Assembly (NCBI GenBank): GCA_021792185.1 | Contig: JAJYVD010000001.1 | Span: forward strand, 1-64,000 | Source of the DNA: Nitrospirota bacterium | GTDB taxonomy: Bacteria > Nitrospirota > Thermodesulfovibrionia > Thermodesulfovibrionales > Dissulfurispiraceae | DNA: 64,000 nt | Direction of reading: 5' to 3' | Shown here: piece after piece, positions 1-64,000 of the stretch | Position numbering within the stretch: the first letter of the stretch is position 1 | Layout: each line of letters opens with the position of its first letter | The notes under the pieces: generated by a model | Database searches by the model: none | What the model was told of the DNA's origin: nothing | Seen by the model: the letters and a program-made list of their open reading frames with translations, nothing else | Made by a program: the position numbers and the translations under genes

Positions 1-72
1 ACAAAATGGGGACTAAAACAATATTTGAAAATGGATCGGCTTGAGGAGGAGGTCAAAAAGATCGCGGCTTAA
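1..72 (+). CDS. 3' end of an unidentified gene
   Basis: An open frame enters from the left edge and ends at TAA 70-72, giving 23 residues that are lysine- and glutamate-rich and look helical (ending EEEVKKIAA). The composition is like the tail of a real cytosolic protein, but the piece is too short to name. The gene start lies outside the window. It converges on the small minus-strand gene that follows. Confidence 0.4.
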   Translation, partial: TKWGLKQYLKMDRLEEEVKKIAA

Positions 73-89
73 GGTAGACTGGATTCAGG

Positions 90-383
90 TCATCTGATGA
101 AAGTGCGAAATATTCTTGACACTATCGTATTGTCCTTAAACTCCCATGTGCCTTGCTCGCTTCCCCATGTATAGCTTCTGTCCGCATTGAGTTTCAGCCA
201 CGGCAAAGTCCTGCATGAGCGGCCGGTATAATGGCCTCCATAGATTGACTGGCATGCCCACACGCCTGCGAGCGAATCGGCAGTTTGTGCCTCTGTCGCC
301 CACGTCGGCAAAGGCATGAGCATATAAATAAGCGCGATGCTTATTATAAATGCGGTCAGACTTTTTAAGAATAATCGTTTCAT
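90..383 (-). CDS. small secreted protein, lipocalin-like fold possible
   Basis: The 97-residue product starts with a signal peptide (KR charges, then a hydrophobic run ending near TWATEA). The mature part holds two cysteines (WACQS and RSCRT) and a pattern GVWAC...LKLNADRSYTW...GTWEFKDNTIV, like the small beta-rich lipocalin-like or META-like proteins that bacteria secrete. The last residues (RIFRTFIR) do not continue the beta pattern, so the 3' end may be truncated or frameshifted. Function is unknown; probably periplasmic. Confidence 0.5.
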   Translation of the reverse strand: MKRLFLKSLTAFIISIALIYMLMPLPTWATEAQTADSLAGVWACQSIYGGHYTGRSCRTLPWLKLNADRSYTWGSEQGTWEFKDNTIVSRIFRTFIR

Positions 384-396
384 TACAAATGAAAGG

Positions 397-618
397 TTAT
401 GCCGCTACCAAATCTAATTTTTCTTTTGTAATATTAGGTAACCTTACAGGCGCAAAAAAACTTTTAGGATATAAATAATCCTCGCCGGATTCGTCTATAA
501 CTCTTATCTGATGATGCTTTTCGGCTGCTCTGTCAGTCAATACCTCATATAGCTTTCTTGGTTCCAGCGACGATTCATAGCCACGGTTATTTACACAAAT
601 CATAAAATGTTTTTTCAT
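397..618 (-). CDS. conserved small protein, second gene of a two-gene cassette
   Basis: This is a 73-residue soluble protein with the core CVNNRGYESSLEPRKLYEVL and IDESGEDYLYP. A good ribosome binding site (GGAG, about 5 nt before ATG) precedes it, and it starts only 9 nt after the stop of the upstream 76-residue gene, so the two form a bicistronic unit. From memory such short proteins recur beside DNA-exchange regions in several phyla, but I know no established function. A toxin-antitoxin-like role is possible, not shown. Confidence 0.6.
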   Translation of the reverse strand: MKKHFMICVNNRGYESSLEPRKLYEVLTDRAAEKHHQIRVIDESGEDYLYPKSFFAPVRLPNITKEKLDLVAA

Positions 619-627
619 GGTTACTCC

Positions 628-858
628 TTATAAATGTTTTTTGATTTTTATTTCTTTTTTCCCGATGCCGTGTCCCTCGTACCAATGCACTTCAGCCGCA
701 AGAACAGCGCCGTCTTCCAGTTCTACATTACAAATGCCTTTCAATTTTCTCCAGTTTGCTTTTCCGTATATCTTGTTTAATCTATTCAAATTTTTTATTC
801 CATGCCCTGTTGCAATAGTTTCAATTTCCCGTATTGCCCCTTTTATCTTAAAATACAT
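628..858 (-). CDS. conserved small basic protein, first gene of a two-gene cassette
   Basis: This 76-residue basic protein has the pattern IREIETIATGHGIKNL...LNKIYGKANWRKLKG followed by AEVHWYEGHGIGKKEIKIK. It lies directly upstream of and on the same strand as the 73-residue gene, with a 9 nt gap. Size, basic charge and pairing resemble toxin-antitoxin or small RNA-binding cassettes. No catalytic motif is recognisable. Function unknown. Confidence 0.6.
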   Translation of the reverse strand: MYFKIKGAIREIETIATGHGIKNLNRLNKIYGKANWRKLKGICNVELEDGAVLAAEVHWYEGHGIGKKEIKIKKHL

Positions 859-938
859 GATTTAATTTTAGCATTTTCTATTATTTTTCTGTCATATCGA
901 ATAAGCTCAGCCGCGGCTCCGCGGTGCGTAGCGACTTG

Positions 939-1241
939 TTAGGAGGGCAAGCCCTTAACTTGGGCACTGGCATTCCTAAATCCTCTCGCTGTCACTTGAT
1001 CAGTAAAGATGGATATTCGTACGAATTCGCAATCCTCAACAGTGCAGTTCTTTAAGACCACGATACCCGTCATAGATACATTCTCCGGCAATGCAACGAT
1101 ATCGCCACAATCATTGAAGTTAGCGCTAACTGCGCCACTACCGCCAATTATAACAAGGGTAACAATACGCCATCCCCATTCCCCCGCAGAAAGCCCGGTC
1201 TCAAAGACCGAAACCGATTCCCAGAATGATTTGTTCTTCAT
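939..1241 (-). CDS. hypothetical membrane-anchored small protein
   Basis: About 100 residues from ATG at 1241 (MKNKSFWESV), chosen over the ATG six codons upstream because AGGCGG precedes it. One hydrophobic segment (IVTLVIIGGSGAVSA) is followed by a soluble part with three cysteines (NDCGD, KNCTVEDCEF) near the middle. No family is recognised. Codon use does not clearly prove coding, so this is a tentative gene; a frame on the other strand overlaps it but shows no motif. Confidence 0.35.
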   Translation of the reverse strand: MKNKSFWESVSVFETGLSAGEWGWRIVTLVIIGGSGAVSANFNDCGDIVALPENVSMTGIVVLKNCTVEDCEFVRISIFTDQVTARGFRNASAQVKGLPS

Positions 1242-1408
1242 GCCTTGACCGCCTGACATTCTCTTTTAAGTTTCTTCAAGATTATGGTGAATTATATGGA
1301 ATAATAACATTGTAGTCAAGCAAGATGGCTGGCAAGCGAAGCTATAAACTCCTTGGAATTTCGCCATTTTAAATGCATAGAATTATGTTAAAATGTTACT
1401 TCCAAAAC

Positions 1409-2503
1409 ATGAAAGTTACGGATAAAGACATATCATTCATGAAAAGGGCATTGTCTCTTGCCGCGAAGGGCAGGGGGACTACCAGCCCCAATCCTATGGT
1501 CGGCGCTCTTGTTGTCAAAAACGGCAAAATCATCTCTGAAGACTATCATAAAAAGGCCGGAGAGCCGCATGCGGAAGCCCTCGCGATATTAAGCGCCGCA
1601 GAAAGGGCAAAAGACGCAACTCTTTATGTAACCCTCGAACCCTGCTGCCATAAGGACAAGAGAACGCCGCCTTGCACGAACGCTATTATTAACTCAGGAA
1701 TAAAAAAAGTCTTTATAGCAATGAAAGACCCTAATCCAAAGGTCTCAGGGAAGGGTGTCGAGGAATTGAAAAAGCACGGCATCGAGGTTATTTTCGGCAT
1801 TCTTGAAGATAGCGCAAAGAGACTTAATGAGGTGTATATAAAGTACATTACAAAAAGAACGCCGTTTGTGATTTTAAAGACAGCCATGACCCTCGACGGT
1901 AAGATCGCCACTCCCGAAGGACAATCGAAATGGATAACCGGAGAAGCCGCTCGGAAAATAGTACACCAAATGCGAAGCAGCGTAGATGCGGTTCTTACTG
2001 CTGTAGGCACTGTTAAGGCCGATAACCCTGAGCTTACAGCGAGGATAAAAGGCGGCAGAAATCCGAAGAGGATAGTTATAGACCCTAATCTTGAGACGCC
2101 GTTGGACTTTAAAATATTTGATCTGCCTCCTGAGACAATCGTTGTAACAAAAAAAGGTCAAGGGTCAAGAGACAAGGCGCGGGAACTAATAGGCAAGGGT
2201 GTAAAGATAATTGAATACGAGGGAGAAAGGGTCGATCTGAAATGGCTCATGAAAAAGCTCGGAGAGATGGAAATAACATCGGTAATGATAGAGGGCGGTT
2301 CGTCCCTCAACGCGTATGCGCTTCAGGACGGCATAGTGGATAAAGCTGTTTTCTTTATCGCTCCGAAGATCATCGGAGGCAAGGATTCAATTCCAGCCGT
2401 CGGAGGAAAGACCTTCAGGAAACTTGAAGAAGCCGTGATGATAAAAGACATGAAGGTTAAAAGAGTAGGGCAGGACTTGATGATAGAAGGCTATATCGAA
2501 TAA
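1409..2503 (+). CDS. ribD: bifunctional riboflavin deaminase/reductase RibD
   Basis: Catalyses the deamination and the NADPH-dependent ribityl-forming reduction after GTP cyclohydrolase II in riboflavin synthesis. The N-terminal cytidine-deaminase-like domain (about 1-145) holds the zinc motif PHAE and PCCHKDKRTPPC (most RibD read PCSH(H/Y)GRTPPC). The C-terminal reductase domain (about 150-364) begins VILKTAMTLDGKIA and includes EGGSSLNA. Start: ATG 1409 (MKVTDKD) matches the usual family start better than ATG 1373, which would add 12 atypical residues; neither has a strong Shine-Dalgarno. It stands alone, without ribE/ribB, and meets the next gene stop-to-stop with no gap. Confidence 0.93.
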   Translation: MKVTDKDISFMKRALSLAAKGRGTTSPNPMVGALVVKNGKIISEDYHKKAGEPHAEALAILSAAERAKDATLYVTLEPCCHKDKRTPPCTNAIINSGIKKVFIAMKDPNPKVSGKGVEELKKHGIEVIFGILEDSAKRLNEVYIKYITKRTPFVILKTAMTLDGKIATPEGQSKWITGEAARKIVHQMRSSVDAVLTAVGTVKADNPELTARIKGGRNPKRIVIDPNLETPLDFKIFDLPPETIVVTKKGQGSRDKARELIGKGVKIIEYEGERVDLKWLMKKLGEMEITSVMIEGGSSLNAYALQDGIVDKAVFFIAPKIIGGKDSIPAVGGKTFRKLEEAVMIKDMKVKRVGQDLMIEGYIE

Positions 2504-4102
2504 TTAATCTCTATACTGCTCCCTGATATACAAAAACATATCCAAGTTCGCAAAAAAGATATCTATAAGCTTCGGCTCGAAATGCCTGCCCTTTTGTTCT
2601 TTGAAGAGTTCCAGAATCTTATCGGTATCCCATGCCTTTTTATAGCACCTGTCGCTGCCGAGGGCGTCGAACACATCGGCCAATGCCGATATCCTGCCGT
2701 AGATGTGAATATCTTCGCCTGACTTGCCTTTCGGATAACCTGTCCCGTCCCATTTTTCGTGGTGCTCGCCCGCTATGATGGCGGCTGTACTTAGTGTTTT
2801 CCTTTTTGATACTGCCAGCATGTCACAGCCGATCTGAGCGTGCGTCTTCATAATGTCGAATTCCTCCGGCGTCAGTTTGCCGGGCTTGTTTAAAATAGCG
2901 TCCGGAATGGCGATTTTGCCAATATCGTGCATGGGCGACGCCTGCTTTATCCGTTCGGCTTCTTCCATGTCCAGCCCGTACTCCAGAGCCAGAATTATCG
3001 AATATTCCGCAACCCTCTTGACGTGGTTGCTCGTTTCCTTTGATCTGAATTCGCATGCCGTGCCGAGCGTGAAGATAATCTCTTTTTGAGTATCTTCGAT
3101 TTCCTTATAAAGGCCGGTTACCTCGAGCGTTTGCGCGGCGTATCCCCCCACGAGCATAAGTTTTTCGAGATCGTTTTCTTTGAATTTCTGAATATGTGAT
3201 TTTTTATTGATGCACTGTATCGCGCCGAGGACGTCATTCTGAATTGTCTTTACAGGGATCGATATTATGCTTTTAGTCGAATAGCCGGTTTCTTTATCGA
3301 CGTCCGGATTGAACCTGCTGTCATTATAGGGGTCGTTGCAAATTACAGGAGTATTGTTTGTAACGGCATATCCGGCAAAGCCGGATTGCAGCGGCATTCT
3401 TACGGAACTCAGGCCGTGCGCTACCTTTGTCCATAATTCCTTCCTTTCTCTGTCTGCAAGCCAGAGCGTGCACCGGTCTGCGTTCAATATATCCCTCGCA
3501 AGGTCGGCTAAGAGAAGCAGCAGCCTGTCGATATTGGTTTCATTGGCAATTTTGGTTGCGGATTTAAATATTGTCTCCAATACATTGTGAGTATCGAAGC
3601 TCTCCAATAATTTCCCTGCAATGGAGATGGTTATGAAAAGGAGCATGAGGTCGTTTTCGTTGAAATCAGCGCCGTCTTTTTTGTTCAGTGCCTCAAAGGC
3701 GCCGATTGTCTCGTTATCGCTGTTTTTGATCGGTATGGCGATGATGTTTCTTGTCGAGTAGCCTGTCCGGGCATCGACATCTTTTAGGAACCTTTCATCG
3801 GAATAGGCATTGTTCGAGATAACAGGCGTGTCGTTAGTTATGCCGTAACCTACAATGCCCGACGATAACGGGATCCGTATTTCTTCCACGCTGTCCGCGA
3901 TTTTGGTGAAGATTTCGTTCTTGTCGGTATCAACGAGCCAGAACGAACACCTGTCGGCATTGACGATATCCCTGCCCATGCCTGTGAGCAGATACATGAT
4001 TTTCTCACGGTTTGTCTCGGATGCGATTTTTGACGAGTAATCGAGTATTACCCTGAGTATCCTGTTTGCATCGGGCTGAGTGAGATTGAAATTTTCGCTC
4101 AT
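2504..4102 (-). CDS. GAF-GAF-HD-GYP cyclic-di-GMP phosphodiesterase
   Basis: Two GAF sensor domains (about 25-170 and 185-330) precede an HD-GYP domain (about 345-525). The phosphodiesterase motif is complete: HDIGKIAIPD, HHEKWDGTGYP, then the downstream ISALADVFDAL. HD-GYP proteins hydrolyse c-di-GMP to GMP using a di- or tri-iron site. No membrane segment is seen, so it is probably cytosolic, with the GAF domains binding a small ligand. Its ATG lies 7 nt past the stop of the upstream PK_C-like gene, so they are co-transcribed. Several GGDEF proteins further on could supply its substrate. Confidence 0.92.
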   Translation of the reverse strand: MSENFNLTQPDANRILRVILDYSSKIASETNREKIMYLLTGMGRDIVNADRCSFWLVDTDKNEIFTKIADSVEEIRIPLSSGIVGYGITNDTPVISNNAYSDERFLKDVDARTGYSTRNIIAIPIKNSDNETIGAFEALNKKDGADFNENDLMLLFITISIAGKLLESFDTHNVLETIFKSATKIANETNIDRLLLLLADLARDILNADRCTLWLADRERKELWTKVAHGLSSVRMPLQSGFAGYAVTNNTPVICNDPYNDSRFNPDVDKETGYSTKSIISIPVKTIQNDVLGAIQCINKKSHIQKFKENDLEKLMLVGGYAAQTLEVTGLYKEIEDTQKEIIFTLGTACEFRSKETSNHVKRVAEYSIILALEYGLDMEEAERIKQASPMHDIGKIAIPDAILNKPGKLTPEEFDIMKTHAQIGCDMLAVSKRKTLSTAAIIAGEHHEKWDGTGYPKGKSGEDIHIYGRISALADVFDALGSDRCYKKAWDTDKILELFKEQKGRHFEPKLIDIFFANLDMFLYIREQYRD

Positions 4103-4109
4103 CGAAAAC

Positions 4110-4679
4110 TTAACCCCTCGGTTTTGCCGGTATCTCGAGAACCCTTAAGTCGAGAAATCTCTTTGAAGCCGCGGATCTTATCACAAGCACCGAATCCGCT
4201 CCCCGTGCCGTGCCTGCTACCGCAATAACCTCTTCTCCTTCCGGGATAAGACCGGCATCGGCGGCCATCATTACAATTTCGCAGCATACCTTCGGCCCCT
4301 CTCCGAATCTCCTCAGCGACTGTGCCACTACGAGCGTAGGATAAAGTCCGCTGAATTTCGAAGCAAATGCGGTTTCTACATTGTGCGTGATCATAGTGCC
4401 AGTATATACGGCAGCGCCGTAAGATTCGATCTTCTTTCTCGTTTCAACGGTCATCTCATGGGTGTTGGCGGCCTTGAACCCTGCGGAATGTGTAATGACT
4501 ACCACATTTATTCCCAAACCCTTTAGCGCCTCGGAAAATAAAAGTCCGGTGTCTCCCTCGGTAGATGCGATTACGAGGTGTTTGTAGTTCCTTTCCTTAA
4601 GCATATCTTTTACTACCTGAAGACACGCTCCTGTATTTTCCCTGCCGGGTTTTTCAAAATAAACGACCCTTTTTTCCAT
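4110..4679 (-). CDS. pyruvate kinase C-terminal (alpha/beta) domain-like protein
   Basis: A 189-residue stand-alone protein resembling the C-terminal allosteric domain of pyruvate kinase (PK_C fold): it starts VYFEKPGRENTGACL, then HLVIASTEGDTGLL, VVVITHSAGF and, near the end, GTARGADSVLVI. No catalytic TIM barrel is present, so it is not itself a pyruvate kinase. Known relatives occur as orphan proteins of unknown function in bacteria and archaea. It is first in a two-gene unit with the HD-GYP phosphodiesterase. Confidence 0.8.
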   Translation of the reverse strand: MEKRVVYFEKPGRENTGACLQVVKDMLKERNYKHLVIASTEGDTGLLFSEALKGLGINVVVITHSAGFKAANTHEMTVETRKKIESYGAAVYTGTMITHNVETAFASKFSGLYPTLVVAQSLRRFGEGPKVCCEIVMMAADAGLIPEGEEVIAVAGTARGADSVLVIRSAASKRFLDLRVLEIPAKPRG

Positions 4680-4749
4680 GGAATGAACCTCCCCCCTGAT
4701 GAAAGGTTATGAATAATCTGATTATAATAGAATCGGGGCAGGATTACAA

Positions 4750-5931
4750 ATGATTAATTATCTTTATATACATATCCCTTTTTGCATTAAGAAATGCGTC
4801 TACTGCGATTTCTATTCAATCCCGCTTAAACCTCGGATTGCGGAGGATTACACTGACGCCCTCTGTAATGAAATAAAACTCCGAACTCTTAGCTCCACGA
4901 AGTGGCCATTGGCCGAACTCCGAACCGTTTACATCGGCGGAGGAACTCCGACCATACTTAATGAAAAAGATATTTCAAAAATTTTGGACACGGTAAGAAA
5001 TCAATATTCGGTCAGACCGGAGGCGGAGATAACAATCGAGGCTAACCCGGAGACTATTACATTGGAAAAGGCAGAGGCATTATTGAAAGCGGGCATAAAC
5101 AGGATAAGCATAGGCGTGCAGTCTTTCATTGACAGGGAGCTTTCAATACTCGGCAGAAGCCATAATGCTGATGATGCGGTTAAGGCGGTTAAAGACACTC
5201 GTGATGCCGGATTCAAAAATATTTCCATCGATTTGATATATGGAATCCCCTCTTTCAAATTTCAAATTTCAGATTTCAAATCACAGATTCGGAACTGGGA
5301 ATATTCACTGCAAAAGACCCTTGAGTTAAACCCCGAACATTTATCCGCCTACGAGCTTACGCCGGAGAAGAACACGCCTCTGTATGAGGATATAAAGAGC
5401 GGTAGGTTGATTATGCCGGATGAAGACGTCATTGCGGAGATGTATTACAGCGCTATAGATACCTTGACCCGGGACGGCTATAATCACTATGAAATATCGA
5501 ATTTCGCAAAACCGGAATATGAGTGTGTCCACAATCTCAACTATTGGAATAGGGGAGAATATCTCGGCATAGGGTCGGGGGCTCATTCATTTTTTAATGA
5601 TAAAAGATCGTGCAATATAAAGGATGTGTCGCGATACGTGGAAATCGCTAATAAAGGCGAAATACCGCTAACAGAGGAAACCGGAATAACCGGAGATGAA
5701 GCGCTGAAAGAAACGATATTCCTCGGTCTGAGAAAGACCGACGGTATAGACATAAGTATGTTGCCGTATGGAAAGAGACCGGCGATAAAAAAGGCCGCGG
5801 ATGAGCTTGCATCCCACGGCCTCGTGGAATTGGACAATAATATCTTTAGGCTCACACGAAAGGGACTTCTCCTCAGCAACGAGGTTATCGTGAAGGTATT
5901 GTTATATATTGAGGAGAGCCGCCTCTCATGA
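4750..5931 (+). CDS. hemW: radical SAM heme chaperone HemW
   Basis: Radical SAM protein of the HemN/HemW family, with CxxxCxYC near residue 12 (CIKKCVYCDFYS), YIGGGTPT, RISIGVQSF and LSAYELTPEKNTP. The motif CxxxCVYC followed by D, and the lack of the longer HemN N-terminus, fit HemW, which delivers heme to respiratory proteins. Between IYGIP and WEYSLQKTL it carries about nine extra residues (SFKFQISDFKSQIR), encoded by ATTTCAA tandem repeats; relatives have only a short GQTLED-like loop. The 3' end overlaps the opposing protease gene by 47 bp. A TATAAT lies about 21 nt upstream and GCAGGA precedes the start. Confidence 0.92.
   Translation: MINYLYIHIPFCIKKCVYCDFYSIPLKPRIAEDYTDALCNEIKLRTLSSTKWPLAELRTVYIGGGTPTILNEKDISKILDTVRNQYSVRPEAEITIEANPETITLEKAEALLKAGINRISIGVQSFIDRELSILGRSHNADDAVKAVKDTRDAGFKNISIDLIYGIPSFKFQISDFKSQIRNWEYSLQKTLELNPEHLSAYELTPEKNTPLYEDIKSGRLIMPDEDVIAEMYYSAIDTLTRDGYNHYEISNFAKPEYECVHNLNYWNRGEYLGIGSGAHSFFNDKRSCNIKDVSRYVEIANKGEIPLTEETGITGDEALKETIFLGLRKTDGIDISMLPYGKRPAIKKAADELASHGLVELDNNIFRLTRKGLLLSNEVIVKVLLYIEESRLS
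5254..5290 (+). repeat. in-frame ATTTCAA tandem repeat inside hemW
   Basis: Five imperfect copies of a 7-8 bp unit (TTTCAAA/TTTCAGA) stand head to tail. They keep the frame and encode SFKFQISDFKSQI, extra sequence compared with the usual HemW loop after GIPG. It belongs to the same general class as the octamer inserts in pyrC, carA, carB and the moeA-like gene. Confidence 0.7.
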
Positions 5932-7333
5932 TACGCAAAAGGATATCCTGATTCTTCTCTATCTTGGAGACAACATCATTATACTCCTGCACGCTGCCTG
6001 TAGTTTTTTTATTCGCCTCCATGATTATATCGCCCTTCATGAGGACTCCGAGGGCCGGACTGCTTTCCTCTATATTGCTGACAACAACGCCTTTAATCTT
6101 TTTTGTTATGCCCAGTTGCTTGAGTATCTCATCCGTTAAATCCTGAATGGATACGCCCTTTAATGAATTTATGAATTCAGCGCTCGATACGATTTGCGGC
6201 TCTATCGGCAATTCTCCTGTAGTGACTTTTGCGGTCAACTGGTTGCCGTTCCGTATGATCTTTATCTCCACTATTTTGCCCGGCTTTGTAGCAGCGACCA
6301 TGTTCTTGAACAGGAAGGGATTATCCACTTTTTTGCCGTCGTATTCTATTATCACGTCGCCGCTCTTGAGTCCGCCCTTTTCAGCAGGCCCTCCTTCCAC
6401 AACATCCACAAGCAGGACGCCCTTGTCGTCTTTCAGTTTGAACTGCTTTGCAAGTTCTGCGGTGAGCGGCTGTATCTGCACGCCGAGCCAGCCCCTTACG
6501 ACCTTGCCTTGATTAATGATGCTGTCCATAACGTTTTTCACCATATTCGACGGTATGGCAAAACCGATGCCCTGATAACCGCCTGTTACGCTGAATATTG
6601 CGGTGTTTATGCCGATAAGTTCGCCGTTGACGTTTACGAGCGCCCCGCCCGAATTGCCCGGATTTATTGCCGCGTCGGTCTGGATGAAGTCTTCATAGTC
6701 GGTAATCCCGATGCCGGACCTTCCGAGGGCGCTGACGATTCCCATTGTGATTGTCTGGCTCAAACCGTAAGGATTGCCTATCGCCAGCACTACCGCACCT
6801 ACTTTTAACTTGTCGGACTCTCCCCACCGGATTGTCGGTAAATTCGTTTCATTTATCTTGATGATGGCAATATCCGTTCTGGAATCCATCCCTACAGGTC
6901 TTCCCTTATATTCCCTGCCGTCGGCTAATTTCACGAGAATGTCTTCGGCGCCCTCTATCACATGATTGTTTGTGAGTATATAACCGTCTGCCGTCGCGAT
7001 CACGCCAGAGCCTAAATTTGTAACCTTCCTTTTTTGCGGTCCTGGATCTCCGAAAAAGCGTTTGAAGAGCGGATCGTCGAAGAAGGGATGGCGCTGCGTC
7101 TTTACCGTCCGCGATGTGGATATATTTACAACAGCCGGTTTTACCCGTTCCGCGACTTTTGCCATTGCATCGCCGAATTTGGTGAGTATTTCCGCGGCGT
7201 CGTTGTCAGAAGCGGCCGGGGCCTGCACCGGCAATAAAATCAAACTGCAAACAATAAGCAGTATCAATTTTTTTACAGCCCCATTACTCCGGCTTTCCAT
7301 CATTCCAACGATTTCTTTAAGTGTAATGTTCAT
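5885..7333 (-). CDS. Do/DegP-type periplasmic serine protease with two PDZ domains
   Basis: HtrA family: signal peptide (KKLILLIVCSLILLPVQA), trypsin-like domain with the catalytic triad in LTNNHVIEG (His), SRTDIAIIKI (Asp) and INPGNSGGALV (Ser), then PDZ1 (about 280-370) and PDZ2 (about 390-480). The 482-residue length is typical of DegP/DegQ. It degrades or refolds damaged envelope proteins. GGAGG is 8 nt before the ATG. It follows tilS by 16 nt on the same strand, and its last 47 bp overlap the end of hemW on the other strand. Confidence 0.93.
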   Translation of the reverse strand: MNITLKEIVGMMESRSNGAVKKLILLIVCSLILLPVQAPAASDNDAAEILTKFGDAMAKVAERVKPAVVNISTSRTVKTQRHPFFDDPLFKRFFGDPGPQKRKVTNLGSGVIATADGYILTNNHVIEGAEDILVKLADGREYKGRPVGMDSRTDIAIIKINETNLPTIRWGESDKLKVGAVVLAIGNPYGLSQTITMGIVSALGRSGIGITDYEDFIQTDAAINPGNSGGALVNVNGELIGINTAIFSVTGGYQGIGFAIPSNMVKNVMDSIINQGKVVRGWLGVQIQPLTAELAKQFKLKDDKGVLLVDVVEGGPAEKGGLKSGDVIIEYDGKKVDNPFLFKNMVAATKPGKIVEIKIIRNGNQLTAKVTTGELPIEPQIVSSAEFINSLKGVSIQDLTDEILKQLGITKKIKGVVVSNIEESSPALGVLMKGDIIMEANKKTTGSVQEYNDVVSKIEKNQDILLRIMRGGSPQYITIPSR

Positions 7334-7349
7334 GTAGATTGTCCTCCAT

Positions 7350-8750
7350 CTAAATTTTCATGGGCTTTATCTCAAATTTTATAACTCTTTTAGTGTCTTT
7401 AGCAACTCTATACCGCTCATCCATCCTGTACCCCATTACCCATGCAATATCATTGCCGGATATAAGCAGCGGTATCGCGTCCCTTTCATCCCTCGGTACT
7501 TTCTCGTCCACGAAATAGTCCTGAAGTTTTTTCCTCTTGCCGAATCCGGCAGGATAAAAGAAATCTCCATCGGACCTCCCCCTTATTGTCAGCGGGAGAC
7601 TCACTTTATCGGCGTCTATAAGGGCATTATTTTTGCCGTCTCCGCGGTCTTTCGATTCACCGATATCAATAACTGCGGAACGGACTACCATGAAAGATTC
7701 TTTCAATACCAGTTCTCCCGGAACCTCTACGGTATATGCGCTGAGCCTTACAGGTTGTTCGGATGTGATAATGAGAGTGGAGTATCCTTTTATGACCCTT
7801 ATGCCCTTCGGGAGATAAATCCTGTCGCCGGAATCGCCGGATTTTATAAGGTGGAGTATGTCTTCGATATGAACGAATCCTATGGCTCTCAGGCCTTTTG
7901 TCTCATCTATGGCGCGCCGCAAGACACGCCGCAGCAAAACCGTATCCATTACCTCCAGCGGGCCTGAAAAAAGCTCGATGGCGCTGTCGGTTTTTCTGCT
8001 TATCAATTTCATAAGGGTCTTTGTTACGAGCAGATCGAAATACCTTTCCTCGTCCCTGAATATATCTGATGTCCTTAAAATGGTATTTATGAAGTCTTTA
8101 TTGATGCCTTTGATGCCGGGGATGACGGTATGCCGTATCCTGTTTCGCAGGTATTCATGTTTGAGATTGGAGGAATCTACGATAAAGCCTATGCCCTCAT
8201 TGCCGAGAAATTTTTCTATCTCAACCCTTTCGGTTTCAAGGAGCGGTCTTATAATGCATAATTGTTTGCCGCCGATCACTCTAACCGGAGGGATTCCTGA
8301 CAGACCCGACGGCCCGGCGCCCCTTAAAAGCCTCATAATGACGGTCTCCGCCTGATCATCGGCATTATGGCCGAGAGCTATTTTATTCGCCCCTTTTTCT
8401 GCGGCTATTCCGCAGAGAGCGTCGTAACGCAGTTCCCGCGCTGCCTCCTGTTTGCTTAATCCCTTTTCTTTGGCGTAGGCTTTTACGTCTATATGCCCCG
8501 TGATAAATTGAATGTTCATGGAGTTGCATATGTCCGCGCAGAATTCTATTTCATCCTGCGTTTCATGCGGCCTGAGGCCGTGATCGATATAGGCGGCGGA
8601 CAAATCTATACCGGGTTCATTCAGCCTATGCAGAATTGTGAGCAGGCATACGGAATCCGGCCCGCCGGAAAGCCCTAAGAGGACATGGTCTCCGGCAGAC
8701 AGCATGGAATATTTGCGGATGGTTTTTTTGACCCTTTCGATGATATCCAT
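7350..8750 (-). CDS. tilS: tRNA(Ile)-lysidine synthase TilS
   Basis: N-type ATP pyrophosphatase that converts C34 of tRNA-Ile(CAU) to lysidine. The PP-loop LLGLSGGPDS is near residue 25, GHNADDQAETVIMRLLRGAGPSGL follows near 125, and a C-terminal TilS domain ends in PRDERDAIPLLISG. The 466-residue length fits two-domain TilS. No Shine-Dalgarno is visible; instead TATAAT ends 5 nt before the ATG, so initiation may be leaderless. The protease gene follows closely. Confidence 0.93.
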   Translation of the reverse strand: MDIIERVKKTIRKYSMLSAGDHVLLGLSGGPDSVCLLTILHRLNEPGIDLSAAYIDHGLRPHETQDEIEFCADICNSMNIQFITGHIDVKAYAKEKGLSKQEAARELRYDALCGIAAEKGANKIALGHNADDQAETVIMRLLRGAGPSGLSGIPPVRVIGGKQLCIIRPLLETERVEIEKFLGNEGIGFIVDSSNLKHEYLRNRIRHTVIPGIKGINKDFINTILRTSDIFRDEERYFDLLVTKTLMKLISRKTDSAIELFSGPLEVMDTVLLRRVLRRAIDETKGLRAIGFVHIEDILHLIKSGDSGDRIYLPKGIRVIKGYSTLIITSEQPVRLSAYTVEVPGELVLKESFMVVRSAVIDIGESKDRGDGKNNALIDADKVSLPLTIRGRSDGDFFYPAGFGKRKKLQDYFVDEKVPRDERDAIPLLISGNDIAWVMGYRMDERYRVAKDTKRVIKFEIKPMKI

Positions 8751-8806
8751 TATTTATTATACATTGTTTTTGTGTTAACCCGAAAAATGTAATTAAACCT
8801 TGAAGA

Positions 8807-8958
8807 TATGGAGGCATGGGCAGATAAAAGGCTTTACCTCGCCACCTTATTGAGGACGACTGTTACAACTTATCCAATAAAAAAATCCACAATAGACATA
8901 CTGGATTGTTTCAAAAAATTGCGAATTGTAAAGACTTTTAGCTGTTCATGCCTCCATA
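8807..8958. repeat. inverted-repeat-bounded element, type C
   Basis: Twelve-base arms TATGGAGGCATG (8807-8818) and CATGCCTCCATA (8947-8958) are perfectly complementary. After a GG/TT mismatch the pairing resumes with CAGATAAAAG/CTTTTAGCTG (one mismatch). The roughly 100 bp interior is AT-rich and has no convincing gene. Single copy in this window. It shares with elements A and B a length of about 150 bp and long perfect terminal arms. With element A it fills most of the 446 bp between tilS and the tRNA gene. Confidence 0.65.
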
Positions 8959-9010
8959 CTAAATGCATTATTTGGATTGAAAAAGAATTGCGCTATGTGC
9001 AATGAAATTA

Positions 9011-9142
9011 TGTTGGAAGACAAAGCATTTCCGCTTCATTCTCGAAAGGCATCCAGCCTTTCTCCGAAGCTGCGACAGCCTGCTTAAACATCCATGTTAC
9101 GCTCAGTCTGTCGAAGTCGCTCCAATACTTTGTCTTCCAACA
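9011..9142. repeat. structured dispersed repeat, family A copy 1
   Basis: Outer arms TGTTGGAAGACAAAG and CTTTGTCTTCCAACA (15 bp, perfect) enclose a core that recurs at 52,029-52,157 although the arms there are entirely different. Inside are a hairpin AAAGGC-atcca-GCCTTT, a longer stem, and a conserved tip CTTAAACATCCATGTTACGCT containing AACA-TCCA-TGTT. The inner hairpin changes to ACCGGC/GCCGGT in copy 2, a compensatory change that indicates selection for or generation of base pairing. Confidence 0.8.
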
Positions 9143-9196
9143 CACTTGCTTTGCTTTACAATTTCACATCCGAGTTGATAATATAAAAATCGTTTT

Positions 9197-9289
9197 GGAG
9201 AGGTGGCCGAGTCGGTCGAAGGCAGCCGCCTGCTAAGCGGTTGTGGGGGTAACACCTCACCCAGGGTTCGAATCCCTGCCTCTCCGCCA
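9197..9289 (+). tRNA. tRNA-Ser (anticodon GCU), CCA encoded
   Basis: Acceptor arms GGAGAGG and CCTCTCC pair fully; discriminator G is followed by an encoded CCA. The D arm (GCCGAGTCGGTCGAAGGC), an anticodon loop with CTGCTAAGC (GCT in the centre), a long class II variable arm and the T arm CAGGGTTCGAATCCCTG are all present. The long variable arm and anticodon identify serine, reading AGC/AGU codons. Confidence 0.97.
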
Positions 9290-9336
9290 TTAAAGACCAT
9301 AAATAGTGAATAGAAAAAAAATCAGAGGAGGAGTAA

Positions 9337-9861
9337 ATGAAGTCAACCGTAAAAATTATCGCCGCAGCCCTCGTTTTGTCAATGATTATTATCGGATGCA
9401 AGAAGAAGGAAGAACAGCCTGTTCCCAAAACACCAATGCAGGCTCCTATGTCTACACCAATGCAGACGCCCATGCCTCCCCACGGAAATACGGGGCCTAA
9501 GGTAGAGAAGAAGATCGTGGTGCCGGAAGGCGTTAAGGCAAAATGGAACAAGGTAAAATTCATCATCGAAGACAAGGCTTCGAAAAAGAGCAGCGAGTTT
9601 ACGGTCAATACAGGCTCCGAACTCAATATCCCGAATACAAATCTGAAAATAGCAGTCGGAGAATTTCTTCCGGACTTCAGGATGGACGAATCCGTCATTA
9701 CATCGGCAAGCGACGCTCCTAACAATCCCGCGGTAAGGGTCGAGGTGTTTGAAAACGGCAAGAGCATATTCAAGGGATGGCTTTACTCTAAATTTCCGGC
9801 AATACATCCCTTTGAGCATGAGAAATACGGACTTGTCCTGAAAGAAGGGATCAAGGGCTAA
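9337..9861 (+). CDS. lipoprotein with DUF2155 domain
   Basis: Lipoprotein signal peptide with lipobox IIGC (cysteine near residue 21), then KKKEE and a flexible Met/Pro/Thr-rich linker (TPMQAPMSTPMQTPMPP), then a DUF2155 domain (about 60-170) with FLPDFRMDE, SASDAPNNPAVRVEVFE, IFKGWLYSKFPAIHPF. This domain is found in periplasmic proteins of proteobacteria and relatives with no settled function. AGGAGG precedes the ATG. Its TAA shares a base with the ATG of the next gene, suggesting translational coupling. Confidence 0.85.
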   Translation: MKSTVKIIAAALVLSMIIIGCKKKEEQPVPKTPMQAPMSTPMQTPMPPHGNTGPKVEKKIVVPEGVKAKWNKVKFIIEDKASKKSSEFTVNTGSELNIPNTNLKIAVGEFLPDFRMDESVITSASDAPNNPAVRVEVFENGKSIFKGWLYSKFPAIHPFEHEKYGLVLKEGIKG

Positions 9862-10439
9862 TGTCCACATATATCTCTCTGGGCAAGATACCTTCAAGCC
9901 CGAAGGAGAAAAAAGAGTTGCTGGCCGAAAAGGTGAGGATGGAGGAGCATCTTTCCGGTATTGAGCTTGCCCAGATCCAGAAACGGATTGTTGAATTCCT
10001 TATTTCGGCAAAAGGCTATACAAGCGATGACATCGAGACCAGCAAAGACTTCAGGGTCGATCTGCCGGACGCGTCTTTCAATGCGCGTGCCGATATCGCA
10101 ATCGATATCGAAGGTAAAATATTATGCGTCATAAAATGCGTGATGAGTTCCATCGAATCATGGGAAAGATATTCTATAGCATTCTGCCGGGTAGTTGAAT
10201 CGTATCAGATACCTTACGCAATAGTGACCGACGGCGAACATGCCATGATACTCGACGTAATAAACGGCAAGCCCATAGCTGAAGGGCTCGACTCGATACC
10301 GTCGCAGGCAGAAGTTCAGCGTATGGCGAAAGAGATTGTTTTTATCCCTTATTCTCAGGATAAGACCGAGAAGGCAAAGAGGATTCTTCATGCCTTCGAT
10401 GCTATAACCTGTCCGACAAGCAATATCGTGGCGGAATAA
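9861..10439 (+). CDS. type I restriction enzyme R N-terminal-like nuclease-fold protein
   Basis: A 192-residue stand-alone protein resembling the HSDR_N_2 domain: KRIVEFLISAKGYTSDDIE, then ADIAIDIEGKILCVIKC. A PD-(D/E)xK core would put an acidic residue two before the lysine; here the position reads V-I-K, so the site looks degraded and the protein may bind rather than cut. No restriction subunits are next to it; it is coupled to the DUF2155 lipoprotein gene instead. Function unknown. Confidence 0.7.
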   Translation: MSTYISLGKIPSSPKEKKELLAEKVRMEEHLSGIELAQIQKRIVEFLISAKGYTSDDIETSKDFRVDLPDASFNARADIAIDIEGKILCVIKCVMSSIESWERYSIAFCRVVESYQIPYAIVTDGEHAMILDVINGKPIAEGLDSIPSQAEVQRMAKEIVFIPYSQDKTEKAKRILHAFDAITCPTSNIVAE

Positions 10440-10441
10440 TT

Positions 10442-10471
10442 TTGACAAACCCATATCACATGGTTTAATAT
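10442..10471 (+). promoter_or_regulatory. promoter of the pyrimidine operon
   Basis: TTGACA at 10442-10447 and TAATAT at 10466-10471 (18 bp spacer; 17 if TTAATA is used) form a near-consensus sigma-70 promoter just after the preceding gene. It drives the PyrR-type leader that follows. Confidence 0.75.
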
Positions 10472-10485
10472 ATTCTGCCTTTAAT

Positions 10486-10573
10486 GATAGCCCCGTGAGG
10501 CTAAAAAGGAGCGAGCGTGAAACAGACATGCAATAAAAGCGGCCTTCCTCTGAAGACAGGGGAGGGCTTTTTT
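10486..10573 (+). promoter_or_regulatory. PyrR-binding leader with transcription attenuator
   Basis: AGCCCCGTGAGGCT (10489-10502) closely matches the conserved PyrR binding loop known from Gram-positive pyr leaders (AGUCCNGNGAGGCU), followed by AAAAAGGA. Further on, GCCTTCCTC (10542-10550) pairs with GGGGAGGGC (10559-10567, two G-U pairs) and runs into TTTTTT (10568-10573): an intrinsic terminator before pyrR. By analogy, UMP-loaded PyrR would stabilise the binding stem and favour termination when pyrimidines are plentiful. Confidence 0.85.
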
Positions 10574-10585
10574 GTGCCTTAAACT

Positions 10586-11119
10586 ATGACAAAAGAACTG
10601 CTCAATAAAAAAGACATAGACAGGGTCCTTTCAAGGATAGCGCATGAGATCATAGAAAAGAACAAGGGCACGGAAAACATCTGTCTCGTGGGAATCCAGC
10701 GCGGGGGTGTCCATCTTGCAAAGAGGCTTTCCGCAAAAATAGGAGCCATAGAACAGGTGGAGATGCCGGTAGGCTCCCTCGACATATCGCTCTACAGGGA
10801 TGATATAGGCATGAGAAAGGAACAGCCCGTTGTAAGAAGGACGGACATACCCTGCGATATAGCCGATAAAAAGATAATCCTTGTAGACGACGTTCTGTTC
10901 ACGGGCCGTTCGATAAGGGCCGCGATGGATGCGCTGATGGATTTCGGAAGGCCTGCGGAGATACAACTTGCCGTCCTCATCGACAGAGGTCATAGGGAAC
11001 TGCCGATAAGGGCGGATTACGTCGGTAAAAACATACCCACCTCCATGTCCGAGAGTATAGAGGCGCAGCTCGAAGAAGATGGGCTTGAGGACAGAATTAT
11101 TTTGCAGGCTAAAGAATGA
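10586..11119 (+). CDS. pyrR: pyr operon attenuation regulator/uracil phosphoribosyltransferase PyrR
   Basis: A 177-residue type I phosphoribosyltransferase. It has the PRPP motif [21 protein letters not shown] (about 91-111), the N-terminal [10 protein letters not shown] and the family element [13 protein letters not shown]-like segment before it. PyrR binds UMP/UTP and the pyr leader RNA and has weak uracil phosphoribosyltransferase activity. It is the first gene after the leader with a PyrR site, and its stop overlaps the start of pyrB by 4 bp. Confidence 0.95.
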
Positions 11120-12030
11120 AGGATTTAGTAGGGATAAAGGAACTCGATAGAGACGATATTGAACGTATTCTCGATACGGCCGCTTCGTTTAAGGACGTTT
11201 TAAAGAGGGATATCAAAAAAGTGCCTGCCCTTAGAGGCAAGACCGTCGTGAATCTCTTTTTCGAGCCTTCTACCCGGACTAAGACCTCCTTTGAACTTGC
11301 CGAGAAAAGGCTCAGCACCGATGTGCTGAATTTTTCCGTTCCAACAAGCAGCGTTGTTAAGGGAGAGAGCCTGCTGGATACGGTCAGGACCATAGAGGCC
11401 TACGGGGTGGATTTTATAGTAATACGCCATTCCTCAAGCGGTGTGCCGCATTTCATTGCGAGGAATGTAAAGGCATCGGTCATCAATGCAGGAGACGGCA
11501 TAAACGAGCATCCCACACAGGCGCTTTTAGATGCCTTCAGCATTGTCGAAAAGAAAGGCGGCCTCAACGGCTTGAAGGTGGCAATAGTAGGAGATATCAC
11601 ACACAGCAGGGTGGCGAAATCGAACATCTATCTTCTTTCGAAATTTGGCGCTCATATAAGGCTCGTAGGCCCTCCGACCCTTATACCGGACATGGCCGAT
11701 CACGGCGTTGAAGTGTTTTACAGCATGGAAGACGGTTTGAAGAACGTGGATGTGATCATGATGCTAAGGATACAGATGGAAAGGCAGGGAAAAGGATTTT
11801 TCCCATCGACTCTCGAGTATTTCAGGAACTGGGGGCTGGACACGCAGCGCCTCAAGCTTGCCGATAAAGACGCCATAGTGATGCATCCGGGACCTATGAA
11901 CAGGGGCATAGAGATAAGCTCGGATGTTGCCGATTCAGGCCAATCGATAATACTCGACCAGGTGACAAACGGCATTGCCGTGAGAATGGCTGTGATGTAT
12001 CTTCTGGGTGGAGCAAAGAAAGATGCCTGA
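11116..12030 (+). CDS. pyrB: aspartate carbamoyltransferase, catalytic chain PyrB
   Basis: Joins carbamoyl phosphate and aspartate in the second step of UMP synthesis. The carbamoyl-phosphate loop [12 protein letters not shown] is near residue 51, SSGVPHF and [12 protein letters not shown] near 106-140, and [12 protein letters not shown] near the end. The 304-residue length is standard. No pyrI regulatory chain follows, consistent with control through PyrR. Overlaps both neighbours by a few bases. Confidence 0.96.
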
Positions 12031-13357
12031 CACGATAGTTATCAAAAACGGACATATTATAGACCCGTCGCAGTGCATAGACGGGATAGGGGATATTTTT
12101 ATCGAGGATGGGAAGATAGTCAGAATAGAGCAGAAGAGCGGAAGCCCGGAAGCTAAAAAGAAAAAAAATAATGACTTTCGATCTTCCGAACTTCCAAACT
12201 TCCAAATTATTGACGCTTCGGGCTTATACGTGATCCCCGGCCTTGTGGATATGCATGTCCATCTCAGGGAGCCGGGATTCGAGCATAAAGAGACCATAAA
12301 GACCGGCACTCTTGCCGCTGTAAAAGGCGGAATCACGTCTGTCTGCTGCATGCCGAATACGAATCCGGTAAACGACAACAGAACCGTTACCGAATTTATT
12401 TTAAGGAAGGCATACGACGAAGGTTCATGCAATGTATATCCCATTGGAGCGATTACGAAAGGGCAGAAGGGTGAGGAACTGGCTGAGATGGGCATGATGC
12501 GCGAGGAGGGATGCGTCGCGTTTTCCGATGACGGAGTGCCTGTAGCGAACGGCATTTTAATGAGGAGGGCGCTTGAATATTCAAAAACATTCAATGTGCC
12601 GATAATCTCCCATTGCGAAGATGTAAGCCTCTCGGAAGGCGGCTCTATGAATGAAGGCGCCCTTTCAACACAGCTTGGCCTTAGGGGCATTCCATCCGCT
12701 TCCGAAGACGTAATGGTAGCGCGGGATATTATCCTCGCGGAGCTTACAGGCGGCAGGCTTCATATTGCCCATGTGTCCACGGAAGGCTCCGTAAGGCTTA
12801 TAAGGCAGGCAAAGGAAAGGGGAGTAAACATTACGGCAGAAACCTGCCCTCATTACTTCACCATCACAGAGGACGCGGTTAAAGGTTATAACACCAATGC
12901 TAAGGTAAACCCGCCTTTGAGAAGGCAAAAAGATGTGGAAGCAGTAACGGAAGGGCTGAAAGACGGGACTATAGATGTCATAGCCACGGATCACGCGCCT
13001 CACCATAGGGACGAGAAGCTTCTTGAATTCGATAATGCCCCGTCAGGCATATCCGGATTTGAAACCGCACTGAGCCTCGGAATAGGGTTGGTAAATGCCG
13101 GAGTTCTTACGATGTCCAAGCTTATCGAGAAGACGACATTGCATCCCGCAAAAATTTTAGGTATAGACAAAGGGACATTGAAAACAGGTTCCGATGCGGA
13201 AATTGCGATAGTGGATATGAATAAAGAGTTTCATGTGAGATCGGAAAAATTCGTCTCAAAGGGCAGGAATACTCCTTTTGAGGGATGGAAACTGAAAGGT
13301 ATGCCTGTGATAACAATATGCAAAGGAAAGGTTTACGATTGGAGGATAGATGGGTAA
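12023..13357 (+). CDS. pyrC: dihydroorotase PyrC (class I, multifunctional-type)
   Basis: Zinc amidohydrolase closing carbamoyl aspartate to dihydroorotate. Metal ligands appear in [24 protein letters not shown] and DHAPHH. ATG 12023 overlaps the end of pyrB (ATGCCTGA) and matches the family start ([13 protein letters not shown]). Between GKIVRI and [11 protein letters not shown], where homologues have about a dozen residues, this protein has about 27 ([13 protein letters not shown]...SSELPNFQI) encoded by facing octamer repeats. The insert lies before the first metal ligands, probably on a surface loop. Confidence 0.95.
12127..12208 (+). repeat. in-frame facing octamer repeat inside pyrC
   Basis: A left arm of GAGCAGAA/GAGCGGAA/GCCCGGAA units (about 12127-12152) faces a right arm of CTTCCGAA/CTTCCAAA units (about 12182-12208). 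The arms are partly complementary (GGAAG/CTTCC) around an A-rich middle. They encode EQKSGSPEA and SSELPNFQ, in the same frame as in carA and the moeA-like gene. Confidence 0.8.
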
Positions 13358-14516
13358 GGCATTGCTTGTTTTATCGGACGGCACTGTTTTTGAAGGCCGG
13401 AGTTTCGGAGCCGAAGGCGAAACAACAGGGGAAGTCGTTTTCAATACGTCAATGACAGGGTATCAGGAGATACTGACCGATTCTTCTTATAAAGGCCAGA
13501 TAATTACAATGACGTATACACAAATGGGAAATTATGGGGTCAATGCCGAGGACATCGAATCATCAGGAGGGCCGAAGGTTGAGGGCTTTGTTGTAAAGGA
13601 GTACCTCGACTTCCCGAGCAACTGGCGGTCAAACATGCCGCTCGGTCAATATCTGAAGGATAATAAGATAACGGGATTAGAAGGCATTGATACGAGGGCG
13701 CTGACAAGGCACTTGAGAAATAGCGGCGCGCAAATGGGAATCATCTCAACAGTGGATTTGAATCCCGAAAGCCTTTTGGAGAAGGTCAGAAAGCATCCCG
13801 GAATATCGGCATTCGATCTCGTAAAGGATGTGACGACAAAAGAGAAATATTCATGGAATGAAGGATGCTGGAAAATTAGAGCGGAAGAGCAGAAGAGCAG
13901 AAGAGCAGAAGAAAAAACTTCCGAACTTCCGAACTTCCGAACTTCCGAGCTGAAACGGGTTGTGGTTTATGATTTCGGAGTAAAGTTCAATATCCTGAGA
14001 AACCTTGCGGATGCAGGATTTAATATAACGGTCGTTCCTGCTCAAACCCCCGCTGAAACGGTGCTTGAAATGAATCCGGACGGCATACTTTTGAGCAACG
14101 GGCCGGGCGATCCCGAGACCGTGACATACGGCATCGAGAATACGAAAAAAATTGTCGGCAAGAAGCCTATCTTCGGTATCTGCCTCGGACACCAGATACT
14201 CGGACTGGCGATGGGCGGAAAGACATACAAGTTGAAATTCGGCCATCACGGAGGCAACCATCCCGTGAAAGATTTGAAGACAGGAAAAGTGGAGATAACA
14301 TCGCAGAATCATAATTATTGCGTGGACATAAACAGTCTCAAAGGCAAGGTGAAGCTCACTCATAGAAATTTGTTCGACGGCTCTGAGGAGGGAATGGAGC
14401 ATGTCGAACTGCCGGTATTCTCGGTGCAGCACCATCCCGAGGCAGGGCCGGGTCCGAATGATTCGACCCATCTCTTTACAAGATTCAGAAAGATGATGGA
14501 GGCCGGGAAGTGCTGA
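13350..14516 (+). CDS. carA: carbamoyl-phosphate synthase small chain CarA
   Basis: Glutamine amidotransferase subunit feeding ammonia to CarB. N-terminal CPSase_sm_chain domain (LVLSDGTVFEGRSFGAEGE), then a class I GATase with nucleophile GICLGHQILGLAMGG and HHPEAGPGPND. The linker between domains carries a repeat-derived insert (about residues 176-202: AEEQKSRRAEE...TSELPNFRTSEL) just before the VVVYDFGVKFNILR strand. Overlaps pyrC by 8 bp. Its partner carB is 3.5 kb away because of the intervening restriction-modification pair. Confidence 0.96.
   Translation: MGKALLVLSDGTVFEGRSFGAEGETTGEVVFNTSMTGYQEILTDSSYKGQIITMTYTQMGNYGVNAEDIESSGGPKVEGFVVKEYLDFPSNWRSNMPLGQYLKDNKITGLEGIDTRALTRHLRNSGAQMGIISTVDLNPESLLEKVRKHPGISAFDLVKDVTTKEKYSWNEGCWKIRAEEQKSRRAEEKTSELPNFRTSELKRVVVYDFGVKFNILRNLADAGFNITVVPAQTPAETVLEMNPDGILLSNGPGDPETVTYGIENTKKIVGKKPIFGICLGHQILGLAMGGKTYKLKFGHHGGNHPVKDLKTGKVEITSQNHNYCVDINSLKGKVKLTHRNLFDGSEEGMEHVELPVFSVQHHPEAGPGPNDSTHLFTRFRKMMEAGKC
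13880..13950 (+). repeat. in-frame facing octamer repeat inside carA
   Basis: Left arm: about four GAGCAGAA-type units (13880-13911). Right arm: four CTTCCGAA units (13918-13950). The two arms can fold back on each other through GGAAG/CTTCC and similar pairs. Encoded peptides are AEEQKSRRAEE and TSELPNFRTSE; these recur almost identically in the moeA-like protein 27 kb away. Confidence 0.85.
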
Positions 14517-14590
14517 AGGGCTCATGGACAAAAACGGCGGAGATACCGTTTCACCTCAGCGGCGCGAAAATGGTGTATCTCAAAGGATAG
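14510..14590 (+). other. short open frame at the carA/R-M junction
   Basis: A GTG-started frame of 26 codons overlaps the carA stop and reads VLKGSWTKTAEIPFHLSGAK..., which has protein-like composition but no recognised family. A second frame (ATG 14523) of about 25 codons also exists. It could be a remnant of what followed carA before the restriction-modification genes arrived, or a short coupling peptide. Not provable from sequence. Confidence 0.25.
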
Positions 14591-14605
14591 GGTTTGGATA
14601 GAACA

Positions 14606-16486
14606 ATGATGCAGGGATTTTTATCTAAAGATGACATGATAGAAGGGAAATTGCTGAATGCCCTCGTGTCTTATTTTACGCATGAAAATGACAAATTAGG
14701 ACTCGACATATCTGACATTCATATAGAGACAACATGTAAAATTTTGTTGTATGGAAATGAAGTCATTGATTCTTCCTTATGGCAAATATCCGAAAAGACA
14801 ATGCTGGATGAATACGTCAAAGAAGATGTCGGAATAATTGATTATCTCCATCTCATTTCTACAGAACTGAGGAAGCAGCTTGGACAATACTCTACACCCG
14901 CAAACATAGTAAGGTATATTCTCAAATCCATTAAATATAACCTTTCAGGCGATATTTTATACAAGAAGCTTATTGATCCTGCGTGTGGTTCTGGCGCTTT
15001 TTTGGCAGAGGCGGTTCGTATGTATCTGCATTCTCTGAAAAAGACCGGCATACCTATTTATAAATGGTATCCTATGGTTATTTCGGCGGTTAGCGGCATA
15101 GATATTGATCTCAAGTCATGTTTTTTTGCCAGATTGAATCTCGCGATGCTGCTTGCCCCCGCCGTTCTCGAATATGTTGAAAGGCATGGGATTGAAACGC
15201 TCAGTCCGCTGCCTATTTATTGTGCCGACACGCTGCAATTGGTCGCATCAGAGGTGAAAGGCAGAGGTCTTTTTTATAGTCAACAGAACTTAACGCTAAA
15301 AGAACAATTCGATTTTATTGTCGGGAATCCCCCTTATTTTAAGATGAAGGATTTGAGTGATGAGTTAAAAAATGCCTTTTCGGATTCTATTTATGGACAT
15401 CCAAATGCCTACGGTCTGTTCATTCATGCAGGCATTGGAATGTTAAAAGAGAAAGGCAGATTGGGTTTTATAGTGCCGAGGTCTATGCTTTCAGGTCTTT
15501 ATTTTAAAAACCTGAGAAGTTTAATAGAAAACAGGTCGACAGTAAGGGAGATCGTGTATCTTTCAGAGCGAAAGGATGTTTTCGATAATGTTCTGCAGGG
15601 CACAATGATCTTAGCAATCGAGAGGAACAAGCACAGAAAGAAAACGGTTGATGTCTCCTTCGCTCAATCGTTGAGGGACAAAGCCATTCCGGATTCAACC
15701 GTCAATATCGAGAGCAATAAGCTGATCCAGCGGCTTAACGGCACAACGGTATGGTTTGTCGCCGACTCTCAGGAGATATATGACATTATTGACCGCATAA
15801 TCAGAAAACATCCTTTGCTCTCAAGCGATGAGATCAACTGCAGGGCAAAGACAGGACAGATAGTATGGAACAGGGTAAAATCTTTATTGACTACAAAGAC
15901 AGAAAAAAATACATTGCCATTAGTATGGGCTACAGATATAGGTAAATTTGCCTTTTCATTTAATAAAATGGGCAGTGCGAGACCATGTTATCTGAAAGTT
16001 GATTCAAAGACAGAAAATCTCATTGTTAAAGGGTCGTGCATATTTGTCCAAAGGGTTACCGCAGACGAGCAGCCGTCGCGGATTGTAGCTTGCATAGCTG
16101 AAGAATTTCATGCGAAACAAGAAAAAGGTTATTTTGTAGAAAACCATTTGAATATTATTCAGCCTATGCATGGAAATGCTTCAGCAGACCTCTATTTTAT
16201 TTTGGGCATACTTAACTCAGAGGTTGTTGAATTCTTTTTCCGTGCGATGAACGGCAATACACAGGTTTCGGCAACTGAACTGAATCTTCTGCCTATGCCC
16301 TCAGGCAGATATGAAAGCGATATATCTAAAGCTGCAAGGGCAATTCAGAAAAACTGTTCGGACAATATTAGAAGCAAATTAATATCCGGGATCAACGAAT
16401 TGGTCGCGAAGGCTTACGGCTTGAACAAAAGAGAATTTGAATTTATAAACAAGTTTCTAATCGGCAGGAGAAGAAATGCCGCTTAA
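14606..16486 (+). CDS. N6-adenine DNA methyltransferase (Eco57I-like), BsuBI/PstI-type system
   Basis: Class I SAM methyltransferase. SAM motif DPACGSGAFLAEA is near residue 120 and the catalytic NPPYF near 245, with HPNAYGLFIHAGIGML and GRLGFIVPRSM after it. The C-terminal half looks like a target-recognition region. It protects sites cut by the partner endonuclease, whose family recognises CTGCAG. The start is uncertain: ATG 14606/14609 is preferred to an in-frame TTG 14594. The DNA is AT-richer than the flanking pyr genes, suggesting acquisition. It overlaps the endonuclease gene by 11 bp. Confidence 0.9.
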   Translation: MMQGFLSKDDMIEGKLLNALVSYFTHENDKLGLDISDIHIETTCKILLYGNEVIDSSLWQISEKTMLDEYVKEDVGIIDYLHLISTELRKQLGQYSTPANIVRYILKSIKYNLSGDILYKKLIDPACGSGAFLAEAVRMYLHSLKKTGIPIYKWYPMVISAVSGIDIDLKSCFFARLNLAMLLAPAVLEYVERHGIETLSPLPIYCADTLQLVASEVKGRGLFYSQQNLTLKEQFDFIVGNPPYFKMKDLSDELKNAFSDSIYGHPNAYGLFIHAGIGMLKEKGRLGFIVPRSMLSGLYFKNLRSLIENRSTVREIVYLSERKDVFDNVLQGTMILAIERNKHRKKTVDVSFAQSLRDKAIPDSTVNIESNKLIQRLNGTTVWFVADSQEIYDIIDRIIRKHPLLSSDEINCRAKTGQIVWNRVKSLLTTKTEKNTLPLVWATDIGKFAFSFNKMGSARPCYLKVDSKTENLIVKGSCIFVQRVTADEQPSRIVACIAEEFHAKQEKGYFVENHLNIIQPMHGNASADLYFILGILNSEVVEFFFRAMNGNTQVSATELNLLPMPSGRYESDISKAARAIQKNCSDNIRSKLISGINELVAKAYGLNKREFEFINKFLIGRRRNAA

Positions 16487-17420
16487 AGAAATCAAAGAGA
16501 TACTCGGAGCTTTAAGCTTCCCTAAAAAATATATAAGCGACCAGACAGCTATCTGCATTTTAGCCTTAATGGATAAGACTGAAAGGAAAGGGCTTCTGCC
16601 GGGTCATAAGAACCTCAGCGAAGGAGCGCGGATCCATGATATTTTAAATTTTGCGAGAAATACAATAGGTAAAAAGGTTGCTGAGAATACCCGCGAGGCA
16701 TATAGAAAAACATCGCTTGCGCCTCTCATGAATTATGGGGTCGTGGCCAGGCATCAGCTTAGCACCAACGACCCTAACACATACTACAGACTTCATCCTG
16801 AGCTTGGACGTTTGTTTTCAGGACGTAAAAAATCCGAACGGAAAATATTGATAGAACAACTAAGGCAGCAAATTTCAGGACACCATAAACAAAAAACAAA
16901 AAAGGCATTCAAGGGCAAAGAGATTTCAGTCAAAATTAATGAGAGAGAAACCTTTTTTCTAAGCGCAGGAGATCATAATGCGCTTGAAAAGGCCGTAGTA
17001 GAAATATTTGCCAATGCTTTCATGGATAGTCAGCAGGTAGTTTATCTTGGAGACACCGCCCCAAGAAAAGGTTATCAAAACAGGGCATTGATGCGAAAAA
17101 TGAACCTTCCTATAGATACGGCTGCATCTTTGCCTGATGTTATTCTATGCTCGGAGCCTGAATCTCATCTCGTTATTGTCGAAGCGGTAACGAGCAGCGG
17201 GCCGGTGAATTCTATGCGTTTTGAACAACTGCATAAGCTTACAAAAGGTCCGAGAAAGTTAGGAATTAAAGTGAGCTATGTAACGGCATTTTATAGTCGT
17301 GCGGTATTCAGAAGATTTGTAGAAGAAATCTCATGGGGAAGCAGCGTATGGATTGAGAATGAGCCGAACAATATCGTGCATTTCGAGAGGCTGAGAGAGT
17401 TTGGTGGTGGTAATGAATAA
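16476..17420 (+). CDS. type II restriction endonuclease, BsuBI/PstI family
   Basis: A 314-residue protein with a winged-helix-like N-terminal region (GARIHDILNFARNTIGKKVAENTRE) and the BsuBI/PstI nuclease domain: VVYLGDTAPRKGY, LPDVILCSEPESHLVIVEAVTSSGPV, VSYVTAF. D and ExK-like residues (D in LPDVIL, E in IVEAV) form the active site. BsuBI and PstI cut CTGCAG, so the same target is likely but not proven. Such sites occur in the window (e.g. 15593-15598 within the methylase gene and 58565-58570) and would need methylation. Confidence 0.9.
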   Translation: MPLKEIKEILGALSFPKKYISDQTAICILALMDKTERKGLLPGHKNLSEGARIHDILNFARNTIGKKVAENTREAYRKTSLAPLMNYGVVARHQLSTNDPNTYYRLHPELGRLFSGRKKSERKILIEQLRQQISGHHKQKTKKAFKGKEISVKINERETFFLSAGDHNALEKAVVEIFANAFMDSQQVVYLGDTAPRKGYQNRALMRKMNLPIDTAASLPDVILCSEPESHLVIVEAVTSSGPVNSMRFEQLHKLTKGPRKLGIKVSYVTAFYSRAVFRRFVEEISWGSSVWIENEPNNIVHFERLREFGGGNE

Positions 17421-18009
17421 TCATCAGCTTAATATAGAAGACGATTTGCTGACTTTCAAAACAAACTCCTTCAAGGCTGAAAAGGGAAGCGTCCTTCACA
17501 GCGGCATTTATAACAGGGAGATGTCGGCAAGCCTCGCAGCAGGCGCGGTTGTAATGCTGTCAGGATTTTTTTTTGCCGCAAAATATAGGATAACCGCCGT
17601 TCATTTTATCGCCGCGCTTTTTTTATTTGTGATCCTCTTCCTTGTTTTCAGAGAGTACATATTCGGCGAGCCTTTGCTCAACATTGTGATTGACAAGGGA
17701 AAGGGGAATATCGATATCTCTCTCGACAGGATATTCGGAAAAAAGAATTTTTCTTTCCCGCTTGAAAGCCTTGAGAATATAATGCAGGAGCATAAATCGA
17801 TCGCCGCTGAAAACCCTGACGGGATAAGGTTCGTTGAGAAAATCGCTTTGCAGCACGGCACGGTTATTCCGGGCTTCGGCAAGGCGGCTGAATTATATAC
17901 CGTGGAGATGGAATTCGAGAACCGTCAGAGAATAATGATTTTTTCATCGGAAGACCCGTCAGCGGCCGATGACATCGCGTCAAAAATTAAAAATTTCATA
18001 GAGAGGTAA
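17413..18009 (+). CDS. two-TM membrane protein of unknown function
   Basis: From ATG 17413 (MNNHQLN), overlapping the endonuclease stop. About 198 residues: a soluble N-terminus, two adjacent membrane helices ([18 protein letters not shown] and [15 protein letters not shown]) and a cytosolic beta-rich C-terminal domain. The layout resembles small PH-like membrane proteins. No family name is recognised. It is 2 nt before carB and so within the pyr operon; base composition returns to that of the operon. Confidence 0.7.
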
Positions 18010-18011
18010 GG

Positions 18012-21000
18012 ATGCCGAAAAGGAAAGATATTAAAAAAATACTCTTAATAGGCTCAGGGCCTATCGTAATAGGCCAGGCCTGTGAATTCGATTATTCTGG
18101 AACGCAGGCATGCAAGGCGCTGCGCGAAGAAGGCTATAAGGTAGTGCTTGTAAATTCAAACCCTGCGACCATTATGACCGACCCGGAAATCGCGGACGCT
18201 ACTTACATCGAGCCTTTATCCGTGGAGATACTCGAACTTATTATTAAAAAGGAAATGCCTGATGCCATCCTTCCCACCATGGGTGGACAGACCGCCTTGA
18301 ACCTTGTAGTGGAATTATCGGAAGCCGGAATCCTCGATAAACACGGAGTTGAACTTATCGGAGCCAGGCTTCCGGCCATAAAAAAGGCTGAGGACAGAGA
18401 ACTTTTTAAAGAGGCGATGAGAAAGATCGGCCTTGAAGTGCCCAAGAGCGCGGCCATCACCAACATGAAGGACGGGCTTGAAATAGTAGAACATATAGGA
18501 TTCCCGGCAATCCTGAGGCCGGCATTTACCCTCGGAGGAACCGGAGGGGGCATCGCGTATAACTTTGAGGAATACCGGGAACTCCTCGAAAAGGGGCTGA
18601 AGTTAAGCCCTGTCGGTCAGGTGCTGGTAGAAGAGTCAGCCCTCGGGTGGAAGGAATACGAACTCGAAGTTATGCGCGACATGAAGGATAATGTCGTAAT
18701 TATATGTTCGATAGAAAATTTCGACGCGATGGGCGTCCATACGGGAGATTCAATTACCGTTGCCCCTGCCCAAACATTGACAGATAAGGAATATCAGAGA
18801 ATGCGGGACGCGGCTATTGCCGTCATCAGGGAGATAGGCGTCGATACCGGAGGTTCTAACATACAGTTTGCAGTAAATCCTGAAAACGGAAAAATGGTAG
18901 TTATCGAGATGAACCCGAGGGTTTCGAGGAGTTCCGCGCTTGCCAGCAAGGCAACCGGTTTCCCGATAGCCAAGATAGCGGCCAAACTTGCCGTCGGTTA
19001 TACCCTTGACGAGATAAAGAACGATATAACGAGGGAAACGCCCGCATCTTTTGAACCAACAATAGATTATGTAGTTACAAAGATCCCCAGGTTTGCCTTT
19101 GAAAAATTCCCGGAGGCCGATGCCACGCTTACGACGCAGATGAAGTCCGTGGGCGAGGTGATGTCCATAGGAAGGACTTTCAAGGAGTCCCTGCAAAAGG
19201 CGTTGAGGAGTCTTGAGATAGGCTCGGCCGGACTTGAGCCTGTCGAAGCGAATATTTACGCGATCAAGTCAAAACTAAAGACACCGAATGCCGAGAGAAT
19301 ATGGTATATCGCTCAGGCATTGAGGCAGGGAATGGACGTAGATGAAATATATGAAACTACATGGGTAGACCCGTGGTTTTTGAATAATATGAGACAGATT
19401 GTGGAAATGGAAGAAAGAATAAGAGCGGAAGCGCAGAAGATCGGAAGCGCGGAAGGGGAAAACTTTCTTGCTATTTTGAGAGACGCCAAGGGATACGGGT
19501 TTTCTGATAAGCGTATTGCAGAACTTACAAGCAAGACTGAGAAAGAAATTAGAGATTTGAGAAAAGAATCAGACTTGATTCCCGTATATAAACTCGTCGA
19601 TACATGCGCTGCAGAGTTTGAGGCTTATACGCCTTATCTGTATTCGACGTATGAAAAGCCGTACTTCAGCCTTCAGCCTTCAGCCCTCAGCCCTAAAGCA
19701 GACTGCGAGGCAAATCCGACGGACAGAAAGAAAGTCATTATTCTCGGCTCCGGGCCTAACAGGATAGGGCAGGGCATAGAGTTCGACTACTGCTGTGTGC
19801 ACGCTGTCTTTGCCTTAAAGGAATTGGGATACGAAACCATAATGATAAACTGTAATCCCGAAACCGTCAGCACCGACTATGATACGGCGGACAGGCTTTA
19901 TTTCGAACCTCTGACAATAGAAGATGTCCTTGGTATAATAGAACTCGAAAAGCCGGAAGGCGTGATAGTCCAGTTCGGCGGGCAAACGCCCTTAAAATTG
20001 GCAGTGCCTCTTGAAAGGGCGGGCGTGAAGATATTGGGCACGTCTCCGGATTCGATAGACAGGGCGGAAGACAGAAAACGCTTCAAGGAACTCCTGCATA
20101 AGCTCGATCTGAAACAGCCGGAGAGCGGCACCGCGATGTCCATAGAGGATGCCGTCGGCGCGGCTGATAAAATAGGTTATCCGGTGATGGTGAGACCTTC
20201 GTATGTCCTCGGCGGAAGGGCCATGGAGATAGTGTATGATGAGGTGTCTTTAATAAATTACATGGAGAGGGCGGTTAAGGCGTCTCCGGAGCATCCAATC
20301 CTCGTCGATAAATATCTTGAAGACGCCATAGAAGTGGATGTGGACGCAATATCGGACGGCACGGAGGTCGTCATAGGCGGCGTCATGCAGCATATAGAAG
20401 AAGCCGGGGTGCATTCCGGGGATTCGGCGTGTTCGATTCCGCCTTACTCTTTACATCCTGATATCGTTGATGAAATAAAAAGGCAGGCGCAGGCGCTTGC
20501 AAAAGATTTGAATGTCGTAGGGCTTATGAACGTGCAGTTTGCGGTAAAGGATAAAGATATATATATACTTGAGGTCAACCCGAGGGCGTCAAGGACAATC
20601 CCGTATGTGAGCAAGGCGACCGGAGTTCCCCTTGCAAAATTCGCCGCGAAGACGATGCTCGGAAAAACCCTCAAGGATTTAGGATTTGATAAAGAGAGGG
20701 AAATAAAGCATGTTGCAGTCAAAGAGGCTGTTTTCCCATTTGACAGGTTTCCGGGAGTGGATGTGATTCTCGGCCCGGAGATGAAGTCTACAGGCGAAGT
20801 GATGGGCATAGACGATAATTTCGGTCTCGCCTACGCAAAGGCTCAGGCGGCAAGTAAAAACAGGATACCGACATCAGGCATGATATTTATCAGCGTTAAG
20901 GATAAAGACAAACCATATACCGCAGAAATGGCAAAGAAGCTTTTAAGCATGGACTTTCAAATCATCGCGACGAGAGGGACGGCAAAATATCTTTCCGATA

Positions 21001-21269
21001 ACGGCATTGCCGTGGACGTTATAAACAAGGTAGCGGAAGGTCGGCCCCACGTTGTTGACATGATAAAAAACAGGGAAGTAAACTTCATAATAAACACGGT
21101 GACCGGAGCGCAGGCGCAGAAGGATTCCCTTTCTATAAGAAGGAACGCGTTGCAGTATAATATACCTTACACAACGACCATCTCCGGGGCGAGCGCCGTG
21201 GTTGGAGCCATAGAAATGCTGTTAAAAAAGGAACTGAGCATTAAATCGATTCAGGAGTACCATAAATAA
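18012..21269 (+). CDS. carB: carbamoyl-phosphate synthase large chain CarB
   Basis: A 1085-residue duplicated ATP-grasp enzyme: first half ([21 protein letters not shown], about 1-540), second half ([20 protein letters not shown], about 570-930), C-terminal MGS-like allosteric domain (about 935-1070). It makes carbamoyl phosphate for pyrimidines and arginine. Two repeat-derived stretches are visible: [11 protein letters not shown] (about 474-484) in the oligomerisation region and [11 protein letters not shown] (about 553-563) in the linker between halves, where homologues are variable. Confidence 0.97.
19425..19460 (+). repeat. octamer-type purine repeat inside carB
   Basis: Units GAGCGGAA, GCGCAGAA, GATCGGAA, GCGCGGAA stand head to tail and encode [11 protein letters not shown]. 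Frame and peptide match the left arms in carA (AEEQKSRRAEE) and the moeA-like gene (AEEQKSGRAG). No facing pyrimidine arm is adjacent. Confidence 0.6.
19665..19693 (+). repeat. TTCAGCC tandem repeat inside carB linker
   Basis: About four imperfect copies of TTCAGCC/CTCAGCC are in frame, encoding [10 protein letters not shown] between the two ATP-grasp halves of CarB. Same pattern of short-period in-frame expansion as in hemW, with a different unit. Confidence 0.7.
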
Positions 21270-21279
21270 GGAGGGTCTT

Positions 21280-22497
21280 ATGTCATCATCCATCAAAAGA
21301 ATCGGTGTTATTACCAGCGGGGGGGACTGCGGGGGGCTTAATGCAGTCATCAAAGGGGTTGCGCGTTACGCGTATTCGCTGGGGATCGAGTCGGTGGTCA
21401 TTCCTAACGGCTATGCCGGCCTTTACAATCTTGTTGATCTCGACAATGTCGTGTCTCTGAATGCGGAGCGTGTGAGCAAAATAGAGGCATCCCTTGCCGG
21501 CTCGGAGGCAGGCCACTCGCGCGTAAAACTGAGCAAGATAAAAGACCCCCGGACTTACGACCGGATAAAGGAAGGGCTCAAGAAATTCGGAATAGACGCC
21601 CTCATCATAAGCGGCGGCGACGACACCGGAAGCGTTGTGGTGGATCTCGGAACACAGGGGATCCCCTGTGTTCATGTGCCGAAGACAATGGATTTGGACC
21701 TTCAGCCGTACAGCGTCGGCGGAGATTCCGCGATCAACAGGATAGCGTCTTTTGCAAAGGACCTGAAGACTACGGCCCAGAGCCACAACCGCGTTCTGGT
21801 AATCGAGGTCTTCGGCAGGTATGTGGGACACACGGCTTTCAGAGGCGGCGTCGGGGCCGAAGCCGATTGTATATTAATACCCGAGATACCGGTTGACTTC
21901 GATATTGTTTACGAACACATGAAGGCTACTTATTTCGGCAGGGTGGAGCGCAGCGACGTCAAGGCGGGCGCTTACATAATCGTAGTGGCCGAGGGGCTTA
22001 AAAACGCGAACGGCGAGATGCTTTATGACGAATCCGCAGGCGTCGATGCCTTCGGGCATAAGAAACTTGCGGGAGCCGGGAAATACATACGCCAGCAGCT
22101 TGAAAAGAGGCTGAAAAACGACCCGCAGGTTAAGGAGTTCATGAAAAAGACCGGCATGTATGCGCCCGGAGTTTACGAAATACCGGAAGTGAGGGAAGTG
22201 GCGCCGGGACATCTTGTTCGCTGCGGAGGGTCGTCGGCATACGACGTTAATTTCGGCTATAAGGCCGGAGCTGCCGCGGTGCTTCTGCTCATCGAAGGAA
22301 GGACAGGCAACACGGTGGTCAATGTGGACGGCAATACCGTACATTATATGCCGACGCCGGAGGCCATAAAACGAAGGGAAGTCGATATCAGGGAAATCGC
22401 CCTTTTTGAAAGCCTTGGCATATGTTTCGGCAGGAAACCTCGGAAGTTCGAACACGCGTTTTCCGAAATAAAGGACGGCGTAGTGCGGCATCTGTGA
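21280..22497 (+). CDS. 6-phosphofructokinase, probably pyrophosphate-dependent
   Basis: A 405-residue phosphofructokinase: VITSGGDCGGLNAVIKG at the start, ISGGDDTGS near residue 110, VPKTMDLDLQPYSVGGDSAI near 132, and EVFGRYVGHTA. GGDD (instead of GGDG) and PKT (instead of PGT) are the known markers of PPi-dependent enzymes. MDLDL in place of the common IDNDL is unusual. PPi use makes the step reversible. GGAGG precedes ATG only 10 nt after carB, so it may be the last gene of the pyr transcript. An 11 bp hairpin follows. Confidence 0.88.
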   Translation: MSSSIKRIGVITSGGDCGGLNAVIKGVARYAYSLGIESVVIPNGYAGLYNLVDLDNVVSLNAERVSKIEASLAGSEAGHSRVKLSKIKDPRTYDRIKEGLKKFGIDALIISGGDDTGSVVVDLGTQGIPCVHVPKTMDLDLQPYSVGGDSAINRIASFAKDLKTTAQSHNRVLVIEVFGRYVGHTAFRGGVGAEADCILIPEIPVDFDIVYEHMKATYFGRVERSDVKAGAYIIVVAEGLKNANGEMLYDESAGVDAFGHKKLAGAGKYIRQQLEKRLKNDPQVKEFMKKTGMYAPGVYEIPEVREVAPGHLVRCGGSSAYDVNFGYKAGAAAVLLLIEGRTGNTVVNVDGNTVHYMPTPEAIKRREVDIREIALFESLGICFGRKPRKFEHAFSEIKDGVVRHL

Positions 22498-22551
22498 AGC
22501 AGACCTGCACTATATGTTGAGATGTTTTGACGATGGAAATGTTAAAATACA

Positions 22552-22579
22552 AATAAGGCCGCCGGAGAGCGGCCTTATT
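22552..22579 (+). terminator. strong hairpin after the phosphofructokinase gene
   Basis: AATAAGGCCGC (22552-22562) and GCGGCCTTATT (22569-22579) pair over 11 bp with a 6 nt loop, 55 nt after the stop. There is no U-run after it, so it may stabilise the mRNA 3' end or be a weak terminator. It could equally act on the next gene's leader. Confidence 0.5.
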
Positions 22580-22601
22580 CGCAGATAAAAACCGGAGCGT
22601 A

Positions 22602-24302
22602 ATGAAGCGTTTAGCACGTATTTTCTTATTTTTATTGCTTCCGTTTTTAGTATTATGCTTTCCGAAAGATTCTTTTTCTCGAAATAATAACGCGATAAAG
22701 ATCGGCGTCGCCTCGATGATAACTCCTGTAGATGCAGTCAAGTATTATCAGGAGATTATCGATTACATCGGAGAAGAGATAAAACGGCCGGTGCAGATGG
22801 TCCACCGGAGGACGTACGACGAGATGGATTCGATGCTCGAAAGGGGAGAGGTAAAAGTAGCCTTTATCTGTTCCGCTCCCTACGTCAAGAACCGTGAAAA
22901 ATTCGGCGTCGAACTCCTTATCGCGCCCAGCGTAAACGGCAAGGCAACGTATAATTCTTACATAATCGTCCATAAAGACAGCCCTATAAAATTCTTTAAC
23001 GAATTAAAGGGAAAATCCTTTGCCTTTACGGACCCGAAATCCAATACGGGCAAATTATATCCTACTTATCTGCTGAAGACTATGGGCTACGTCCCCGAGG
23101 GATTTTTCAAGAGGGTGATGTATAGTTACAGCCATAATAAGTCGGTGGAACTTGTGGCCAAAAAGGTTGTAGACGGAGTGGCTGTCGAGAGTATCGTGTA
23201 CGAATACATGCTGAAAAAGGATTCGCCCTACGCGGCGCAGACAAAGATCATAAAGCAATCGCCTCCTTTCGGCATTCCTCCCGTAGTCGTGACACGGGAC
23301 ATAGACGCGGGGCTGAAGAAAAAAATACGCGATGCGTTTTTGAATATGCATAAAACCGAGAAAGGCAGGGCGATTCTCGAAGCGATGATGGTGGACGGTT
23401 TTGTGCATATAACCGATAACGCTTACGATTCTATACGAGCTATGGAAAGGGCCGTTTCCGGCGATCGGAATAACGTAAAAAAGGCAATGGGCAGGCCGGT
23501 CATTCACTTCGGCATCATACCGCGTGATAACCCGCGCATTATGTACGAAAAATATCAGCCGCTGCTCGATTATCTTTCCGAAAAGACGCCGTATAATTAC
23601 GAACTCGTCCTTAAAAAGAATTACGAGGAAACCGTCAATGCCATCGGAAACGGGACTGTCGACATTACCCTGTTCGGGCCGTTGACGTATTTAGAGGCGC
23701 GTGCCCGGTACGGGGTCGCCTGCCTCTTGAAGCCGAAAGGAGTTGACGGCACTGCGAGCTATAAGAGCGTGCTGGTCACAAAGAAGGCGTCCAACATTTC
23801 CAAGCTTTCGGAACTGAAAGGAAAGACGGTCGCTTTTTCCGCCTCTAAGTCCACCTCCGGCAACCTGATGCCCCGTTATCTCCTTGCGAACACCGGAATA
23901 CATCTGAGCGAACTCAACCGCTACGCTAATTTCGATTATCACGATTCGGTCGTGAAGGCCGTATTGAAAGGGCAATACGACGCCGGAGCGGTCAGGGATT
24001 CGGTAGCGAAAAAATATATGCAGCTCGGGCTTGAGGTTATAGCGACTTCCGATCCTATCCCTACGGGCCCTCTCGTTGCAGGCAAGCGTTTATCCGCGCC
24101 TGTCATCGAAGATATAAAAAAGGCCCTGCTCGATCTTAATCCGAATGACGCGAATCACCAGAAAGTGCTTAGACGCCTCGATGACGATCTTAAGTACGGT
24201 TTTACCGGCGCGTCCGACAGCGACTACGCGGGCATACGCACAAAGATCAACGCAGTGCCCGAAACCTGCGGGATGGGGTGCCATCCGAGGATACGGTTGT
24301 AA
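22602..24302 (+). CDS. tandem PhnD-like periplasmic sensor protein
   Basis: Signal peptide (LARIFLFLLLPFLVLCF), then two consecutive PhnD/SBP-type binding domains (about 28-290 and 305-545), each with the family's repeated pattern (FNELKGKSFAFTDPKSNTGKLYP and LSELKGKTVAFSASKSTSGNLMP). The protein ends CGMGCHP, a CX3CH cysteine-histidine motif of possible heme or metal-binding type. No transporter genes adjoin; a histidine kinase starts 2 nt later, so it is likely a ligand sensor rather than a transport protein. Ligand unknown (phosphonate or phosphite relatives known). Confidence 0.88.
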   Translation: MKRLARIFLFLLLPFLVLCFPKDSFSRNNNAIKIGVASMITPVDAVKYYQEIIDYIGEEIKRPVQMVHRRTYDEMDSMLERGEVKVAFICSAPYVKNREKFGVELLIAPSVNGKATYNSYIIVHKDSPIKFFNELKGKSFAFTDPKSNTGKLYPTYLLKTMGYVPEGFFKRVMYSYSHNKSVELVAKKVVDGVAVESIVYEYMLKKDSPYAAQTKIIKQSPPFGIPPVVVTRDIDAGLKKKIRDAFLNMHKTEKGRAILEAMMVDGFVHITDNAYDSIRAMERAVSGDRNNVKKAMGRPVIHFGIIPRDNPRIMYEKYQPLLDYLSEKTPYNYELVLKKNYEETVNAIGNGTVDITLFGPLTYLEARARYGVACLLKPKGVDGTASYKSVLVTKKASNISKLSELKGKTVAFSASKSTSGNLMPRYLLANTGIHLSELNRYANFDYHDSVVKAVLKGQYDAGAVRDSVAKKYMQLGLEVIATSDPIPTGPLVAGKRLSAPVIEDIKKALLDLNPNDANHQKVLRRLDDDLKYGFTGASDSDYAGIRTKINAVPETCGMGCHPRIRL

Positions 24303-24304
24303 CC

Positions 24305-25762
24305 ATGAAGAACAGGCCGGGATTAAGCCTCCAGTCAAAATTCGTATTGATCACCACAGTAGCGATCATAGTTTTGATGGGGATTATCGGTTATATGGCC
24401 GTCAAGAGGGAAAAAGATATTCTGTATGCGGATGTGGAGAATCAAGGAAGGCTTTTGGGAGAGACGCTCGCCATACCGATCATCAACGACCTTATTTATG
24501 AACGGCTCGGGCTCGTAGAGGAAGGCGGTCTTTTAGATAACTATATTATGGAGATATTCAACAGGAAGGACGTGGATCTGCTTTATATCGCAATCCTCGA
24601 CGAAGACGGGAAGGTTATATCGCATAATAATATTACCGAATACGGGAAGGTTTATTCGGATTCGCTCACAGTCAAGGCGCTGAAAGCAAATAATACCGTT
24701 GTCCAGCAATTCTCTCACGAAGGCGATTCTTCGATGGACTTCGGCGTTCCGTTGTCCATAGGCAAAAAGAGATGGGGAACGCTTAAATTCGGCATATCCC
24801 TTAAGAAGGTGGAGCAGGAAAGTTTTGCGACCATTTCGAAGATTATTATTACAACCCTCTTTTTCCTCGCCGGAGGCTTTGTCATCATACTTTTTTTGAG
24901 CAGGAGGTTTATAGGCCCCATAACTCAGCTTGCGAACACCATGGAGAAAGCGAGGAGCGATTACCTCGATGTAAAGGTGGACGTGAAGGGCAGCGACGAG
25001 CTTGCCGTGCTCGGAGAGAAGTTTAACAGCATGATAGAGAGGATAAAACAGGCAAACGAAGAGCTTAAAAAAACCCATGAAAAGCTGGTACAGTCGGAGA
25101 AGCTTGCATCTATAGGCATTCTTGCCTCCGGGGTGGCGCATGAGATAAACAACCCGCTCGGAGGGCTTTTTAACTGCCACTATTTTTTGAAACAGAATGG
25201 CGACGATCCTGTTTTAAGGGAGAAATATCTGAGCCTTATCGGAGAGGGATTAGAGAGGATAGAGAACATAGTGAGCAAACTTTTATGGACTTCAAGAAAA
25301 GGCGATCACAAGCCTATTGTTATTAACATTAAAGATTCTGTAAGAGAGGCTTATTCCCTTGTTGAGTATAAGGTCAAAAAGGATAATATCCGGTTTATTA
25401 ATGAAATAAGCGACGGCCTAAGTATTTTTATCGACCCGCATGATTTTCATCAGATAATCCTTAATCTCTTCATAAACGCTATTCATGCAATGAAGGATGG
25501 AGGAATTTTGAAGGTTAGAGGTTACGGGAAGGATTCAAAGATCAAAATAGATATAATGGACACAGGCATTGGTATTGCCCAGGAACATGTCGGTAAAATA
25601 TTCGATCCGTTTTTTACAACGAAACCTCCGGGCGAGGGAACGGGCCTCGGCCTCTGGCTGAGTTATGAAATAATCAGGAACTATAACGGTGAAATACTTG
25701 TGGAAAGCGAGCCGGGGAAGGGCAGCACATTTGCGCTTTCTTTTCCGGCGAAATTAAATTAG
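24305..25762 (+). CDS. membrane histidine kinase with periplasmic sensor and HAMP
   Basis: TM1 ([21 protein letters not shown]) and TM2 ([19 protein letters not shown]) flank a periplasmic domain of about 150 residues. A HAMP domain (about 205-255), HisKA with the phospho-acceptor in [12 protein letters not shown], and an HATPase with [17 protein letters not shown] and GTGLGL follow. Start ATG 24305 (MKNRPG) is 2 nt after the sensor gene. The partner is the regulator starting 1 nt downstream. Together the three genes look like a periplasmic-binding-protein sensory system. Confidence 0.92.
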
Positions 25763-25763
25763 C

Positions 25764-27101
25764 ATGAAGAAGACGATACTTTTAATCGAAGATGAAAAAC
25801 TGATGAGGGTTACCCTCGAGGACTCCCTTAAATCCGCGGGCTATGATGTCATGTCATTCGAGACCGGGACGGAGGCGCTGCAGGAACTGAAGAGAAATTC
25901 ATTCGACCTGGTGCTTACGGACGTCAGGCTGCCGGATATGGACGGCTTAGGCATACTTAATGAAATAACGCGGGCGAACGACGCGCAGGTAATCGTAATG
26001 ACTGCCTTCGGCACGATAAAAGACGCGGTCGAGGCCATGAGGCTCGGCGCGTTCGATTATATAACAAAGCCCTTTTCGCTGGACGAATTCCTGCTTCTGA
26101 TCGAACGGGCGCTCGACGTAAAAAGACTGAGGGAAGAAAACATCAGGCTTAAAAAGGATCTGGAAAGGTGTTACTGTTTCCCTAATATAATCGGAGAGAG
26201 TCCGGAGATGAAGAAGGTCTTTTCGCTGGTAGAAAAAGTCTCGGCATCGGATTCTACCGTGCTTATAATGGGAGAGAGCGGCACCGGAAAAGAACTTATA
26301 GCGACAACCATCCACTATCAGAGCGCAAGGAAAGAAAAGCCCTTGATTAAAGTCAACTGCGCCGCGCTGCCGGAGGGGCTCATAGAGAGCGAACTGTTCG
26401 GGCATGAGAAGGGGGCTTTTACCGGAGCTATACGCAGGAAGCCCGGCAGGTTCGAGCTCGCCGACAGCGGCACTATTTTCCTCGATGAGATCGGAGATCT
26501 GCCGCATTCGACCCAATCTAAAATATTAAGGGTGATTCAGGAAAAGACATTCGAACGGGTAGGAGGGACTGAAACCCTCGGCGCGGACGTGCGTATAATA
26601 GCGGCAACGAATAAGAACCTCGAAGACGAGGTAAAAAAAGGACGTTTCAGGGACGACCTGTATTACCGGCTTAACGTAATACCCATAACTTTACCTTCCT
26701 TAAGAGACCGCAGGGAAGACATCCCGTATCTCATCGATTTTTTCCTTTCGAAGTGCGGAAACAAGCTGTCGAGGGACATCCGTTTCTCGAAAGAGGCATT
26801 GGATTATCTGGTGCAGTACGATTATCCCGGCAACGTAAGGGAATTGGAGAACATCATCGAAAGGTGCATTACGCTTTCCTCATCGGATACGATAGGGAAA
26901 GATGACCTGCCGTCCTTTATTTTCAAAAAGCCCGATAATGTGAAACTGCTATCCCTGTCCAGCGTGGCGGCAGACGCCGAAAAGGAGTATATAATCAGGA
27001 TCCTTAAGGCGACTAACGGCAATAAGACAAAGGCCGCCGAGATGCTCGGCATAAGCAGGAAAAACCTCTGGGAGAAGATGAATTCTTACGGCATAGAATG
27101 A
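25764..27101 (+). CDS. NtrC-family sigma-54-dependent response regulator
   Basis: Receiver domain (about 1-120, DVRLPDMDG with the phospho-Asp), AAA+ domain (about 140-370) with GESGTGKE Walker A, sigma-54 contact loop GAFTGA, and LDEIGDLP, then a Fis-type HTH (KTKAAEMLGISRKNLWEKM). It would activate sigma-54 promoters when phosphorylated by the kinase just upstream. Its target is not evident; a partial sigma-54-like match lies at about 31,759-31,774 upstream of the molybdoenzyme, but its -12 element reads TTGA, not TTGC. Confidence 0.94.
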   Translation: MKKTILLIEDEKLMRVTLEDSLKSAGYDVMSFETGTEALQELKRNSFDLVLTDVRLPDMDGLGILNEITRANDAQVIVMTAFGTIKDAVEAMRLGAFDYITKPFSLDEFLLLIERALDVKRLREENIRLKKDLERCYCFPNIIGESPEMKKVFSLVEKVSASDSTVLIMGESGTGKELIATTIHYQSARKEKPLIKVNCAALPEGLIESELFGHEKGAFTGAIRRKPGRFELADSGTIFLDEIGDLPHSTQSKILRVIQEKTFERVGGTETLGADVRIIAATNKNLEDEVKKGRFRDDLYYRLNVIPITLPSLRDRREDIPYLIDFFLSKCGNKLSRDIRFSKEALDYLVQYDYPGNVRELENIIERCITLSSSDTIGKDDLPSFIFKKPDNVKLLSLSSVAADAEKEYIIRILKATNGNKTKAAEMLGISRKNLWEKMNSYGIE

Positions 27102-27104
27102 TTT

Positions 27105-27133
27105 TTGACAATTTCGCATAAAACATTTATGAT
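27105..27133 (+). promoter_or_regulatory. sigma-70 promoter before the diguanylate cyclase
   Basis: TTGACA (27105-27110), 17 bp spacer, TATGAT (27128-27133). It begins just after the regulator stop and gives the cyclase its own transcript with a leader of about 85 nt. Confidence 0.65.
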
Positions 27134-27169
27134 TGTATAAATATATTTTATCTTCTAAGGGGGGAGAGG

Positions 27170-27229
27170 GTGAATATTAAAGACCTGTCTTTAAAAGCGA
27201 ATAAGGGAATAATAAATAACAACCGATGA
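27170..27229 (+). CDS. 19-codon upstream reading frame coupled to the diguanylate cyclase
   Basis: GTG at 27170 follows a very strong purine tract (AAGGGGGGAGAGG). It reads 19 codons and ends with TGA inside ATGA, the first bases of the cyclase gene, which has no Shine-Dalgarno of its own. This is the layout of a translational-coupling leader peptide. The frame contains the palindrome AAAGACCTGTCTTT, which could also be a protein or RNA-stem site. Confidence 0.45.
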   Translation: MNIKDLSLKANKGIINNNR

Positions 27230-28962
27230 CCTACGAACAGAGCGAAATAAAGGAAAGACTGCGATGGCTCATCAAGCTCAGATGGGCTGGATGCGTTGGA
27301 GTATTGGTAGTAACTCACATAGTGCGGGAGATAGCCGCTCTCGACTTCCCGTTGATACCCGTATACATCATACTCGGGATTGTAGCCTTATATAACCTTT
27401 ATTTTCAGATAAAACTAAAGACCCGCGTGGAAGACCTTCAAAAAAACGCGGCGGAGCAGATAAGCTTAGACTTTTTAGTTCTTGCGGCGGCAATATACTT
27501 TTCAGGCGGCTGCGACAGTCCCTTTTTATACTACTACGTATTTCACATAGTAATAAGCGGCATACTTCTGCCGAGGATATGGACATACAGATTTGCCGTA
27601 TTGGCCATAGTCCTACCCACAATCATAGTCGGACTCAAGCATTTCGGAATACTGCCTCATTTCACGGTATTCCGCAACGAACCATTATTATTTTCCGACC
27701 TATCCGTCATGGCGGCTTACGGCGGAGTATTTGCCAGCACACTTCTCCTTACAGCATATTTCATCACATATTTATCGGACAAACTATACAAAAAACAGGA
27801 AGAAATAAGGAGACTCTACATCCTCTCTGAAAAACTCCGCTCCTCCATAGTAATAAGCGACGTCATAGAGACAGTGAAAGAAGAATTGCAGGCACTGTCC
27901 GGCAGCGAAAACATCAAATACATTCCCCTTAACAAAAGCAAATTAGCGCTTATAGCCGACAGCCATGAACTAACCATCCCCCTTGCCGACAGAAACGCGT
28001 TTACCGACACATTACTGTCCTGCGAAGCCCATGCGCTTGAAACAACAGTCGTAACCTCCGAATACGAAGACAAGGTCATAAAACAACTTATGGGCAGCCC
28101 TAAAGAGATAGCGGTATTGCCTGTACGGGCGGCCTTTACCACCAAATGCTATGAAATGTTTCATTGTCCCGACGACACCGGATGCGCGGCCTACGGTTCG
28201 GAAGACAGGAGATGCTGGTATATCTCCGGCACACACTGCCACGGCAGGATAATGAGGAACGTAACAGAGAAACTCAAGGAATGCATAGACTGCGACATGT
28301 TCGCACCTGTGGGCATATTCGTAATGGACACGACAAGGAAATCCAAGCTCGAACCCAAAACAGACATAGAAGCCTGCATGAGGCTTTTGGACGCTGCAAG
28401 CCTTGCGGTATCAAACGCCAAACTCTACGAAAAGACCCTTGAACTATCCGAAATCGACGGCCTTACCCAAGTAAAAAACAGGCGGATACTGCTGAAACAA
28501 CTCGGGGCCGAAATACAGAGGGCGCACAGATACAAAAAGACATTCGGCCTGCTGATGCTGGACATCGACTATTTCAAGCATTACAACGACACCAACGGTC
28601 ACTTTCAAGGGGACATCCTATTGAAAATGATAGCCGACATGATAAGCGACAATCTTAGGGACACCGATTCGGTAGGCAGGTATGGCGGAGAGGAGTTCAT
28701 AATACTGCTTCCCGAAAGCGACAAAGAAGAAGCGATCTCGATAGCGGAAAGGATAAGAAGGTCAGTAGATAACTATAAATTTCCGAGGGCCGAGACACAG
28801 CCTGAGGGGAAGCTGACGGTGAGCATAGGGGTATCTTCATATCCCGACGACGGAGACAAGTGGGAGAATATAATACGCTCGGCTGACGACGCCCTTTATG
28901 TAGCGAAAAACACGGGAAGGAACAGGGTTATAGCGGCAAATATGCCGGAGGCGTTGATATAA
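27226..28962 (+). CDS. membrane-bound diguanylate cyclase with cysteine-rich sensor segment
   Basis: Six membrane helices (about residues 15-190), a coiled stretch, a GAF-like region carrying a cysteine cluster (HCPDDTGCAAYG, RRCWYISGTHC, ECIDCDMF; about 306-362), then a GGDEF domain (about 405-565). The active motif is GGEEF with an upstream RDTD that fits the c-di-GMP inhibitory I-site. The Cys/His cluster could bind metal or sense redox. It makes c-di-GMP from two GTP. It is the first of two GGDEF genes in a row. Confidence 0.92.
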   Translation: MTYEQSEIKERLRWLIKLRWAGCVGVLVVTHIVREIAALDFPLIPVYIILGIVALYNLYFQIKLKTRVEDLQKNAAEQISLDFLVLAAAIYFSGGCDSPFLYYYVFHIVISGILLPRIWTYRFAVLAIVLPTIIVGLKHFGILPHFTVFRNEPLLFSDLSVMAAYGGVFASTLLLTAYFITYLSDKLYKKQEEIRRLYILSEKLRSSIVISDVIETVKEELQALSGSENIKYIPLNKSKLALIADSHELTIPLADRNAFTDTLLSCEAHALETTVVTSEYEDKVIKQLMGSPKEIAVLPVRAAFTTKCYEMFHCPDDTGCAAYGSEDRRCWYISGTHCHGRIMRNVTEKLKECIDCDMFAPVGIFVMDTTRKSKLEPKTDIEACMRLLDAASLAVSNAKLYEKTLELSEIDGLTQVKNRRILLKQLGAEIQRAHRYKKTFGLLMLDIDYFKHYNDTNGHFQGDILLKMIADMISDNLRDTDSVGRYGGEEFIILLPESDKEEAISIAERIRRSVDNYKFPRAETQPEGKLTVSIGVSSYPDDGDKWENIIRSADDALYVAKNTGRNRVIAANMPEALI

Positions 28963-28990
28963 AAACAGGATGAGAGAGGCGATTATTAGG

Positions 28991-31609
28991 ATGTCCGAAA
29001 AAGTAGGCGAAAAGATCCTTAATATTCTTGAAGGGATGCCTGTCCTCAGGAAACTGGTCAGCGCGCAGTTCCGCTTGAAATCGTTCGTCTGCGTCGCGGT
29101 TTTGATAGCGTCATACGTAAGCTTTAACGCGACGTATCTGGTCCTGTCATCCATTTACCGGCAGTCGTTTATTAAAAATGCCGATGAGGTTTCAGATGCC
29201 GTATCTCACCAGGTGTTCAATTCGATGGTTCAACTCATGGAGCGCGGCTGGACGAGAGACGAGATGAATAAATTTATCGAATCCATAAAGAATACCCGCG
29301 CCCAATTCCCTTACAAAGTGGAAATATTCAGGGGCGAGGCGGTTGAAAGGGATTACGGCATGATACGGCAGCTCGAAATCGGCAGGAATATCAGTGATGC
29401 CTTCAGTTCCGGCGAAGCCATCACGTATAAGGCCGATTCCATTGTTATAAACATTTATCCGATTAAGGCCGAGGACAGGTGCCTGAAATGCCATGCCGGC
29501 GCGCGCACCGGAGAAGTCCTCGGCGTTATGAAAATCCAACAGGATATAAGCCCGGCGATTAACGAGGCAAAGAGAAAATTTAACGTATTCTTTTTTATCC
29601 TCTTGCCCATTTCCTTTATTATGGCAGGGGCTGTTGCCACATTCCTTAATGCAAGGATAAAGCGGTCTACGATGTTTTTTCACAACAAAGTAACTGAAAT
29701 AAACAGCGTCAAGGATCTCACGAGACTTAACAATCTCGACACCGTCGAGACCGGATTTGCCGAATTCAACGAGACCCTATCGGAAGTCAGGGAACTCGCC
29801 AGAAAGATCAGGGGACTGGCGGTCGATAAGGACATTCTCGAATTCGAGATAAAGATATTGGAAAAATTCGTAATCACATCCGAGGTGGTCAGGGACTGGA
29901 AGGAATATGTAAGCGCCCTTTTGCTCGAAGTGAACAAAGTCATGGAGGCGCATACCCTGTTTTCTATATTCAAGATCGAGGAAGACCTGTACGACCTTGA
30001 GGTATTCTGGAGAAACGAGCCGCCGGAAATCACAAGGGCAAGGTTTGAAAAGGTAGTCAAGCAGCGGATATTGAAGGAGAATGTAAGATTTAAGGACAAC
30101 ATAAAGGTCATTCATAATGTAGCCGACCCTTCGAAAACCCTGTGCGAACTTAAAGAAGAAGACATAGAACTCCAGACAAAATCGTTGATCCTCGATACTC
30201 CGAAGATAGGAGGCGTCGTAGGCATCGGAGTGCAGTCCAAGTCGGCGGTCGACTCGATACGCTCCCTTGTAGTGGACAGTATTTTATCGACTCTCATAAA
30301 CGTAGTCGGCTCTGTGAAGGCTATATCCAAATTCACAAAAGACCTCGAATACTATGCAACGAGAGACCCTCTGACAAACCTTTATAATCAGAGGATATTC
30401 TGGGAGCTTTTGGGTTATGAGATAGGCAGGGCGGACAGGTATAGATATAAATTTTCGCTTCTCGTGGTAGACCTCGATAATTTTAAAAACATTAACGACT
30501 CCTACGGCCACGCGTTCGGAGATAAATTTTTGTCCGAATTTGCCTTAAATATAAGGGACGCGTTAAGGCTGGGCGATATACTTTCAAGATACGGCGGAGA
30601 TGAGTTTGTTATCGTGCTTCCGGAGGCCGATGAAGAACAGGCATTTCTTGTTTCAAGCAGGATAATGGAAAACATGGAAAAAATATCGCTCATGGCGCCT
30701 GACGGGACGCCGGTAAGGGCTACGGTATCCATAGGCATGGCCGTATTTCCGGACCACGCTGACAATGCCAAAGACCTGTTTATATTTGCGGACAATATGA
30801 TGTATAAGGCAAAGTCTGAGGGCAAAAACAAGATAGCCGTCCCGACCGAAAGGGACATCCTCGACACGTTCAAGGCGATAAGCGAAAAAACATTTGCAGT
30901 TACGAATGCTGTCGAGCAGAGGAAGATAATCCCCTACTTCCAGCCGATAATGAACGCGGAGACGGGCGATATCGAATGTTATGAAATTTTCAGCAGGATA
31001 GAGACCGACAAGGGAGTAATGAACGCGGCGGAATTCATAGAGGTCGCGGAAAAACTGGGGGTAATCAGCAGGCTCGACCTCATTGTTTTGGAAAACGCCT
31101 TTGAGAAGATAAAGAATAACGGATACAACGGGTTTTTGTTCATCAACCTCTCATCAAAGTCCCTCGTCTTGAACGAATTTATCCCTAATATTATCAGGCT
31201 TACAAGGAAATACGATATCGACCCGGCGAGGATTGTTTTTGAGATAAGCGAGAAGGATACGTTGAAGAACATAACGCTGCTCGAAAAGTTCGTGGACAAT
31301 CTCAAGTTCTCGGGTTTTAAGTTCGCGATAGACGATTTCGGTTCCGGGTTTTCGTGTTTCTACTATGTGAAGCGTTTCCCGATAGACTTCGTCAAGATAG
31401 CGGGCGAGTTTATAAGGAGCATGACGAGGAATAAAAAAGACATGGCCATTGTTCATATAATGACGGTACTAGCCAAAGAATTCAACATAAAATCCATAGC
31501 GGAGCATGTCGAGAATATCGATGTGCTGAACTCGGTGAAATCATTAGGCATAGACTATGCTCAGGGGTATCACATAGGACTGCCTTCTCCGGATCTGAAA
31601 CAGAAGTAA
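28991..31609 (+). CDS. GGDEF-EAL protein with periplasmic heme-c sensor domain
   Basis: TM1 (FVCVAVLIASYVSF) and TM2 (FFFILLPISFIMAGAVATFL) bracket a periplasmic domain containing CLKCH, a c-type heme motif in a Tll0287/DUF3365-like setting (YPIKAEDRCLKCHAG). A long helical region, GGDEF domain with active GGDEF and RLGD I-site, and an EAL domain follow. The EAL signature reads EIF but keeps the glutamate; DDFG, VKIAG, AEHVE and QGY are intact. Start ATG 28991 (MSEKVGEK) is preferred to ATG 28970. Likely a redox- or gas-sensing c-di-GMP enzyme. Confidence 0.9.
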   Translation: MSEKVGEKILNILEGMPVLRKLVSAQFRLKSFVCVAVLIASYVSFNATYLVLSSIYRQSFIKNADEVSDAVSHQVFNSMVQLMERGWTRDEMNKFIESIKNTRAQFPYKVEIFRGEAVERDYGMIRQLEIGRNISDAFSSGEAITYKADSIVINIYPIKAEDRCLKCHAGARTGEVLGVMKIQQDISPAINEAKRKFNVFFFILLPISFIMAGAVATFLNARIKRSTMFFHNKVTEINSVKDLTRLNNLDTVETGFAEFNETLSEVRELARKIRGLAVDKDILEFEIKILEKFVITSEVVRDWKEYVSALLLEVNKVMEAHTLFSIFKIEEDLYDLEVFWRNEPPEITRARFEKVVKQRILKENVRFKDNIKVIHNVADPSKTLCELKEEDIELQTKSLILDTPKIGGVVGIGVQSKSAVDSIRSLVVDSILSTLINVVGSVKAISKFTKDLEYYATRDPLTNLYNQRIFWELLGYEIGRADRYRYKFSLLVVDLDNFKNINDSYGHAFGDKFLSEFALNIRDALRLGDILSRYGGDEFVIVLPEADEEQAFLVSSRIMENMEKISLMAPDGTPVRATVSIGMAVFPDHADNAKDLFIFADNMMYKAKSEGKNKIAVPTERDILDTFKAISEKTFAVTNAVEQRKIIPYFQPIMNAETGDIECYEIFSRIETDKGVMNAAEFIEVAEKLGVISRLDLIVLENAFEKIKNNGYNGFLFINLSSKSLVLNEFIPNIIRLTRKYDIDPARIVFEISEKDTLKNITLLEKFVDNLKFSGFKFAIDDFGSGFSCFYYVKRFPIDFVKIAGEFIRSMTRNKKDMAIVHIMTVLAKEFNIKSIAEHVENIDVLNSVKSLGIDYAQGYHIGLPSPDLKQK

Positions 31610-31929
31610 GTGTTACTTAATCGTAACAAATCCATTTTTACGGCGCAAAACTTTTAGTCGTTGATAATTCTGATAAAAGTAAATTTTTTGTAACCTTGTG
31701 TTTCTTTCCGGTAACACAAGGTTAAATGAAAAAGCTTGCAATTCAATAAGTTAAAAATGGTATGAAACTTGATTGTATTATAAGGTTTTATTAGAAGAAT
31801 TTCAGAAACGCGGGAACAGGAAAGGAGGGGGGTGAAAAAACGATTTAGTTTTTTCGGGGTAACGTTTTGAGGTTTTGATTATTAGAGCAAGGCTTATCTG
31901 TCAAACCAAACACAGGAGGTAAAAAGAGT
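31610..31929 (+). promoter_or_regulatory. 320 bp leader region of the molybdoenzyme island
   Basis: No gene fits. The region holds a perfect 12 bp hairpin TAACCTTGTGTT/AACACAAGGTTA (31691-31702, 31713-31724), a second 8 bp hairpin GAAAAAAC/GTTTTTTC (31834-31855) and a clean AGGAGG before the ATG. TGGTATGAAACTTGAT (about 31,759) partly resembles a sigma-54 -24/-12 site. No match to a known molybdenum-cofactor riboswitch is evident. Probably a regulator or attenuator region. Confidence 0.5.
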
Positions 31930-34473
31930 ATGCAGATTAAAAGAAGAGATTTTCTGAAGGCAGGCGTGGCAGCCGGAGCGGCAGTAGCAATAGCCGGACC
32001 GTCGCTCAACGCGTTTGCTCAGGTCAAGCCGCTTGCGGGCGAAAAAGTTAGCGGAGCCCCTGATCCGGGACACTGGATTGCTTCCACATGTCAGGGCTGC
32101 ACCACATGGTGTCCTGTTGAAATTTTTATCCAGAACGGCAGGGCAGTAAAGGTTAGGGGTAACAGATATTCAAAACAGAATGAAGGCTATGTATGTCCGA
32201 GGGGACATCTCGGACTTCAGGAGCTTTACGACCCTGACAGGGTAAAGGTCCCAATGAAGAGGACAAACCCCATGAAGGGCAGGGGTATTGACCCCAAATT
32301 CGTTCCAATTAGTTGGGATGAAGCGTTGAATACCATAGCGGATAAGATACTTGAATTAAGGAAGAACAACGAGCCTGAAAAATATCTGCTTCTGCGCGGC
32401 AGATATTCTTATATGAGAGATGTTATTTATGATGCCATGACAAAGATCATCGGCTCTCCGAACAATATCTCTCACAGTTCGCTCTGCGCGGAGGCGGAGA
32501 ACTTCGGCGCATATTACACCGAAGGAATGTGGGGATACAGGGATTATGACGTGTCCAATTCCAAATACATTGTGATTTGGGGATGCGACCCTACGAACTC
32601 AAACAGGTTGGTCCCCGCGATAATCAAGAGATTCGGCGATGCCCTCGATAAAGCTACAGTTGCGGTTGTCGACCCGAGAATGCAGACAACGGCTACAAAG
32701 GCTCAGGAATGGCTTCCGATAATACCCGGACAGGACGGCGCGCTCGCAACTGCGCTTGCCCATGTAATCCTTACCGAAGGGCTCTGGAACAAGGAGTTCG
32801 TCGGCGACTTCAAAGACGGCAAGAATCAGTTCAAGGCAGGCAAGACAGTAGACGAAGCCTCTTTTGCAGAGAAGGAAACGCACGGCCTCGTGAAGTGGTG
32901 GAATATCGAGGTTAAAGACAGGACCCCTGAATGGGCTGCTAAAGTTACAGGGATTTCTAAAGAGCAGATAATCAGGGTGGCAAAAGGAATGGGCAAGGCT
33001 GCGCCTAATGTTATCGTATGGATGGGTCCCGGCGCCGCAATGCATGTGAGAGGCGGATACAGCGCGATGTCTGTACATGCCCTTAACGGGCTTTTAGGCT
33101 CAGTTGACAACATAGGCGGCACCCTCGGGGGATCAAAGCAGGCTGCCAATCATATGCCGAAGGTGGACAAATATCAGGACGAGCTTGCCAAGAAACACAC
33201 GAAAATGAAAAAGATAGACTGGAGGGGTGAAAAGGCATATCCGGCTCTCAACAAGAAGTCAGGTGGCGGCTCAATTGCCAACAATGTAGCTACCGGCATT
33301 CTTGAAGGCAAGCCCAACGAGATTAAGGTCGCCATCGGGTATATGAATAATTTTGCGTTTTCCTGCACAGGAGCGCAGAGATGGGAAAAGGCAATGGCGA
33401 AGATACCGTTCTTTGCCCATCTTACTACGAATGTGGCAGAGATAACGCAGTATGCAGATATAGTCCTTCCGGCAAGGATTACCATGTTTGAGAAATGGGC
33501 GTTTGTAAAGCAGAAACAAAACAGGTATGCCCATGTGGCGCTTATACAGCCTGTTGTCGAGCCGATGTGGGATGTAAAGCATGACGAGACGGAAATGCCT
33601 TTCCTTATCGCTGAGAAGCTTAAAGAGAAGGGCTTCCCAAATCTTTATGACTATCTGTCAAATGAGTTCAAAGACCCGGAGACAGGCATGTCCCCGAAGA
33701 CAGGTAAGGAGTTTGCGCTCTATTCCGTGAAGTATTACACCTCGCCGGCATGGACCGCCGAAGGCGCCAAGCTTGGAGATAAAATCAACGGATGGGAAGA
33801 CTACCGCAACAGAGGCGTATGGAACTCAAACGCGTATGAGTACAAGAAGCGCTGGGGCGGCAAATTCGGCACTGCTTCAAAGAAGTTCGAGTTCTACAGC
33901 GAGACCTTGAAAAAGACGCTGACGGACCATGCTGAAAAACACAAAACCGATGTTGACGACATCCTTAAGGTATGTAACTATACCGCAAAGGGTGAACTCG
34001 CTTTTGTGCCGCATTATGAGCCTCCTTACAGATTCGGAGACGAAAAGGAGTATCCGTTTACCTTCATCGATTACAAGTCGCGGCTCAACAGGGAAGGAAG
34101 AAGCCAGAACACTCCGTGGTACTATGAATTCCACAAGGTTGACTTCGGCGATGAAAGCCACGAAGATATGCTCCAGATCAATCCTGCGGACGCTTCAAAA
34201 CTCGGCGTCAAAACCGGTGACATGGTTAAAATAACCACTGTAACCGGCAGCTATAATCTGAAAGTGAAGCTGTGGGAAGGCATCCGTCCGGGCACAGTTG
34301 CAAAGTGCTACGGTCAGGGACACTGGGCATACGGCAAAGTGGGGACAAAGGAATTCGGCAAAACTCCGAGGGGCGTAAACAATAACGAGATAATGCCCTT
34401 TGAGACCGAACGTTTGAGCGGCGCTAATGTAAGAAACGGCGGATTTACCGGCGTTAAAATCGAAAAGGCTTAA
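31930..34473 (+). CDS. Tat-exported molybdopterin oxidoreductase, ArrA-like (respiratory arsenate reductase clade)
   Basis: An 847-residue catalytic subunit of the DMSO-reductase family. Twin-arginine signal KRRDFLK; [4Fe-4S] motif CQGCTTWC...CPRGH (about 56-95); Mo-pterin domains follow. SHSSLCAEAE places cysteine as the likely Mo ligand. Long stretches (RGRYSYM, GSPNNISHSS, KSRLNREGR, GTVAKCYGQGHWAYG, RLSGAN) resemble remembered ArrA sequences more than PsrA/PhsA. However, the position corresponding to the arsenate-pocket lysine of Shewanella ArrA (CAEAHK) is asparagine (CAEAEN). Substrate therefore uncertain: arsenate or a related oxyanion or sulfur compound. The Fe-S subunit follows 19 nt later. 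Confidence 0.85.
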   Translation: MQIKRRDFLKAGVAAGAAVAIAGPSLNAFAQVKPLAGEKVSGAPDPGHWIASTCQGCTTWCPVEIFIQNGRAVKVRGNRYSKQNEGYVCPRGHLGLQELYDPDRVKVPMKRTNPMKGRGIDPKFVPISWDEALNTIADKILELRKNNEPEKYLLLRGRYSYMRDVIYDAMTKIIGSPNNISHSSLCAEAENFGAYYTEGMWGYRDYDVSNSKYIVIWGCDPTNSNRLVPAIIKRFGDALDKATVAVVDPRMQTTATKAQEWLPIIPGQDGALATALAHVILTEGLWNKEFVGDFKDGKNQFKAGKTVDEASFAEKETHGLVKWWNIEVKDRTPEWAAKVTGISKEQIIRVAKGMGKAAPNVIVWMGPGAAMHVRGGYSAMSVHALNGLLGSVDNIGGTLGGSKQAANHMPKVDKYQDELAKKHTKMKKIDWRGEKAYPALNKKSGGGSIANNVATGILEGKPNEIKVAIGYMNNFAFSCTGAQRWEKAMAKIPFFAHLTTNVAEITQYADIVLPARITMFEKWAFVKQKQNRYAHVALIQPVVEPMWDVKHDETEMPFLIAEKLKEKGFPNLYDYLSNEFKDPETGMSPKTGKEFALYSVKYYTSPAWTAEGAKLGDKINGWEDYRNRGVWNSNAYEYKKRWGGKFGTASKKFEFYSETLKKTLTDHAEKHKTDVDDILKVCNYTAKGELAFVPHYEPPYRFGDEKEYPFTFIDYKSRLNREGRSQNTPWYYEFHKVDFGDESHEDMLQINPADASKLGVKTGDMVKITTVTGSYNLKVKLWEGIRPGTVAKCYGQGHWAYGKVGTKEFGKTPRGVNNNEIMPFETERLSGANVRNGGFTGVKIEKA

Positions 34474-34492
34474 GGAAAGGAGGTAAAAATAG

Positions 34493-35281
34493 ATGCCTAA
34501 ATATGGAATGGTCATAGATTTACAGAAGTGTGTAGGCTGCGGCGCGTGCGCCCTTGCTTGCAAAACAGAGAACAACACTCAGGACAGGGCAAAAGGCCAG
34601 ACCTTCAACTGGGCCGATTATCTGATGAAAGCGGAAGGAAAGTTCCCGAACACTAAGTTTGAAGTAAAGCCTGTTCTCTGCAACCACTGCACCGACGCCC
34701 CCTGCGTTAAAGCATGCCCGGTAACCCCTAAGGCAATGCACAAGCACGAAAACGGCATGACGATGTGGAATCAGGAAAGGTGCATCGGCTGCCGCCGTTG
34801 TCAGCAGGCATGTCCTTACAGCGCGGAAGATGTGGATAAAAAAGGCGTGCAGTACAGCGTAATCAGTTTTAACGACTTTAGTGATGAGGTGCATCCTTTC
34901 TATAAGGATAAAAAAGAGGTCGTAGCTGGCTGTACCGCATCAGGAGCGGAGATTTCTCAGAAGGCAGGCGATATGCCCCCTCACAGAACACTTTATAAAC
35001 ACTCCGATTACGCGGACGTAAGAGTGGCAGGAAAGGTCGAAAAATGCATGTTCTGCGAGCACAGGGTGCTTAAAGGCGAGCTTCCTAACTGTGTTGCGGC
35101 ATGTCCTGCAAGCGCCAGGGTTTTCGGTGACCAGAACGATCCGAGCAGCGAAATAAGCCGGCTTCTCAAGAAGCATAAGCCTGTTCAACTCAAGAACAAC
35201 AAAGGCGAGACTTTGAAGCCGGGCGAGAAGGGCACAATGCCTAATGTTTACTACATCAGGAGCTTCTCTGTAAGGAAGTAA
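34493..35281 (+). CDS. Fe-S electron-transfer subunit, ArrB/PsrB-like
   Basis: A 262-residue DmsB-type protein with four cysteine groups: CVGCGACALAC, CNHCTDAPCVKACP, CIGCRRCQQACP and CMFCEHRV...CVAACP, for about four [4Fe-4S] clusters. It has no Tat signal, so it should hitch-hike with the catalytic subunit. No NrfD/PsrC membrane subunit is encoded in the window; two-subunit arrangements that take electrons from a separate quinol oxidase are known for ArrAB. GGAGG precedes the ATG. Confidence 0.92.
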   Translation: MPKYGMVIDLQKCVGCGACALACKTENNTQDRAKGQTFNWADYLMKAEGKFPNTKFEVKPVLCNHCTDAPCVKACPVTPKAMHKHENGMTMWNQERCIGCRRCQQACPYSAEDVDKKGVQYSVISFNDFSDEVHPFYKDKKEVVAGCTASGAEISQKAGDMPPHRTLYKHSDYADVRVAGKVEKCMFCEHRVLKGELPNCVAACPASARVFGDQNDPSSEISRLLKKHKPVQLKNNKGETLKPGEKGTMPNVYYIRSFSVRK

Positions 35282-35298
35282 ATTGTAACACTTAATAT

Positions 35299-35388
35299 GG
35301 AGCAATGGAGTGACGGAGCAGCGGCATGAACCGCTTGCCCCATTGCTCCGATTTTTTTTCTCAACACTCCAATGCTCCAATACTCCAA
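35299..35388 (+). repeat. facing short-period repeat; doubles as terminator after the Fe-S subunit
   Basis: GGAGCAATGG (35299-35308) pairs perfectly with CCATTGCTCC (35339-35348 region) and is followed by a run of eight T, making a good intrinsic terminator. The segment is built of TGGAGCAA/TGGAGTGA/CGGAGCAG-type units facing CTCCAATG/CTCCAATA units, so it also belongs to the short-period facing-repeat class. It would reduce transcription from the enzyme subunits into the chaperone gene. Confidence 0.65.
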
Positions 35389-35403
35389 ACAATAGAGGTG
35401 GAT

Positions 35404-36084
35404 GTGAATATCTCACAGCAACTTGTAGATTATGAGCAGGCAAGAAGTAATTGCTATAAGCTTTTTGCCGCATGTTTTTACCAGCCTCAAAAAGATATTT
35501 TTGTGAGGGAAAGGTTATTTGAGAATCTTTCACTGCTCTTAAAACAGGCCTGCCCTGATGCCGTAGTGTTTTCTGAAGAAATGGGCGGAACAATTTTAAA
35601 TTACAGCAATGAAGACCTTCTTATCGATTATGCTAAACTATTTGTCGGTCCAAATGAGCTTTTGGCGCCGCCGTATGGCTCAGTGTATCTTGACGGCGAA
35701 AGGCGCGTCATGGGCAACTCGACGATAGAGGTCGTAAAAACATATAAAGACGAAGGCCTTGCGATAGACGAAAATTTCAAGGAACTGCCTGACCATATAG
35801 CCGTTGAGCTTGAGTTTATGTATTATCTCATTTTCAAGGAGATAGAAGCGCTGGAAAGCTCTGACGATAAAAAAGCTGCCCATTTTATAGAGGTTCAGGA
35901 GATGTTTCTGCACAGGTTTTTAGGGAGATGGGTCAAGCCGTTCTGCGATGCAATAACCGAAGGGACGGAAAACGAATTTTACAAGGCATTGGCAGGATGT
36001 CTGTCAACCTTTGTCGTTAAATCCGCTGTGCCTGATGAGTTGAAGGCTCTTGTTTCTGAGAAAATGCAAAACACGCTTAACTAA
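35404..36084 (+). CDS. TorD/DmsD-family molybdoenzyme chaperone
   Basis: Start taken as GTG 35404 with AGAGG before it; the in-frame ATG 35326 lies inside the repeat and would add 26 residues of repeat translation. The all-helical protein of about 226 residues has the TorD pattern YKLFAACFYQP, YAKLFVGPNELLAPPYGSVYLD, ELPDHIAVELEFMYYL and HRFLGRWVKPF. Such chaperones bind the Tat signal of the molybdoenzyme and hold it for cofactor insertion. The partner is the ArrA-like protein upstream. The next gene starts immediately after its stop. Confidence 0.88.
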   Translation: MNISQQLVDYEQARSNCYKLFAACFYQPQKDIFVRERLFENLSLLLKQACPDAVVFSEEMGGTILNYSNEDLLIDYAKLFVGPNELLAPPYGSVYLDGERRVMGNSTIEVVKTYKDEGLAIDENFKELPDHIAVELEFMYYLIFKEIEALESSDDKKAAHFIEVQEMFLHRFLGRWVKPFCDAITEGTENEFYKALAGCLSTFVVKSAVPDELKALVSEKMQNTLN

Positions 36085-37098
36085 ATGATTAAAGAGAAGG
36101 TAATAGATAAGCTTGCCGGTTCTGCCGAATCCATAAGCAGCGACCGTTCCCGTTGCATGAGGATGCGTTTCAACCGCAATGAATGCAACCGGTGCGTAGA
36201 ACAGTGCCGGTCCGAGGCGATAACAATATATGAAGATGTAACAATCGACGATTCAAACTGCTCCGCCTGCATGCTTTGCGTATCCGCATGCCCATCGGAC
36301 TGCTTTGAAATAAAAGGGCATGATTTTTATTCTTTAATCGGCAAACTCAGAAAAATCGGAAACTCTATAGGCTCTCCGGTATTAGGGTGCAGGAACAATA
36401 CAAAAAAACCTAATCACGCAAAGACATACTGTTTCGGCTATTTATCGGAGGAGCATATAATATCCCTTTATTTATACATGCAGAATCCGCTGCAAATAGA
36501 CATGACCGGGTGCGCGGACTGCAAAAACGGCTTTATAGCCGATACACTTAAAAAAAGGATAGCCGCTATCGAAACAAAAACCTCGCTGAAAATCTCCGAC
36601 AGGATAAAACCGGTAAGAAACATAGCCGAACTCGACTTTCAGGATATTTCATACGACAGGCGCAGTTTTTTTAAAGCCATAAAGAACTTAACATTTATTC
36701 AAGCGGCAGGACTCTTTGACGATGAAGACAACATCGAACATACGCAGTCATATTCGGCCAAAAAACTGCCGTTTAAGCGGGAACTGATGAACAGGGCGAT
36801 CAAGATACTCTCCGAAGAAACATGCAATGCGGTATTGAAGCATTATTACTACACTGTCAATGTTAAGGAAACCTGCAACAACTGTTTCGCGTGCATAGGC
36901 ATGTGTCCCACAGGCGCACTGAAGATAGAAAATAAGGATGACGACAGGGAACTCTTCTTCAGCAGTTCTCTTTGCAACGGATGCGGCCTCTGCAGGGATT
37001 TCTGCATGGCCTGTTCCGTGAATATAGAAAAAGGATTTTCGGGTGACAACCCGTTTGAATTTTACAGCGCTAAAAACATATTATTATGCGAGGTTTAA
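36085..37098 (+). CDS. cytosolic polyferredoxin-like 4Fe-4S protein
   Basis: 337 residues with cysteine groups at both ends: ECNRCVEQC and CSACMLCVSACPSDC (about 32-72), then CNNCFACIGMCP and CNGCGLCRDFC (about 263-310). The middle has a few extra cysteines (GCADCKNG). The ferredoxin folds surround a central domain of unknown role. No signal or membrane segment. NapF-like function (cofactor or Fe-S insertion, or electron supply to the enzyme during maturation) is plausible from position in the operon. Confidence 0.8.
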   Translation: MIKEKVIDKLAGSAESISSDRSRCMRMRFNRNECNRCVEQCRSEAITIYEDVTIDDSNCSACMLCVSACPSDCFEIKGHDFYSLIGKLRKIGNSIGSPVLGCRNNTKKPNHAKTYCFGYLSEEHIISLYLYMQNPLQIDMTGCADCKNGFIADTLKKRIAAIETKTSLKISDRIKPVRNIAELDFQDISYDRRSFFKAIKNLTFIQAAGLFDDEDNIEHTQSYSAKKLPFKRELMNRAIKILSEETCNAVLKHYYYTVNVKETCNNCFACIGMCPTGALKIENKDDDRELFFSSSLCNGCGLCRDFCMACSVNIEKGFSGDNPFEFYSAKNILLCEV

Positions 37099-37104
37099 AA
37101 CACA

Positions 37105-37680
37105 ATGGACTTTGAATCGCTTCTTAACGAATCCGTAAAAATACACGGCCATCTCTGCCCCGGGCAGGTGCTTGGAGTAAAGATGTCCATGCTCGGGCTG
37201 AAAAAAGCGGGCATAGAGGAGCCTAAAGGCAAAGACAGGAAGAATATCATTGTTTTTGTCGAGATGGATAGATGCGCCACAGACGCCGTTCAATCCGTAA
37301 CAGGATGCAGCCTTGGCCATAGAACAATGAAATTTATGGATTACGGCAAGATGGCGGCTACCTTTGTAAATTTAAAAACAGGCAAAGCCGTAAGGGTAAT
37401 AGCCAAAGAAGAAGCGAGAGATAAGGCGAAGGAATATTTTCCTGATATACAGGACAAATACAAAGCCCAGCTTGAGGCATACAAAATAATGTCCGACGAA
37501 GACCTCTTTGACTTAATGGACGTAAAGGTAGAGATAAAGCCCCAGGACATGCCCGGAAGGCCGATGAAAAGGGTTAAATGCGAAGGCTGCGGGGAATATG
37601 TGCAGGATATGAGGGACGTCAGCAAGGAAGGAAAAGTATTATGCGTGGCGTGCGCTGAGGGAGGATATTACAGAAAGTGA
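37105..37680 (+). CDS. FmdE-family protein with C-terminal zinc ribbon
   Basis: 191 residues: an FmdE domain (HGHLCPGQVLGVKM, then MDRCATDAVQSVTGCSLGHRT) and a C-terminal CEGCGEYV...CVACAE zinc ribbon. Named after a formylmethanofuran dehydrogenase operon gene, this family often accompanies molybdenum or tungsten enzymes in organisms without methanogenesis; its biochemical job is unsettled. Here it sits inside the molybdoenzyme island, consistent with a cofactor role. Confidence 0.9.
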   Translation: MDFESLLNESVKIHGHLCPGQVLGVKMSMLGLKKAGIEEPKGKDRKNIIVFVEMDRCATDAVQSVTGCSLGHRTMKFMDYGKMAATFVNLKTGKAVRVIAKEEARDKAKEYFPDIQDKYKAQLEAYKIMSDEDLFDLMDVKVEIKPQDMPGRPMKRVKCEGCGEYVQDMRDVSKEGKVLCVACAEGGYYRK

Positions 37681-37991
37681 AGACAAGCCTCTCGGTGAAT
37701 GACAACATCATCCCGTTGAACGAATTTACTCAAAACTACATTGCCAATATATTGTGCGGCATAGCACGCTCATTCGGAATCGATTCGGATGCCGTAACCG
37801 TGCGGGTCGATGCCGAGGGGTTCCATGTTCATACCGTCAGTGGAGAAATAGATATATCAAAAAAAGAGTTCGCAAAACAACTTATAGAGAGCACGGTCAA
37901 GGGTATGCTGTCGCCCCTGAAAGGGGTATTCTGGATGCAGGATATTACGATTACGAGCAAAATAGACGTGATGGGTCATAATCCGCAATAA
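37677..37991 (+). CDS. hypothetical protein coupled to the FmdE-like gene
   Basis: 104 residues from GTG 37677, which overlaps the preceding stop (GTGA). The core NEFTQNYIANILCGIARSFG and a C-terminal beta stretch are visible; there is no signal or metal motif. Tight overlap implies co-function with the molybdoenzyme cluster. Its stop codon forms part of the left arm of element B1. Unknown function. Confidence 0.7.
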   Translation: MKTSLSVNDNIIPLNEFTQNYIANILCGIARSFGIDSDAVTVRVDAEGFHVHTVSGEIDISKKEFAKQLIESTVKGMLSPLKGVFWMQDITITSKIDVMGHNPQ

Positions 37992-38163
37992 CATAAAGTG
38001 GAAGCCCGCTTCAACGCCTTTATAAGTGTTGTTTTTTTATGCAGAACAAAGATGGTATGTGTTTCATCGAAATAGATTCCGCCGATGCGGAGTACGAGCA
38101 TAAGAGAGTGTGTTTAAGAAATTCTATCGATAAAGTCATTGAAGCAGACTTCCACTTTATGTT
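37990..38163. repeat. inverted-repeat-bounded element, family B copy 1
   Basis: Perfect 15 bp arms AACATAAAGTGGAAG (37990-38004) and CTTCCACTTTATGTT (38149-38163). Just inside, conserved GCTTCAA/TTGAAGC forms a second pairing after a 3 nt loop. The core (AACGCCTTTATAAGTGTTG, T-run, ATGCA, AAGTCATTGAAGC) is clearly homologous to 61,975-62,142 in reverse orientation, but the outer arms of the two copies are unrelated. Confidence 0.85.
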
Positions 38164-38185
38164 GAGATACTTTGCTTACAATTAG
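38039..38185 (+). CDS. 48-codon frame carried by element B
   Basis: ATG 38039 to TAG 38183-38185, beginning MQNKDGMCFIEID and passing through RNSIDKVIEADFHFM across the right arm. The second copy encodes a similar string (MQSKDNICFI... [14 protein letters not shown]) but with a frameshift. Substitutions between copies look partly conservative, so the core may once have been coding. No Shine-Dalgarno; expression unproven. Confidence 0.35.
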   Translation: MQNKDGMCFIEIDSADAEYEHKRVCLRNSIDKVIEADFHFMLRYFAYN

Positions 38186-38188
38186 GGG

Positions 38189-38218
38189 TTGCGGATAAGT
38201 AGTCTTTTTTATTATAAT
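38189..38218 (+). promoter_or_regulatory. promoter of the ModE-like gene
   Basis: TTGCGG (38189-38194), 18 bp spacer, TATAAT (38213-38218). The -10 box ends 5 nt before the ATG, and no Shine-Dalgarno is visible, suggesting a leaderless start. Confidence 0.5.
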
Positions 38219-38223
38219 GCGTT

Positions 38224-38577
38224 ATGCAAAAAAGTCATAGCGGTATAGAGATCAAATCGAAGCTCTGGATAGAGGTGGACGGAGAGCCCGTCTTCGGCAG
38301 GGGCAGGAGATTTCTGCTTAATGCGATTGATAAATACGGCTCCATAAATCAGGCGGCAAAAGAGATAAATATTTCATACAGGAAGGCATGGGGCCATATA
38401 AAGGCGATGGAAGAGAGGCTCGGCATAAAGCTGGTCGAAAGGCAGGCCGGAGGCAAAAACGGCGGCGGAGCGGCCATTACAAAAGATGCCAGGAAATTTT
38501 TAAAACAGTATGCGTTGATGGAAGAAGGCATAAGAGATATTGTTGATGAAAAATTTGGAAAAATATTTAAAAAATAA
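38224..38577 (+). CDS. ModE-like winged-helix regulator without molybdate domain
   Basis: 117 residues matching the N-terminal LysR-type HTH of ModE: KSKLWIEVDGEPVFGRGRRFLLNAI, SINQAAKEINISYRKAWGHIKAMEERLG, RQAGGKNGGGAAIT. The molybdate-binding TOBE/MOP domains are absent, so sensing must be indirect. It is followed at once by a molybdate-type transporter, which it overlaps by 32 bp. It probably regulates molybdenum uptake or the neighbouring enzyme operon. Confidence 0.88.
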   Translation: MQKSHSGIEIKSKLWIEVDGEPVFGRGRRFLLNAIDKYGSINQAAKEINISYRKAWGHIKAMEERLGIKLVERQAGGKNGGGAAITKDARKFLKQYALMEEGIRDIVDEKFGKIFKK

Positions 38578-39694
38578 GACGCAGCGATTTTTATGGGACG
38601 TATCAGGCGCATTCGGTGATATAGGCGTTTTATTCCCGATAGCCATTGCCTTGATTGTAAAGAACGGGTTTAACCCTACGGCATTATTTCTTATGGCGGG
38701 CCTTTTTTATATTGCTTCCGCCTTTTACTTTAAGATAACAATGCCTGTCCAGCCGCTTAAGGCAATGGCTGCTATAGCGATTGCAAGCGGCTTGAGTTAT
38801 GAGGTAATAAATGCCGCCGGCATTGTAATGGGAATTATTTTGTTCCTGCTGGCCTTCAGCGGTATAAGCTCAAGGCTCGGCAGTCTTTTCCCCGTATCCG
38901 TCATCAGGGGAATACAATTCGGGCTTGGCATTATGCTTGTTAAGGCGGCATTTAATCTTATAAACAGTGAGGTTTATCTTGCTGTTTTTGCAGGCGCATT
39001 GCTTGTTGCAAGCATCTTTCTAATTAAAAAGATACCGCCGCTCATCCCGCTCTTAATAATCGGGATAGTTTTTTCTTTAGGGGGAATAAAGTTGTCTGCA
39101 ATCGGGCCCATAGCGTTAAAACCCGGCATGCCGGACATAGACGCTTTATGGAAGGGATTTACAATTCTGGTCCTGCCCCAGATAGCGTTAACACTCGGCA
39201 ATGCCATAGTTGCAACAGAAGCCACCGGCAAATTGCTTTATGGCAAAAAAGCAGAAAGACTCAATCTCAAAACCATCCCCATAAGCATGGGTATCGCAAA
39301 TATTGCTTCCGGCATAACCGGCGGCGCTCCCATGTGTCATGGATGCGGAGGCCTTACAGCTCACAACAAGTTTGGGGCAACCGGTGAAAGGTCAGGATAT
39401 ATCATTGGATTTACACTTATAGTAATTGCACTTTTATTCGGGCGCTCAGCTTTATCTATGGTTTCTGCATTTCCATCCGCTGTCTTGGGCGTTTTACTCT
39501 GCTATGTGGGGATACAGCATTCATTGTTCATTAAGGACATTATTGGAGATAGAAAGGCAATGTTTGTGGCGCTGACAGTTGCGCTGTCGGGATTTATAGC
39601 TAATAACCTTACCGTAGGTTTTCTTTTGGGATTAGGAATGCATTACAGCTTAATAGGGCTGAGAACAATTTTAAAATATTTTGAGAGGGAATAG
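38546..39694 (+). CDS. MOT1-like molybdate/sulfate-family transporter
   Basis: About 382 residues with roughly ten membrane segments. MOT1-type signatures are DVSGAFGDIGVLFPIAIAL, MPVQPLKAMAAIAIA and GGAPMCHGCGGLTAH. MOT1 proteins belong to the SulP-related family and take up molybdate with high affinity in plants and bacteria. ATG 38546 is preferred to upstream TTG codons. Position between the ModE-like regulator and a MoeA-like gene supports molybdate as substrate. Confidence 0.88.
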   Translation: MKNLEKYLKNKTQRFLWDVSGAFGDIGVLFPIAIALIVKNGFNPTALFLMAGLFYIASAFYFKITMPVQPLKAMAAIAIASGLSYEVINAAGIVMGIILFLLAFSGISSRLGSLFPVSVIRGIQFGLGIMLVKAAFNLINSEVYLAVFAGALLVASIFLIKKIPPLIPLLIIGIVFSLGGIKLSAIGPIALKPGMPDIDALWKGFTILVLPQIALTLGNAIVATEATGKLLYGKKAERLNLKTIPISMGIANIASGITGGAPMCHGCGGLTAHNKFGATGERSGYIIGFTLIVIALLFGRSALSMVSAFPSAVLGVLLCYVGIQHSLFIKDIIGDRKAMFVALTVALSGFIANNLTVGFLLGLGMHYSLIGLRTILKYFERE

Positions 39695-39702
39695 GAGGCT
39701 TT

Positions 39703-40830
39703 ATGTGCGATATTCAAGGCTCGGACACGAGGAACAGGCTCGGCGTTAAAACAATCCCGGTAGAAGAAGCCGTGGGCATGGTATTGGCCCACGACATCAC
39801 GGAGATAAAACAGGAGGATTTTAAGGGCAGGGCATTCAAAAAAGGCCATATAGTCAAAGAAGAGGATATAAGCCGCCTCCAGAGGCTCGGTAAGGAAAAC
39901 CTGTTTGTCCTGAATATAGCCGAAGATGAGGTTCACGAGGATGACGCCGCCTACGCGATGGCGAACGCCTTAATGGGAAAGGGAGTGAAAATGGAGGGCG
40001 AGCCGAAAGAGGGCAAGATAAACATTATCGCGGACAGGGACGGGCTTCTGAAAATAAACAAAGACGAGCTTTTCAGGTTCAACATGCTCGGAGATGTAAT
40101 GTGCGCGACGCTTCATAACAACACTCCTGTAAGAAAAGGCCAGCTTGTCGGGGGGACAAGGGCGATACCTCTGGTAGTAAAAAAGAACATCGTGGAAGAT
40201 GCGGTCGCGACAGCAGGCGGCAAAAATGTAATTGAAGTCAAGAAATTCAGAAAGCCTAAGGTCGGGGTGGTCATTACAGGCAACGAGGTTTATTACGGAA
40301 GGATAAAGGACGCGTTCGCTCCGGTCATTACAAAAAAGATAAAGTCATTCGATGGGGAGATCGTCGGCATATACTATGCTCCGGACGATGAAGGTTTTAT
40401 AGAAGCCCGCTTAAAAGAGCTTGTCGAAGCCGGAGCGGATTTGCTGATTACTACCGGCGGCATGTCCGTAGACCCGGATGACGTAACTCGGTTTGCCATA
40501 AGGAACTTTGGCGCGGAAGATATATCATACGGCTCTGCTGTGCTTCCGGGCGCGATGTTTTTAGTCGCATATATTAGTGCGGAAGAGCAGAAGAGCGGAA
40601 GAGCGGGAGTAACTTCCGAACTTCCGAACTTCCGAACTTCCGAGCCAATACCCATACTTGGCATTCCCGCCTGCGGCATGTATCATAAAACAACCATATT
40701 TGATTTGATATTACCGAGGGTGCTTGCCGGGGAAAAGATTACAAGAAAAGAGCTTGCCGAATTAGGGCACGGCGGATTATGCCTTAACTGCAAGGAATGC
40801 AGGTATCCCGTATGTCCTTTCGGGAAATAG
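39703..40830 (+). CDS. molybdopterin-binding (MoeA/MogA-like) protein
   Basis: 375 residues. The N-terminal part (VKTIPVEEAVGMVLAHDIT...FKGRAFKKGHIV) resembles MoeA-related domains; the MoCF_biosynth fold holds GVVITGNEVYYG, LLITTGGMSVDPDDVT and LPGAMFLV. The C-terminus has CLNCKECRYPVCPF cysteines. It lacks the full four-domain MoeA, so the exact step is unclear, perhaps cofactor delivery. Within the substrate fold it carries a repeat-derived insert (SAEEQKSGRAGVTSELPNF...) between YI and PIPILGIPACGM. Confidence 0.85.
   Translation: MCDIQGSDTRNRLGVKTIPVEEAVGMVLAHDITEIKQEDFKGRAFKKGHIVKEEDISRLQRLGKENLFVLNIAEDEVHEDDAAYAMANALMGKGVKMEGEPKEGKINIIADRDGLLKINKDELFRFNMLGDVMCATLHNNTPVRKGQLVGGTRAIPLVVKKNIVEDAVATAGGKNVIEVKKFRKPKVGVVITGNEVYYGRIKDAFAPVITKKIKSFDGEIVGIYYAPDDEGFIEARLKELVEAGADLLITTGGMSVDPDDVTRFAIRNFGAEDISYGSAVLPGAMFLVAYISAEEQKSGRAGVTSELPNFRTSEPIPILGIPACGMYHKTTIFDLILPRVLAGEKITRKELAELGHGGLCLNCKECRYPVCPFGK
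40579..40645 (+). repeat. in-frame facing octamer repeat inside the moeA-like gene
   Basis: Left units GCGGAAGA/GCAGAAGA/GCGGAAGA (40579-40608) face four CTTCCGAA units (40612-40645). Encoded AEEQKSGRAG and TSELPNFRTSE are nearly identical to the carA insert, in the same frame. Confidence 0.85.
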
Positions 40831-40891
40831 GCTAATAGGCTATAGACACGATTCAGGCAATAAAAACCTATAACTATCGCCTGTTCTATTT
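40826..40891 (+). repeat. intergenic facing repeat, ATAGGCTA type
   Basis: AAATAGGCTAATAGGCTATAG faces AACCTATAACTATCGCCTG around a short middle. It begins in the moeA-like stop codon and ends at the promoter of the next gene. Same architecture as the repeat after ilvN, which uses the same unit. Confidence 0.6.
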
Positions 40892-40918
40892 GACAGGACA
40901 CCGCTTTTTTGATATTCT
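40890..40918 (+). promoter_or_regulatory. promoter of the outer-membrane protein gene
   Basis: Consensus TTGACA (40890-40895), 17 bp spacer, TATTCT (40913-40918). The ATG at 40927 lies 8 nt after the -10 box, so the transcript should begin within a base or two of the start codon. Confidence 0.7.
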
Positions 40919-40926
40919 CATACACA

Positions 40927-41784
40927 ATGAAAAAGATCGATAGAACAACAGAACAGAAGCGCAGAAGTGCAGAAGTAAATAAAAAATTTTTCATTCTAAA
41001 AACTGTTATTTTATTGTTTATTTGTTCTACTGTTCTACTGCTCTACTGCTCTGCTGCTTATGCCTTTGATGTGAAGGGCTTGCAGCCTTTGTCCCCTTAC
41101 GGCGTATTTTCTACATTCAGCGCTGAAAGCCTCAAACAAAATAAAGTCGGACTGGGACTGGGCTTGGAAAGATCAAACGACCCTGATTTTTATCGCGCTG
41201 TTTTTAATTTCGCATACGGCATACATGATAAGTTTGAGTTTAATTTCACGCTTCCATATGTAACCGAATGGGAGAACAGGGTTGACGGGTTTGAAGATTA
41301 TCACCTTGGAATTAAGCATAGAATTATAGAAGAGACCGATTATATACCTGCGGTAGCTTACATGTTGACAGCATCTCCGTCTTCCGGCAAAGAGGAGTTC
41401 ACAACCGAGGGCAGCGCCGGGGGAGGCGTGATACTGACAAAAAAGATAGGCCCGTTTAAAGGGCATTTCAATGCCTTTTATTCGAGTCCGCAAAAGGCAG
41501 GTCTGAAGTCCGAATATAAAGTCAACATCGGCTCGGAGCTTGCCGTTACTCATGATTCGAAAATACTCGTGGAAATTGTCGGAAGGAAAAATTACTTTAA
41601 AAATAAAATAGACCTGCTCGAATGGAGGCTTGGATACAGGATTGCGACTACCGACAATATATATACCACTATGGGAGCCGGATTCGATATAAAAAACAGG
41701 ACTCCGGATTTCCGCCTTATATTTTCTGTCGGCGTTATTCTGCCGATAGAGAAGAAGAATATCCGGAAGATATACGAAGAATAG
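40927..41784 (+). CDS. outer-membrane beta-barrel protein
   Basis: About 285 residues. A signal peptide (VILLFICSTVLLLYCSAAYA) precedes alternating beta strands: LGLGLERSNDP, KFEFNFTLPYVTEW, GGVILTKKIGPF, and a final strand near FSVGVILP. Homologues of this type are small barrels of unknown cargo. Both the charged n-region (TEQKRRSAEV) and the hydrophobic core of the signal peptide are encoded by facing octamer repeats. Start ATG 40927 is chosen because the promoter excludes upstream starts. Lies between the molybdenum genes and tatAC. Confidence 0.75.
   Translation: MKKIDRTTEQKRRSAEVNKKFFILKTVILLFICSTVLLLYCSAAYAFDVKGLQPLSPYGVFSTFSAESLKQNKVGLGLGLERSNDPDFYRAVFNFAYGIHDKFEFNFTLPYVTEWENRVDGFEDYHLGIKHRIIEETDYIPAVAYMLTASPSSGKEEFTTEGSAGGGVILTKKIGPFKGHFNAFYSSPQKAGLKSEYKVNIGSELAVTHDSKILVEIVGRKNYFKNKIDLLEWRLGYRIATTDNIYTTMGAGFDIKNRTPDFRLIFSVGVILPIEKKNIRKIYEE
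40939..41056 (+). repeat. facing octamer repeat encoding a signal peptide
   Basis: Left AGAACAGA/AGCGCAGA/AGTGCAGA units (about 40939-40978) and right TGTTCTAC/TGCTCTAC/TGCTCTGC units (about 41022-41056) are partly complementary. The left arm encodes the basic n-region, the right arm the hydrophobic core, of the outer-membrane protein's signal peptide. Confidence 0.65.
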
Positions 41785-41793
41785 CCCGCCGCA

Positions 41794-41823
41794 ATGACAA
41801 AATGCCTCTTCATGGTTTATAAT
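41794..41823 (+). promoter_or_regulatory. promoter of tatA-tatC
   Basis: ATGACA (41794-41799), 18 bp spacer, TATAAT (41818-41823). The -10 box ends 8 nt before the tatA ATG; no Shine-Dalgarno; likely leaderless. Confidence 0.55.
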
Positions 41824-41831
41824 GTAACGTT

Positions 41832-42104
41832 ATGTTCGACCTTGGAATACAGGAACTTATCGTAATATTCATCGTAGCGCTTCTTGTCTTCGGCCCCAAG
41901 AGGCTGCCGGAACTCGGAAGGACCATCGGCAAGGGATTGGCTGAACTTAAAAGGGCGATGCACGGCGTTAAAGAGCAGATGGACGCCGAGATGCAGGAAA
42001 TAAAGCAGCCCGTATCGCTGGAGCAGGACAGTTCTAAGCCGGAGCAGCACGCAGAGACAGAAAAGAATGATTCCGTAAATACCGGGGAAAAAGGTCAGGT
42101 ATAG
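41832..42104 (+). CDS. twin-arginine translocase subunit TatA/TatB
   Basis: 90 residues: short N-terminal helix (LGIQELIVIFIVALLVFGP), hinge FGPKRLPELG, amphipathic helix RTIGKGLAELKRAMH and a polar tail. The FGP hinge and single-copy setting next to tatC fit a TatA that may also serve as TatB; MFDLG with Glu at position 8 is more TatB-like. It exports folded Tat substrates such as the ArrA-like enzyme 8 kb upstream. Confidence 0.9.
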   Translation: MFDLGIQELIVIFIVALLVFGPKRLPELGRTIGKGLAELKRAMHGVKEQMDAEMQEIKQPVSLEQDSSKPEQHAETEKNDSVNTGEKGQV

Positions 42105-42108
42105 GTAC

Positions 42109-42900
42109 ATGCAGGATGAAAAAGCGCCTCTTACGGAACACCTTTCCGATCTGAGAAACAGGATAACAATATCTTTAGTCGCTCTTTTTATAGCCTTTGT
42201 AATAGCCTTTAATTATTCCGAATACATTTTTAAGGCCGTAATGTTCCCGCTTAACTATAGTCTGGATTTCTCGGTTAAAAACATGTATGTTCATTTCATT
42301 CCTCAGGAAAAACTGCAGGGCACAAAACTCGTATTCTTAGCGCCTACCGAAGCGTTGTGGATGAATATAAAGGTAGCGTTTGTCGTTGGGATAATGGCTT
42401 CCCTGCCGGTGATATTCCATCAGTTGTGGAAGTTCATATCTCCCGGTCTCCTGCCCAAGGAAAGGAAATACGTGCTGCCTTTTATTTTTTCGGCGACCGG
42501 CCTTTTCCTGACAGGCGCCGCGTTCTGTTTTTTTATAGTCCTTCCGTTCGCGATGGGTTTTTTACTTACTTACAAGGTTGGAGATTTTTTAATGCCAATG
42601 CTTTCCGTCGGGCAGTATGTGGATTTTTGCCTGAAGTTTATTCTCGCGTTCGGCGCTGTTTTCGAACTGCCGATAATAATTATCTTTCTGACAAAAATGG
42701 GCATAGTTACGCCGAAAACCCTTGCGAAGAACAGGAAATATGCCGCATTGATAGCCTTTATCCTTGCCGCTTTTCTGACGCCTACGCCCGATGCGTTCAA
42801 CCAGACATTGATGGCTGTGCCTATAATAGTGCTTTATGAGATAGGCATCTGGATATCGCCGTTGTTTGTGAAAAAAGAGGCGAAGACAGAAGGCGACTGA
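42109..42900 (+). CDS. tatC: twin-arginine translocase subunit TatC
   Basis: 263 residues with six membrane helices. Family markers are LTEHLSDLRNRI at the N-terminus, FLAPTEALWMNIKVAFVVG, FELPIIIIFLTKMGIV and AFILAAFLTPTPDAFNQ. TatC recognises the twin-arginine signal. A single tatA/B and tatC follow each other at 4 nt. Confidence 0.96.
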   Translation: MQDEKAPLTEHLSDLRNRITISLVALFIAFVIAFNYSEYIFKAVMFPLNYSLDFSVKNMYVHFIPQEKLQGTKLVFLAPTEALWMNIKVAFVVGIMASLPVIFHQLWKFISPGLLPKERKYVLPFIFSATGLFLTGAAFCFFIVLPFAMGFLLTYKVGDFLMPMLSVGQYVDFCLKFILAFGAVFELPIIIIFLTKMGIVTPKTLAKNRKYAALIAFILAAFLTPTPDAFNQTLMAVPIIVLYEIGIWISPLFVKKEAKTEGD

Positions 42901-42915
42901 TTCGGATACGGGCAA

Positions 42916-43194
42916 ATGGCGGAACAGGCGAAAAGAAATTTTAAGGCCATAGTATCCGATATATCGGAAGGGTTTATCTTTGTGAATCCGCTATTTCTGA
43001 GGTTATTTGATGAAAATGCCGTTAAATCGCTTTGCAAGGCAATAGAGCGCAGGCAAATAGAGATACGGACGGAACCATTTCCATATGACGATATTGTTTT
43101 GATAAGAAGGAGAAACATAAAACTTCAGAGGCTCTATACCGCATTGATGGTAATAAAGAACATAGCCCGCGAAAAGCGTTATAGAGTTTATTGA
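42916..43194 (+). CDS. conserved hypothetical protein downstream of tatC
   Basis: 92 residues, basic, no signal or membrane segment: KRNFKAIVSDISEGFIFVNP, then IERRQIEIRTEPFPYDDIVLIRRRNIK. Fifteen nt after tatC and co-directional. Not recognised. The last codons run into the left arm of a facing repeat (AGCGTTATAGAG), so its C-terminus may be partly repeat-derived. Confidence 0.6.
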   Translation: MAEQAKRNFKAIVSDISEGFIFVNPLFLRLFDENAVKSLCKAIERRQIEIRTEPFPYDDIVLIRRRNIKLQRLYTALMVIKNIAREKRYRVY

Positions 43195-43262
43195 GTTGTA
43201 GCGTTATAGAGTTATGAGAAAATAAAAAATTCGCTATAACGCTCTGCGCTCAACGCTATAAC
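43175..43262 (+). repeat. intergenic facing repeat, GCGTTATAG type
   Basis: Two GCGTTATAGAGTT units on the left face two AACGCTATAAC-like units on the right (43232-43262) around an A-rich middle. It overlaps the stop of the preceding gene and ends 8 nt before the GGAGG of the YchF gene. It could form a long stem in RNA but lacks a U-run. Confidence 0.65.
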
Positions 43263-43278
43263 AAATAATGGAGGAAAC

Positions 43279-44376
43279 GTGAAATTAGCCATAATAGGAC
43301 TTTCCAATTCTGGAAAGACGACAGTCTTTAACGCCCTTACGGGGCAGAACATCGAAACGACGGTTTACGCCACTGTAAGCGGAGAGCCCAATTACGGAGT
43401 GGTGAAAGTGCCTGACCAGCGCATAGACAGGCTTGCCGGAATATATAACCCCAAAAAGATTACTTATGCCTCGGTTGAATATGTCGATTATATAGGGCTT
43501 ACAAAGGGCGATGCCGTTCAGAACAGAAAGGTTTTCGATCTCATAAAAGACGTTGACGCGATCGTTCATGTCGTGAGGGCATTTGAAGACGATTCCATCG
43601 TGCATCCTATGAACGAGATTTCTCCCCTGAAGGATATAGAGACGCTGGAACTCGAACTGATATTCGGCGACATCGAACTCGTGGAGAAGCGGCTTGAACG
43701 GATGGAAGAGGGCGCCAAAAAAGGCAAGAAACCCAATGAAGCCGAAAAAAAACTTCTGATTAGATGCAAGGACGCCCTTGAGAAAGAGGTGCCGCTCAGG
43801 AATGTAAGTTTCGACGATGAGGAGCAAAAGGTAATGAAACATCTTCAGTTTGTCTCCACAAAGCCTGAAGTGGTTGTGCTGAATCTGGGCGAAAAGGATT
43901 TGAATACCGAAAAGGCGGTCAATTTGCAGAAAGACGCTGAAAAATATTTCGACTCCAAAGGAACGGCGGAGACAACAAAGGTAGTAACACTATGCGGCAA
44001 AATAGAGATGGAGATCGCCCAGATGTCGGCGGAAGACGCAAAGGCGTTTCTCGACGACCTTGGGATACAGGAGCCGGCGCTAAATAAGCTCATTAATGTA
44101 AGCTATGACCTTTTAGGGTTAATATCTTTTCTTACTGCTGGTGAAGATGAGGTCAGGGCATGGACGATTAAAAAGGGCGTTAATGCCCAGCAGGCGGCCG
44201 GCAAGGTACATTCCGATATAGAGAGGGGCTTTATCAGGGCGGAGATAGTAGGCTACGAGGCATTTATCTCATACGGAAGCATGTCCGCGGCAAAGGACAA
44301 GGGGTTATTAAGACTCGAAGGAAAGACCTATGAGGTGAAGGACGGGGACATAATTAATTTCAGGTTTAACGTGTAA
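43279..44376 (+). CDS. YchF/OLA1-type ATPase-GTPase
   Basis: 365 residues from GTG with GGAGG before it. P-loop GLSNSGKT (usual GLPNVGKS), NPKKITYASVEYVD, then VVLNLGEKD in place of the GTPase NKxD motif, and a C-terminal TGS/DUF933 region ending ISYGSMSAAKDKGLLRLEGK...DGDIINFRFNV. YchF hydrolyses ATP and binds ribosomes, with links to oxidative stress. The altered P-loop residues are conservative enough for activity. Confidence 0.9.
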   Translation: MKLAIIGLSNSGKTTVFNALTGQNIETTVYATVSGEPNYGVVKVPDQRIDRLAGIYNPKKITYASVEYVDYIGLTKGDAVQNRKVFDLIKDVDAIVHVVRAFEDDSIVHPMNEISPLKDIETLELELIFGDIELVEKRLERMEEGAKKGKKPNEAEKKLLIRCKDALEKEVPLRNVSFDDEEQKVMKHLQFVSTKPEVVVLNLGEKDLNTEKAVNLQKDAEKYFDSKGTAETTKVVTLCGKIEMEIAQMSAEDAKAFLDDLGIQEPALNKLINVSYDLLGLISFLTAGEDEVRAWTIKKGVNAQQAAGKVHSDIERGFIRAEIVGYEAFISYGSMSAAKDKGLLRLEGKTYEVKDGDIINFRFNV

Positions 44377-44438
44377 GCATGACGGATACCCATCTGCCGT
44401 TGTAATTTTGAATTCGTAGTAACCCGCTGTCTTGCCGT

Positions 44439-45464
44439 TCAGGAGCAGAAAATCTTCTCTAATATAAATCGTTCTTCAGGAGTAGTCATGAAGATTAGCG
44501 CATCTTCAGGTTTTAACATATAGTCGTCGGGCGGGTTGTAAGCCCAATCATCCTTTGTCTTGACGGCCATTAAAAGCACGCCATGATATTTTTTTAGATT
44601 CAGATCGGCAATGGATTTGCCGGCGAATGAATCCGGAATGAGCACTTCTTCTATTCGCAGGTTTTTCTGTTTGTCGCGCAGCATCGTATCCAGAAACGAA
44701 ACTACCGCAGGCCTCACCATCTCGGACGCCATTCTAAGGCCGCCGATAAAAGTCGGCGACACCACAGCGTCGGCGCCGGCCTTTTTCATTTTTTCGATGT
44801 TCTTAAGGTCATGGCATCGGGCTACAACCCTTACGTTCGGATTGATCTGTTTTGCCGTAAGGCTGATCACAAGATTCTGGTTATCGTCGCCGGATACCGC
44901 AAATAAACCCTTAGCCTCCATTATTCCGGCTTTCAGCAGGGTATCGCTGTCGGTAGCGTCCCCTTCGATATAAACCCGCTCTTTGAATGTCTCCAGAATT
45001 TTTTCTATCTTCTTCCTGTCTATATCCACGATTACATGGGGTCTTTGGGTTTCATGAAGTTCTTTTACGATATGAAAACCTACGCCTTCGATGCCGCATA
45101 TGATATAATGCTCCCTGAATTTTTTTATCATCTTCTCCATTTTTCTCCTCCGAAAGGTTTCGTTAAGCTCTCCTTCCACAACAAAGGCTGTAAGACTCGA
45201 CAGTATATAGGTAAGTATGCCGATGCCTGAAAATGACAGGATCATGGTAAATATCCTGCCTGCGGGTTTGTTGGACATATCTACTATCTCGCCGTAGCCT
45301 ATCGTTGCTATGGTTATAACGGTCATATAGAGGCAGTCGAGCATCGAATATTTGCCTTCGCCGACAAACCAATATCCGACAGTGCCTATCAATAGGATAT
45401 CGAGCAGCGCGATGCCGACCCAAAAGAATTTTTTATATATTTCCGATATCAGATTATCAGCCAT
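44439..45464 (-). CDS. single-pore potassium channel with RCK (TrkA-N) domain
   Basis: 341 residues: TM1 (WVGIALLDILLIGTVGYW), pore with selectivity filter TIGYGE, TM2 (FTMILSFSGIGILTYILSS), then RCK-N with a Rossmann pattern (HYIICGIEGVGFHIVKEL, DGDATDSDTL) and RCK-C (EVLIPDSFAGKSIADL...EDALIFM). Such MthK-like channels are gated by ions or nucleotides. AAGGTAAGG precedes the ATG. Monocistronic. Confidence 0.92.
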   Translation of the reverse strand: MADNLISEIYKKFFWVGIALLDILLIGTVGYWFVGEGKYSMLDCLYMTVITIATIGYGEIVDMSNKPAGRIFTMILSFSGIGILTYILSSLTAFVVEGELNETFRRRKMEKMIKKFREHYIICGIEGVGFHIVKELHETQRPHVIVDIDRKKIEKILETFKERVYIEGDATDSDTLLKAGIMEAKGLFAVSGDDNQNLVISLTAKQINPNVRVVARCHDLKNIEKMKKAGADAVVSPTFIGGLRMASEMVRPAVVSFLDTMLRDKQKNLRIEEVLIPDSFAGKSIADLNLKKYHGVLLMAVKTKDDWAYNPPDDYMLKPEDALIFMTTPEERFILEKIFCS

Positions 45465-45506
45465 GCCTTACCTTGTAAGACTCCGGCAATCTTAGACTAA
45501 GAGTGC

Positions 45507-45740
45507 TCATATTGCCTTTTCAAGTCGTTCCGCTACCCAGACCTTGATTATGGATTGCCGGGGCACGCCCAAACGTCTTGCTTCTTTATCTAATAATTGA
45601 ATCATCCACAAGGGGAAATCTACATTTACTCTTTTCTGTTCCTGTTCGGGTCTTCTTGCTTTTGATAAATCGAGATATTTGGAAATATCCTCGCCTTCAT
45701 CGAATTTCTTTTCGATTTCTTTAGCCTTGATAGCTTTCAT
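45507..45740 (-). CDS. CopG-type antitoxin, BrnA-like
   Basis: 77 residues from ATG 45740 with AGGAGG upstream, inside the toxin's last codons. An N-terminal extension (EKKFDEGEDISKYL) precedes a ribbon-helix-helix: VNVDFPLWMIQLLDKEARRLGVPRQSIIKVWVAERL. Second gene of a brnT-brnA pair. It would bind the toxin and repress the shared promoter. Confidence 0.88.
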   Translation of the reverse strand: MKAIKAKEIEKKFDEGEDISKYLDLSKARRPEQEQKRVNVDFPLWMIQLLDKEARRLGVPRQSIIKVWVAERLEKAI

Positions 45741-45990
45741 ATATATCAACCTCCTCTTTTCTTGACCGACGCACAGAAATAATTCTTGTCTTACTGCTCC
45801 TATAAGTTATAATTCCAGACCAATATTTTTCTGAAATCTTTCCTATCGCCAAAAATCTTGGTTCATCGCTTGTTTTTAAAGGAATCTCAATCAAATCAGG
45901 GTCATCCCAAAGAGCTTGCGCCTCATAGAAATCAATACCATGCTTTGACTTGTTAAGAGCGCTCTTCTTTGGGTCAAATTCAAATTCCAT
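45721..45990 (-). CDS. brnT: BrnT-family toxin
   Basis: 89 residues with the BrnT pattern FEFDPKKSALNKSKHGIDFYEA, EPRFLAIGKI, ITYRSSKTRIISVRRSRKEEV. BrnT is a RelE-fold ribonuclease. It precedes and overlaps its antitoxin gene, the canonical brnTA order. Confidence 0.92.
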   Translation of the reverse strand: MEFEFDPKKSALNKSKHGIDFYEAQALWDDPDLIEIPLKTSDEPRFLAIGKISEKYWSGIITYRSSKTRIISVRRSRKEEVDIYESYQG

Positions 45991-46121
45991 GTATAGATAT
46001 TATACCTTAAATATACCTATATCAACAAAAAGTTTTTTAAAAGGGTATAAATCAATTGCGTGGTATTTTCATAAACTCACATTTTCCGGTAATATGAACT
46101 GATGGCGAAAGGTCGCAAGAA

Positions 46122-47420
46122 ATGAAATTAAGGATACTTCTCATCAACCCGTGGATATACGACTTTGCGGCGTATAATTTATGGTCAAGACCGCTTGGGC
46201 TGTTCAAAATTGCGGAATATTTGAGCGCGTATGATGTCGAACTTAAATTAATTGACTGCACGGATTCCTTTGACAGTGAAAGATACGGCTCTGGCAAATT
46301 CAGGAATGAGGCAGTTGAAAAGCCGGATTTATTGCTGGACATCCCGAGATTGTATAAACGCTATGGAATAAGCACGGATGATTTTATAAACAGGGTTAGG
46401 CAGGCCATGCCGTTTGATATGGTTCTCATGACATCTATCATGAGCTACTGGTATCCGGGAGTACAAAAGGCAATAGAGATTGTGAGAGACATGGCAGGGG
46501 ATGTGCCGGTAATTCTCGGCGGCATTTATGTGAGCCTTTATCACGAACACGCCTCAAAATTTTCAGGAGCGGACTTTATTTATAAAGGTCAAGTAGGAGA
46601 AAGCCTTAATTTTGCGCTCTATACATTCGGTTTTAAGATTAAGAAAAAAAGGGAACCGCTTGCGTACTATAAACTCGGGTTATATGATAAATACTCTTTT
46701 GCACCGCTTTTGACCGCATATGGATGTCCATTTAAATGTTCGTATTGCGCTTCAAGGCTTTTGACGGACAATTATCAAAGACGAACGCCGGAGAATGTTT
46801 TGAATGAAATTAAAGGGCTTTACAATACCGGAGTCAAGGATTTTGCCTTTTACGACGATGCGCTTTTGGTCGATTCGGAAAGTCATATCAAACAAATTCT
46901 GAGAGATACGGTTAATAAGAAGTTCGATATAAGGTTTCACACGCCCAACGGCCTTCATGCGCGGCTCATCGATAATGAGCTTGTAGGTTTGATGAGAAAG
47001 TCCGGATTTAAAACAATCCGCTTGAGCCTCGAAACCGTTAATACGGAAAGGCAAAACACTACCGGCGGCAAGGTGAATAATGAAGATTTGATAAGGGCTG
47101 TCAAATATTTAAAGCAGAAAGATTTCGCGAAAGAAGAAATAGGCGTTTATCTTATGTACGGACTGCCGGGGCAGGAATTAGAAGAGGTGAAAAAGGGAAT
47201 AGAATTTTTGAAAAACCTCGGCGTCCGTATAAATCTCACCGAATTTTCGCCCGTCAAGGGCACTGAGGCATGGGAAGAGCTTGTGCGGAAAGGAATGATA
47301 AATGACGACCTCGATCCGCTCCTTACGAATAACACGGTCTTTCCCTATCTCTATTCGGGCTATGACACTGAGGAATTGAAGAAGATAAGGCTTGATGTTA
47401 AAGAGTATAATGATCATTAA
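46122..47420 (+). CDS. B12-binding-type radical SAM protein
   Basis: 432 residues. The N-terminal region is a cobalamin-binding-like domain (about 1-165: RILLINPWIYD, VPVILGGIYVSLYH), followed by a radical SAM barrel with CPFKCSYCAS near residue 208 and GVKDFAFYDDALLV, then KTIRLSLETVN. Such enzymes methylate or rearrange diverse substrates; none is evident here and no pathway partner is adjacent. Confidence 0.85.
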   Translation: MKLRILLINPWIYDFAAYNLWSRPLGLFKIAEYLSAYDVELKLIDCTDSFDSERYGSGKFRNEAVEKPDLLLDIPRLYKRYGISTDDFINRVRQAMPFDMVLMTSIMSYWYPGVQKAIEIVRDMAGDVPVILGGIYVSLYHEHASKFSGADFIYKGQVGESLNFALYTFGFKIKKKREPLAYYKLGLYDKYSFAPLLTAYGCPFKCSYCASRLLTDNYQRRTPENVLNEIKGLYNTGVKDFAFYDDALLVDSESHIKQILRDTVNKKFDIRFHTPNGLHARLIDNELVGLMRKSGFKTIRLSLETVNTERQNTTGGKVNNEDLIRAVKYLKQKDFAKEEIGVYLMYGLPGQELEEVKKGIEFLKNLGVRINLTEFSPVKGTEAWEELVRKGMINDDLDPLLTNNTVFPYLYSGYDTEELKKIRLDVKEYNDH

Positions 47421-47453
47421 CGAACACCCAGATTCAGCGATAAAGGAGATACC

Positions 47454-47492
47454 ATGAGAACATTATTTATTGTGCCGACACCTGTATTTTAA
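47454..47492 (+). pseudogene. 5' fragment of an rsmI-like gene
   Basis: A strong site AAAGGAGATACC precedes ATG 47454, and the frame reads MRTLFIVPTPVF then stop. RsmI (16S rRNA C1402 2'-O-methyltransferase) begins with nearly the same string (TLYIVPTPIGN). The rest of the gene is absent: ChrA begins 6 nt after the stop. This suggests that a deletion or an insertion event joined the rsmI start to the chrA locus. Confidence 0.55.
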
Positions 47493-47498
47493 ATATAT

Positions 47499-48650
47499 AT
47501 GAATCCTTCCGGTCATGAATTATTCCTATCCTTTTTGAGGCTCGGGCTGACAGCCTTCGGCGGTCCTGCCATGATTGCATATATAAGGGAAATGTCGGTT
47601 AAGCGCAAAAAATGGCTTGATGACAAGACCTTTAATGACGGTGTTGCGCTCTGCCAGTCCATACCCGGCGCAACCGCCATACAGATAGCAGCTTATGTGG
47701 GGCTAAGATCAAGGGGAATAAGAGGGGCATTGTTGTCTTATGCAGGATTCGGATTGCCGGCCTTTATCTTGATGTTAATCCTTTCGTCGCTATATGCAAG
47801 GTATCATGAAGTGCCAGGAATTATATCGCTGTTTAATGGCCTGCAAGTGTCGGTCGTCGCTATTGTTGCACATGCGACTTACTCCTTCGGAAAAAGCACG
47901 TTCGAGAATTACAGGCACATTATTCTTGCCGTAGCATCTGCTGTTCTATTTTGGGCCGGAATAAGTCCTTTTATAGTAATTTTGGGCGCTGCTTTCGCCG
48001 GCATTGCATTTCATGGAGGCAAGGGAATCTCTATCGCACCAACCGCCGAAAGGGAACCGGACGGACGGAATGTGAAACGGCTTTCTATGCTTTTCTTGAT
48101 TCTGCTTTTAGGACTTCTTGCGTTCTACATCGCAGATAAGAGACTTTTCAATCTCGCGGCACTTATGATGAAGATTGACTTATTCGCCTTTGGGGGTGGT
48201 TTTGCGTCTTTGCCCCTCATGCTTCATGAAATAGTAACTGTAAGAGGCTGGATAGATCACAAGACATTTATGGACGGGATAGCCCTCGGGCAGGTTACGC
48301 CGGGGCCTATTGTTATTACCGCAACTTTTGTAGGATACATGCTGCACGGATTATCAGGAGCGCTGGCGGCGACTCTGGGCATGTTTACCCCGTCTTTTCT
48401 GATACTTATTATTGTAACGCCCGTCTTTGACAAGTTTAAGGCGTCTGCGTATTTCTCAGGCGCTACAAAAGGGATATGCGTTTCTTTTGTAGGCCTGCTT
48501 TTCTTTGTGGCGATAAAGTTTTCATCGGCTGTGCCATGGGACATTATCAGGGTTCTGCTGTTTGCCGGAGGTTTTGTTGCGCTGTTTAAGAAGATTGATA
48601 TTCTTTATGTGGTGGTGATAACCGCAGTCATTTCGTTATTCCTGTTCTGA
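47499..48650 (+). CDS. chrA: chromate transporter family protein ChrA (two-domain)
   Basis: 383 residues with two homologous CHR halves, each with the family pattern: FGGPAMIAYIREM...DGVALCQSIPGA in the first and FGGGFASLPLMLHEIV...DGIALGQVTPGP in the second. About ten membrane helices. ChrA proteins export chromate with sulfate-like recognition. No Shine-Dalgarno is visible because the start sits just after the rsmI fragment. Possibly recently joined to this site. Confidence 0.92.
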   Translation: MNPSGHELFLSFLRLGLTAFGGPAMIAYIREMSVKRKKWLDDKTFNDGVALCQSIPGATAIQIAAYVGLRSRGIRGALLSYAGFGLPAFILMLILSSLYARYHEVPGIISLFNGLQVSVVAIVAHATYSFGKSTFENYRHIILAVASAVLFWAGISPFIVILGAAFAGIAFHGGKGISIAPTAEREPDGRNVKRLSMLFLILLLGLLAFYIADKRLFNLAALMMKIDLFAFGGGFASLPLMLHEIVTVRGWIDHKTFMDGIALGQVTPGPIVITATFVGYMLHGLSGALAATLGMFTPSFLILIIVTPVFDKFKASAYFSGATKGICVSFVGLLFFVAIKFSSAVPWDIIRVLLFAGGFVALFKKIDILYVVVITAVISLFLF

Positions 48651-48668
48651 CACGGTTTTTCGCTGAGA

Positions 48669-48697
48669 TTGACTTGCTCCTCATATTCTGTTATTTT
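48669..48697 (+). promoter_or_regulatory. promoter of the fluoride operon
   Basis: TTGACT (48669-48674), 17 bp spacer, TATTTT (48692-48697), ending about 16 nt before the riboswitch aptamer. Confidence 0.6.
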
Positions 48698-48711
48698 ATT
48701 TCCAGGTGGAT

Positions 48712-48770
48712 GCAAAAGGCGATGGGGTTCGCCATAACCGCTTCTGATTCCGAAGCTGATGACTCCTACT
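48712..48770 (+). ncRNA. fluoride riboswitch (crcB motif)
   Basis: The aptamer pattern is present: GGCGATGGGGTTCGCC (48718-48733), ATAACCGC, a short stem CTTCTGATTCCGAAGC, then TGATGACTCCTAC (48758-48770). The last segment is shared with the terminator stem downstream, so fluoride binding would prevent termination. The downstream genes include crcB and a fluoride-associated antiporter, agreeing with this identity. Confidence 0.95.
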
Positions 48771-48804
48771 CTCGGTTAAAAAATTAAGAGGGTAGGAGTT
48801 TTTT
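48762..48804 (+). terminator. riboswitch-controlled intrinsic terminator
   Basis: ACTCCTAC (48762-48769) pairs with GTAGGAGT (48792-48799), extended by TCTC/GAGg, and runs into TTTTTT. The 5' strand is the 3' end of the aptamer, the standard mutually exclusive design. Confidence 0.9.
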
Positions 48805-48829
48805 ATGCCTGCTCAAAAGGAGGCTGAAT

Positions 48830-49999
48830 ATGCATGAAGTCTGGGGGTTGGCAGCGCTCTGGCTCGGTCTCGCTTTAATTGCCACATTGATTTCCATATG
48901 GCTCCGCATTGCGACAGCCCTTTCCGAGATAGTTATAGGCACTGTAGCGCAATTGTTTATCGGCGCCCTTATAGGAACGACTATGGGCTCCGATACGCCG
49001 TGGATCAAGTTTTTATCAGGCACAGGGGCTATTGTCCTTACCTTTCTTGCAGGAGCAGAGCTTGATCCGGATGTGTTTAAGGTCAAATGGAAAGAGGCTT
49101 CTGCAATAGGTTTCATCTCATTCCTTGCCCCTTTTTTAGGCTGCACTGCTATTGCGTATTATCTCCTCGGATGGACGGTGAAATCGAGTTGGCTTGCAGG
49201 GGTTGCGCTTTCAACCACATCCGTTGCGGTTGTATATGCCGTAATGCTTGAGCTCGGATTGAACAAAACGGAGTTTGGAAAAAGCATTCTTGCCGCATGT
49301 TTTATAACAGACTTGGGGACAATCATATCTCTCGGCCTGATATTCGCGCCGTTTACGGTAAAGACCGTTATCTTCGTGGTTGTCAGCATAGCGGTATTTG
49401 CCTTGCTTCCTTATCTGACGCCCAAATTTTTTAAAAAATACGGCAACAGGCCGTCGGAACTTGAGGCAAAATATCTGCTCCTGTTTCTTTTCGGACTCGG
49501 CTCGCTTGCCGCGTGGTCCGACAGCGAGGCTGTTTTGCCTGCATACATAATAGGCATGGTTCTCGCAGGAACAGTCGGCAAAGACCATGTATTGATAAGG
49601 AGGCTCAGGACATTGACCTTTGGCCTTCTTACCCCGTTTTATTTCATAAGGGCTGGTTCTTATGTGTCCGTGCCTGCTATTATTGCAGCGCCTATTCCGC
49701 TCCTGATTTTATTTATGGGCAAGATGATAACCAAAATAATAGGCGTATACCCGGCGACAAAGGCTTATAAATACGCTCAGAAGGAAGGGATATACACGAC
49801 ACTGTTAATGTCAACCGGATTGACCTTCGGTTCGATATCCGCTCTTTTCGGCCTCACCCACGGGATAATAGATCAGCAGCAGTATTCTGTTCTCGTCTTA
49901 GTTGTAATCGCCAGCGCTGTTGTGCCGACCCTGATAGCTAATGCCTTTTTCATACCGAAATATTTATTGCCTAAAAAGGAGGAGAAAGAAAATGCTTAA
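48830..49999 (+). CDS. cation:proton antiporter of the fluoride-associated CPA type
   Basis: 389 residues, about 12 membrane helices, with GSDTPWIKFLSGTGAIVLTFLAGAELD and VALSTTSVAVVYAVMLELGLNKT...ITDLGTIISL. It resembles the Na+/H+ exchanger subfamily often found behind crcB riboswitches, where it may expel fluoride or restore pH. AAGGAGG precedes ATG. It overlaps the next gene by 8 bp. Confidence 0.9.
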   Translation: MHEVWGLAALWLGLALIATLISIWLRIATALSEIVIGTVAQLFIGALIGTTMGSDTPWIKFLSGTGAIVLTFLAGAELDPDVFKVKWKEASAIGFISFLAPFLGCTAIAYYLLGWTVKSSWLAGVALSTTSVAVVYAVMLELGLNKTEFGKSILAACFITDLGTIISLGLIFAPFTVKTVIFVVVSIAVFALLPYLTPKFFKKYGNRPSELEAKYLLLFLFGLGSLAAWSDSEAVLPAYIIGMVLAGTVGKDHVLIRRLRTLTFGLLTPFYFIRAGSYVSVPAIIAAPIPLLILFMGKMITKIIGVYPATKAYKYAQKEGIYTTLLMSTGLTFGSISALFGLTHGIIDQQQYSVLVLVVIASAVVPTLIANAFFIPKYLLPKKEEKENA

Positions 50000-50417
50000 A
50001 AGAATACTTGCAGCCTTTGACGGTTCACCTCAGTCGTATAAAGCCTTTGAATTTGCCCTTGAGATGTCCATGATGTGTCCGGAAGCGGCGGCTGAGATAA
50101 TAGCTCTCTCTGTCGCGCAGCCGCCGGAGCCTGCGGATATTGTAGAAGTTGACGCGGTCATAGACAGCGCAACTCAGCATTACGAGGAATTGTTCAAGGA
50201 GTTAAAAGAAAAGGCAAAGGAAAAGAACATAGAGATAAAGACCGAAGTTGTGGTGGGACATCCCGCTGACCAGATTGTAAGATATGCAAAAGATAATAAT
50301 TGCGATATGGTGATACTCGGACAGAAGGGCAAGTCGAAGATAGAAAACTGGCTCCTCGGTTCAGTATCAAAGAGAGTTGCAACCTATGCGCCTTGCACCG
50401 TGACGATTGTGAAGTAG
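49992..50417 (+). CDS. universal stress protein (UspA family)
   Basis: 141 residues from ATG 49992 (MLKRILAAFDGSPQS), with AGGAGG upstream in the antiporter's end. The ATP-binding pattern GQKGKSKIENWLLGSVSKRV is present (G-2x-G-9x-G(S/T)). A small stress regulator, here in a fluoride-controlled transcript and adjoining the next gene without a gap. Confidence 0.92.
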   Translation: MLKRILAAFDGSPQSYKAFEFALEMSMMCPEAAAEIIALSVAQPPEPADIVEVDAVIDSATQHYEELFKELKEKAKEKNIEIKTEVVVGHPADQIVRYAKDNNCDMVILGQKGKSKIENWLLGSVSKRVATYAPCTVTIVK

Positions 50418-51614
50418 ATGGGAAAAGATAAAAAACTCTTCGGCTTTAATAAGAATGTGACAGTTGCCGGGCTTGTGAGCTTTTTCATGGACATAAGCTC
50501 CGAGATGATATATCCACTCGTCCCGCTTTTTCTTGCGAATGTCCTCGGCGTAAACAAATCTGTTATCGGTTTGATAGAAGGCATCGCGGAATCAACTGCC
50601 AGTTTACTGAAAGTTTTTTCGGGCTGGTTTTCGGACAGGATAGGAAACCGCAAATGGCTTATGGCAGCCGGATACGGTATTTCAACCCTTAGCAGGCCGT
50701 TTGTTGCTCTCGCAACGGGGTGGCAGCATGTCATGGGTTCCCGCTTCATAGACAGGTTCGGAAAAGGTATCCGCACAGCGCCGAGGGATGCGCTCATAGC
50801 CGAATCAGCGGATAGGACACATCTTGGGAGGGCTTTCGGCCTTCACAGGGCAATGGATACAATGGGCGCGGTAGTCGGCCCTGCTTTGGCATTTTTCTTT
50901 TTAGGATTGTTTTCCAACGATTATCGCACAGTCTTTTGGCTTTCCATGATACCCGGCGTCGTTGCCGTGTTACTCATCATATTTTTAATCACTGAAAAGA
51001 AGAAGGTCGCTGCCGCTCATACTGAAAGACCGAAATTGACCATTAAACATTTTGACTGGCGGTTCAAGTTCTTTGTAGCTATTGCCGGACTGTTCGCCGT
51101 CGGAAATTCGAGCGATGTGTTCCTGATACTGAGAGCGGAACAGGTCGGCGTTTCAACGGTTATGATCCCTGTAGTCTATCTGCTGTTCAACCTCGTCTAT
51201 TCGCTTTCGTCAATTCCTGCCGGCATGGCGGCTGATAGATTCGGCAGAAAGAGGGTTATCCTTCTTGGGTTCATATTGTTCGCAATCCTGTATTACGGAT
51301 TTGCAATTGCATCCGATACAAAGGCTATATGGATTTTATTTGGATTTTATGGTCTTTTCATGGGACTTACCGAAGGGGTGCAAAAGGCATTCCTTGCAAC
51401 TATTATCCCGCAGGATTTCAAAGCGACCGCCTTCGGGGTTTATAATACTGTTATCGGAATAGCAATGTTTCCAGCAAGCCTCATCGGCGGCTGGCTCTGG
51501 GATAATATTTCTCCATCAGCGACATTTTATTTCGGCTCGATTACTGCGAGCCTGTCGGCTGCGTTGTTTATCGTATTTATCATCGCAATCCGAAAAACTG
51601 AAGGCAATATTTAA
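50418..51614 (+). CDS. major facilitator superfamily transporter
   Basis: 398 residues, 12 membrane segments, MFS motif A-like DRIGNRKW and ADRFGRKR in the two loops after TM2 and TM8. No substrate motif is recognised. It starts directly after the Usp stop (TAGATG) within the fluoride operon, so it is presumably induced by fluoride. Confidence 0.88.
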   Translation: MGKDKKLFGFNKNVTVAGLVSFFMDISSEMIYPLVPLFLANVLGVNKSVIGLIEGIAESTASLLKVFSGWFSDRIGNRKWLMAAGYGISTLSRPFVALATGWQHVMGSRFIDRFGKGIRTAPRDALIAESADRTHLGRAFGLHRAMDTMGAVVGPALAFFFLGLFSNDYRTVFWLSMIPGVVAVLLIIFLITEKKKVAAAHTERPKLTIKHFDWRFKFFVAIAGLFAVGNSSDVFLILRAEQVGVSTVMIPVVYLLFNLVYSLSSIPAGMAADRFGRKRVILLGFILFAILYYGFAIASDTKAIWILFGFYGLFMGLTEGVQKAFLATIIPQDFKATAFGVYNTVIGIAMFPASLIGGWLWDNISPSATFYFGSITASLSAALFIVFIIAIRKTEGNI

Positions 51615-51632
51615 ATTCTGATATAATTAACA

Positions 51633-52007
51633 ATGTTGAATTTTCTTATTGTAGGAGCGGGCGGATTCCTCGGTGCGATAGCGCGGTTTGTTGTCGCCTC
51701 ATGGATCGGCCAGAAGTGGGGGAGGAGCTTTCCCCTCGGCACATTTTTCATTAATGTGAGCGGGAGCTTTTTTATAGGGCTTCTAATGTCGTTATTTACA
51801 GAGAGGTTTATGGTCAATCCTCAATGGAGGCTGCTATTGGTAGTCGGCTTCCTCGGCGCGTATACTACCTTTTCGACTTTCGAATACGAAACAGGCGGGT
51901 TGATAAAAGACGGCGAATGGCTGATTGCGTTAATGAATGTGGTATTTAGCGTGATTGCCGGATTTGTGGCATTGAAAATTGGAGAAGTAATTACCAAGGT
52001 AATATGA
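51633..52007 (+). CDS. crcB: fluoride channel/exporter CrcB (Fluc)
   Basis: 124 residues, four membrane helices. Fluc markers GAGGFLGAIARFVV, PLGTFFINVSGSFFIGL and VGFLGAYTTFSTFEYET (TTFSTF Phe box) are all there. Fluc forms dual-topology dimers that let F- leave the cell. A TATAAT box ends 4 nt before ATG, so a second promoter may exist. The fluoride riboswitch is 2.9 kb upstream. Confidence 0.96.
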   Translation: MLNFLIVGAGGFLGAIARFVVASWIGQKWGRSFPLGTFFINVSGSFFIGLLMSLFTERFMVNPQWRLLLVVGFLGAYTTFSTFEYETGGLIKDGEWLIALMNVVFSVIAGFVALKIGEVITKVI

Positions 52008-52028
52008 TATTATTTTATCGTCATTATC

Positions 52029-52157
52029 AGGCAGGATATAATATTTTTGCTCATTCTCGACCGGCATCCAAGCCGGTCTCCGAGGCTACGCCAGCCCGCT
52101 TAAACATCCATGTTACGCTTGGGCTGTCGAAGTCCGCTCAAATACTATATCCTGCCT
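52029..52157. repeat. structured dispersed repeat, family A copy 2
   Basis: Arms AGGCAGGATATA (52029-52040) and TATATCCTGCCT (52146-52157) are perfectly complementary yet unlike those of copy 1. The core (GCTCATTCTCGA, GGCATCCA, TCTCCGA, GCTTAAACATCCATGTTACGCT, CTGTCGAAGTC) matches copy 1 at 9,011-9,142. The hairpin ACCGGC/GCCGGT replaces AAAGGC/GCCTTT. It lies within the fluoride operon between crcB and the DUF190 gene, so it is transcribed. Confidence 0.85.
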
Positions 52158-52185
52158 CTATTAATTTTTCATTTAGGAGAAAATT

Positions 52186-52527
52186 ATGGTAAAAAGCGGG
52201 CCTGCAAAAAAGCTTACGATTTATACGGATGAGACCGACAAGTTTCATGGAAAGCCGGTTTACGAAGTTTTGATGGATATTTTTTATAAGAAGAAGATTG
52301 CGGGCGTAAGCGTGTTCAGAGGCGTTGCGGGTTACGGCAGCGACGGCGTGTTCCACAAATCAAAGATACTGGAATTGTCAACGAGTCTGCCGTTAAAAAT
52401 AGAAGCCGTGGATTCCGAGGAAATGATTAATAATGTCCTGCCCGACGTCCTCGGCATAATAGAAAGGGGACTTGTAGAGATAAGCGATACCAATGTGGTA
52501 AAGTGCTGCCAAAGAAAAGAGGGGTAA
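52186..52527 (+). CDS. DUF190-family protein
   Basis: 113 residues of the DUF190 family: KKLTIYTDETDKFHGKPVYEVLMDIFYKKKIAGVSVFRGVAGYG. The ferredoxin-like fold resembles PII-type regulators. It is commonly next to crcB, as here; probably modulates or accompanies the fluoride channel. Last gene of the fluoride block. Confidence 0.93.
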   Translation: MVKSGPAKKLTIYTDETDKFHGKPVYEVLMDIFYKKKIAGVSVFRGVAGYGSDGVFHKSKILELSTSLPLKIEAVDSEEMINNVLPDVLGIIERGLVEISDTNVVKCCQRKEG

Positions 52528-52622
52528 TGCCCTTACATCTGTTTTTATGGAAAAGTTCATGAAAACTATGATATTCTAATAATTCATAACCGTAGTGTAC
52601 CTTTTAGCTAAGGAGTAAAAAT

Positions 52623-54362
52623 ATGAAAATGTCGGGCGCTGAAATACTCATCGAGTCTCTGAAAAGGGAAGGGGTAAAACATATATTCGGATACCCCGGC
52701 GGCGTTATCTTGAACATCTTTGATCTGCTTTATGACGATAAGGATTTAAAGCTTATCCTTACGCGCCATGAGCAGGGGGCTGTGCACGCTGCGGACGGTT
52801 ACGCGCGGGCTACCGGCAAACCGGGCGTTGTGCTTGTAACCTCCGGCCCCGGCGCTACGAATACCGTTACAGGCATAGCTACGGCTTCGATGGATTCCGT
52901 TCCATTGGTTGTGATGACCGGACAGGTTCCAACGGTGCTTATAGGGAACGATGCGTTTCAGGAGGCGGATATCGTAGGCATTACCAGGCCATGCACGAAA
53001 TATAATATACTCTCAAAAAACGTCGACAATCTCGCAAGGGAAATAAAAGAGGCGTTCCATATCGCCTCTACCGGAAGGCCGGGTCCGGTATTGATAGACC
53101 TGCCCAAGGACGTTACTTCAGGGAAGACCGATTTCGTATGGCCGAAGGATATAGATATCAGGAGCTACAATCCGACTTATGAGGGCAATAAGTGGATGAT
53201 AGAACGGGCGGCGCATGAAATCGCGCGGGCGAAGAAGCCGGTAATAATCGCCGGAGGCGGCTGCATAATATCCGAAGCGGCGAAGGAACTCAAAGAACTT
53301 GCCGAATACGCGAATCTCCCTGTCACCATGACCTTAATGGGCCTGGGGGCATTCCCCGGCACCCATGAGCTTTCGCTCGGGATGATGGGAATGCACGGCA
53401 CTTATTACGCGAATAAAAGTATTCAGGAATCGGATCTGTTGATCGCGATAGGAATGAGGTTTGACGACCGGGTTACAGGAAAGATCGAGGGCTTTGCCCC
53501 TCACGCGAAGATAGTCCATATAGATATCGATCCTACATCCATAAGAAAGAACGTGCGTGTAGACATCCCTATAGTCGGAGATGTGAAGCGGGTTCTAAAG
53601 ATCATGAATAAGGCGTTGAGAGAAGATATGAAGGAGCAGTGGGGCGAGGTGAGAAAGGCGTGGCTGAAACAGATAGCCGAATGGAAAAAAGAAAGGCCCA
53701 TGTCGTACACATTCGACTCCGAGAAAATTAAGCCGCAGTTTGTTGTTGAAAAGATATATGAACTCACAAAGGGAGACGCCATTATAACCACAGAGGTCGG
53801 ACAAAACCAGATGTGGGCGGCACAGTTTTATAAATTCGATAAGCCGAGAAGGCTACTTACTTCCGGAGGACTAGGCACAATGGGTTACGGATTTCCAGCG
53901 GCCATAGGCGCGCAGCTTGCGTATCCGGACAAACTTGTTATAGATATAGCCGGCGACGGCAGTATCCAGATGAACATACAGGAACTTGCGACTGCGGTTA
54001 TATATAAACTGCCGGTCAAGGTCGCGATTTTAAACAATCATTACCTGGGCATGGTCCGCCAGTGGCAGGAACTCTTTTTTCAGGAGAGATATTCCCATGT
54101 CCATTTGCAGACCGAGACCACTCCTGATTTTGTAGGGCTTGCACACGCGTACGGGGCGGTAGGTTTGAGGGCGACGAAACCGAGCGAAGTCGAGCCCGTG
54201 ATTAAAGAGGCATTTAAAACTAAAAAAACGGTCTTTATGGATTTCCTATGCGACTGGAAGGAAAAGGTATATCCTATGGTTCCGGCAGGCGCAACCCTCG
54301 ATACGATGCTTTTTGAGGAAAAAGAGAAGAAAGCTGAAAAGAAACTGAAGGCGGTAAAATAA
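52623..54362 (+). CDS. ilvB: acetolactate synthase large subunit IlvB
   Basis: 579-residue thiamine diphosphate enzyme: GYPGGVILNIFDLL, RHEQGAVHAADGYARATGKPGV, TSGPGATNTVTGIATA, and the ThDP motif GDGSIQMNIQEL...NNHYLGMVRQWQ. It condenses pyruvate to acetolactate for valine/leucine, or with 2-oxobutyrate for isoleucine. GGAG lies before the ATG. The small subunit follows 12 nt later. No attenuator is seen in the 95 bp before it. Confidence 0.96.
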   Translation: MKMSGAEILIESLKREGVKHIFGYPGGVILNIFDLLYDDKDLKLILTRHEQGAVHAADGYARATGKPGVVLVTSGPGATNTVTGIATASMDSVPLVVMTGQVPTVLIGNDAFQEADIVGITRPCTKYNILSKNVDNLAREIKEAFHIASTGRPGPVLIDLPKDVTSGKTDFVWPKDIDIRSYNPTYEGNKWMIERAAHEIARAKKPVIIAGGGCIISEAAKELKELAEYANLPVTMTLMGLGAFPGTHELSLGMMGMHGTYYANKSIQESDLLIAIGMRFDDRVTGKIEGFAPHAKIVHIDIDPTSIRKNVRVDIPIVGDVKRVLKIMNKALREDMKEQWGEVRKAWLKQIAEWKKERPMSYTFDSEKIKPQFVVEKIYELTKGDAIITTEVGQNQMWAAQFYKFDKPRRLLTSGGLGTMGYGFPAAIGAQLAYPDKLVIDIAGDGSIQMNIQELATAVIYKLPVKVAILNNHYLGMVRQWQELFFQERYSHVHLQTETTPDFVGLAHAYGAVGLRATKPSEVEPVIKEAFKTKKTVFMDFLCDWKEKVYPMVPAGATLDTMLFEEKEKKAEKKLKAVK

Positions 54363-54374
54363 CGGAGGTCATCT

Positions 54375-54863
54375 ATGAGACATACTATTTCCGTGCTTGT
54401 GGAAAATAAATTCGGGGTTCTATCGAGGGTTTCCGGCCTTTTCAGCGGCAGGGGATATAATATAGAGAGCCTTTCGGTCGGAGAGACCATAGATCCGAAC
54501 ATCTCGGTTATGACCATTGTTACAACCGGCGACGATTGGGTTATAGAGCAGATAACAAAACAGCTCAATAAGCTGATAGACGTGATTAAGGTTGTAGACC
54601 TTACGGAACTCGATCATGTGGAAAGGGAGATGGTGCTTTTAAAGGTCTCGCCGAAACAGGAGAACAAGGCTGAGGCTTTGAGAACCGCTGAAATATTCAG
54701 GGGCAGGATTGTGGACTCAAGCCCGAATACTTACACCATAGAGATTACAGGTGATAATAAAAAGATAGAGGCCTTCATAGAGCTGATGCGGCCTATGGGC
54801 ATAAAAGAGTTCGTAAGGACAGGGAAAGTAGCCATAGCAAGAGAAATAACGAAGAAAAAATAG
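54375..54863 (+). CDS. ilvN: acetolactate synthase small subunit IlvN/IlvH
   Basis: 162 residues, ACT domain at the N-terminus ([29 protein letters not shown]) and a C-terminal domain. It confers valine feedback and boosts IlvB activity. GGAGG precedes. Directly after ilvB. A facing repeat begins at its stop codon. Confidence 0.96.
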
Positions 54864-54938
54864 GCAATAGGCTATGGGCAAGAGGCCATAGGTAGATGGA
54901 GAATTTCCTATAGCCTATCGCCTATAGCCTCAAGCCTG
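54861..54938 (+). repeat. intergenic facing repeat, ATAGGCTA type
   Basis: TAGGCAATAGGCTATGGGC...GGCCATAGG on the left faces CCTATAGCCTATCGCCTATAGCC on the right around a short middle, starting at the ilvN stop. It can fold into a long imperfect hairpin. Same unit as at 40,826-40,891. Confidence 0.7.
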
Positions 54939-54956
54939 AAATTATAGAGGAGGAAC

Positions 54957-56195
54957 ATGAGTAACAACAAAGTATACATGATCGACGTTACAAATAGGGA
55001 CGGCGTCCAGACGTCGAGGATTTTATTACCGAAGCTTTCAAAGACCATGCTCAATATCTATCTCGACGAAATGGGTATTTATCAGAGCGAGATAGGATTC
55101 CCCACGCTTAAGCATGAGGTCAACTATATTAATGCCAATATCGAGATTGCAAAGGCAGGCGCTATAAATAGAATACACCTCGAGGGATGGTGCAGGGCAA
55201 TACCTGACGATATAAAGCTCTCGTTCAAGAATTGTCCTGATCTCAAGCATCTCAATGTCTCGATGTCCACTTCCGATATCATGCTGAGCGGGAAGTTTCA
55301 GGGCAAAAAAACATGGAAGGACATATTAAACGGAGTTAAAGAGGCTATAAAGCTTGCAAAGGAATTGGGCGCCGAAACGGTCGGTGTTAATGCCGAGGAT
55401 GCTTCGAGGACAGGTCTTGATAGGCTGATAGAGTTTGCCATTGCAGGCAAAGAGGCAGGGGCCGACAGGTTCAGGTATTGCGATACCCTCGGAGCCGACG
55501 ATCCGATTACGATTTATGAGAGGATAAAGGCGCTGTCATTCGCAACTAAATTTCCTATTGAAATGCACTGCCATAACGACCTTGGAATGGCTGAAGCCGT
55601 ATCCGTTGCCGGGGCGCAGGGAGCGATAGAGGCGGGCGTTGACGCTTATATAAATACCACGCTGAACGGCTACGGCGAGAGGGCGGGCAACTGCGATTTG
55701 GTATCCACAATTCTTGCGCTGAAATTTTCGCACGGCATTAAAGATAAAGTCCCGATGGATGAGCATATTGATCTGAAAAAATCGTGGAAGATAGCGAAAT
55801 ACGCATCATACGCCTTTAATCTTCCCATACCTATAAACCAGCCGGGCGTCGGGGCCAATGCCTTTGCCCACGAGTCGGGCATTCATGCGGACGGCGCTTT
55901 GAAGGACAGGAGAAACTACGAGTTGTACGATCCGGAAGATGTCGGCAGGGGCGAGCATGAGCTTGTAGAGACGGGCCGCGTCATAACAACCGGAGAGTAC
56001 GGCGGCATAAAGGGATTCAGGCATGTTTACAGCAAGCTGGGAATAGAATTCCACGACGACAACGAGGCGCGGAGGATTCTTGAATTAGCACAGTATGCCA
56101 ATCTGCATACACAGAAGCCGCTTACCGACGACGAGCTTAGGATTATAGCTCATTACCCGGAGCCGGTAAGACAGATACTTACCGCTAATCCATAG
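54957..56195 (+). CDS. homocitrate/isopropylmalate synthase-family enzyme
   Basis: 412 residues of the LeuA/homocitrate synthase (DRE-TIM) family. The usual DTTLRDGEQ is DVTNRDGVQT here; HCHNDLGMAEA and NGYGERAGNCDL are present, and VGANAFAHESGIHADG follows. No C-terminal LeuA regulatory domain. Possible activities include isopropylmalate, citramalate, homocitrate or Re-citrate synthesis. The neighbouring ilvBN supports a branched-chain role, but NRDGVQT is atypical. GAGGAGG precedes the ATG. Confidence 0.8.
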   Translation: MSNNKVYMIDVTNRDGVQTSRILLPKLSKTMLNIYLDEMGIYQSEIGFPTLKHEVNYINANIEIAKAGAINRIHLEGWCRAIPDDIKLSFKNCPDLKHLNVSMSTSDIMLSGKFQGKKTWKDILNGVKEAIKLAKELGAETVGVNAEDASRTGLDRLIEFAIAGKEAGADRFRYCDTLGADDPITIYERIKALSFATKFPIEMHCHNDLGMAEAVSVAGAQGAIEAGVDAYINTTLNGYGERAGNCDLVSTILALKFSHGIKDKVPMDEHIDLKKSWKIAKYASYAFNLPIPINQPGVGANAFAHESGIHADGALKDRRNYELYDPEDVGRGEHELVETGRVITTGEYGGIKGFRHVYSKLGIEFHDDNEARRILELAQYANLHTQKPLTDDELRIIAHYPEPVRQILTANP

Positions 56196-56203
56196 CGCGG
56201 TTA

Positions 56204-56230
56204 TTGACAAATCCTAAAACGTGATATAAT
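56204..56230 (+). promoter_or_regulatory. promoter before the CorC-type gene
   Basis: TTGACA (56204-56209) and TATAAT (56225-56230), both consensus, but with a short 15 bp spacer. The -10 box ends 8 nt before the ATG of a 28-codon frame. Confidence 0.6.
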
Positions 56231-56238
56231 TACATCAT

Positions 56239-56325
56239 ATGGACCCAAATTTATCCGATAAAAAGCAGGCAATGGGCAGTGCCTCCCGTCCATTGCCGTC
56301 AGCCTCTCATTTGATTAACTCATAA
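56239..56325 (+). CDS. 28-codon frame upstream of and coupled to the CorC-type gene
   Basis: ATG 56239 starts 8 nt after a consensus -10 box, reads 28 codons (MDPNLSDKKQAMG...) and stops one base before the ATG of the transporter-associated gene, which lacks a Shine-Dalgarno. The middle contains GGCAATGG/CCATTGCC arms (a facing-repeat-like hairpin). Probably a leader frame used for translational coupling; no function known. Confidence 0.4.
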   Translation: MDPNLSDKKQAMGSASRPLPSASHLINS

Positions 56326-56326
56326 T

Positions 56327-57610
56327 ATGTGGCTTGAAATAGTTCTTATAGCTATATTCATCCTCATAAACGGTTTTTTCGCCGCATCCGAAATAGCCGT
56401 AGTCACCATAAGGCGGAGCCGCATAAAGCAATTGGTAGAAGAAGGCAAGAGGAATGCGGATACCTTAAATAAACTCAGGGAGTCTCCGGACAGGTTTCTC
56501 GCGACGATACAGATCGGCGTTACCCTTTCCGGGGCGCTTGCATCCGCCATCGGAGGCGCCGCTGCCGTCGAGGTTATAAAGCCCGTATTGAAAGCCGTTC
56601 CTATACCGTTTGTCTCAGCGTCCGGCGAGGCGATAGCGATAGGTTTTGTCGTCGTCATCATCACGTATTTTTCCCTTATCTTCGGCGAGCTTATCCCTAA
56701 ATCCATAGCGCTCTCGAATCCTGAAGGCATAGGCCTTTTTACCGCTCCGGCGGTAAGGAGGTTTTCAAAGCTGGCTACCGCGTTCGTCAGCATTCTTACC
56801 GCAAGCACCAACATGTTGTTAAAACCATTCGGCAAAAAAGCCTTTACCGAAAGGGGTTATATTACCGAGGAAGAGGTGAAAATGCTTATCGAGGAGGGCG
56901 GGGAAACCGGCGTCTTTGAGCCGGAAGAAAAGGAACTCATACACAGCGTTTTCGAGTTTACCGACACCTTTGTCAAAGAGGTCATGAAGTCTGTTCCGCA
57001 GATGGTTGTTATAGGTATTACCATGTCCGCCGATGAAGTAAAATCGATTATCTCGGAAGAGAAATTCTCGCGTTATCCGGTTGTCGGAAAGGATATAAAC
57101 GATATCAGGGGAGTTTTATACGCTAAGGATTTTTATAACATCTTATCCAAGACAGGCAGCGTGGATACGCACAAGATCATAAAACCTCCGATGTTCATTC
57201 CCGAGACAATGAAGATAAGCATCCTTTTGAAGGAAATGCAAAAGAAGAGAATCCATATGGCTATCGTAATAGACGAATACGGAGCGGTTTCCGGGCTGGT
57301 AACGCTCGAAGACCTTCTCGAAGAGATCGTAGGAGAAATAAGGGACGAATACGATACGGAAAGCCCTGTGATCCGGTTAAGCGACGGCTCTATGATCATA
57401 GACGCCTCCATCAGTGTGAGCGATCTGCATGAGGATTACGGCATAGAGATACCGGAATCTCCAGAATACGAGACCCTCGGCGGATTTATAGTTACTTATT
57501 TACAGCGCATACCGAAGTCCGGGGATGTTGTAGAGATGGACAGCAGCAGATTAAGGGTTCTTGAGATGGTCGGGCAGAGGATAGCGAAGGTGAAGATGGA
57601 AGGCACTTGA
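56327..57610 (+). CDS. HlyC/CorC (CNNM) family membrane protein with CBS domains
   Basis: 427 residues: CNNM transmembrane domain (about 1-190; FILINGFFAASEIAVVTIRRSRI, IQIGVTLSGALASAIGG), a CBS pair (about 210-335) and a CorC_HlyC C-terminal domain (EIPESPEYETLGGFIVTYLQ). The family is linked to magnesium/cobalt efflux and membrane repair. Translation likely depends on the short leader frame ending 1 nt before its start. Confidence 0.92.
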   Translation: MWLEIVLIAIFILINGFFAASEIAVVTIRRSRIKQLVEEGKRNADTLNKLRESPDRFLATIQIGVTLSGALASAIGGAAAVEVIKPVLKAVPIPFVSASGEAIAIGFVVVIITYFSLIFGELIPKSIALSNPEGIGLFTAPAVRRFSKLATAFVSILTASTNMLLKPFGKKAFTERGYITEEEVKMLIEEGGETGVFEPEEKELIHSVFEFTDTFVKEVMKSVPQMVVIGITMSADEVKSIISEEKFSRYPVVGKDINDIRGVLYAKDFYNILSKTGSVDTHKIIKPPMFIPETMKISILLKEMQKKRIHMAIVIDEYGAVSGLVTLEDLLEEIVGEIRDEYDTESPVIRLSDGSMIIDASISVSDLHEDYGIEIPESPEYETLGGFIVTYLQRIPKSGDVVEMDSSRLRVLEMVGQRIAKVKMEGT

Positions 57611-57635
57611 CACCGATTAAAATTTCTTATATCTT
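57607..57635 (+). promoter_or_regulatory. promoter of the rubredoxin-ferritin pair
   Basis: TTGACA (57607-57612), 17 bp spacer, TATCTT (57630-57635). Overlaps the stop of the preceding gene and precedes GGAGG at the rubredoxin start. Confidence 0.65.
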
Positions 57636-57664
57636 TGAATTTACAGCTTACAAGAGGAGGATTT

Positions 57665-57823
57665 ATGGAGAAATGGAAGTGCAGCGTATGCGGTTATGTG
57701 TACGACCCTGAAAACGGAGACCCTGATTCCGGAGTGCCGGCCGGAACTTCTTTCGAGCAATTACCCGACAGTTGGGTATGCCCCGTATGTGGGGCGGGCA
57801 AGGATATGTTCGAGAAGGAATGA
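57665..57823 (+). CDS. rubredoxin
   Basis: 52 residues with the two iron-binding CxxCG pairs ([21 protein letters not shown]) and the [15 protein letters not shown] segment. A one-electron carrier to oxygen- or peroxide-scavenging enzymes. AGGAGG 5 nt before ATG. The ferritin-like gene follows, a common anaerobe oxidative-stress pairing. Confidence 0.96.
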
Positions 57824-57849
57824 CAAATCAAAAGAGCGGGGAGGAAGCC

Positions 57850-58350
57850 ATGAATGCCGTAGAGATAGCGATCAAGATGGAAACCGATGCGATACGGTTT
57901 TATAAAGAGGCCGCTGAAAAATGCGATCATGCGGTCGGCAAAAAGATGTTTTTATCTATACGCGAAGACGAAAAAAGGCATCTTGAAATGCTTTCTCAAA
58001 TATTAAAAGGGCTCGACATAAAGATCAAAGATGTCAGTCCTATGAAAAACATTAAGACTATCTTCGAGCAGATGAAGGACGAGATGATGGAGCGTGTCGA
58101 GGCCAAGACCGATGAGCTTGAGGCATTTAAAATCGCCATGCAGATGGAAAAGGAAGGGATCGAATTTTATAAAAAGGCCGCGTCGGACGCCCCTGCGGAG
58201 AAGGAGAGGAATCTCTTTGAAAGGCTTACGCACGAAGAAGAACAGCATTATGCGGTTTTCGCGAATACCTATTTTTTCATGCATGACAGCGGAAGCTGGT
58301 TCATGTGGGAGGAACACAGCATAGTAGACGGCGGAACGCCCTGGGCGTGA
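57850..58350 (+). CDS. ferritin-like/rubrerythrin-type di-iron protein
   Basis: About 166 residues from ATG 57850 with GGGGAGG before it. Two related helical halves carry E-x6-Y-type and ExxxH motifs: ETDAIRFYKEAAE and EDEKRHLEML, then EKEGIEFYKKAAS and HEEEQHYAVF, the pattern of a four-helix di-iron site. No rubredoxin domain is fused; the separate rubredoxin upstream may serve. Likely peroxide reduction or iron handling. Ends in GSWFMWEEHS.... Confidence 0.9.
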   Translation: MNAVEIAIKMETDAIRFYKEAAEKCDHAVGKKMFLSIREDEKRHLEMLSQILKGLDIKIKDVSPMKNIKTIFEQMKDEMMERVEAKTDELEAFKIAMQMEKEGIEFYKKAASDAPAEKERNLFERLTHEEEQHYAVFANTYFFMHDSGSWFMWEEHSIVDGGTPWA

Positions 58351-58366
58351 TTAGCTCATAGCTTAC

Positions 58367-58576
58367 TTAAATATTATCTCCATAAAGCGCATCGGGCGGG
58401 CTTTGCGGAGCGTTTGACATATTACGAAGAATATGCGTATATATCATGGTTGTCTCAATATTTTTATGCCCGAGAAGTTCCTGCACCTCAACGAGTGCCG
58501 CAGGACACTTTTTCGGCAAGTGTTTGGTTTTGGGAGAGCGAATCGGTTTAGGCGTGTTGACGTGCTGCAGTGGCAT
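58367..58576 (-). pseudogene. C-terminal remnant of an integron integrase (IntI-type tyrosine recombinase)
   Basis: The frame ends [22 protein letters not shown]...SPPDAL, the usual end of IntI proteins (LGHK box and catalytic tyrosine in IYTH). The upstream 30 residues do not fit the catalytic core; boxes with Arg and HxLR are missing, so most of the gene is deleted. Orientation (pointing away from the cassette at 58.6 kb) and position next to the attI-like junction are those of an integron. Confidence 0.85.
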
Positions 58577-58590
58577 TCGTCAGTGATCAG

Positions 58591-58600
58591 TGCGTTAGCG
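58591..58600 (+). other. attI-like junction of the decayed integron
   Basis: GCGTTAGCG contains the crossover triplet G|TTA at 58594/58595. Bases TTAGCG (58595-58600) belong to the cassette and, joined to the GGCG at its far end, would rebuild CGTTAGCG, the exact complement of CGCTAACG in its attC. Confidence 0.65.
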
Positions 58601-58609
58601 TAGATATAA

Positions 58610-59149
58610 ATGAAAATTGAAAGATTAAAGATCGATAAAAGAGATTCTCTTTTGAGTCACCTTATAGGGCAAGTATTTCACCTGACTACACAGGCGTCAT
58701 ACGAGAAAATACGAAGAAGTGGAAAAATCTCTAACAACCAATCAGGGTGCTATCCGATAAATACTGGTTCACAAAAGAGCTATGGCAGACTGAACGGATG
58801 TATATGTCTTTTTGACCTTCGAAATAATAATTCCGAAATAATTCAGAACACTCTAGATTGTTATTACTTTCTTGGTCCCTCATGGTTCTCTAAGCACGGA
58901 AGGAAATATACTACATGGGATTTGGCATATCTATTTCTGGATTCACAATATTACAATCGACTCATTCCGAGTTCGCGGGTGCATGATCATTACAAAGAAA
59001 CGGGACAATACCTACAAGCCATACCTAATTCCGAAGCTTGGATAGACGGCGAGATTCCACTTCCTTGGATTGATAGCGTACTGCTCGTAAATATAAAAGA
59101 ACCAGCGCCGGACAGAAATACATTTACTGGAATGAACTACTGGGCGTAG
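58610..59149 (+). CDS. integron cassette gene, unknown function
   Basis: 179 residues, no signal or membrane helix. The opening VFHLTTQASYEKIRRSGKI followed by ICLFDLR weakly recalls the start of ADP-ribosyltransferase-like folds (DarT or KptA-type, HxT...I...G), but no complete catalytic motif can be shown. It fills most of a 641 bp cassette (58595-59235) that starts at the attI junction and ends in an attC. Cassettes of this kind often carry defence, toxin or other accessory genes. Confidence 0.7.
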   Translation: MKIERLKIDKRDSLLSHLIGQVFHLTTQASYEKIRRSGKISNNQSGCYPINTGSQKSYGRLNGCICLFDLRNNNSEIIQNTLDCYYFLGPSWFSKHGRKYTTWDLAYLFLDSQYYNRLIPSSRVHDHYKETGQYLQAIPNSEAWIDGEIPLPWIDSVLLVNIKEPAPDRNTFTGMNYWA

Positions 59150-59174
59150 GGCACTTCTTAAAACTAATGAGAAA

Positions 59175-59241
59175 CGCTAACGAAGCGCTTCAATGGATCG
59201 CGCGGAACAGCCCCGCCTCCCCATGAGTTCAGGCGTTAAAT
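59175..59241 (+). other. attC recombination site of the integron cassette
   Basis: R'' CGCTAACG (59175-59182) and R' GCGTTAAAT (59234-59241, GTTRRRY core). L'' CTTCAATGG pairs with CCATGAG leaving two bulged bases, the extrahelical bases typical of attC, and GCGG/CCGC closes the tip. R'' is fully complementary to the circular junction CGTTAGCG built from the cassette's own ends. Length and layout fit an attC. Confidence 0.8.
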
Positions 59242-59246
59242 AATAA

Positions 59247-59276
59247 TTGAAAATAGCATGGGTTCCATGCTAACAT
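59247..59276 (+). promoter_or_regulatory. higBA promoter with palindromic operator
   Basis: TTGAAA (59247-59252) and TAACAT (59271-59276), 18 bp apart, with the perfect palindrome AGCATGG-gtt-CCATGCT (59255-59271) between them. This is where HigA-type antitoxins repress. It begins 6 nt after the attC. Confidence 0.7.
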
Positions 59277-59282
59277 GAATTT

Positions 59283-59576
59283 GTGATCCAGTCATTTAAA
59301 GACAAGGGAACTGAAGATATTTTCAACGGCAGAAATTCTAAGGATTCACGAAAAACGTGCCCTCAGTCATTATGGAAGATTGCAGCAAGGAAATTGGATC
59401 AACTTGACTCCGTAGTTCATATCAATGAACTACGAGTTCCTCCGAACAATAAGCTGGAAGCCTTGACGGGAGACAGGAAAGGACAATACAGCATAAGGAT
59501 AAATGATCAATATCGGATATGTTTTATATGGCATGAATCCGGACCGGAAAAGGTAGAAATTACGGATTATCATTGA
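59283..59576 (+). CDS. higB: HigB-family toxin (RelE/ParE superfamily)
   Basis: 97 residues from GTG: MIQSFKDKGTEDIFNGRNSK, LWKIAARKLDQLDSVVHINELRVPPNNKLEALTGDRKGQYSIRINDQYRICFIW. A ribosome-dependent mRNA interferase of the HigB/GraT type. Toxin before antitoxin, the usual hig order. Just beyond the integron cassette; toxin-antitoxin pairs commonly stabilise cassette arrays. Confidence 0.94.
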   Translation: MIQSFKDKGTEDIFNGRNSKDSRKTCPQSLWKIAARKLDQLDSVVHINELRVPPNNKLEALTGDRKGQYSIRINDQYRICFIWHESGPEKVEITDYH

Positions 59577-59606
59577 TAGAAATTAAAATGTTTTATGGAG
59601 GTAAAT

Positions 59607-59936
59607 ATGATTCGCATACCAACGCATAGGGAGCCGACCCATCCTGGAGAGATGCTTCTTGAGGAATTTTTAATTCCTATGGGCATCACCCAGCGGGAAT
59701 TGGCAAAAGAAATCCATGTCCCTTACCAGAGGATAAACGAAATTATCAACAAGCGTCGTGGTGTGACACCCAGCACAGCTTTGCGCCTCGCAAAGTTCTT
59801 TGGGGTTTCGGAAGATTTCTGGATGAATCTACAGCTCAGATGGGATATATATAAAGCGAAACTTAACGAGGCAAAAGAATTAAAGACAATTAGGGCTATA
59901 AGGGTGAGCGGTGAATTGGCACATTCACATTTTTAA
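59607..59936 (+). CDS. higA: HigA-family antitoxin (XRE HTH)
   Basis: 109 residues from ATG 59607, which has GGAGG 5 nt upstream. HigA pattern: IPTHREPTHPGEMLLEEFLIPMGITQRELAKEIHVPYQRINEIINKRRGVTPSTALRLAKFFG. Binds the palindrome in front of higB. Confidence 0.95.
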   Translation: MIRIPTHREPTHPGEMLLEEFLIPMGITQRELAKEIHVPYQRINEIINKRRGVTPSTALRLAKFFGVSEDFWMNLQLRWDIYKAKLNEAKELKTIRAIRVSGELAHSHF

Positions 59937-59982
59937 ATAGACATGCCAAAAAAGATGATAAAAGTGGATGATTCAATATAGC

Positions 59983-60786
59983 CTATTTCAGCCCTAAGAC
60001 GTCCTGCATGTCGTATAATCCCGGCTTGCGGCCCGAAATCCAGAGGGCTGCCTTTAATGCTCCCCTCGCGAATGTATCTCTGCTCGACGCCTTGTGGGTG
60101 ATCTCTACGCGCTCTCCGAGGCCGTAAAAAAATACGGTATGTTCTCCTACGACATCTCCGCCTCTCAGCGTCTGTATGCCTATTTCCTTTTTAGTTCTTT
60201 CGCCTATCACTCCCTTTCTTGCGTAGACAGCCGCATCGTCAAGGTTTCTGTTGACGGCGTCAGCGATCACCTGCGCCATTTTCATGGCCGTGCCGCTCGG
60301 AGCGTCTTTTTTCAGCCTGTGATGCGCCTCGACTATTTCGATGTCGTAGTCGTCGCCGAGCACCCTTGCTATGTCATGCAAAACTTTAAGTAGAAGATTT
60401 ACGCCGACGCTCATATTCGGCGCAAGCACTATCGGGATATCTCTTGAGACCTCTCTAATTGGCTCTAATTCTTCTTTAGAGAATCCTGTTGTGCCGATTA
60501 CAATTGCTTTTTTGCTTTCAGAAGCGAGCTTTACATGCTGTAGTGTTGAATTTATGGATGTAAAATCTATGATGACATCGCACGTATCGATAATACCTTC
60601 GATCGTATCCGTAACTTTTATCCCTGTATCTCCTATTCCCGCAATATGTCCTATATCTTTACCTACGGCCTCATGTCCTTTTCTTTCGGTAGCGCCGACG
60701 AGCCTTAATTCGTGATAATCCTTTGAAAGGGCGGTAATCCTGTTTCCCATCCTTCCGGTTGCGCCTGTGACTATAATCTTTGTCAT
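59983..60786 (-). CDS. dapB: 4-hydroxy-tetrahydrodipicolinate reductase DapB
   Basis: 267 residues from ATG 60786 (MTKIIVTGATGRMG) with GGAGG upstream. NAD(P)-binding GATGRMG, VIGTTGFS, APNMSVGVNLLL and the substrate motif HHRLKKDAPSGTA are all there. Lysine/diaminopimelate synthesis. Last gene of a minus-strand unit uvrA-apbE-yacG-dapB; it starts 4 nt after yacG stops. Confidence 0.97.
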   Translation of the reverse strand: MTKIIVTGATGRMGNRITALSKDYHELRLVGATERKGHEAVGKDIGHIAGIGDTGIKVTDTIEGIIDTCDVIIDFTSINSTLQHVKLASESKKAIVIGTTGFSKEELEPIREVSRDIPIVLAPNMSVGVNLLLKVLHDIARVLGDDYDIEIVEAHHRLKKDAPSGTAMKMAQVIADAVNRNLDDAAVYARKGVIGERTKKEIGIQTLRGGDVVGEHTVFFYGLGERVEITHKASSRDTFARGALKAALWISGRKPGLYDMQDVLGLK

Positions 60787-60790
60787 ATAA

Positions 60791-60961
60791 TTATTCCTCC
60801 CTCTTATCTTCCTCTTCTTCGGTTTTTTCATCGGGAATCTTATACTCCTCCGATGCCCATTTGCCGAGGTCTATCAGTTTGCACCGCTCGGAGCAAAACG
60901 GCCTCCATGGATTTTCCTCCCATGTCGTCTTTTTCTTACACGCCGGACATGTAATCTGCAT
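60791..60961 (-). CDS. yacG: DNA gyrase inhibitor YacG-like zinc protein
   Basis: 56 residues: [27 protein letters not shown] then [14 protein letters not shown] and an acidic tail. The four-cysteine zinc ribbon (CPAC...FCSERC) and the [14 protein letters not shown] core identify the YacG/DUF329 family. The ATG shares its base with the stop of apbE (TAATG) and comes out of a facing-repeat arm. Too short to be noticed by length-based searching. Confidence 0.93.
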
Positions 60962-60989
60962 TACTCCAATACCCCATTACTCCATTTTA
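60961..60989 (-). repeat. TGGAGTAA-type tandem repeat at the end of apbE
   Basis: On the minus strand the last apbE codons read in units TGGAGTAA/TGGGGTAT/TGGAGTAA. They encode WSNGVLE and also supply the ATG of yacG. It resembles the TGGAGCAA units before the TorD gene. Confidence 0.55.
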
Positions 60990-61977
60990 TCTTATCTTTC
61001 AGCCCTTCGGTAACATGAATTTTACCATCTTTATCGATTATAACTCCATCAAGATTCAACCGGTTAAGGACGTCCATTCCTTTCTGAGCCCCTAAAACAA
61101 ATATGCCGGTCGCAAAGGCGTCGGTAAATGCGGCGTCCTTTGCTATTACGGTTACGCTGCGGCATTCGCTATCCGGATAACCTGTCTTGGGGTTCAGAAG
61201 GTGATGGTATCTCCTGCCGTCTTTTATAAAGAATTTTTGGTAATCGCCGGATGTCGATATAGCCATATCGGAGAGACCGACGGTTGCCAGAATTTCATCT
61301 TTATCTGTTTGCTGTCTCGGATTTTGAATTCCCACATTCCACAAACTGCCATCGGGTTTTATGCCGAATGTTTTAATGTCTCCGGCAACTGCGACAATGC
61401 CGGCCATTATGCCCTGTTGTTTAAGAATTTCGACCGCCTTATCAGCCGCATATCCTTTTATAATGCCTCCGAGGTCTATCTGCATACCTTTTGTTTTAAG
61501 AAAGACCGTTGACGCTTCTTTGTCGATAACGATATTTTTATACCCGACTAATTTTAATTTTTCTTTGACGATTGCTCTATCCGGAATTATTTTTTTCTGA
61601 AAATTCCACAGGCGCACCAGGGGGCCGACTGTAACGTCAAACGCGCCCTCCGTGTTTTCGGATACGTACAATGCCTTTTCTATTATTTCCGTGGTTTCGG
61701 GAGACACCCTGACCGGTTTATTGCCGGCGTATCTGTTAATCGCTGATATTTCGCTGTCCTCGCTGTAAAAATTCAACAGTTTCGCAAGCCGTTCCAGTTC
61801 AGCGAATGCCTTATCTATAGCTGCCTTTTCCTCCGAGTCTGAAGAAACCGTAATGGAGACTATTGTATACATTGAAGATCGCGTCTCTTTGTAAAGTTTT
61901 TCTTGAGAAGGGGAGCATGAAAGCAGCATAGCAGTAGAGCAGAAGAACAGCAATCCATAAACAAAACCTTGCTGCAT
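60961..61977 (-). CDS. apbE: FAD:protein FMN transferase ApbE (lipoprotein)
   Basis: About 338 residues from ATG 61977. Lipoprotein signal with lipobox LLSC near residue 21 ([14 protein letters not shown]). ApbE motifs: [70 protein letters not shown]. It attaches FMN to threonines of exported flavoproteins such as Rnf or Nqr subunits. The in-frame ATG 62028 would add residues entirely encoded by element B2. The signal-peptide core is written in octamer repeats. Confidence 0.94.
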
Positions 61978-62142
61978 GAAGGTCAGATTTGCTTCAATGA
62001 CTTTATCAACAGCACCTTTTAACCACATAGTCTTATACCCGTCATCCGCATCGGTGGTATCCTCTTAATGAAACATATATTATCTTTGCTTTGCATAAAA
62101 AACAACACTTATAAAGGCGTTGAAGCGAACCTGACCTTCATG
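61975..62142. repeat. inverted-repeat-bounded element, family B copy 2
   Basis: Arms CATGAAGGTCAG (61975-61986) and CTGACCTTCATG (62131-62142), perfect 12 bp, unlike those of copy 1. Conserved GCTTCAA/TTGAAGC follows inside, and the core is homologous to 37,990-38,163 on the opposite strand. The left arm lies across the apbE start codon and the right arm ends 3 nt before the uvrA stop. Confidence 0.85.
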
Positions 62143-62145
62143 TCA

Positions 62146-64000
62146 TTACGGAGCATGGTCATATATCTTCTTCGCCAAATATCTTCCCGTATACGATTCT
62201 TTATTCTTTGCTACTTCTTCCGGTGTCCCGGTTGCAACTATTTTGCCGCCTTCGTCTCCGCCTTCAGGCCCGAGGTCTATGATATAGTCGGCTGATTTTA
62301 TTATATCAAGGTCGTGCTCGATAACTATAACGCTGTTCCCCATATCGACAAGCCCGTTTATCACGTTCAGAAGCCTCTGTATGTCCACGAAGTGGAGGCC
62401 TGTTGTCGGTTCATCGAGTATGTATAGAGTATTGCCTGTAGCTTTTTTCCCGAGTTCTTTTGAGAGCCTTAATCTCTGAGCCTCTCCGCCTGAAAGGGTG
62501 GTCGCGGGCTGTCCTAATTTTAAATAGCCCATTCCCATGTCTTCGAGAATATCGAGACGCTGTTTTAGGGGAGGGATAACGCTGAAGAATTCGAGGGCCT
62601 CGGATATGGTCATTTCAAGGACATCGGAAATATTTTTGTCTTTGTAACGTATATCAAGAGTTTCTTTATTGTATCTTTTGCCTTTACAAACATCGCAGGT
62701 AACATACACATCGGGAAGAAAATGCATCTCTATTTTTTTCAGGCCGTCGCCCTGACATGCCTCGCACCTGCCTCCGGATATATTGAAACTGAACCGGGAT
62801 GCTTTATATCCCCTCACCCTCGATTCGGGGAGTTGAGAGAAAAGGTCCCTGATAAAAGTGAAAATGCCGGTATATGTAGAAGGGTTCGACCGTGGAGTTC
62901 TTCCGAGCGGAGACTGGTCAATGCATATTACCTTATCGACCTTTTCCATACCTTCTATCTTTTTATATTGCCCTGGAAGCAGGCTGCTTTTATATAAATA
63001 CCTCGACAGCGCCTTATAAAGAATTTCGAATATCAACGTGCTCTTGCCGGAGCCTGAAACCCCGGTCACGCATACAAATACTCCAAGGGGGATTGAAACG
63101 GCGACGTTTTTCAGATTGAACTCGGATGCGCCTGTAATCTTTAAAAACTCCTTCGAGTTCCTTTTTTTTACGGATGCCGGTATGGCAAGCTGTCCGGTGA
63201 GATATTTTCCGGTAATAGACGCGGTATCATTCATAATATCAGGAGGCGCGCCTGTCGATATTATCCATCCACCGTTTTTACCCGCGCCGGGCCCCATATC
63301 TATGACATGATCCGCTGTTCTTATAGTCTCTTCGTCATGTTCGACAATAATTATACTATTGCCTGCGTCTCTTATCAGAGAGAGGCTTTTAAGAAGTTTC
63401 GCGCAATCCCTCGGATGCAGGCCGATGCTCGGCTCATCAAGCACGTAAAGCACGCCGGTAAGGGAAGAGCCTATCTGCGTGGCGAGCCTTATCCTCTGCG
63501 CCTCTCCGCCCGAAAGGGTAAGGGAAGGCCTGTTGAGGGTTAAATATCCGAGCCCCACCTTGTCGAGAAAAGAGAGCCTGTCCTTTACCTCTTTAAGCAC
63601 CCGCCTGGAGATTACAGTCTCTCGCTCCGAAAGCCTCAATCCTCGCACAAAGTCCCCGGCATCTTTAACGGACATTTTTGAGAATTCTCCTATGCTTATG
63701 TCATGGAGCTTTATGTTCAACGACTCTTTCCTCAATCTCATGCCGCCGCATGCCTTGCATGGAACCATATGGGTCAACTCTTCTTCCGCGATTCCAAACC
63801 CAGGACTCTGAAACTCAAACGCATCGCTTATGCCTTCAAATCCTATGCCTTTACACCTGGGGCATGCGCCGTATTTGCTGTTAAAAGAAAACAACATCGG
63901 CTCTATCTCAGGATAGCTGATGCCGCACTGAGGGCAGGCCAATGTCCTGCTGAACGGAATATCCCTGTCTTCGTCTATAAGGTTGATAACGACCGTATCC
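62146..64000 (-). CDS. uvrA: excinuclease ABC subunit A (5' part outside the window)
   Basis: About 617 C-terminal residues of roughly 940. Two zinc-ribbon regions (CPQCGISYPE... CPRCKG; CEACQGDG...CDVCKG), ABC signature LSGGEAQRIRL twice, Walker A GVSGSGKSTLI, and DEPSIGLHPRD / DEPTTGLHFVD. Recognises DNA damage for nucleotide-excision repair. The frame is open to the window edge, so the start lies further right. It precedes apbE on the same strand with element B2 between. Confidence 0.97.
   Translation of the reverse strand, partial: DTVVINLIDEDRDIPFSRTLACPQCGISYPEIEPMLFSFNSKYGACPRCKGIGFEGISDAFEFQSPGFGIAEEELTHMVPCKACGGMRLRKESLNIKLHDISIGEFSKMSVKDAGDFVRGLRLSERETVISRRVLKEVKDRLSFLDKVGLGYLTLNRPSLTLSGGEAQRIRLATQIGSSLTGVLYVLDEPSIGLHPRDCAKLLKSLSLIRDAGNSIIIVEHDEETIRTADHVIDMGPGAGKNGGWIISTGAPPDIMNDTASITGKYLTGQLAIPASVKKRNSKEFLKITGASEFNLKNVAVSIPLGVFVCVTGVSGSGKSTLIFEILYKALSRYLYKSSLLPGQYKKIEGMEKVDKVICIDQSPLGRTPRSNPSTYTGIFTFIRDLFSQLPESRVRGYKASRFSFNISGGRCEACQGDGLKKIEMHFLPDVYVTCDVCKGKRYNKETLDIRYKDKNISDVLEMTISEALEFFSVIPPLKQRLDILEDMGMGYLKLGQPATTLSGGEAQRLRLSKELGKKATGNTLYILDEPTTGLHFVDIQRLLNVINGLVDMGNSVIVIEHDLDIIKSADYIIDLGPEGGDEGGKIVATGTPEEVAKNKESYTGRYLAKKIYDHAP

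Follow-up and report, generated by a model that had tools for sequence, protein, structure and literature searches.

The element at positions 9011–9142 of the window (the whole stretch of 64,000 nucleotides that was analyzed) is one copy of a repeated, dispersed and mobile family, structured and covarying around a conserved centre, which in one genome (G020) takes the form of a 184–185 bp unit. The best explanation, and one that we consider on balance probable, is a MITE that carries as cargo a TwoAYGGAY-like, probably CsrA-binding, RNA module. Taken by itself, the centre is a likely candidate for a CsrA-binding RNA module of the TwoAYGGAY type.

A structured, covarying repeat with a conserved centre

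Both copies that the initial annotation had reported in the window were confirmed, at 9011–9142 and 52029–52157, and they have in common a core that includes the tip AACATCCATGTT (Table 1). Covariance model R1 matched hairpin P2 of copy 1 at C75:9032–9070 (minus strand, E 2e-13) and of copy 2 at C75:52047–52086 (minus strand, E 1.7e-13), and RNA fold z-scores of the window copies were −5.6 to −8.4. The compensatory swap described for the inner hairpin was also borne out, P2 being AAAGGC/GCCTTT in copy 1 and ACCGGC/GCCGGT in copy 2. The arms had been described as perfectly complementary within each copy and unrelated between copies, and this description needed amending: they are complementary, but copy 1 has one C.A mismatch and copy 2 has two A.A mismatches, and it is the outer ~7 bp that are copy-specific, whereas the inner parts (TTGGAAGACAAAGCATT and CAGGCAGGATATAATATT) agree at 9 of 15 inner positions.

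Table 1. Parts of the two window copies, with the segment around copy 2 that two relatives lack
Feature	Positions	Strand	Remarks
Copy 1, left arm of outer stem P1 (TGTTGGAAGACAAAGCATT)	9011–9029		Pairs with 9124–9142, one C.A mismatch; fold
Copy 1, hairpin P2	9033–9070	minus	Loop TCC at 9052–9054, GGA on minus strand; fold
Copy 1, hairpin P3	9073–9113	minus	Invariant tip AACATCCATGTT, on minus strand AACAUGGAUGUU; fold
Copy 1, right arm of P1 (AATACTTTGTCTTCCAACA)	9124–9142		Fold
Copy 2, left arm of P1 (AGGCAGGATATAATATT)	52029–52045		Fold
Copy 2, hairpin P2, ACCGGC/GCCGGT	52049–52086	minus	Loop TCC at 52067–52069; fold
Copy 2, hairpin P3, invariant tip as in copy 1	52090–52129	minus	TCC at 52107–52109; fold
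Copy 2, right arm of P1 (AATACTATATCCTGCCT)	52141–52157		Fold
Segment around copy 2, present here	51992–52171		G012 and G019 have ~10 bp instead, between the putative crcB and the next gene

A search of the genome and its relatives had been suggested as a check; run with a covariance model of P2, it returned 97 matches in the organism's own genome (a draft Thermodesulfovibrionales genome of 2.65 Mb) and 2–42 in most of the related genera of the same family. The own genome also gave 40 scored BLAST places and 50 places with the tip pattern, exact or nearly so, with 0 for a reversed control pattern. In a sample of the phylum, 15 of 148 genomes carry the element (P2 model, E≤1e-7). Named relatives with the element are Nitrospirae/Thermodesulfovibrionales genomes such as GWB2_47_37 and DeMMO5_1, and the exact P2 pattern also matches Desulfurivibrio, Desulfobulbaceae, Desulfobacterales, Nitrospinota, a bin labelled Nitrospira japonica and one Spirochaetes MAG; the pattern by which relatives were found required TCC in P2 only and left P3 free. 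The plasmid and phage collections that we searched gave 0 matches to the element, and three viral-contig matches were discarded because the rest of the element was absent. On a Desulfobacterales contig (L176, 6810–6918) two elements face each other with at least 90 bp of perfect inverted flanks, possibly an assembly fold-back. This locus and L199, both with very long arms that may be such fold-backs, were left out of the analysis.

On the strand of the initial finding, a copy runs from one arm through CCGCT(TC)ATTCTCG, the P2a stem, an (N)TCC loop, P2a', TCCGA(A/G)G, P3 with its TCC tip and an end of the (G)CCGAAG(T)CCGCT type to the second arm. On the reverse strand the arms form an outer stem, P1, that encloses hairpins P3 and P2, with GGA in each apical loop. 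P1 pairs over ~18–19 bp within a copy, and the pairing ends sharply at 17–19 bp in 53 of 103 copies. Across these 103 copies, arm positions 0–17 (numbered from the inner end) are mostly 73–98% Watson-Crick, with two inner positions lower (56% and 64%), and the fraction drops to 0.55 at position 18 and 0.38 at position 19. The outer 7 bp (positions 11–17) are 86% Watson-Crick within copies versus 27–76%, with a mean of ~40%, between copies, and positions 13–17 pair between copies at 0.27–0.37; the outer part of the arm is therefore copy-specific and self-complementary. The inner arm has a consensus near GGMAGRACAAAGCATT, with GGAAGACAAAG common to many copies, so the arms are not wholly unrelated.

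The covariation score of P2 was 0.363, versus 0.096 for shuffled alignments, with 58 cells changed on both sides and 0 G.U pairs among 380 cells. Of 124 copies, 122 have TCC at the centre of P3; distant relatives have a different P3 stem, and nearly all keep the TCC/GGA tip, L162 being an exception. GGA occurs 3.9 times per core on the reverse strand versus 0.27 on the given strand, and on the reverse strand the P2 loop reads CNGGAUG and the P3 tip mostly AACAUGGAUGUU or GACAUGGAUGUC. Folding, too, favors the reverse strand, in 99 of 100 copies (mean −61.4 versus −50.5 kcal/mol) and in both window copies. Inner-arm mismatches on the given strand comprise 136 A.C versus 17 G.T, which is G.U wobble on the reverse strand, and one-sided arm differences between orthologous copies run 17:3 in the same direction; the outer arms lack this bias (28:22). 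The A.C excess is present in every gene context, irrespective of the direction of the neighboring gene, and because the strand asymmetry does not flip with gene orientation we rejected read-through mRNA as the selected molecule. The lack of G.U in P2 and the unbiased outer arms fit simple RNA selection poorly. The proposal of a structured RNA whose stems covary nevertheless gained support from compensatory changes in the arms, P2 and P3 (in about 100 copies and orthologues), from strand-specific folding and from the invariant GGA loops.

The window contains further repeats. Directly before copy 1, at 8775–8981, lies a member of a second family (TATGGAGGCATGGGCAGATAAAAGGC...) with inverted arms at 8807–8837 and 8928–8958, which has many copies in G001, G002 and G004. 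Another inverted repeat family (AACATAAAGTGGAAGCCCGC...), with arms of 30–34 bp, has two copies in opposite orientation at 37977–38178 and 61958–62157. An 8-nt unit (GCGGAAGA-like) forms short tandem arrays at 12109, 13852, 19412, 40566 and 61902, and at several of these five places it faces its complement (CTTCCGAA). Copy 2 sits between crcB and the next gene, both named provisionally from reading the sequence, and a fluoride riboswitch (RF01734) lies at 48709–48775, ~3 kb upstream of crcB.

Mobility of the family and history of its arms

The clearest record of movement comes from G020, where a recent burst has left copies as 184–185 bp units with terminal inverted repeats, the unit ends being CC[CG]AGAATTGTCATT and AATGACAATTTTGGG. 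Target duplications of 5–6 bp flank 11 of its 15 copies, versus 29% by chance; examples are TTTATC/TTTATC, TTTAAC/TTTAAC and GATCAA/GATCAA. The family has features of a MITE, namely a dispersed, non-coding unit of constant length, terminal inverted repeats and target duplication. Most arm positions in G020 pair equally well within and between copies, which indicates that young copies have common arms. G003 has at least one other type of terminal repeat (subclass AGAGC..CTAAC..AATGA), and terminal repeats vary between genomes around a common centre. In the own genome and close relatives the outer end ATTTATGAATAAT, ~27 nt from the arm, is kept in ~12 of 103 right flanks, and the own genome has it at four places, all adjoining copies. 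The own genome and its close relatives, whose copies are older, showed no enrichment of target duplications, probably owing to that age.

A transposase supplied in trans would move such an element; looking for a related autonomous transposon, we identified no transposase. Carrier genomes often have Y1 transposase genes, but G002, with many copies, has none, and the Y1 genes that we inspected in G000 (the own genome), G001 and G012 had no element within ~1 kb. Y1/RAYT was accordingly rejected as the mobilizer. REP sequences with their RAYT (Y1) transposases resemble the element as intergenic palindromes near gene 3' ends and differ from it on these same points, and the target duplications indicate a transposase of another type. 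Like ERIC, NEMIS/Correia, bcr1 and YPAL (PMC2267715), the element is intergenic and non-autonomous, in the 100–200 bp class, with long hairpins and many copies; we found no sequence relation to any of these, and unlike them it has a centre conserved across phyla, differing terminal repeats and copy-specific, compensated arms.

Matching loci with and without the element were found for L086 (G001) versus G000, L019/L098 versus G002, L054 versus G001, L026 (window copy 2) versus G012, L268 versus G012, L039 versus G019 and, less cleanly, L053 versus G001. At these seven empty loci neither outer arm was present above shuffled expectation, and since the arm sequences are absent we rejected insertion into pre-existing palindromes. 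In place of copy 1, at its tRNA-Ser locus, G002 has ~2.1 kb (C72, ~7171–9287; L134/L129), within which an ORF reads as a putative caspase-like and formylglycine-generating-enzyme-like (SUMF) protein.

About 16 loci are shared between genomes in the same orientation, and their arms carry 18 double Watson-Crick changes, of which 11 are of the transversion and 7 of the transition type. At orthologous loci the decay of the outer ends has not abolished pairing in the arms and core; once a copy has inserted, its arms do drift, yet both sides change and P1 stays at ~18–19 bp. In the simplest history the whole unit would insert, its outer ends would decay and P1 would drift in pairs. Copies at one locus can also differ by a replaced tip (L087/L105) or a changed subclass (L042/L101; L052/L092/L123). 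In about seven cases the core faces opposite ways at a shared locus. Homology seems to extend to the arms in L046/L271 and L024/L088/L267, with p only 0.04–0.06 versus random arms; we therefore do not treat core inversion as a proven fact, and independent insertion at these loci is possible.

The centre as a candidate CsrA-binding module

The SELEX consensus for CsrA is RUACARGGAUGU, its GGA lying in the loop of a hairpin (PMC7652899). The P3 tip UAACAUGGAUGU fits this consensus at nearly every position, and on the reverse strand GGA stands in both the P2 loop and the P3 tip. A variable external stem around two hairpins whose loops are of the GGA type is also the architecture of TwoAYGGAY (RF01731, clan CL00106), which was described from gut metagenomes, Clostridiales and Gammaproteobacteria (PMC2864571) and is a proposed CsrA-binding sRNA with a poorly conserved external stem, for which validation has been called for (Gardner and Eldai, 2014, PMC4333381). 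The two have in common this poorly conserved stem and the two hairpins with (A)YGGAY-type loops, and the full-length alignment falls on the strand that we infer for the element; they differ in that PMC2864571 did not describe TwoAYGGAY as a mobile element repeated many times within a genome. Rfam gave no useful match for the element, either at its gathering thresholds or with E relaxed to 3. In a restricted scan of 171 bases, TwoAYGGAY aligned end to end at 8997–9156 on the minus strand (15.0 bits, E 8.5), and its sole match below E 10 in the whole genome was another copy of the element (C9:4313–4470, minus strand, 18.3 bits), on the same strand as the P2 model match there. These scores of 15–18 bits do not reach the gathering cut-off of 43 bits and are not significant alone, and we accordingly do not claim membership in TwoAYGGAY. 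CsrB/RsmB-type sRNAs (RF00018), of the same clan, likewise repeat GGA in hairpin loops and linkers; CsrB, however, is one long dedicated gene, whereas the element offers two hairpin sites per copy in many intergenic copies with no recognized promoter or terminator.

The distribution of CsrA points in the same direction. In the phylum sample CsrA is present in 14 of 15 element-bearing genomes versus 78 of 133 others (Fisher p 0.0096, a comparison confounded by phylogeny), the sole exception being G012, which is 96% complete and has 28 copies and no CsrA that we could find. In a sample of relatives CsrA is present in 16 of 18 element-bearing genomes versus 6 of 21 others, carriers being counted at E≤1e-9 with weaker matches in G024, G033 and G036 excluded; G013 (66% complete) is the other exception there. 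In three families (f4, f5 and f9), only those of the listed genera that have CsrA carry the element. The own genome has csrA and then fliW, adjacent to each other, in a locus (G000:C78; 966–2356 of L044) that includes a copy of the element immediately downstream of fliW, its reverse strand co-directional with csrA and fliW.

As a CsrA-binding RNA of the CsrB clan/TwoAYGGAY kind, the reverse strand would be transcribed and would titrate CsrA in trans, or act in cis where that strand lies within an mRNA. How the reverse strand gets transcribed is the main weakness of this reading. A copy typically begins 5–30 nt past a stop codon, few copies lie between divergently oriented genes, and we found no promoter or terminator shared among them. 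The reverse strand is mostly antisense to the upstream gene (+E+ 49 versus −E− 23), nearly always so in the CCGCTCATT subclass, so that read-through would mostly yield the wrong strand. One conjecture for this bias is that the sense orientation is avoided in mRNAs, should the RNA indeed bind CsrA.

Alternative explanations and significance

An ordinary MITE with a long central palindrome would need no RNA: its core would be conserved because transposition requires it in the form of folded single-stranded DNA, or because a DNA-binding protein of the host does, with the GGA loops recognized by that protein. We regard this as possible but unlikely. Mobility has been demonstrated, P2 lacks G.U pairs, the copies share no promoter or terminator, and a strand asymmetry independent of gene orientation means that read-through mRNA is not the selected molecule, all of which suit such an element well. 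Transposition alone, however, would not select for orthologous arms and core that stay paired once the outer ends have decayed, nor does it sit easily with terminal repeats that vary between genomes around a common centre, and both the GGA-in-loop pattern and the co-occurrence with CsrA would have to be coincidences.

Mutation might also do the work ascribed to selection in the arms. Template switching (quasi-palindrome repair) would copy one arm onto the other and sometimes invert the core; this is a proposal about arm evolution, and it can stand alongside the other accounts of the element itself. The prevalence of transversion-type over transition-type double changes, the absence of wobble bias from the outer arms and the opposite cores between homologous-looking arms at several shared loci are what it would produce, but that homology is borderline enough to allow independent insertion, and neither the sharp end at 18–19 bp nor a conserved single-stranded core is predicted. 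As the main cause of arm complementarity we think it rather unlikely. The initial annotation had also offered an element that regenerates its arms from local sequence. Cores with 0–1 differences do carry different arms (L022, L014), and the outer 7 bp look random between copies. Against this, the suggested comparison with empty sites found neither arm at the seven matching loci, and recent G020 copies at different loci keep largely the same arms, the very observation named beforehand as contradicting such regeneration, inside a unit bounded by terminal repeats and target duplications. Rebuilding of arms from flanking sequence at each insertion is thus highly improbable.

For the preferred reading, a MITE with a probable CsrA-binding module as cargo, we found no precedent of a MITE carrying a TwoAYGGAY-type module in the open literature that we searched. 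A tentative extension, which we consider doubtful, is that the mobile copies, dozens per genome, jointly form a dispersed CsrA sponge, spread by selfish DNA, that replaces a dedicated CsrB gene; if true, CsrA activity in these lineages would be set partly by transposition. Csr-type RNAs outside the Gammaproteobacteria are a standing open question, and one that is mobile and multi-copy in Nitrospirota and Desulfobacterota alike would supply many natural replicates and hints at how such RNAs arise and spread. The hairpin arms, which diversify by paired changes after insertion, offer a clear case in which selection can be separated from template switching.
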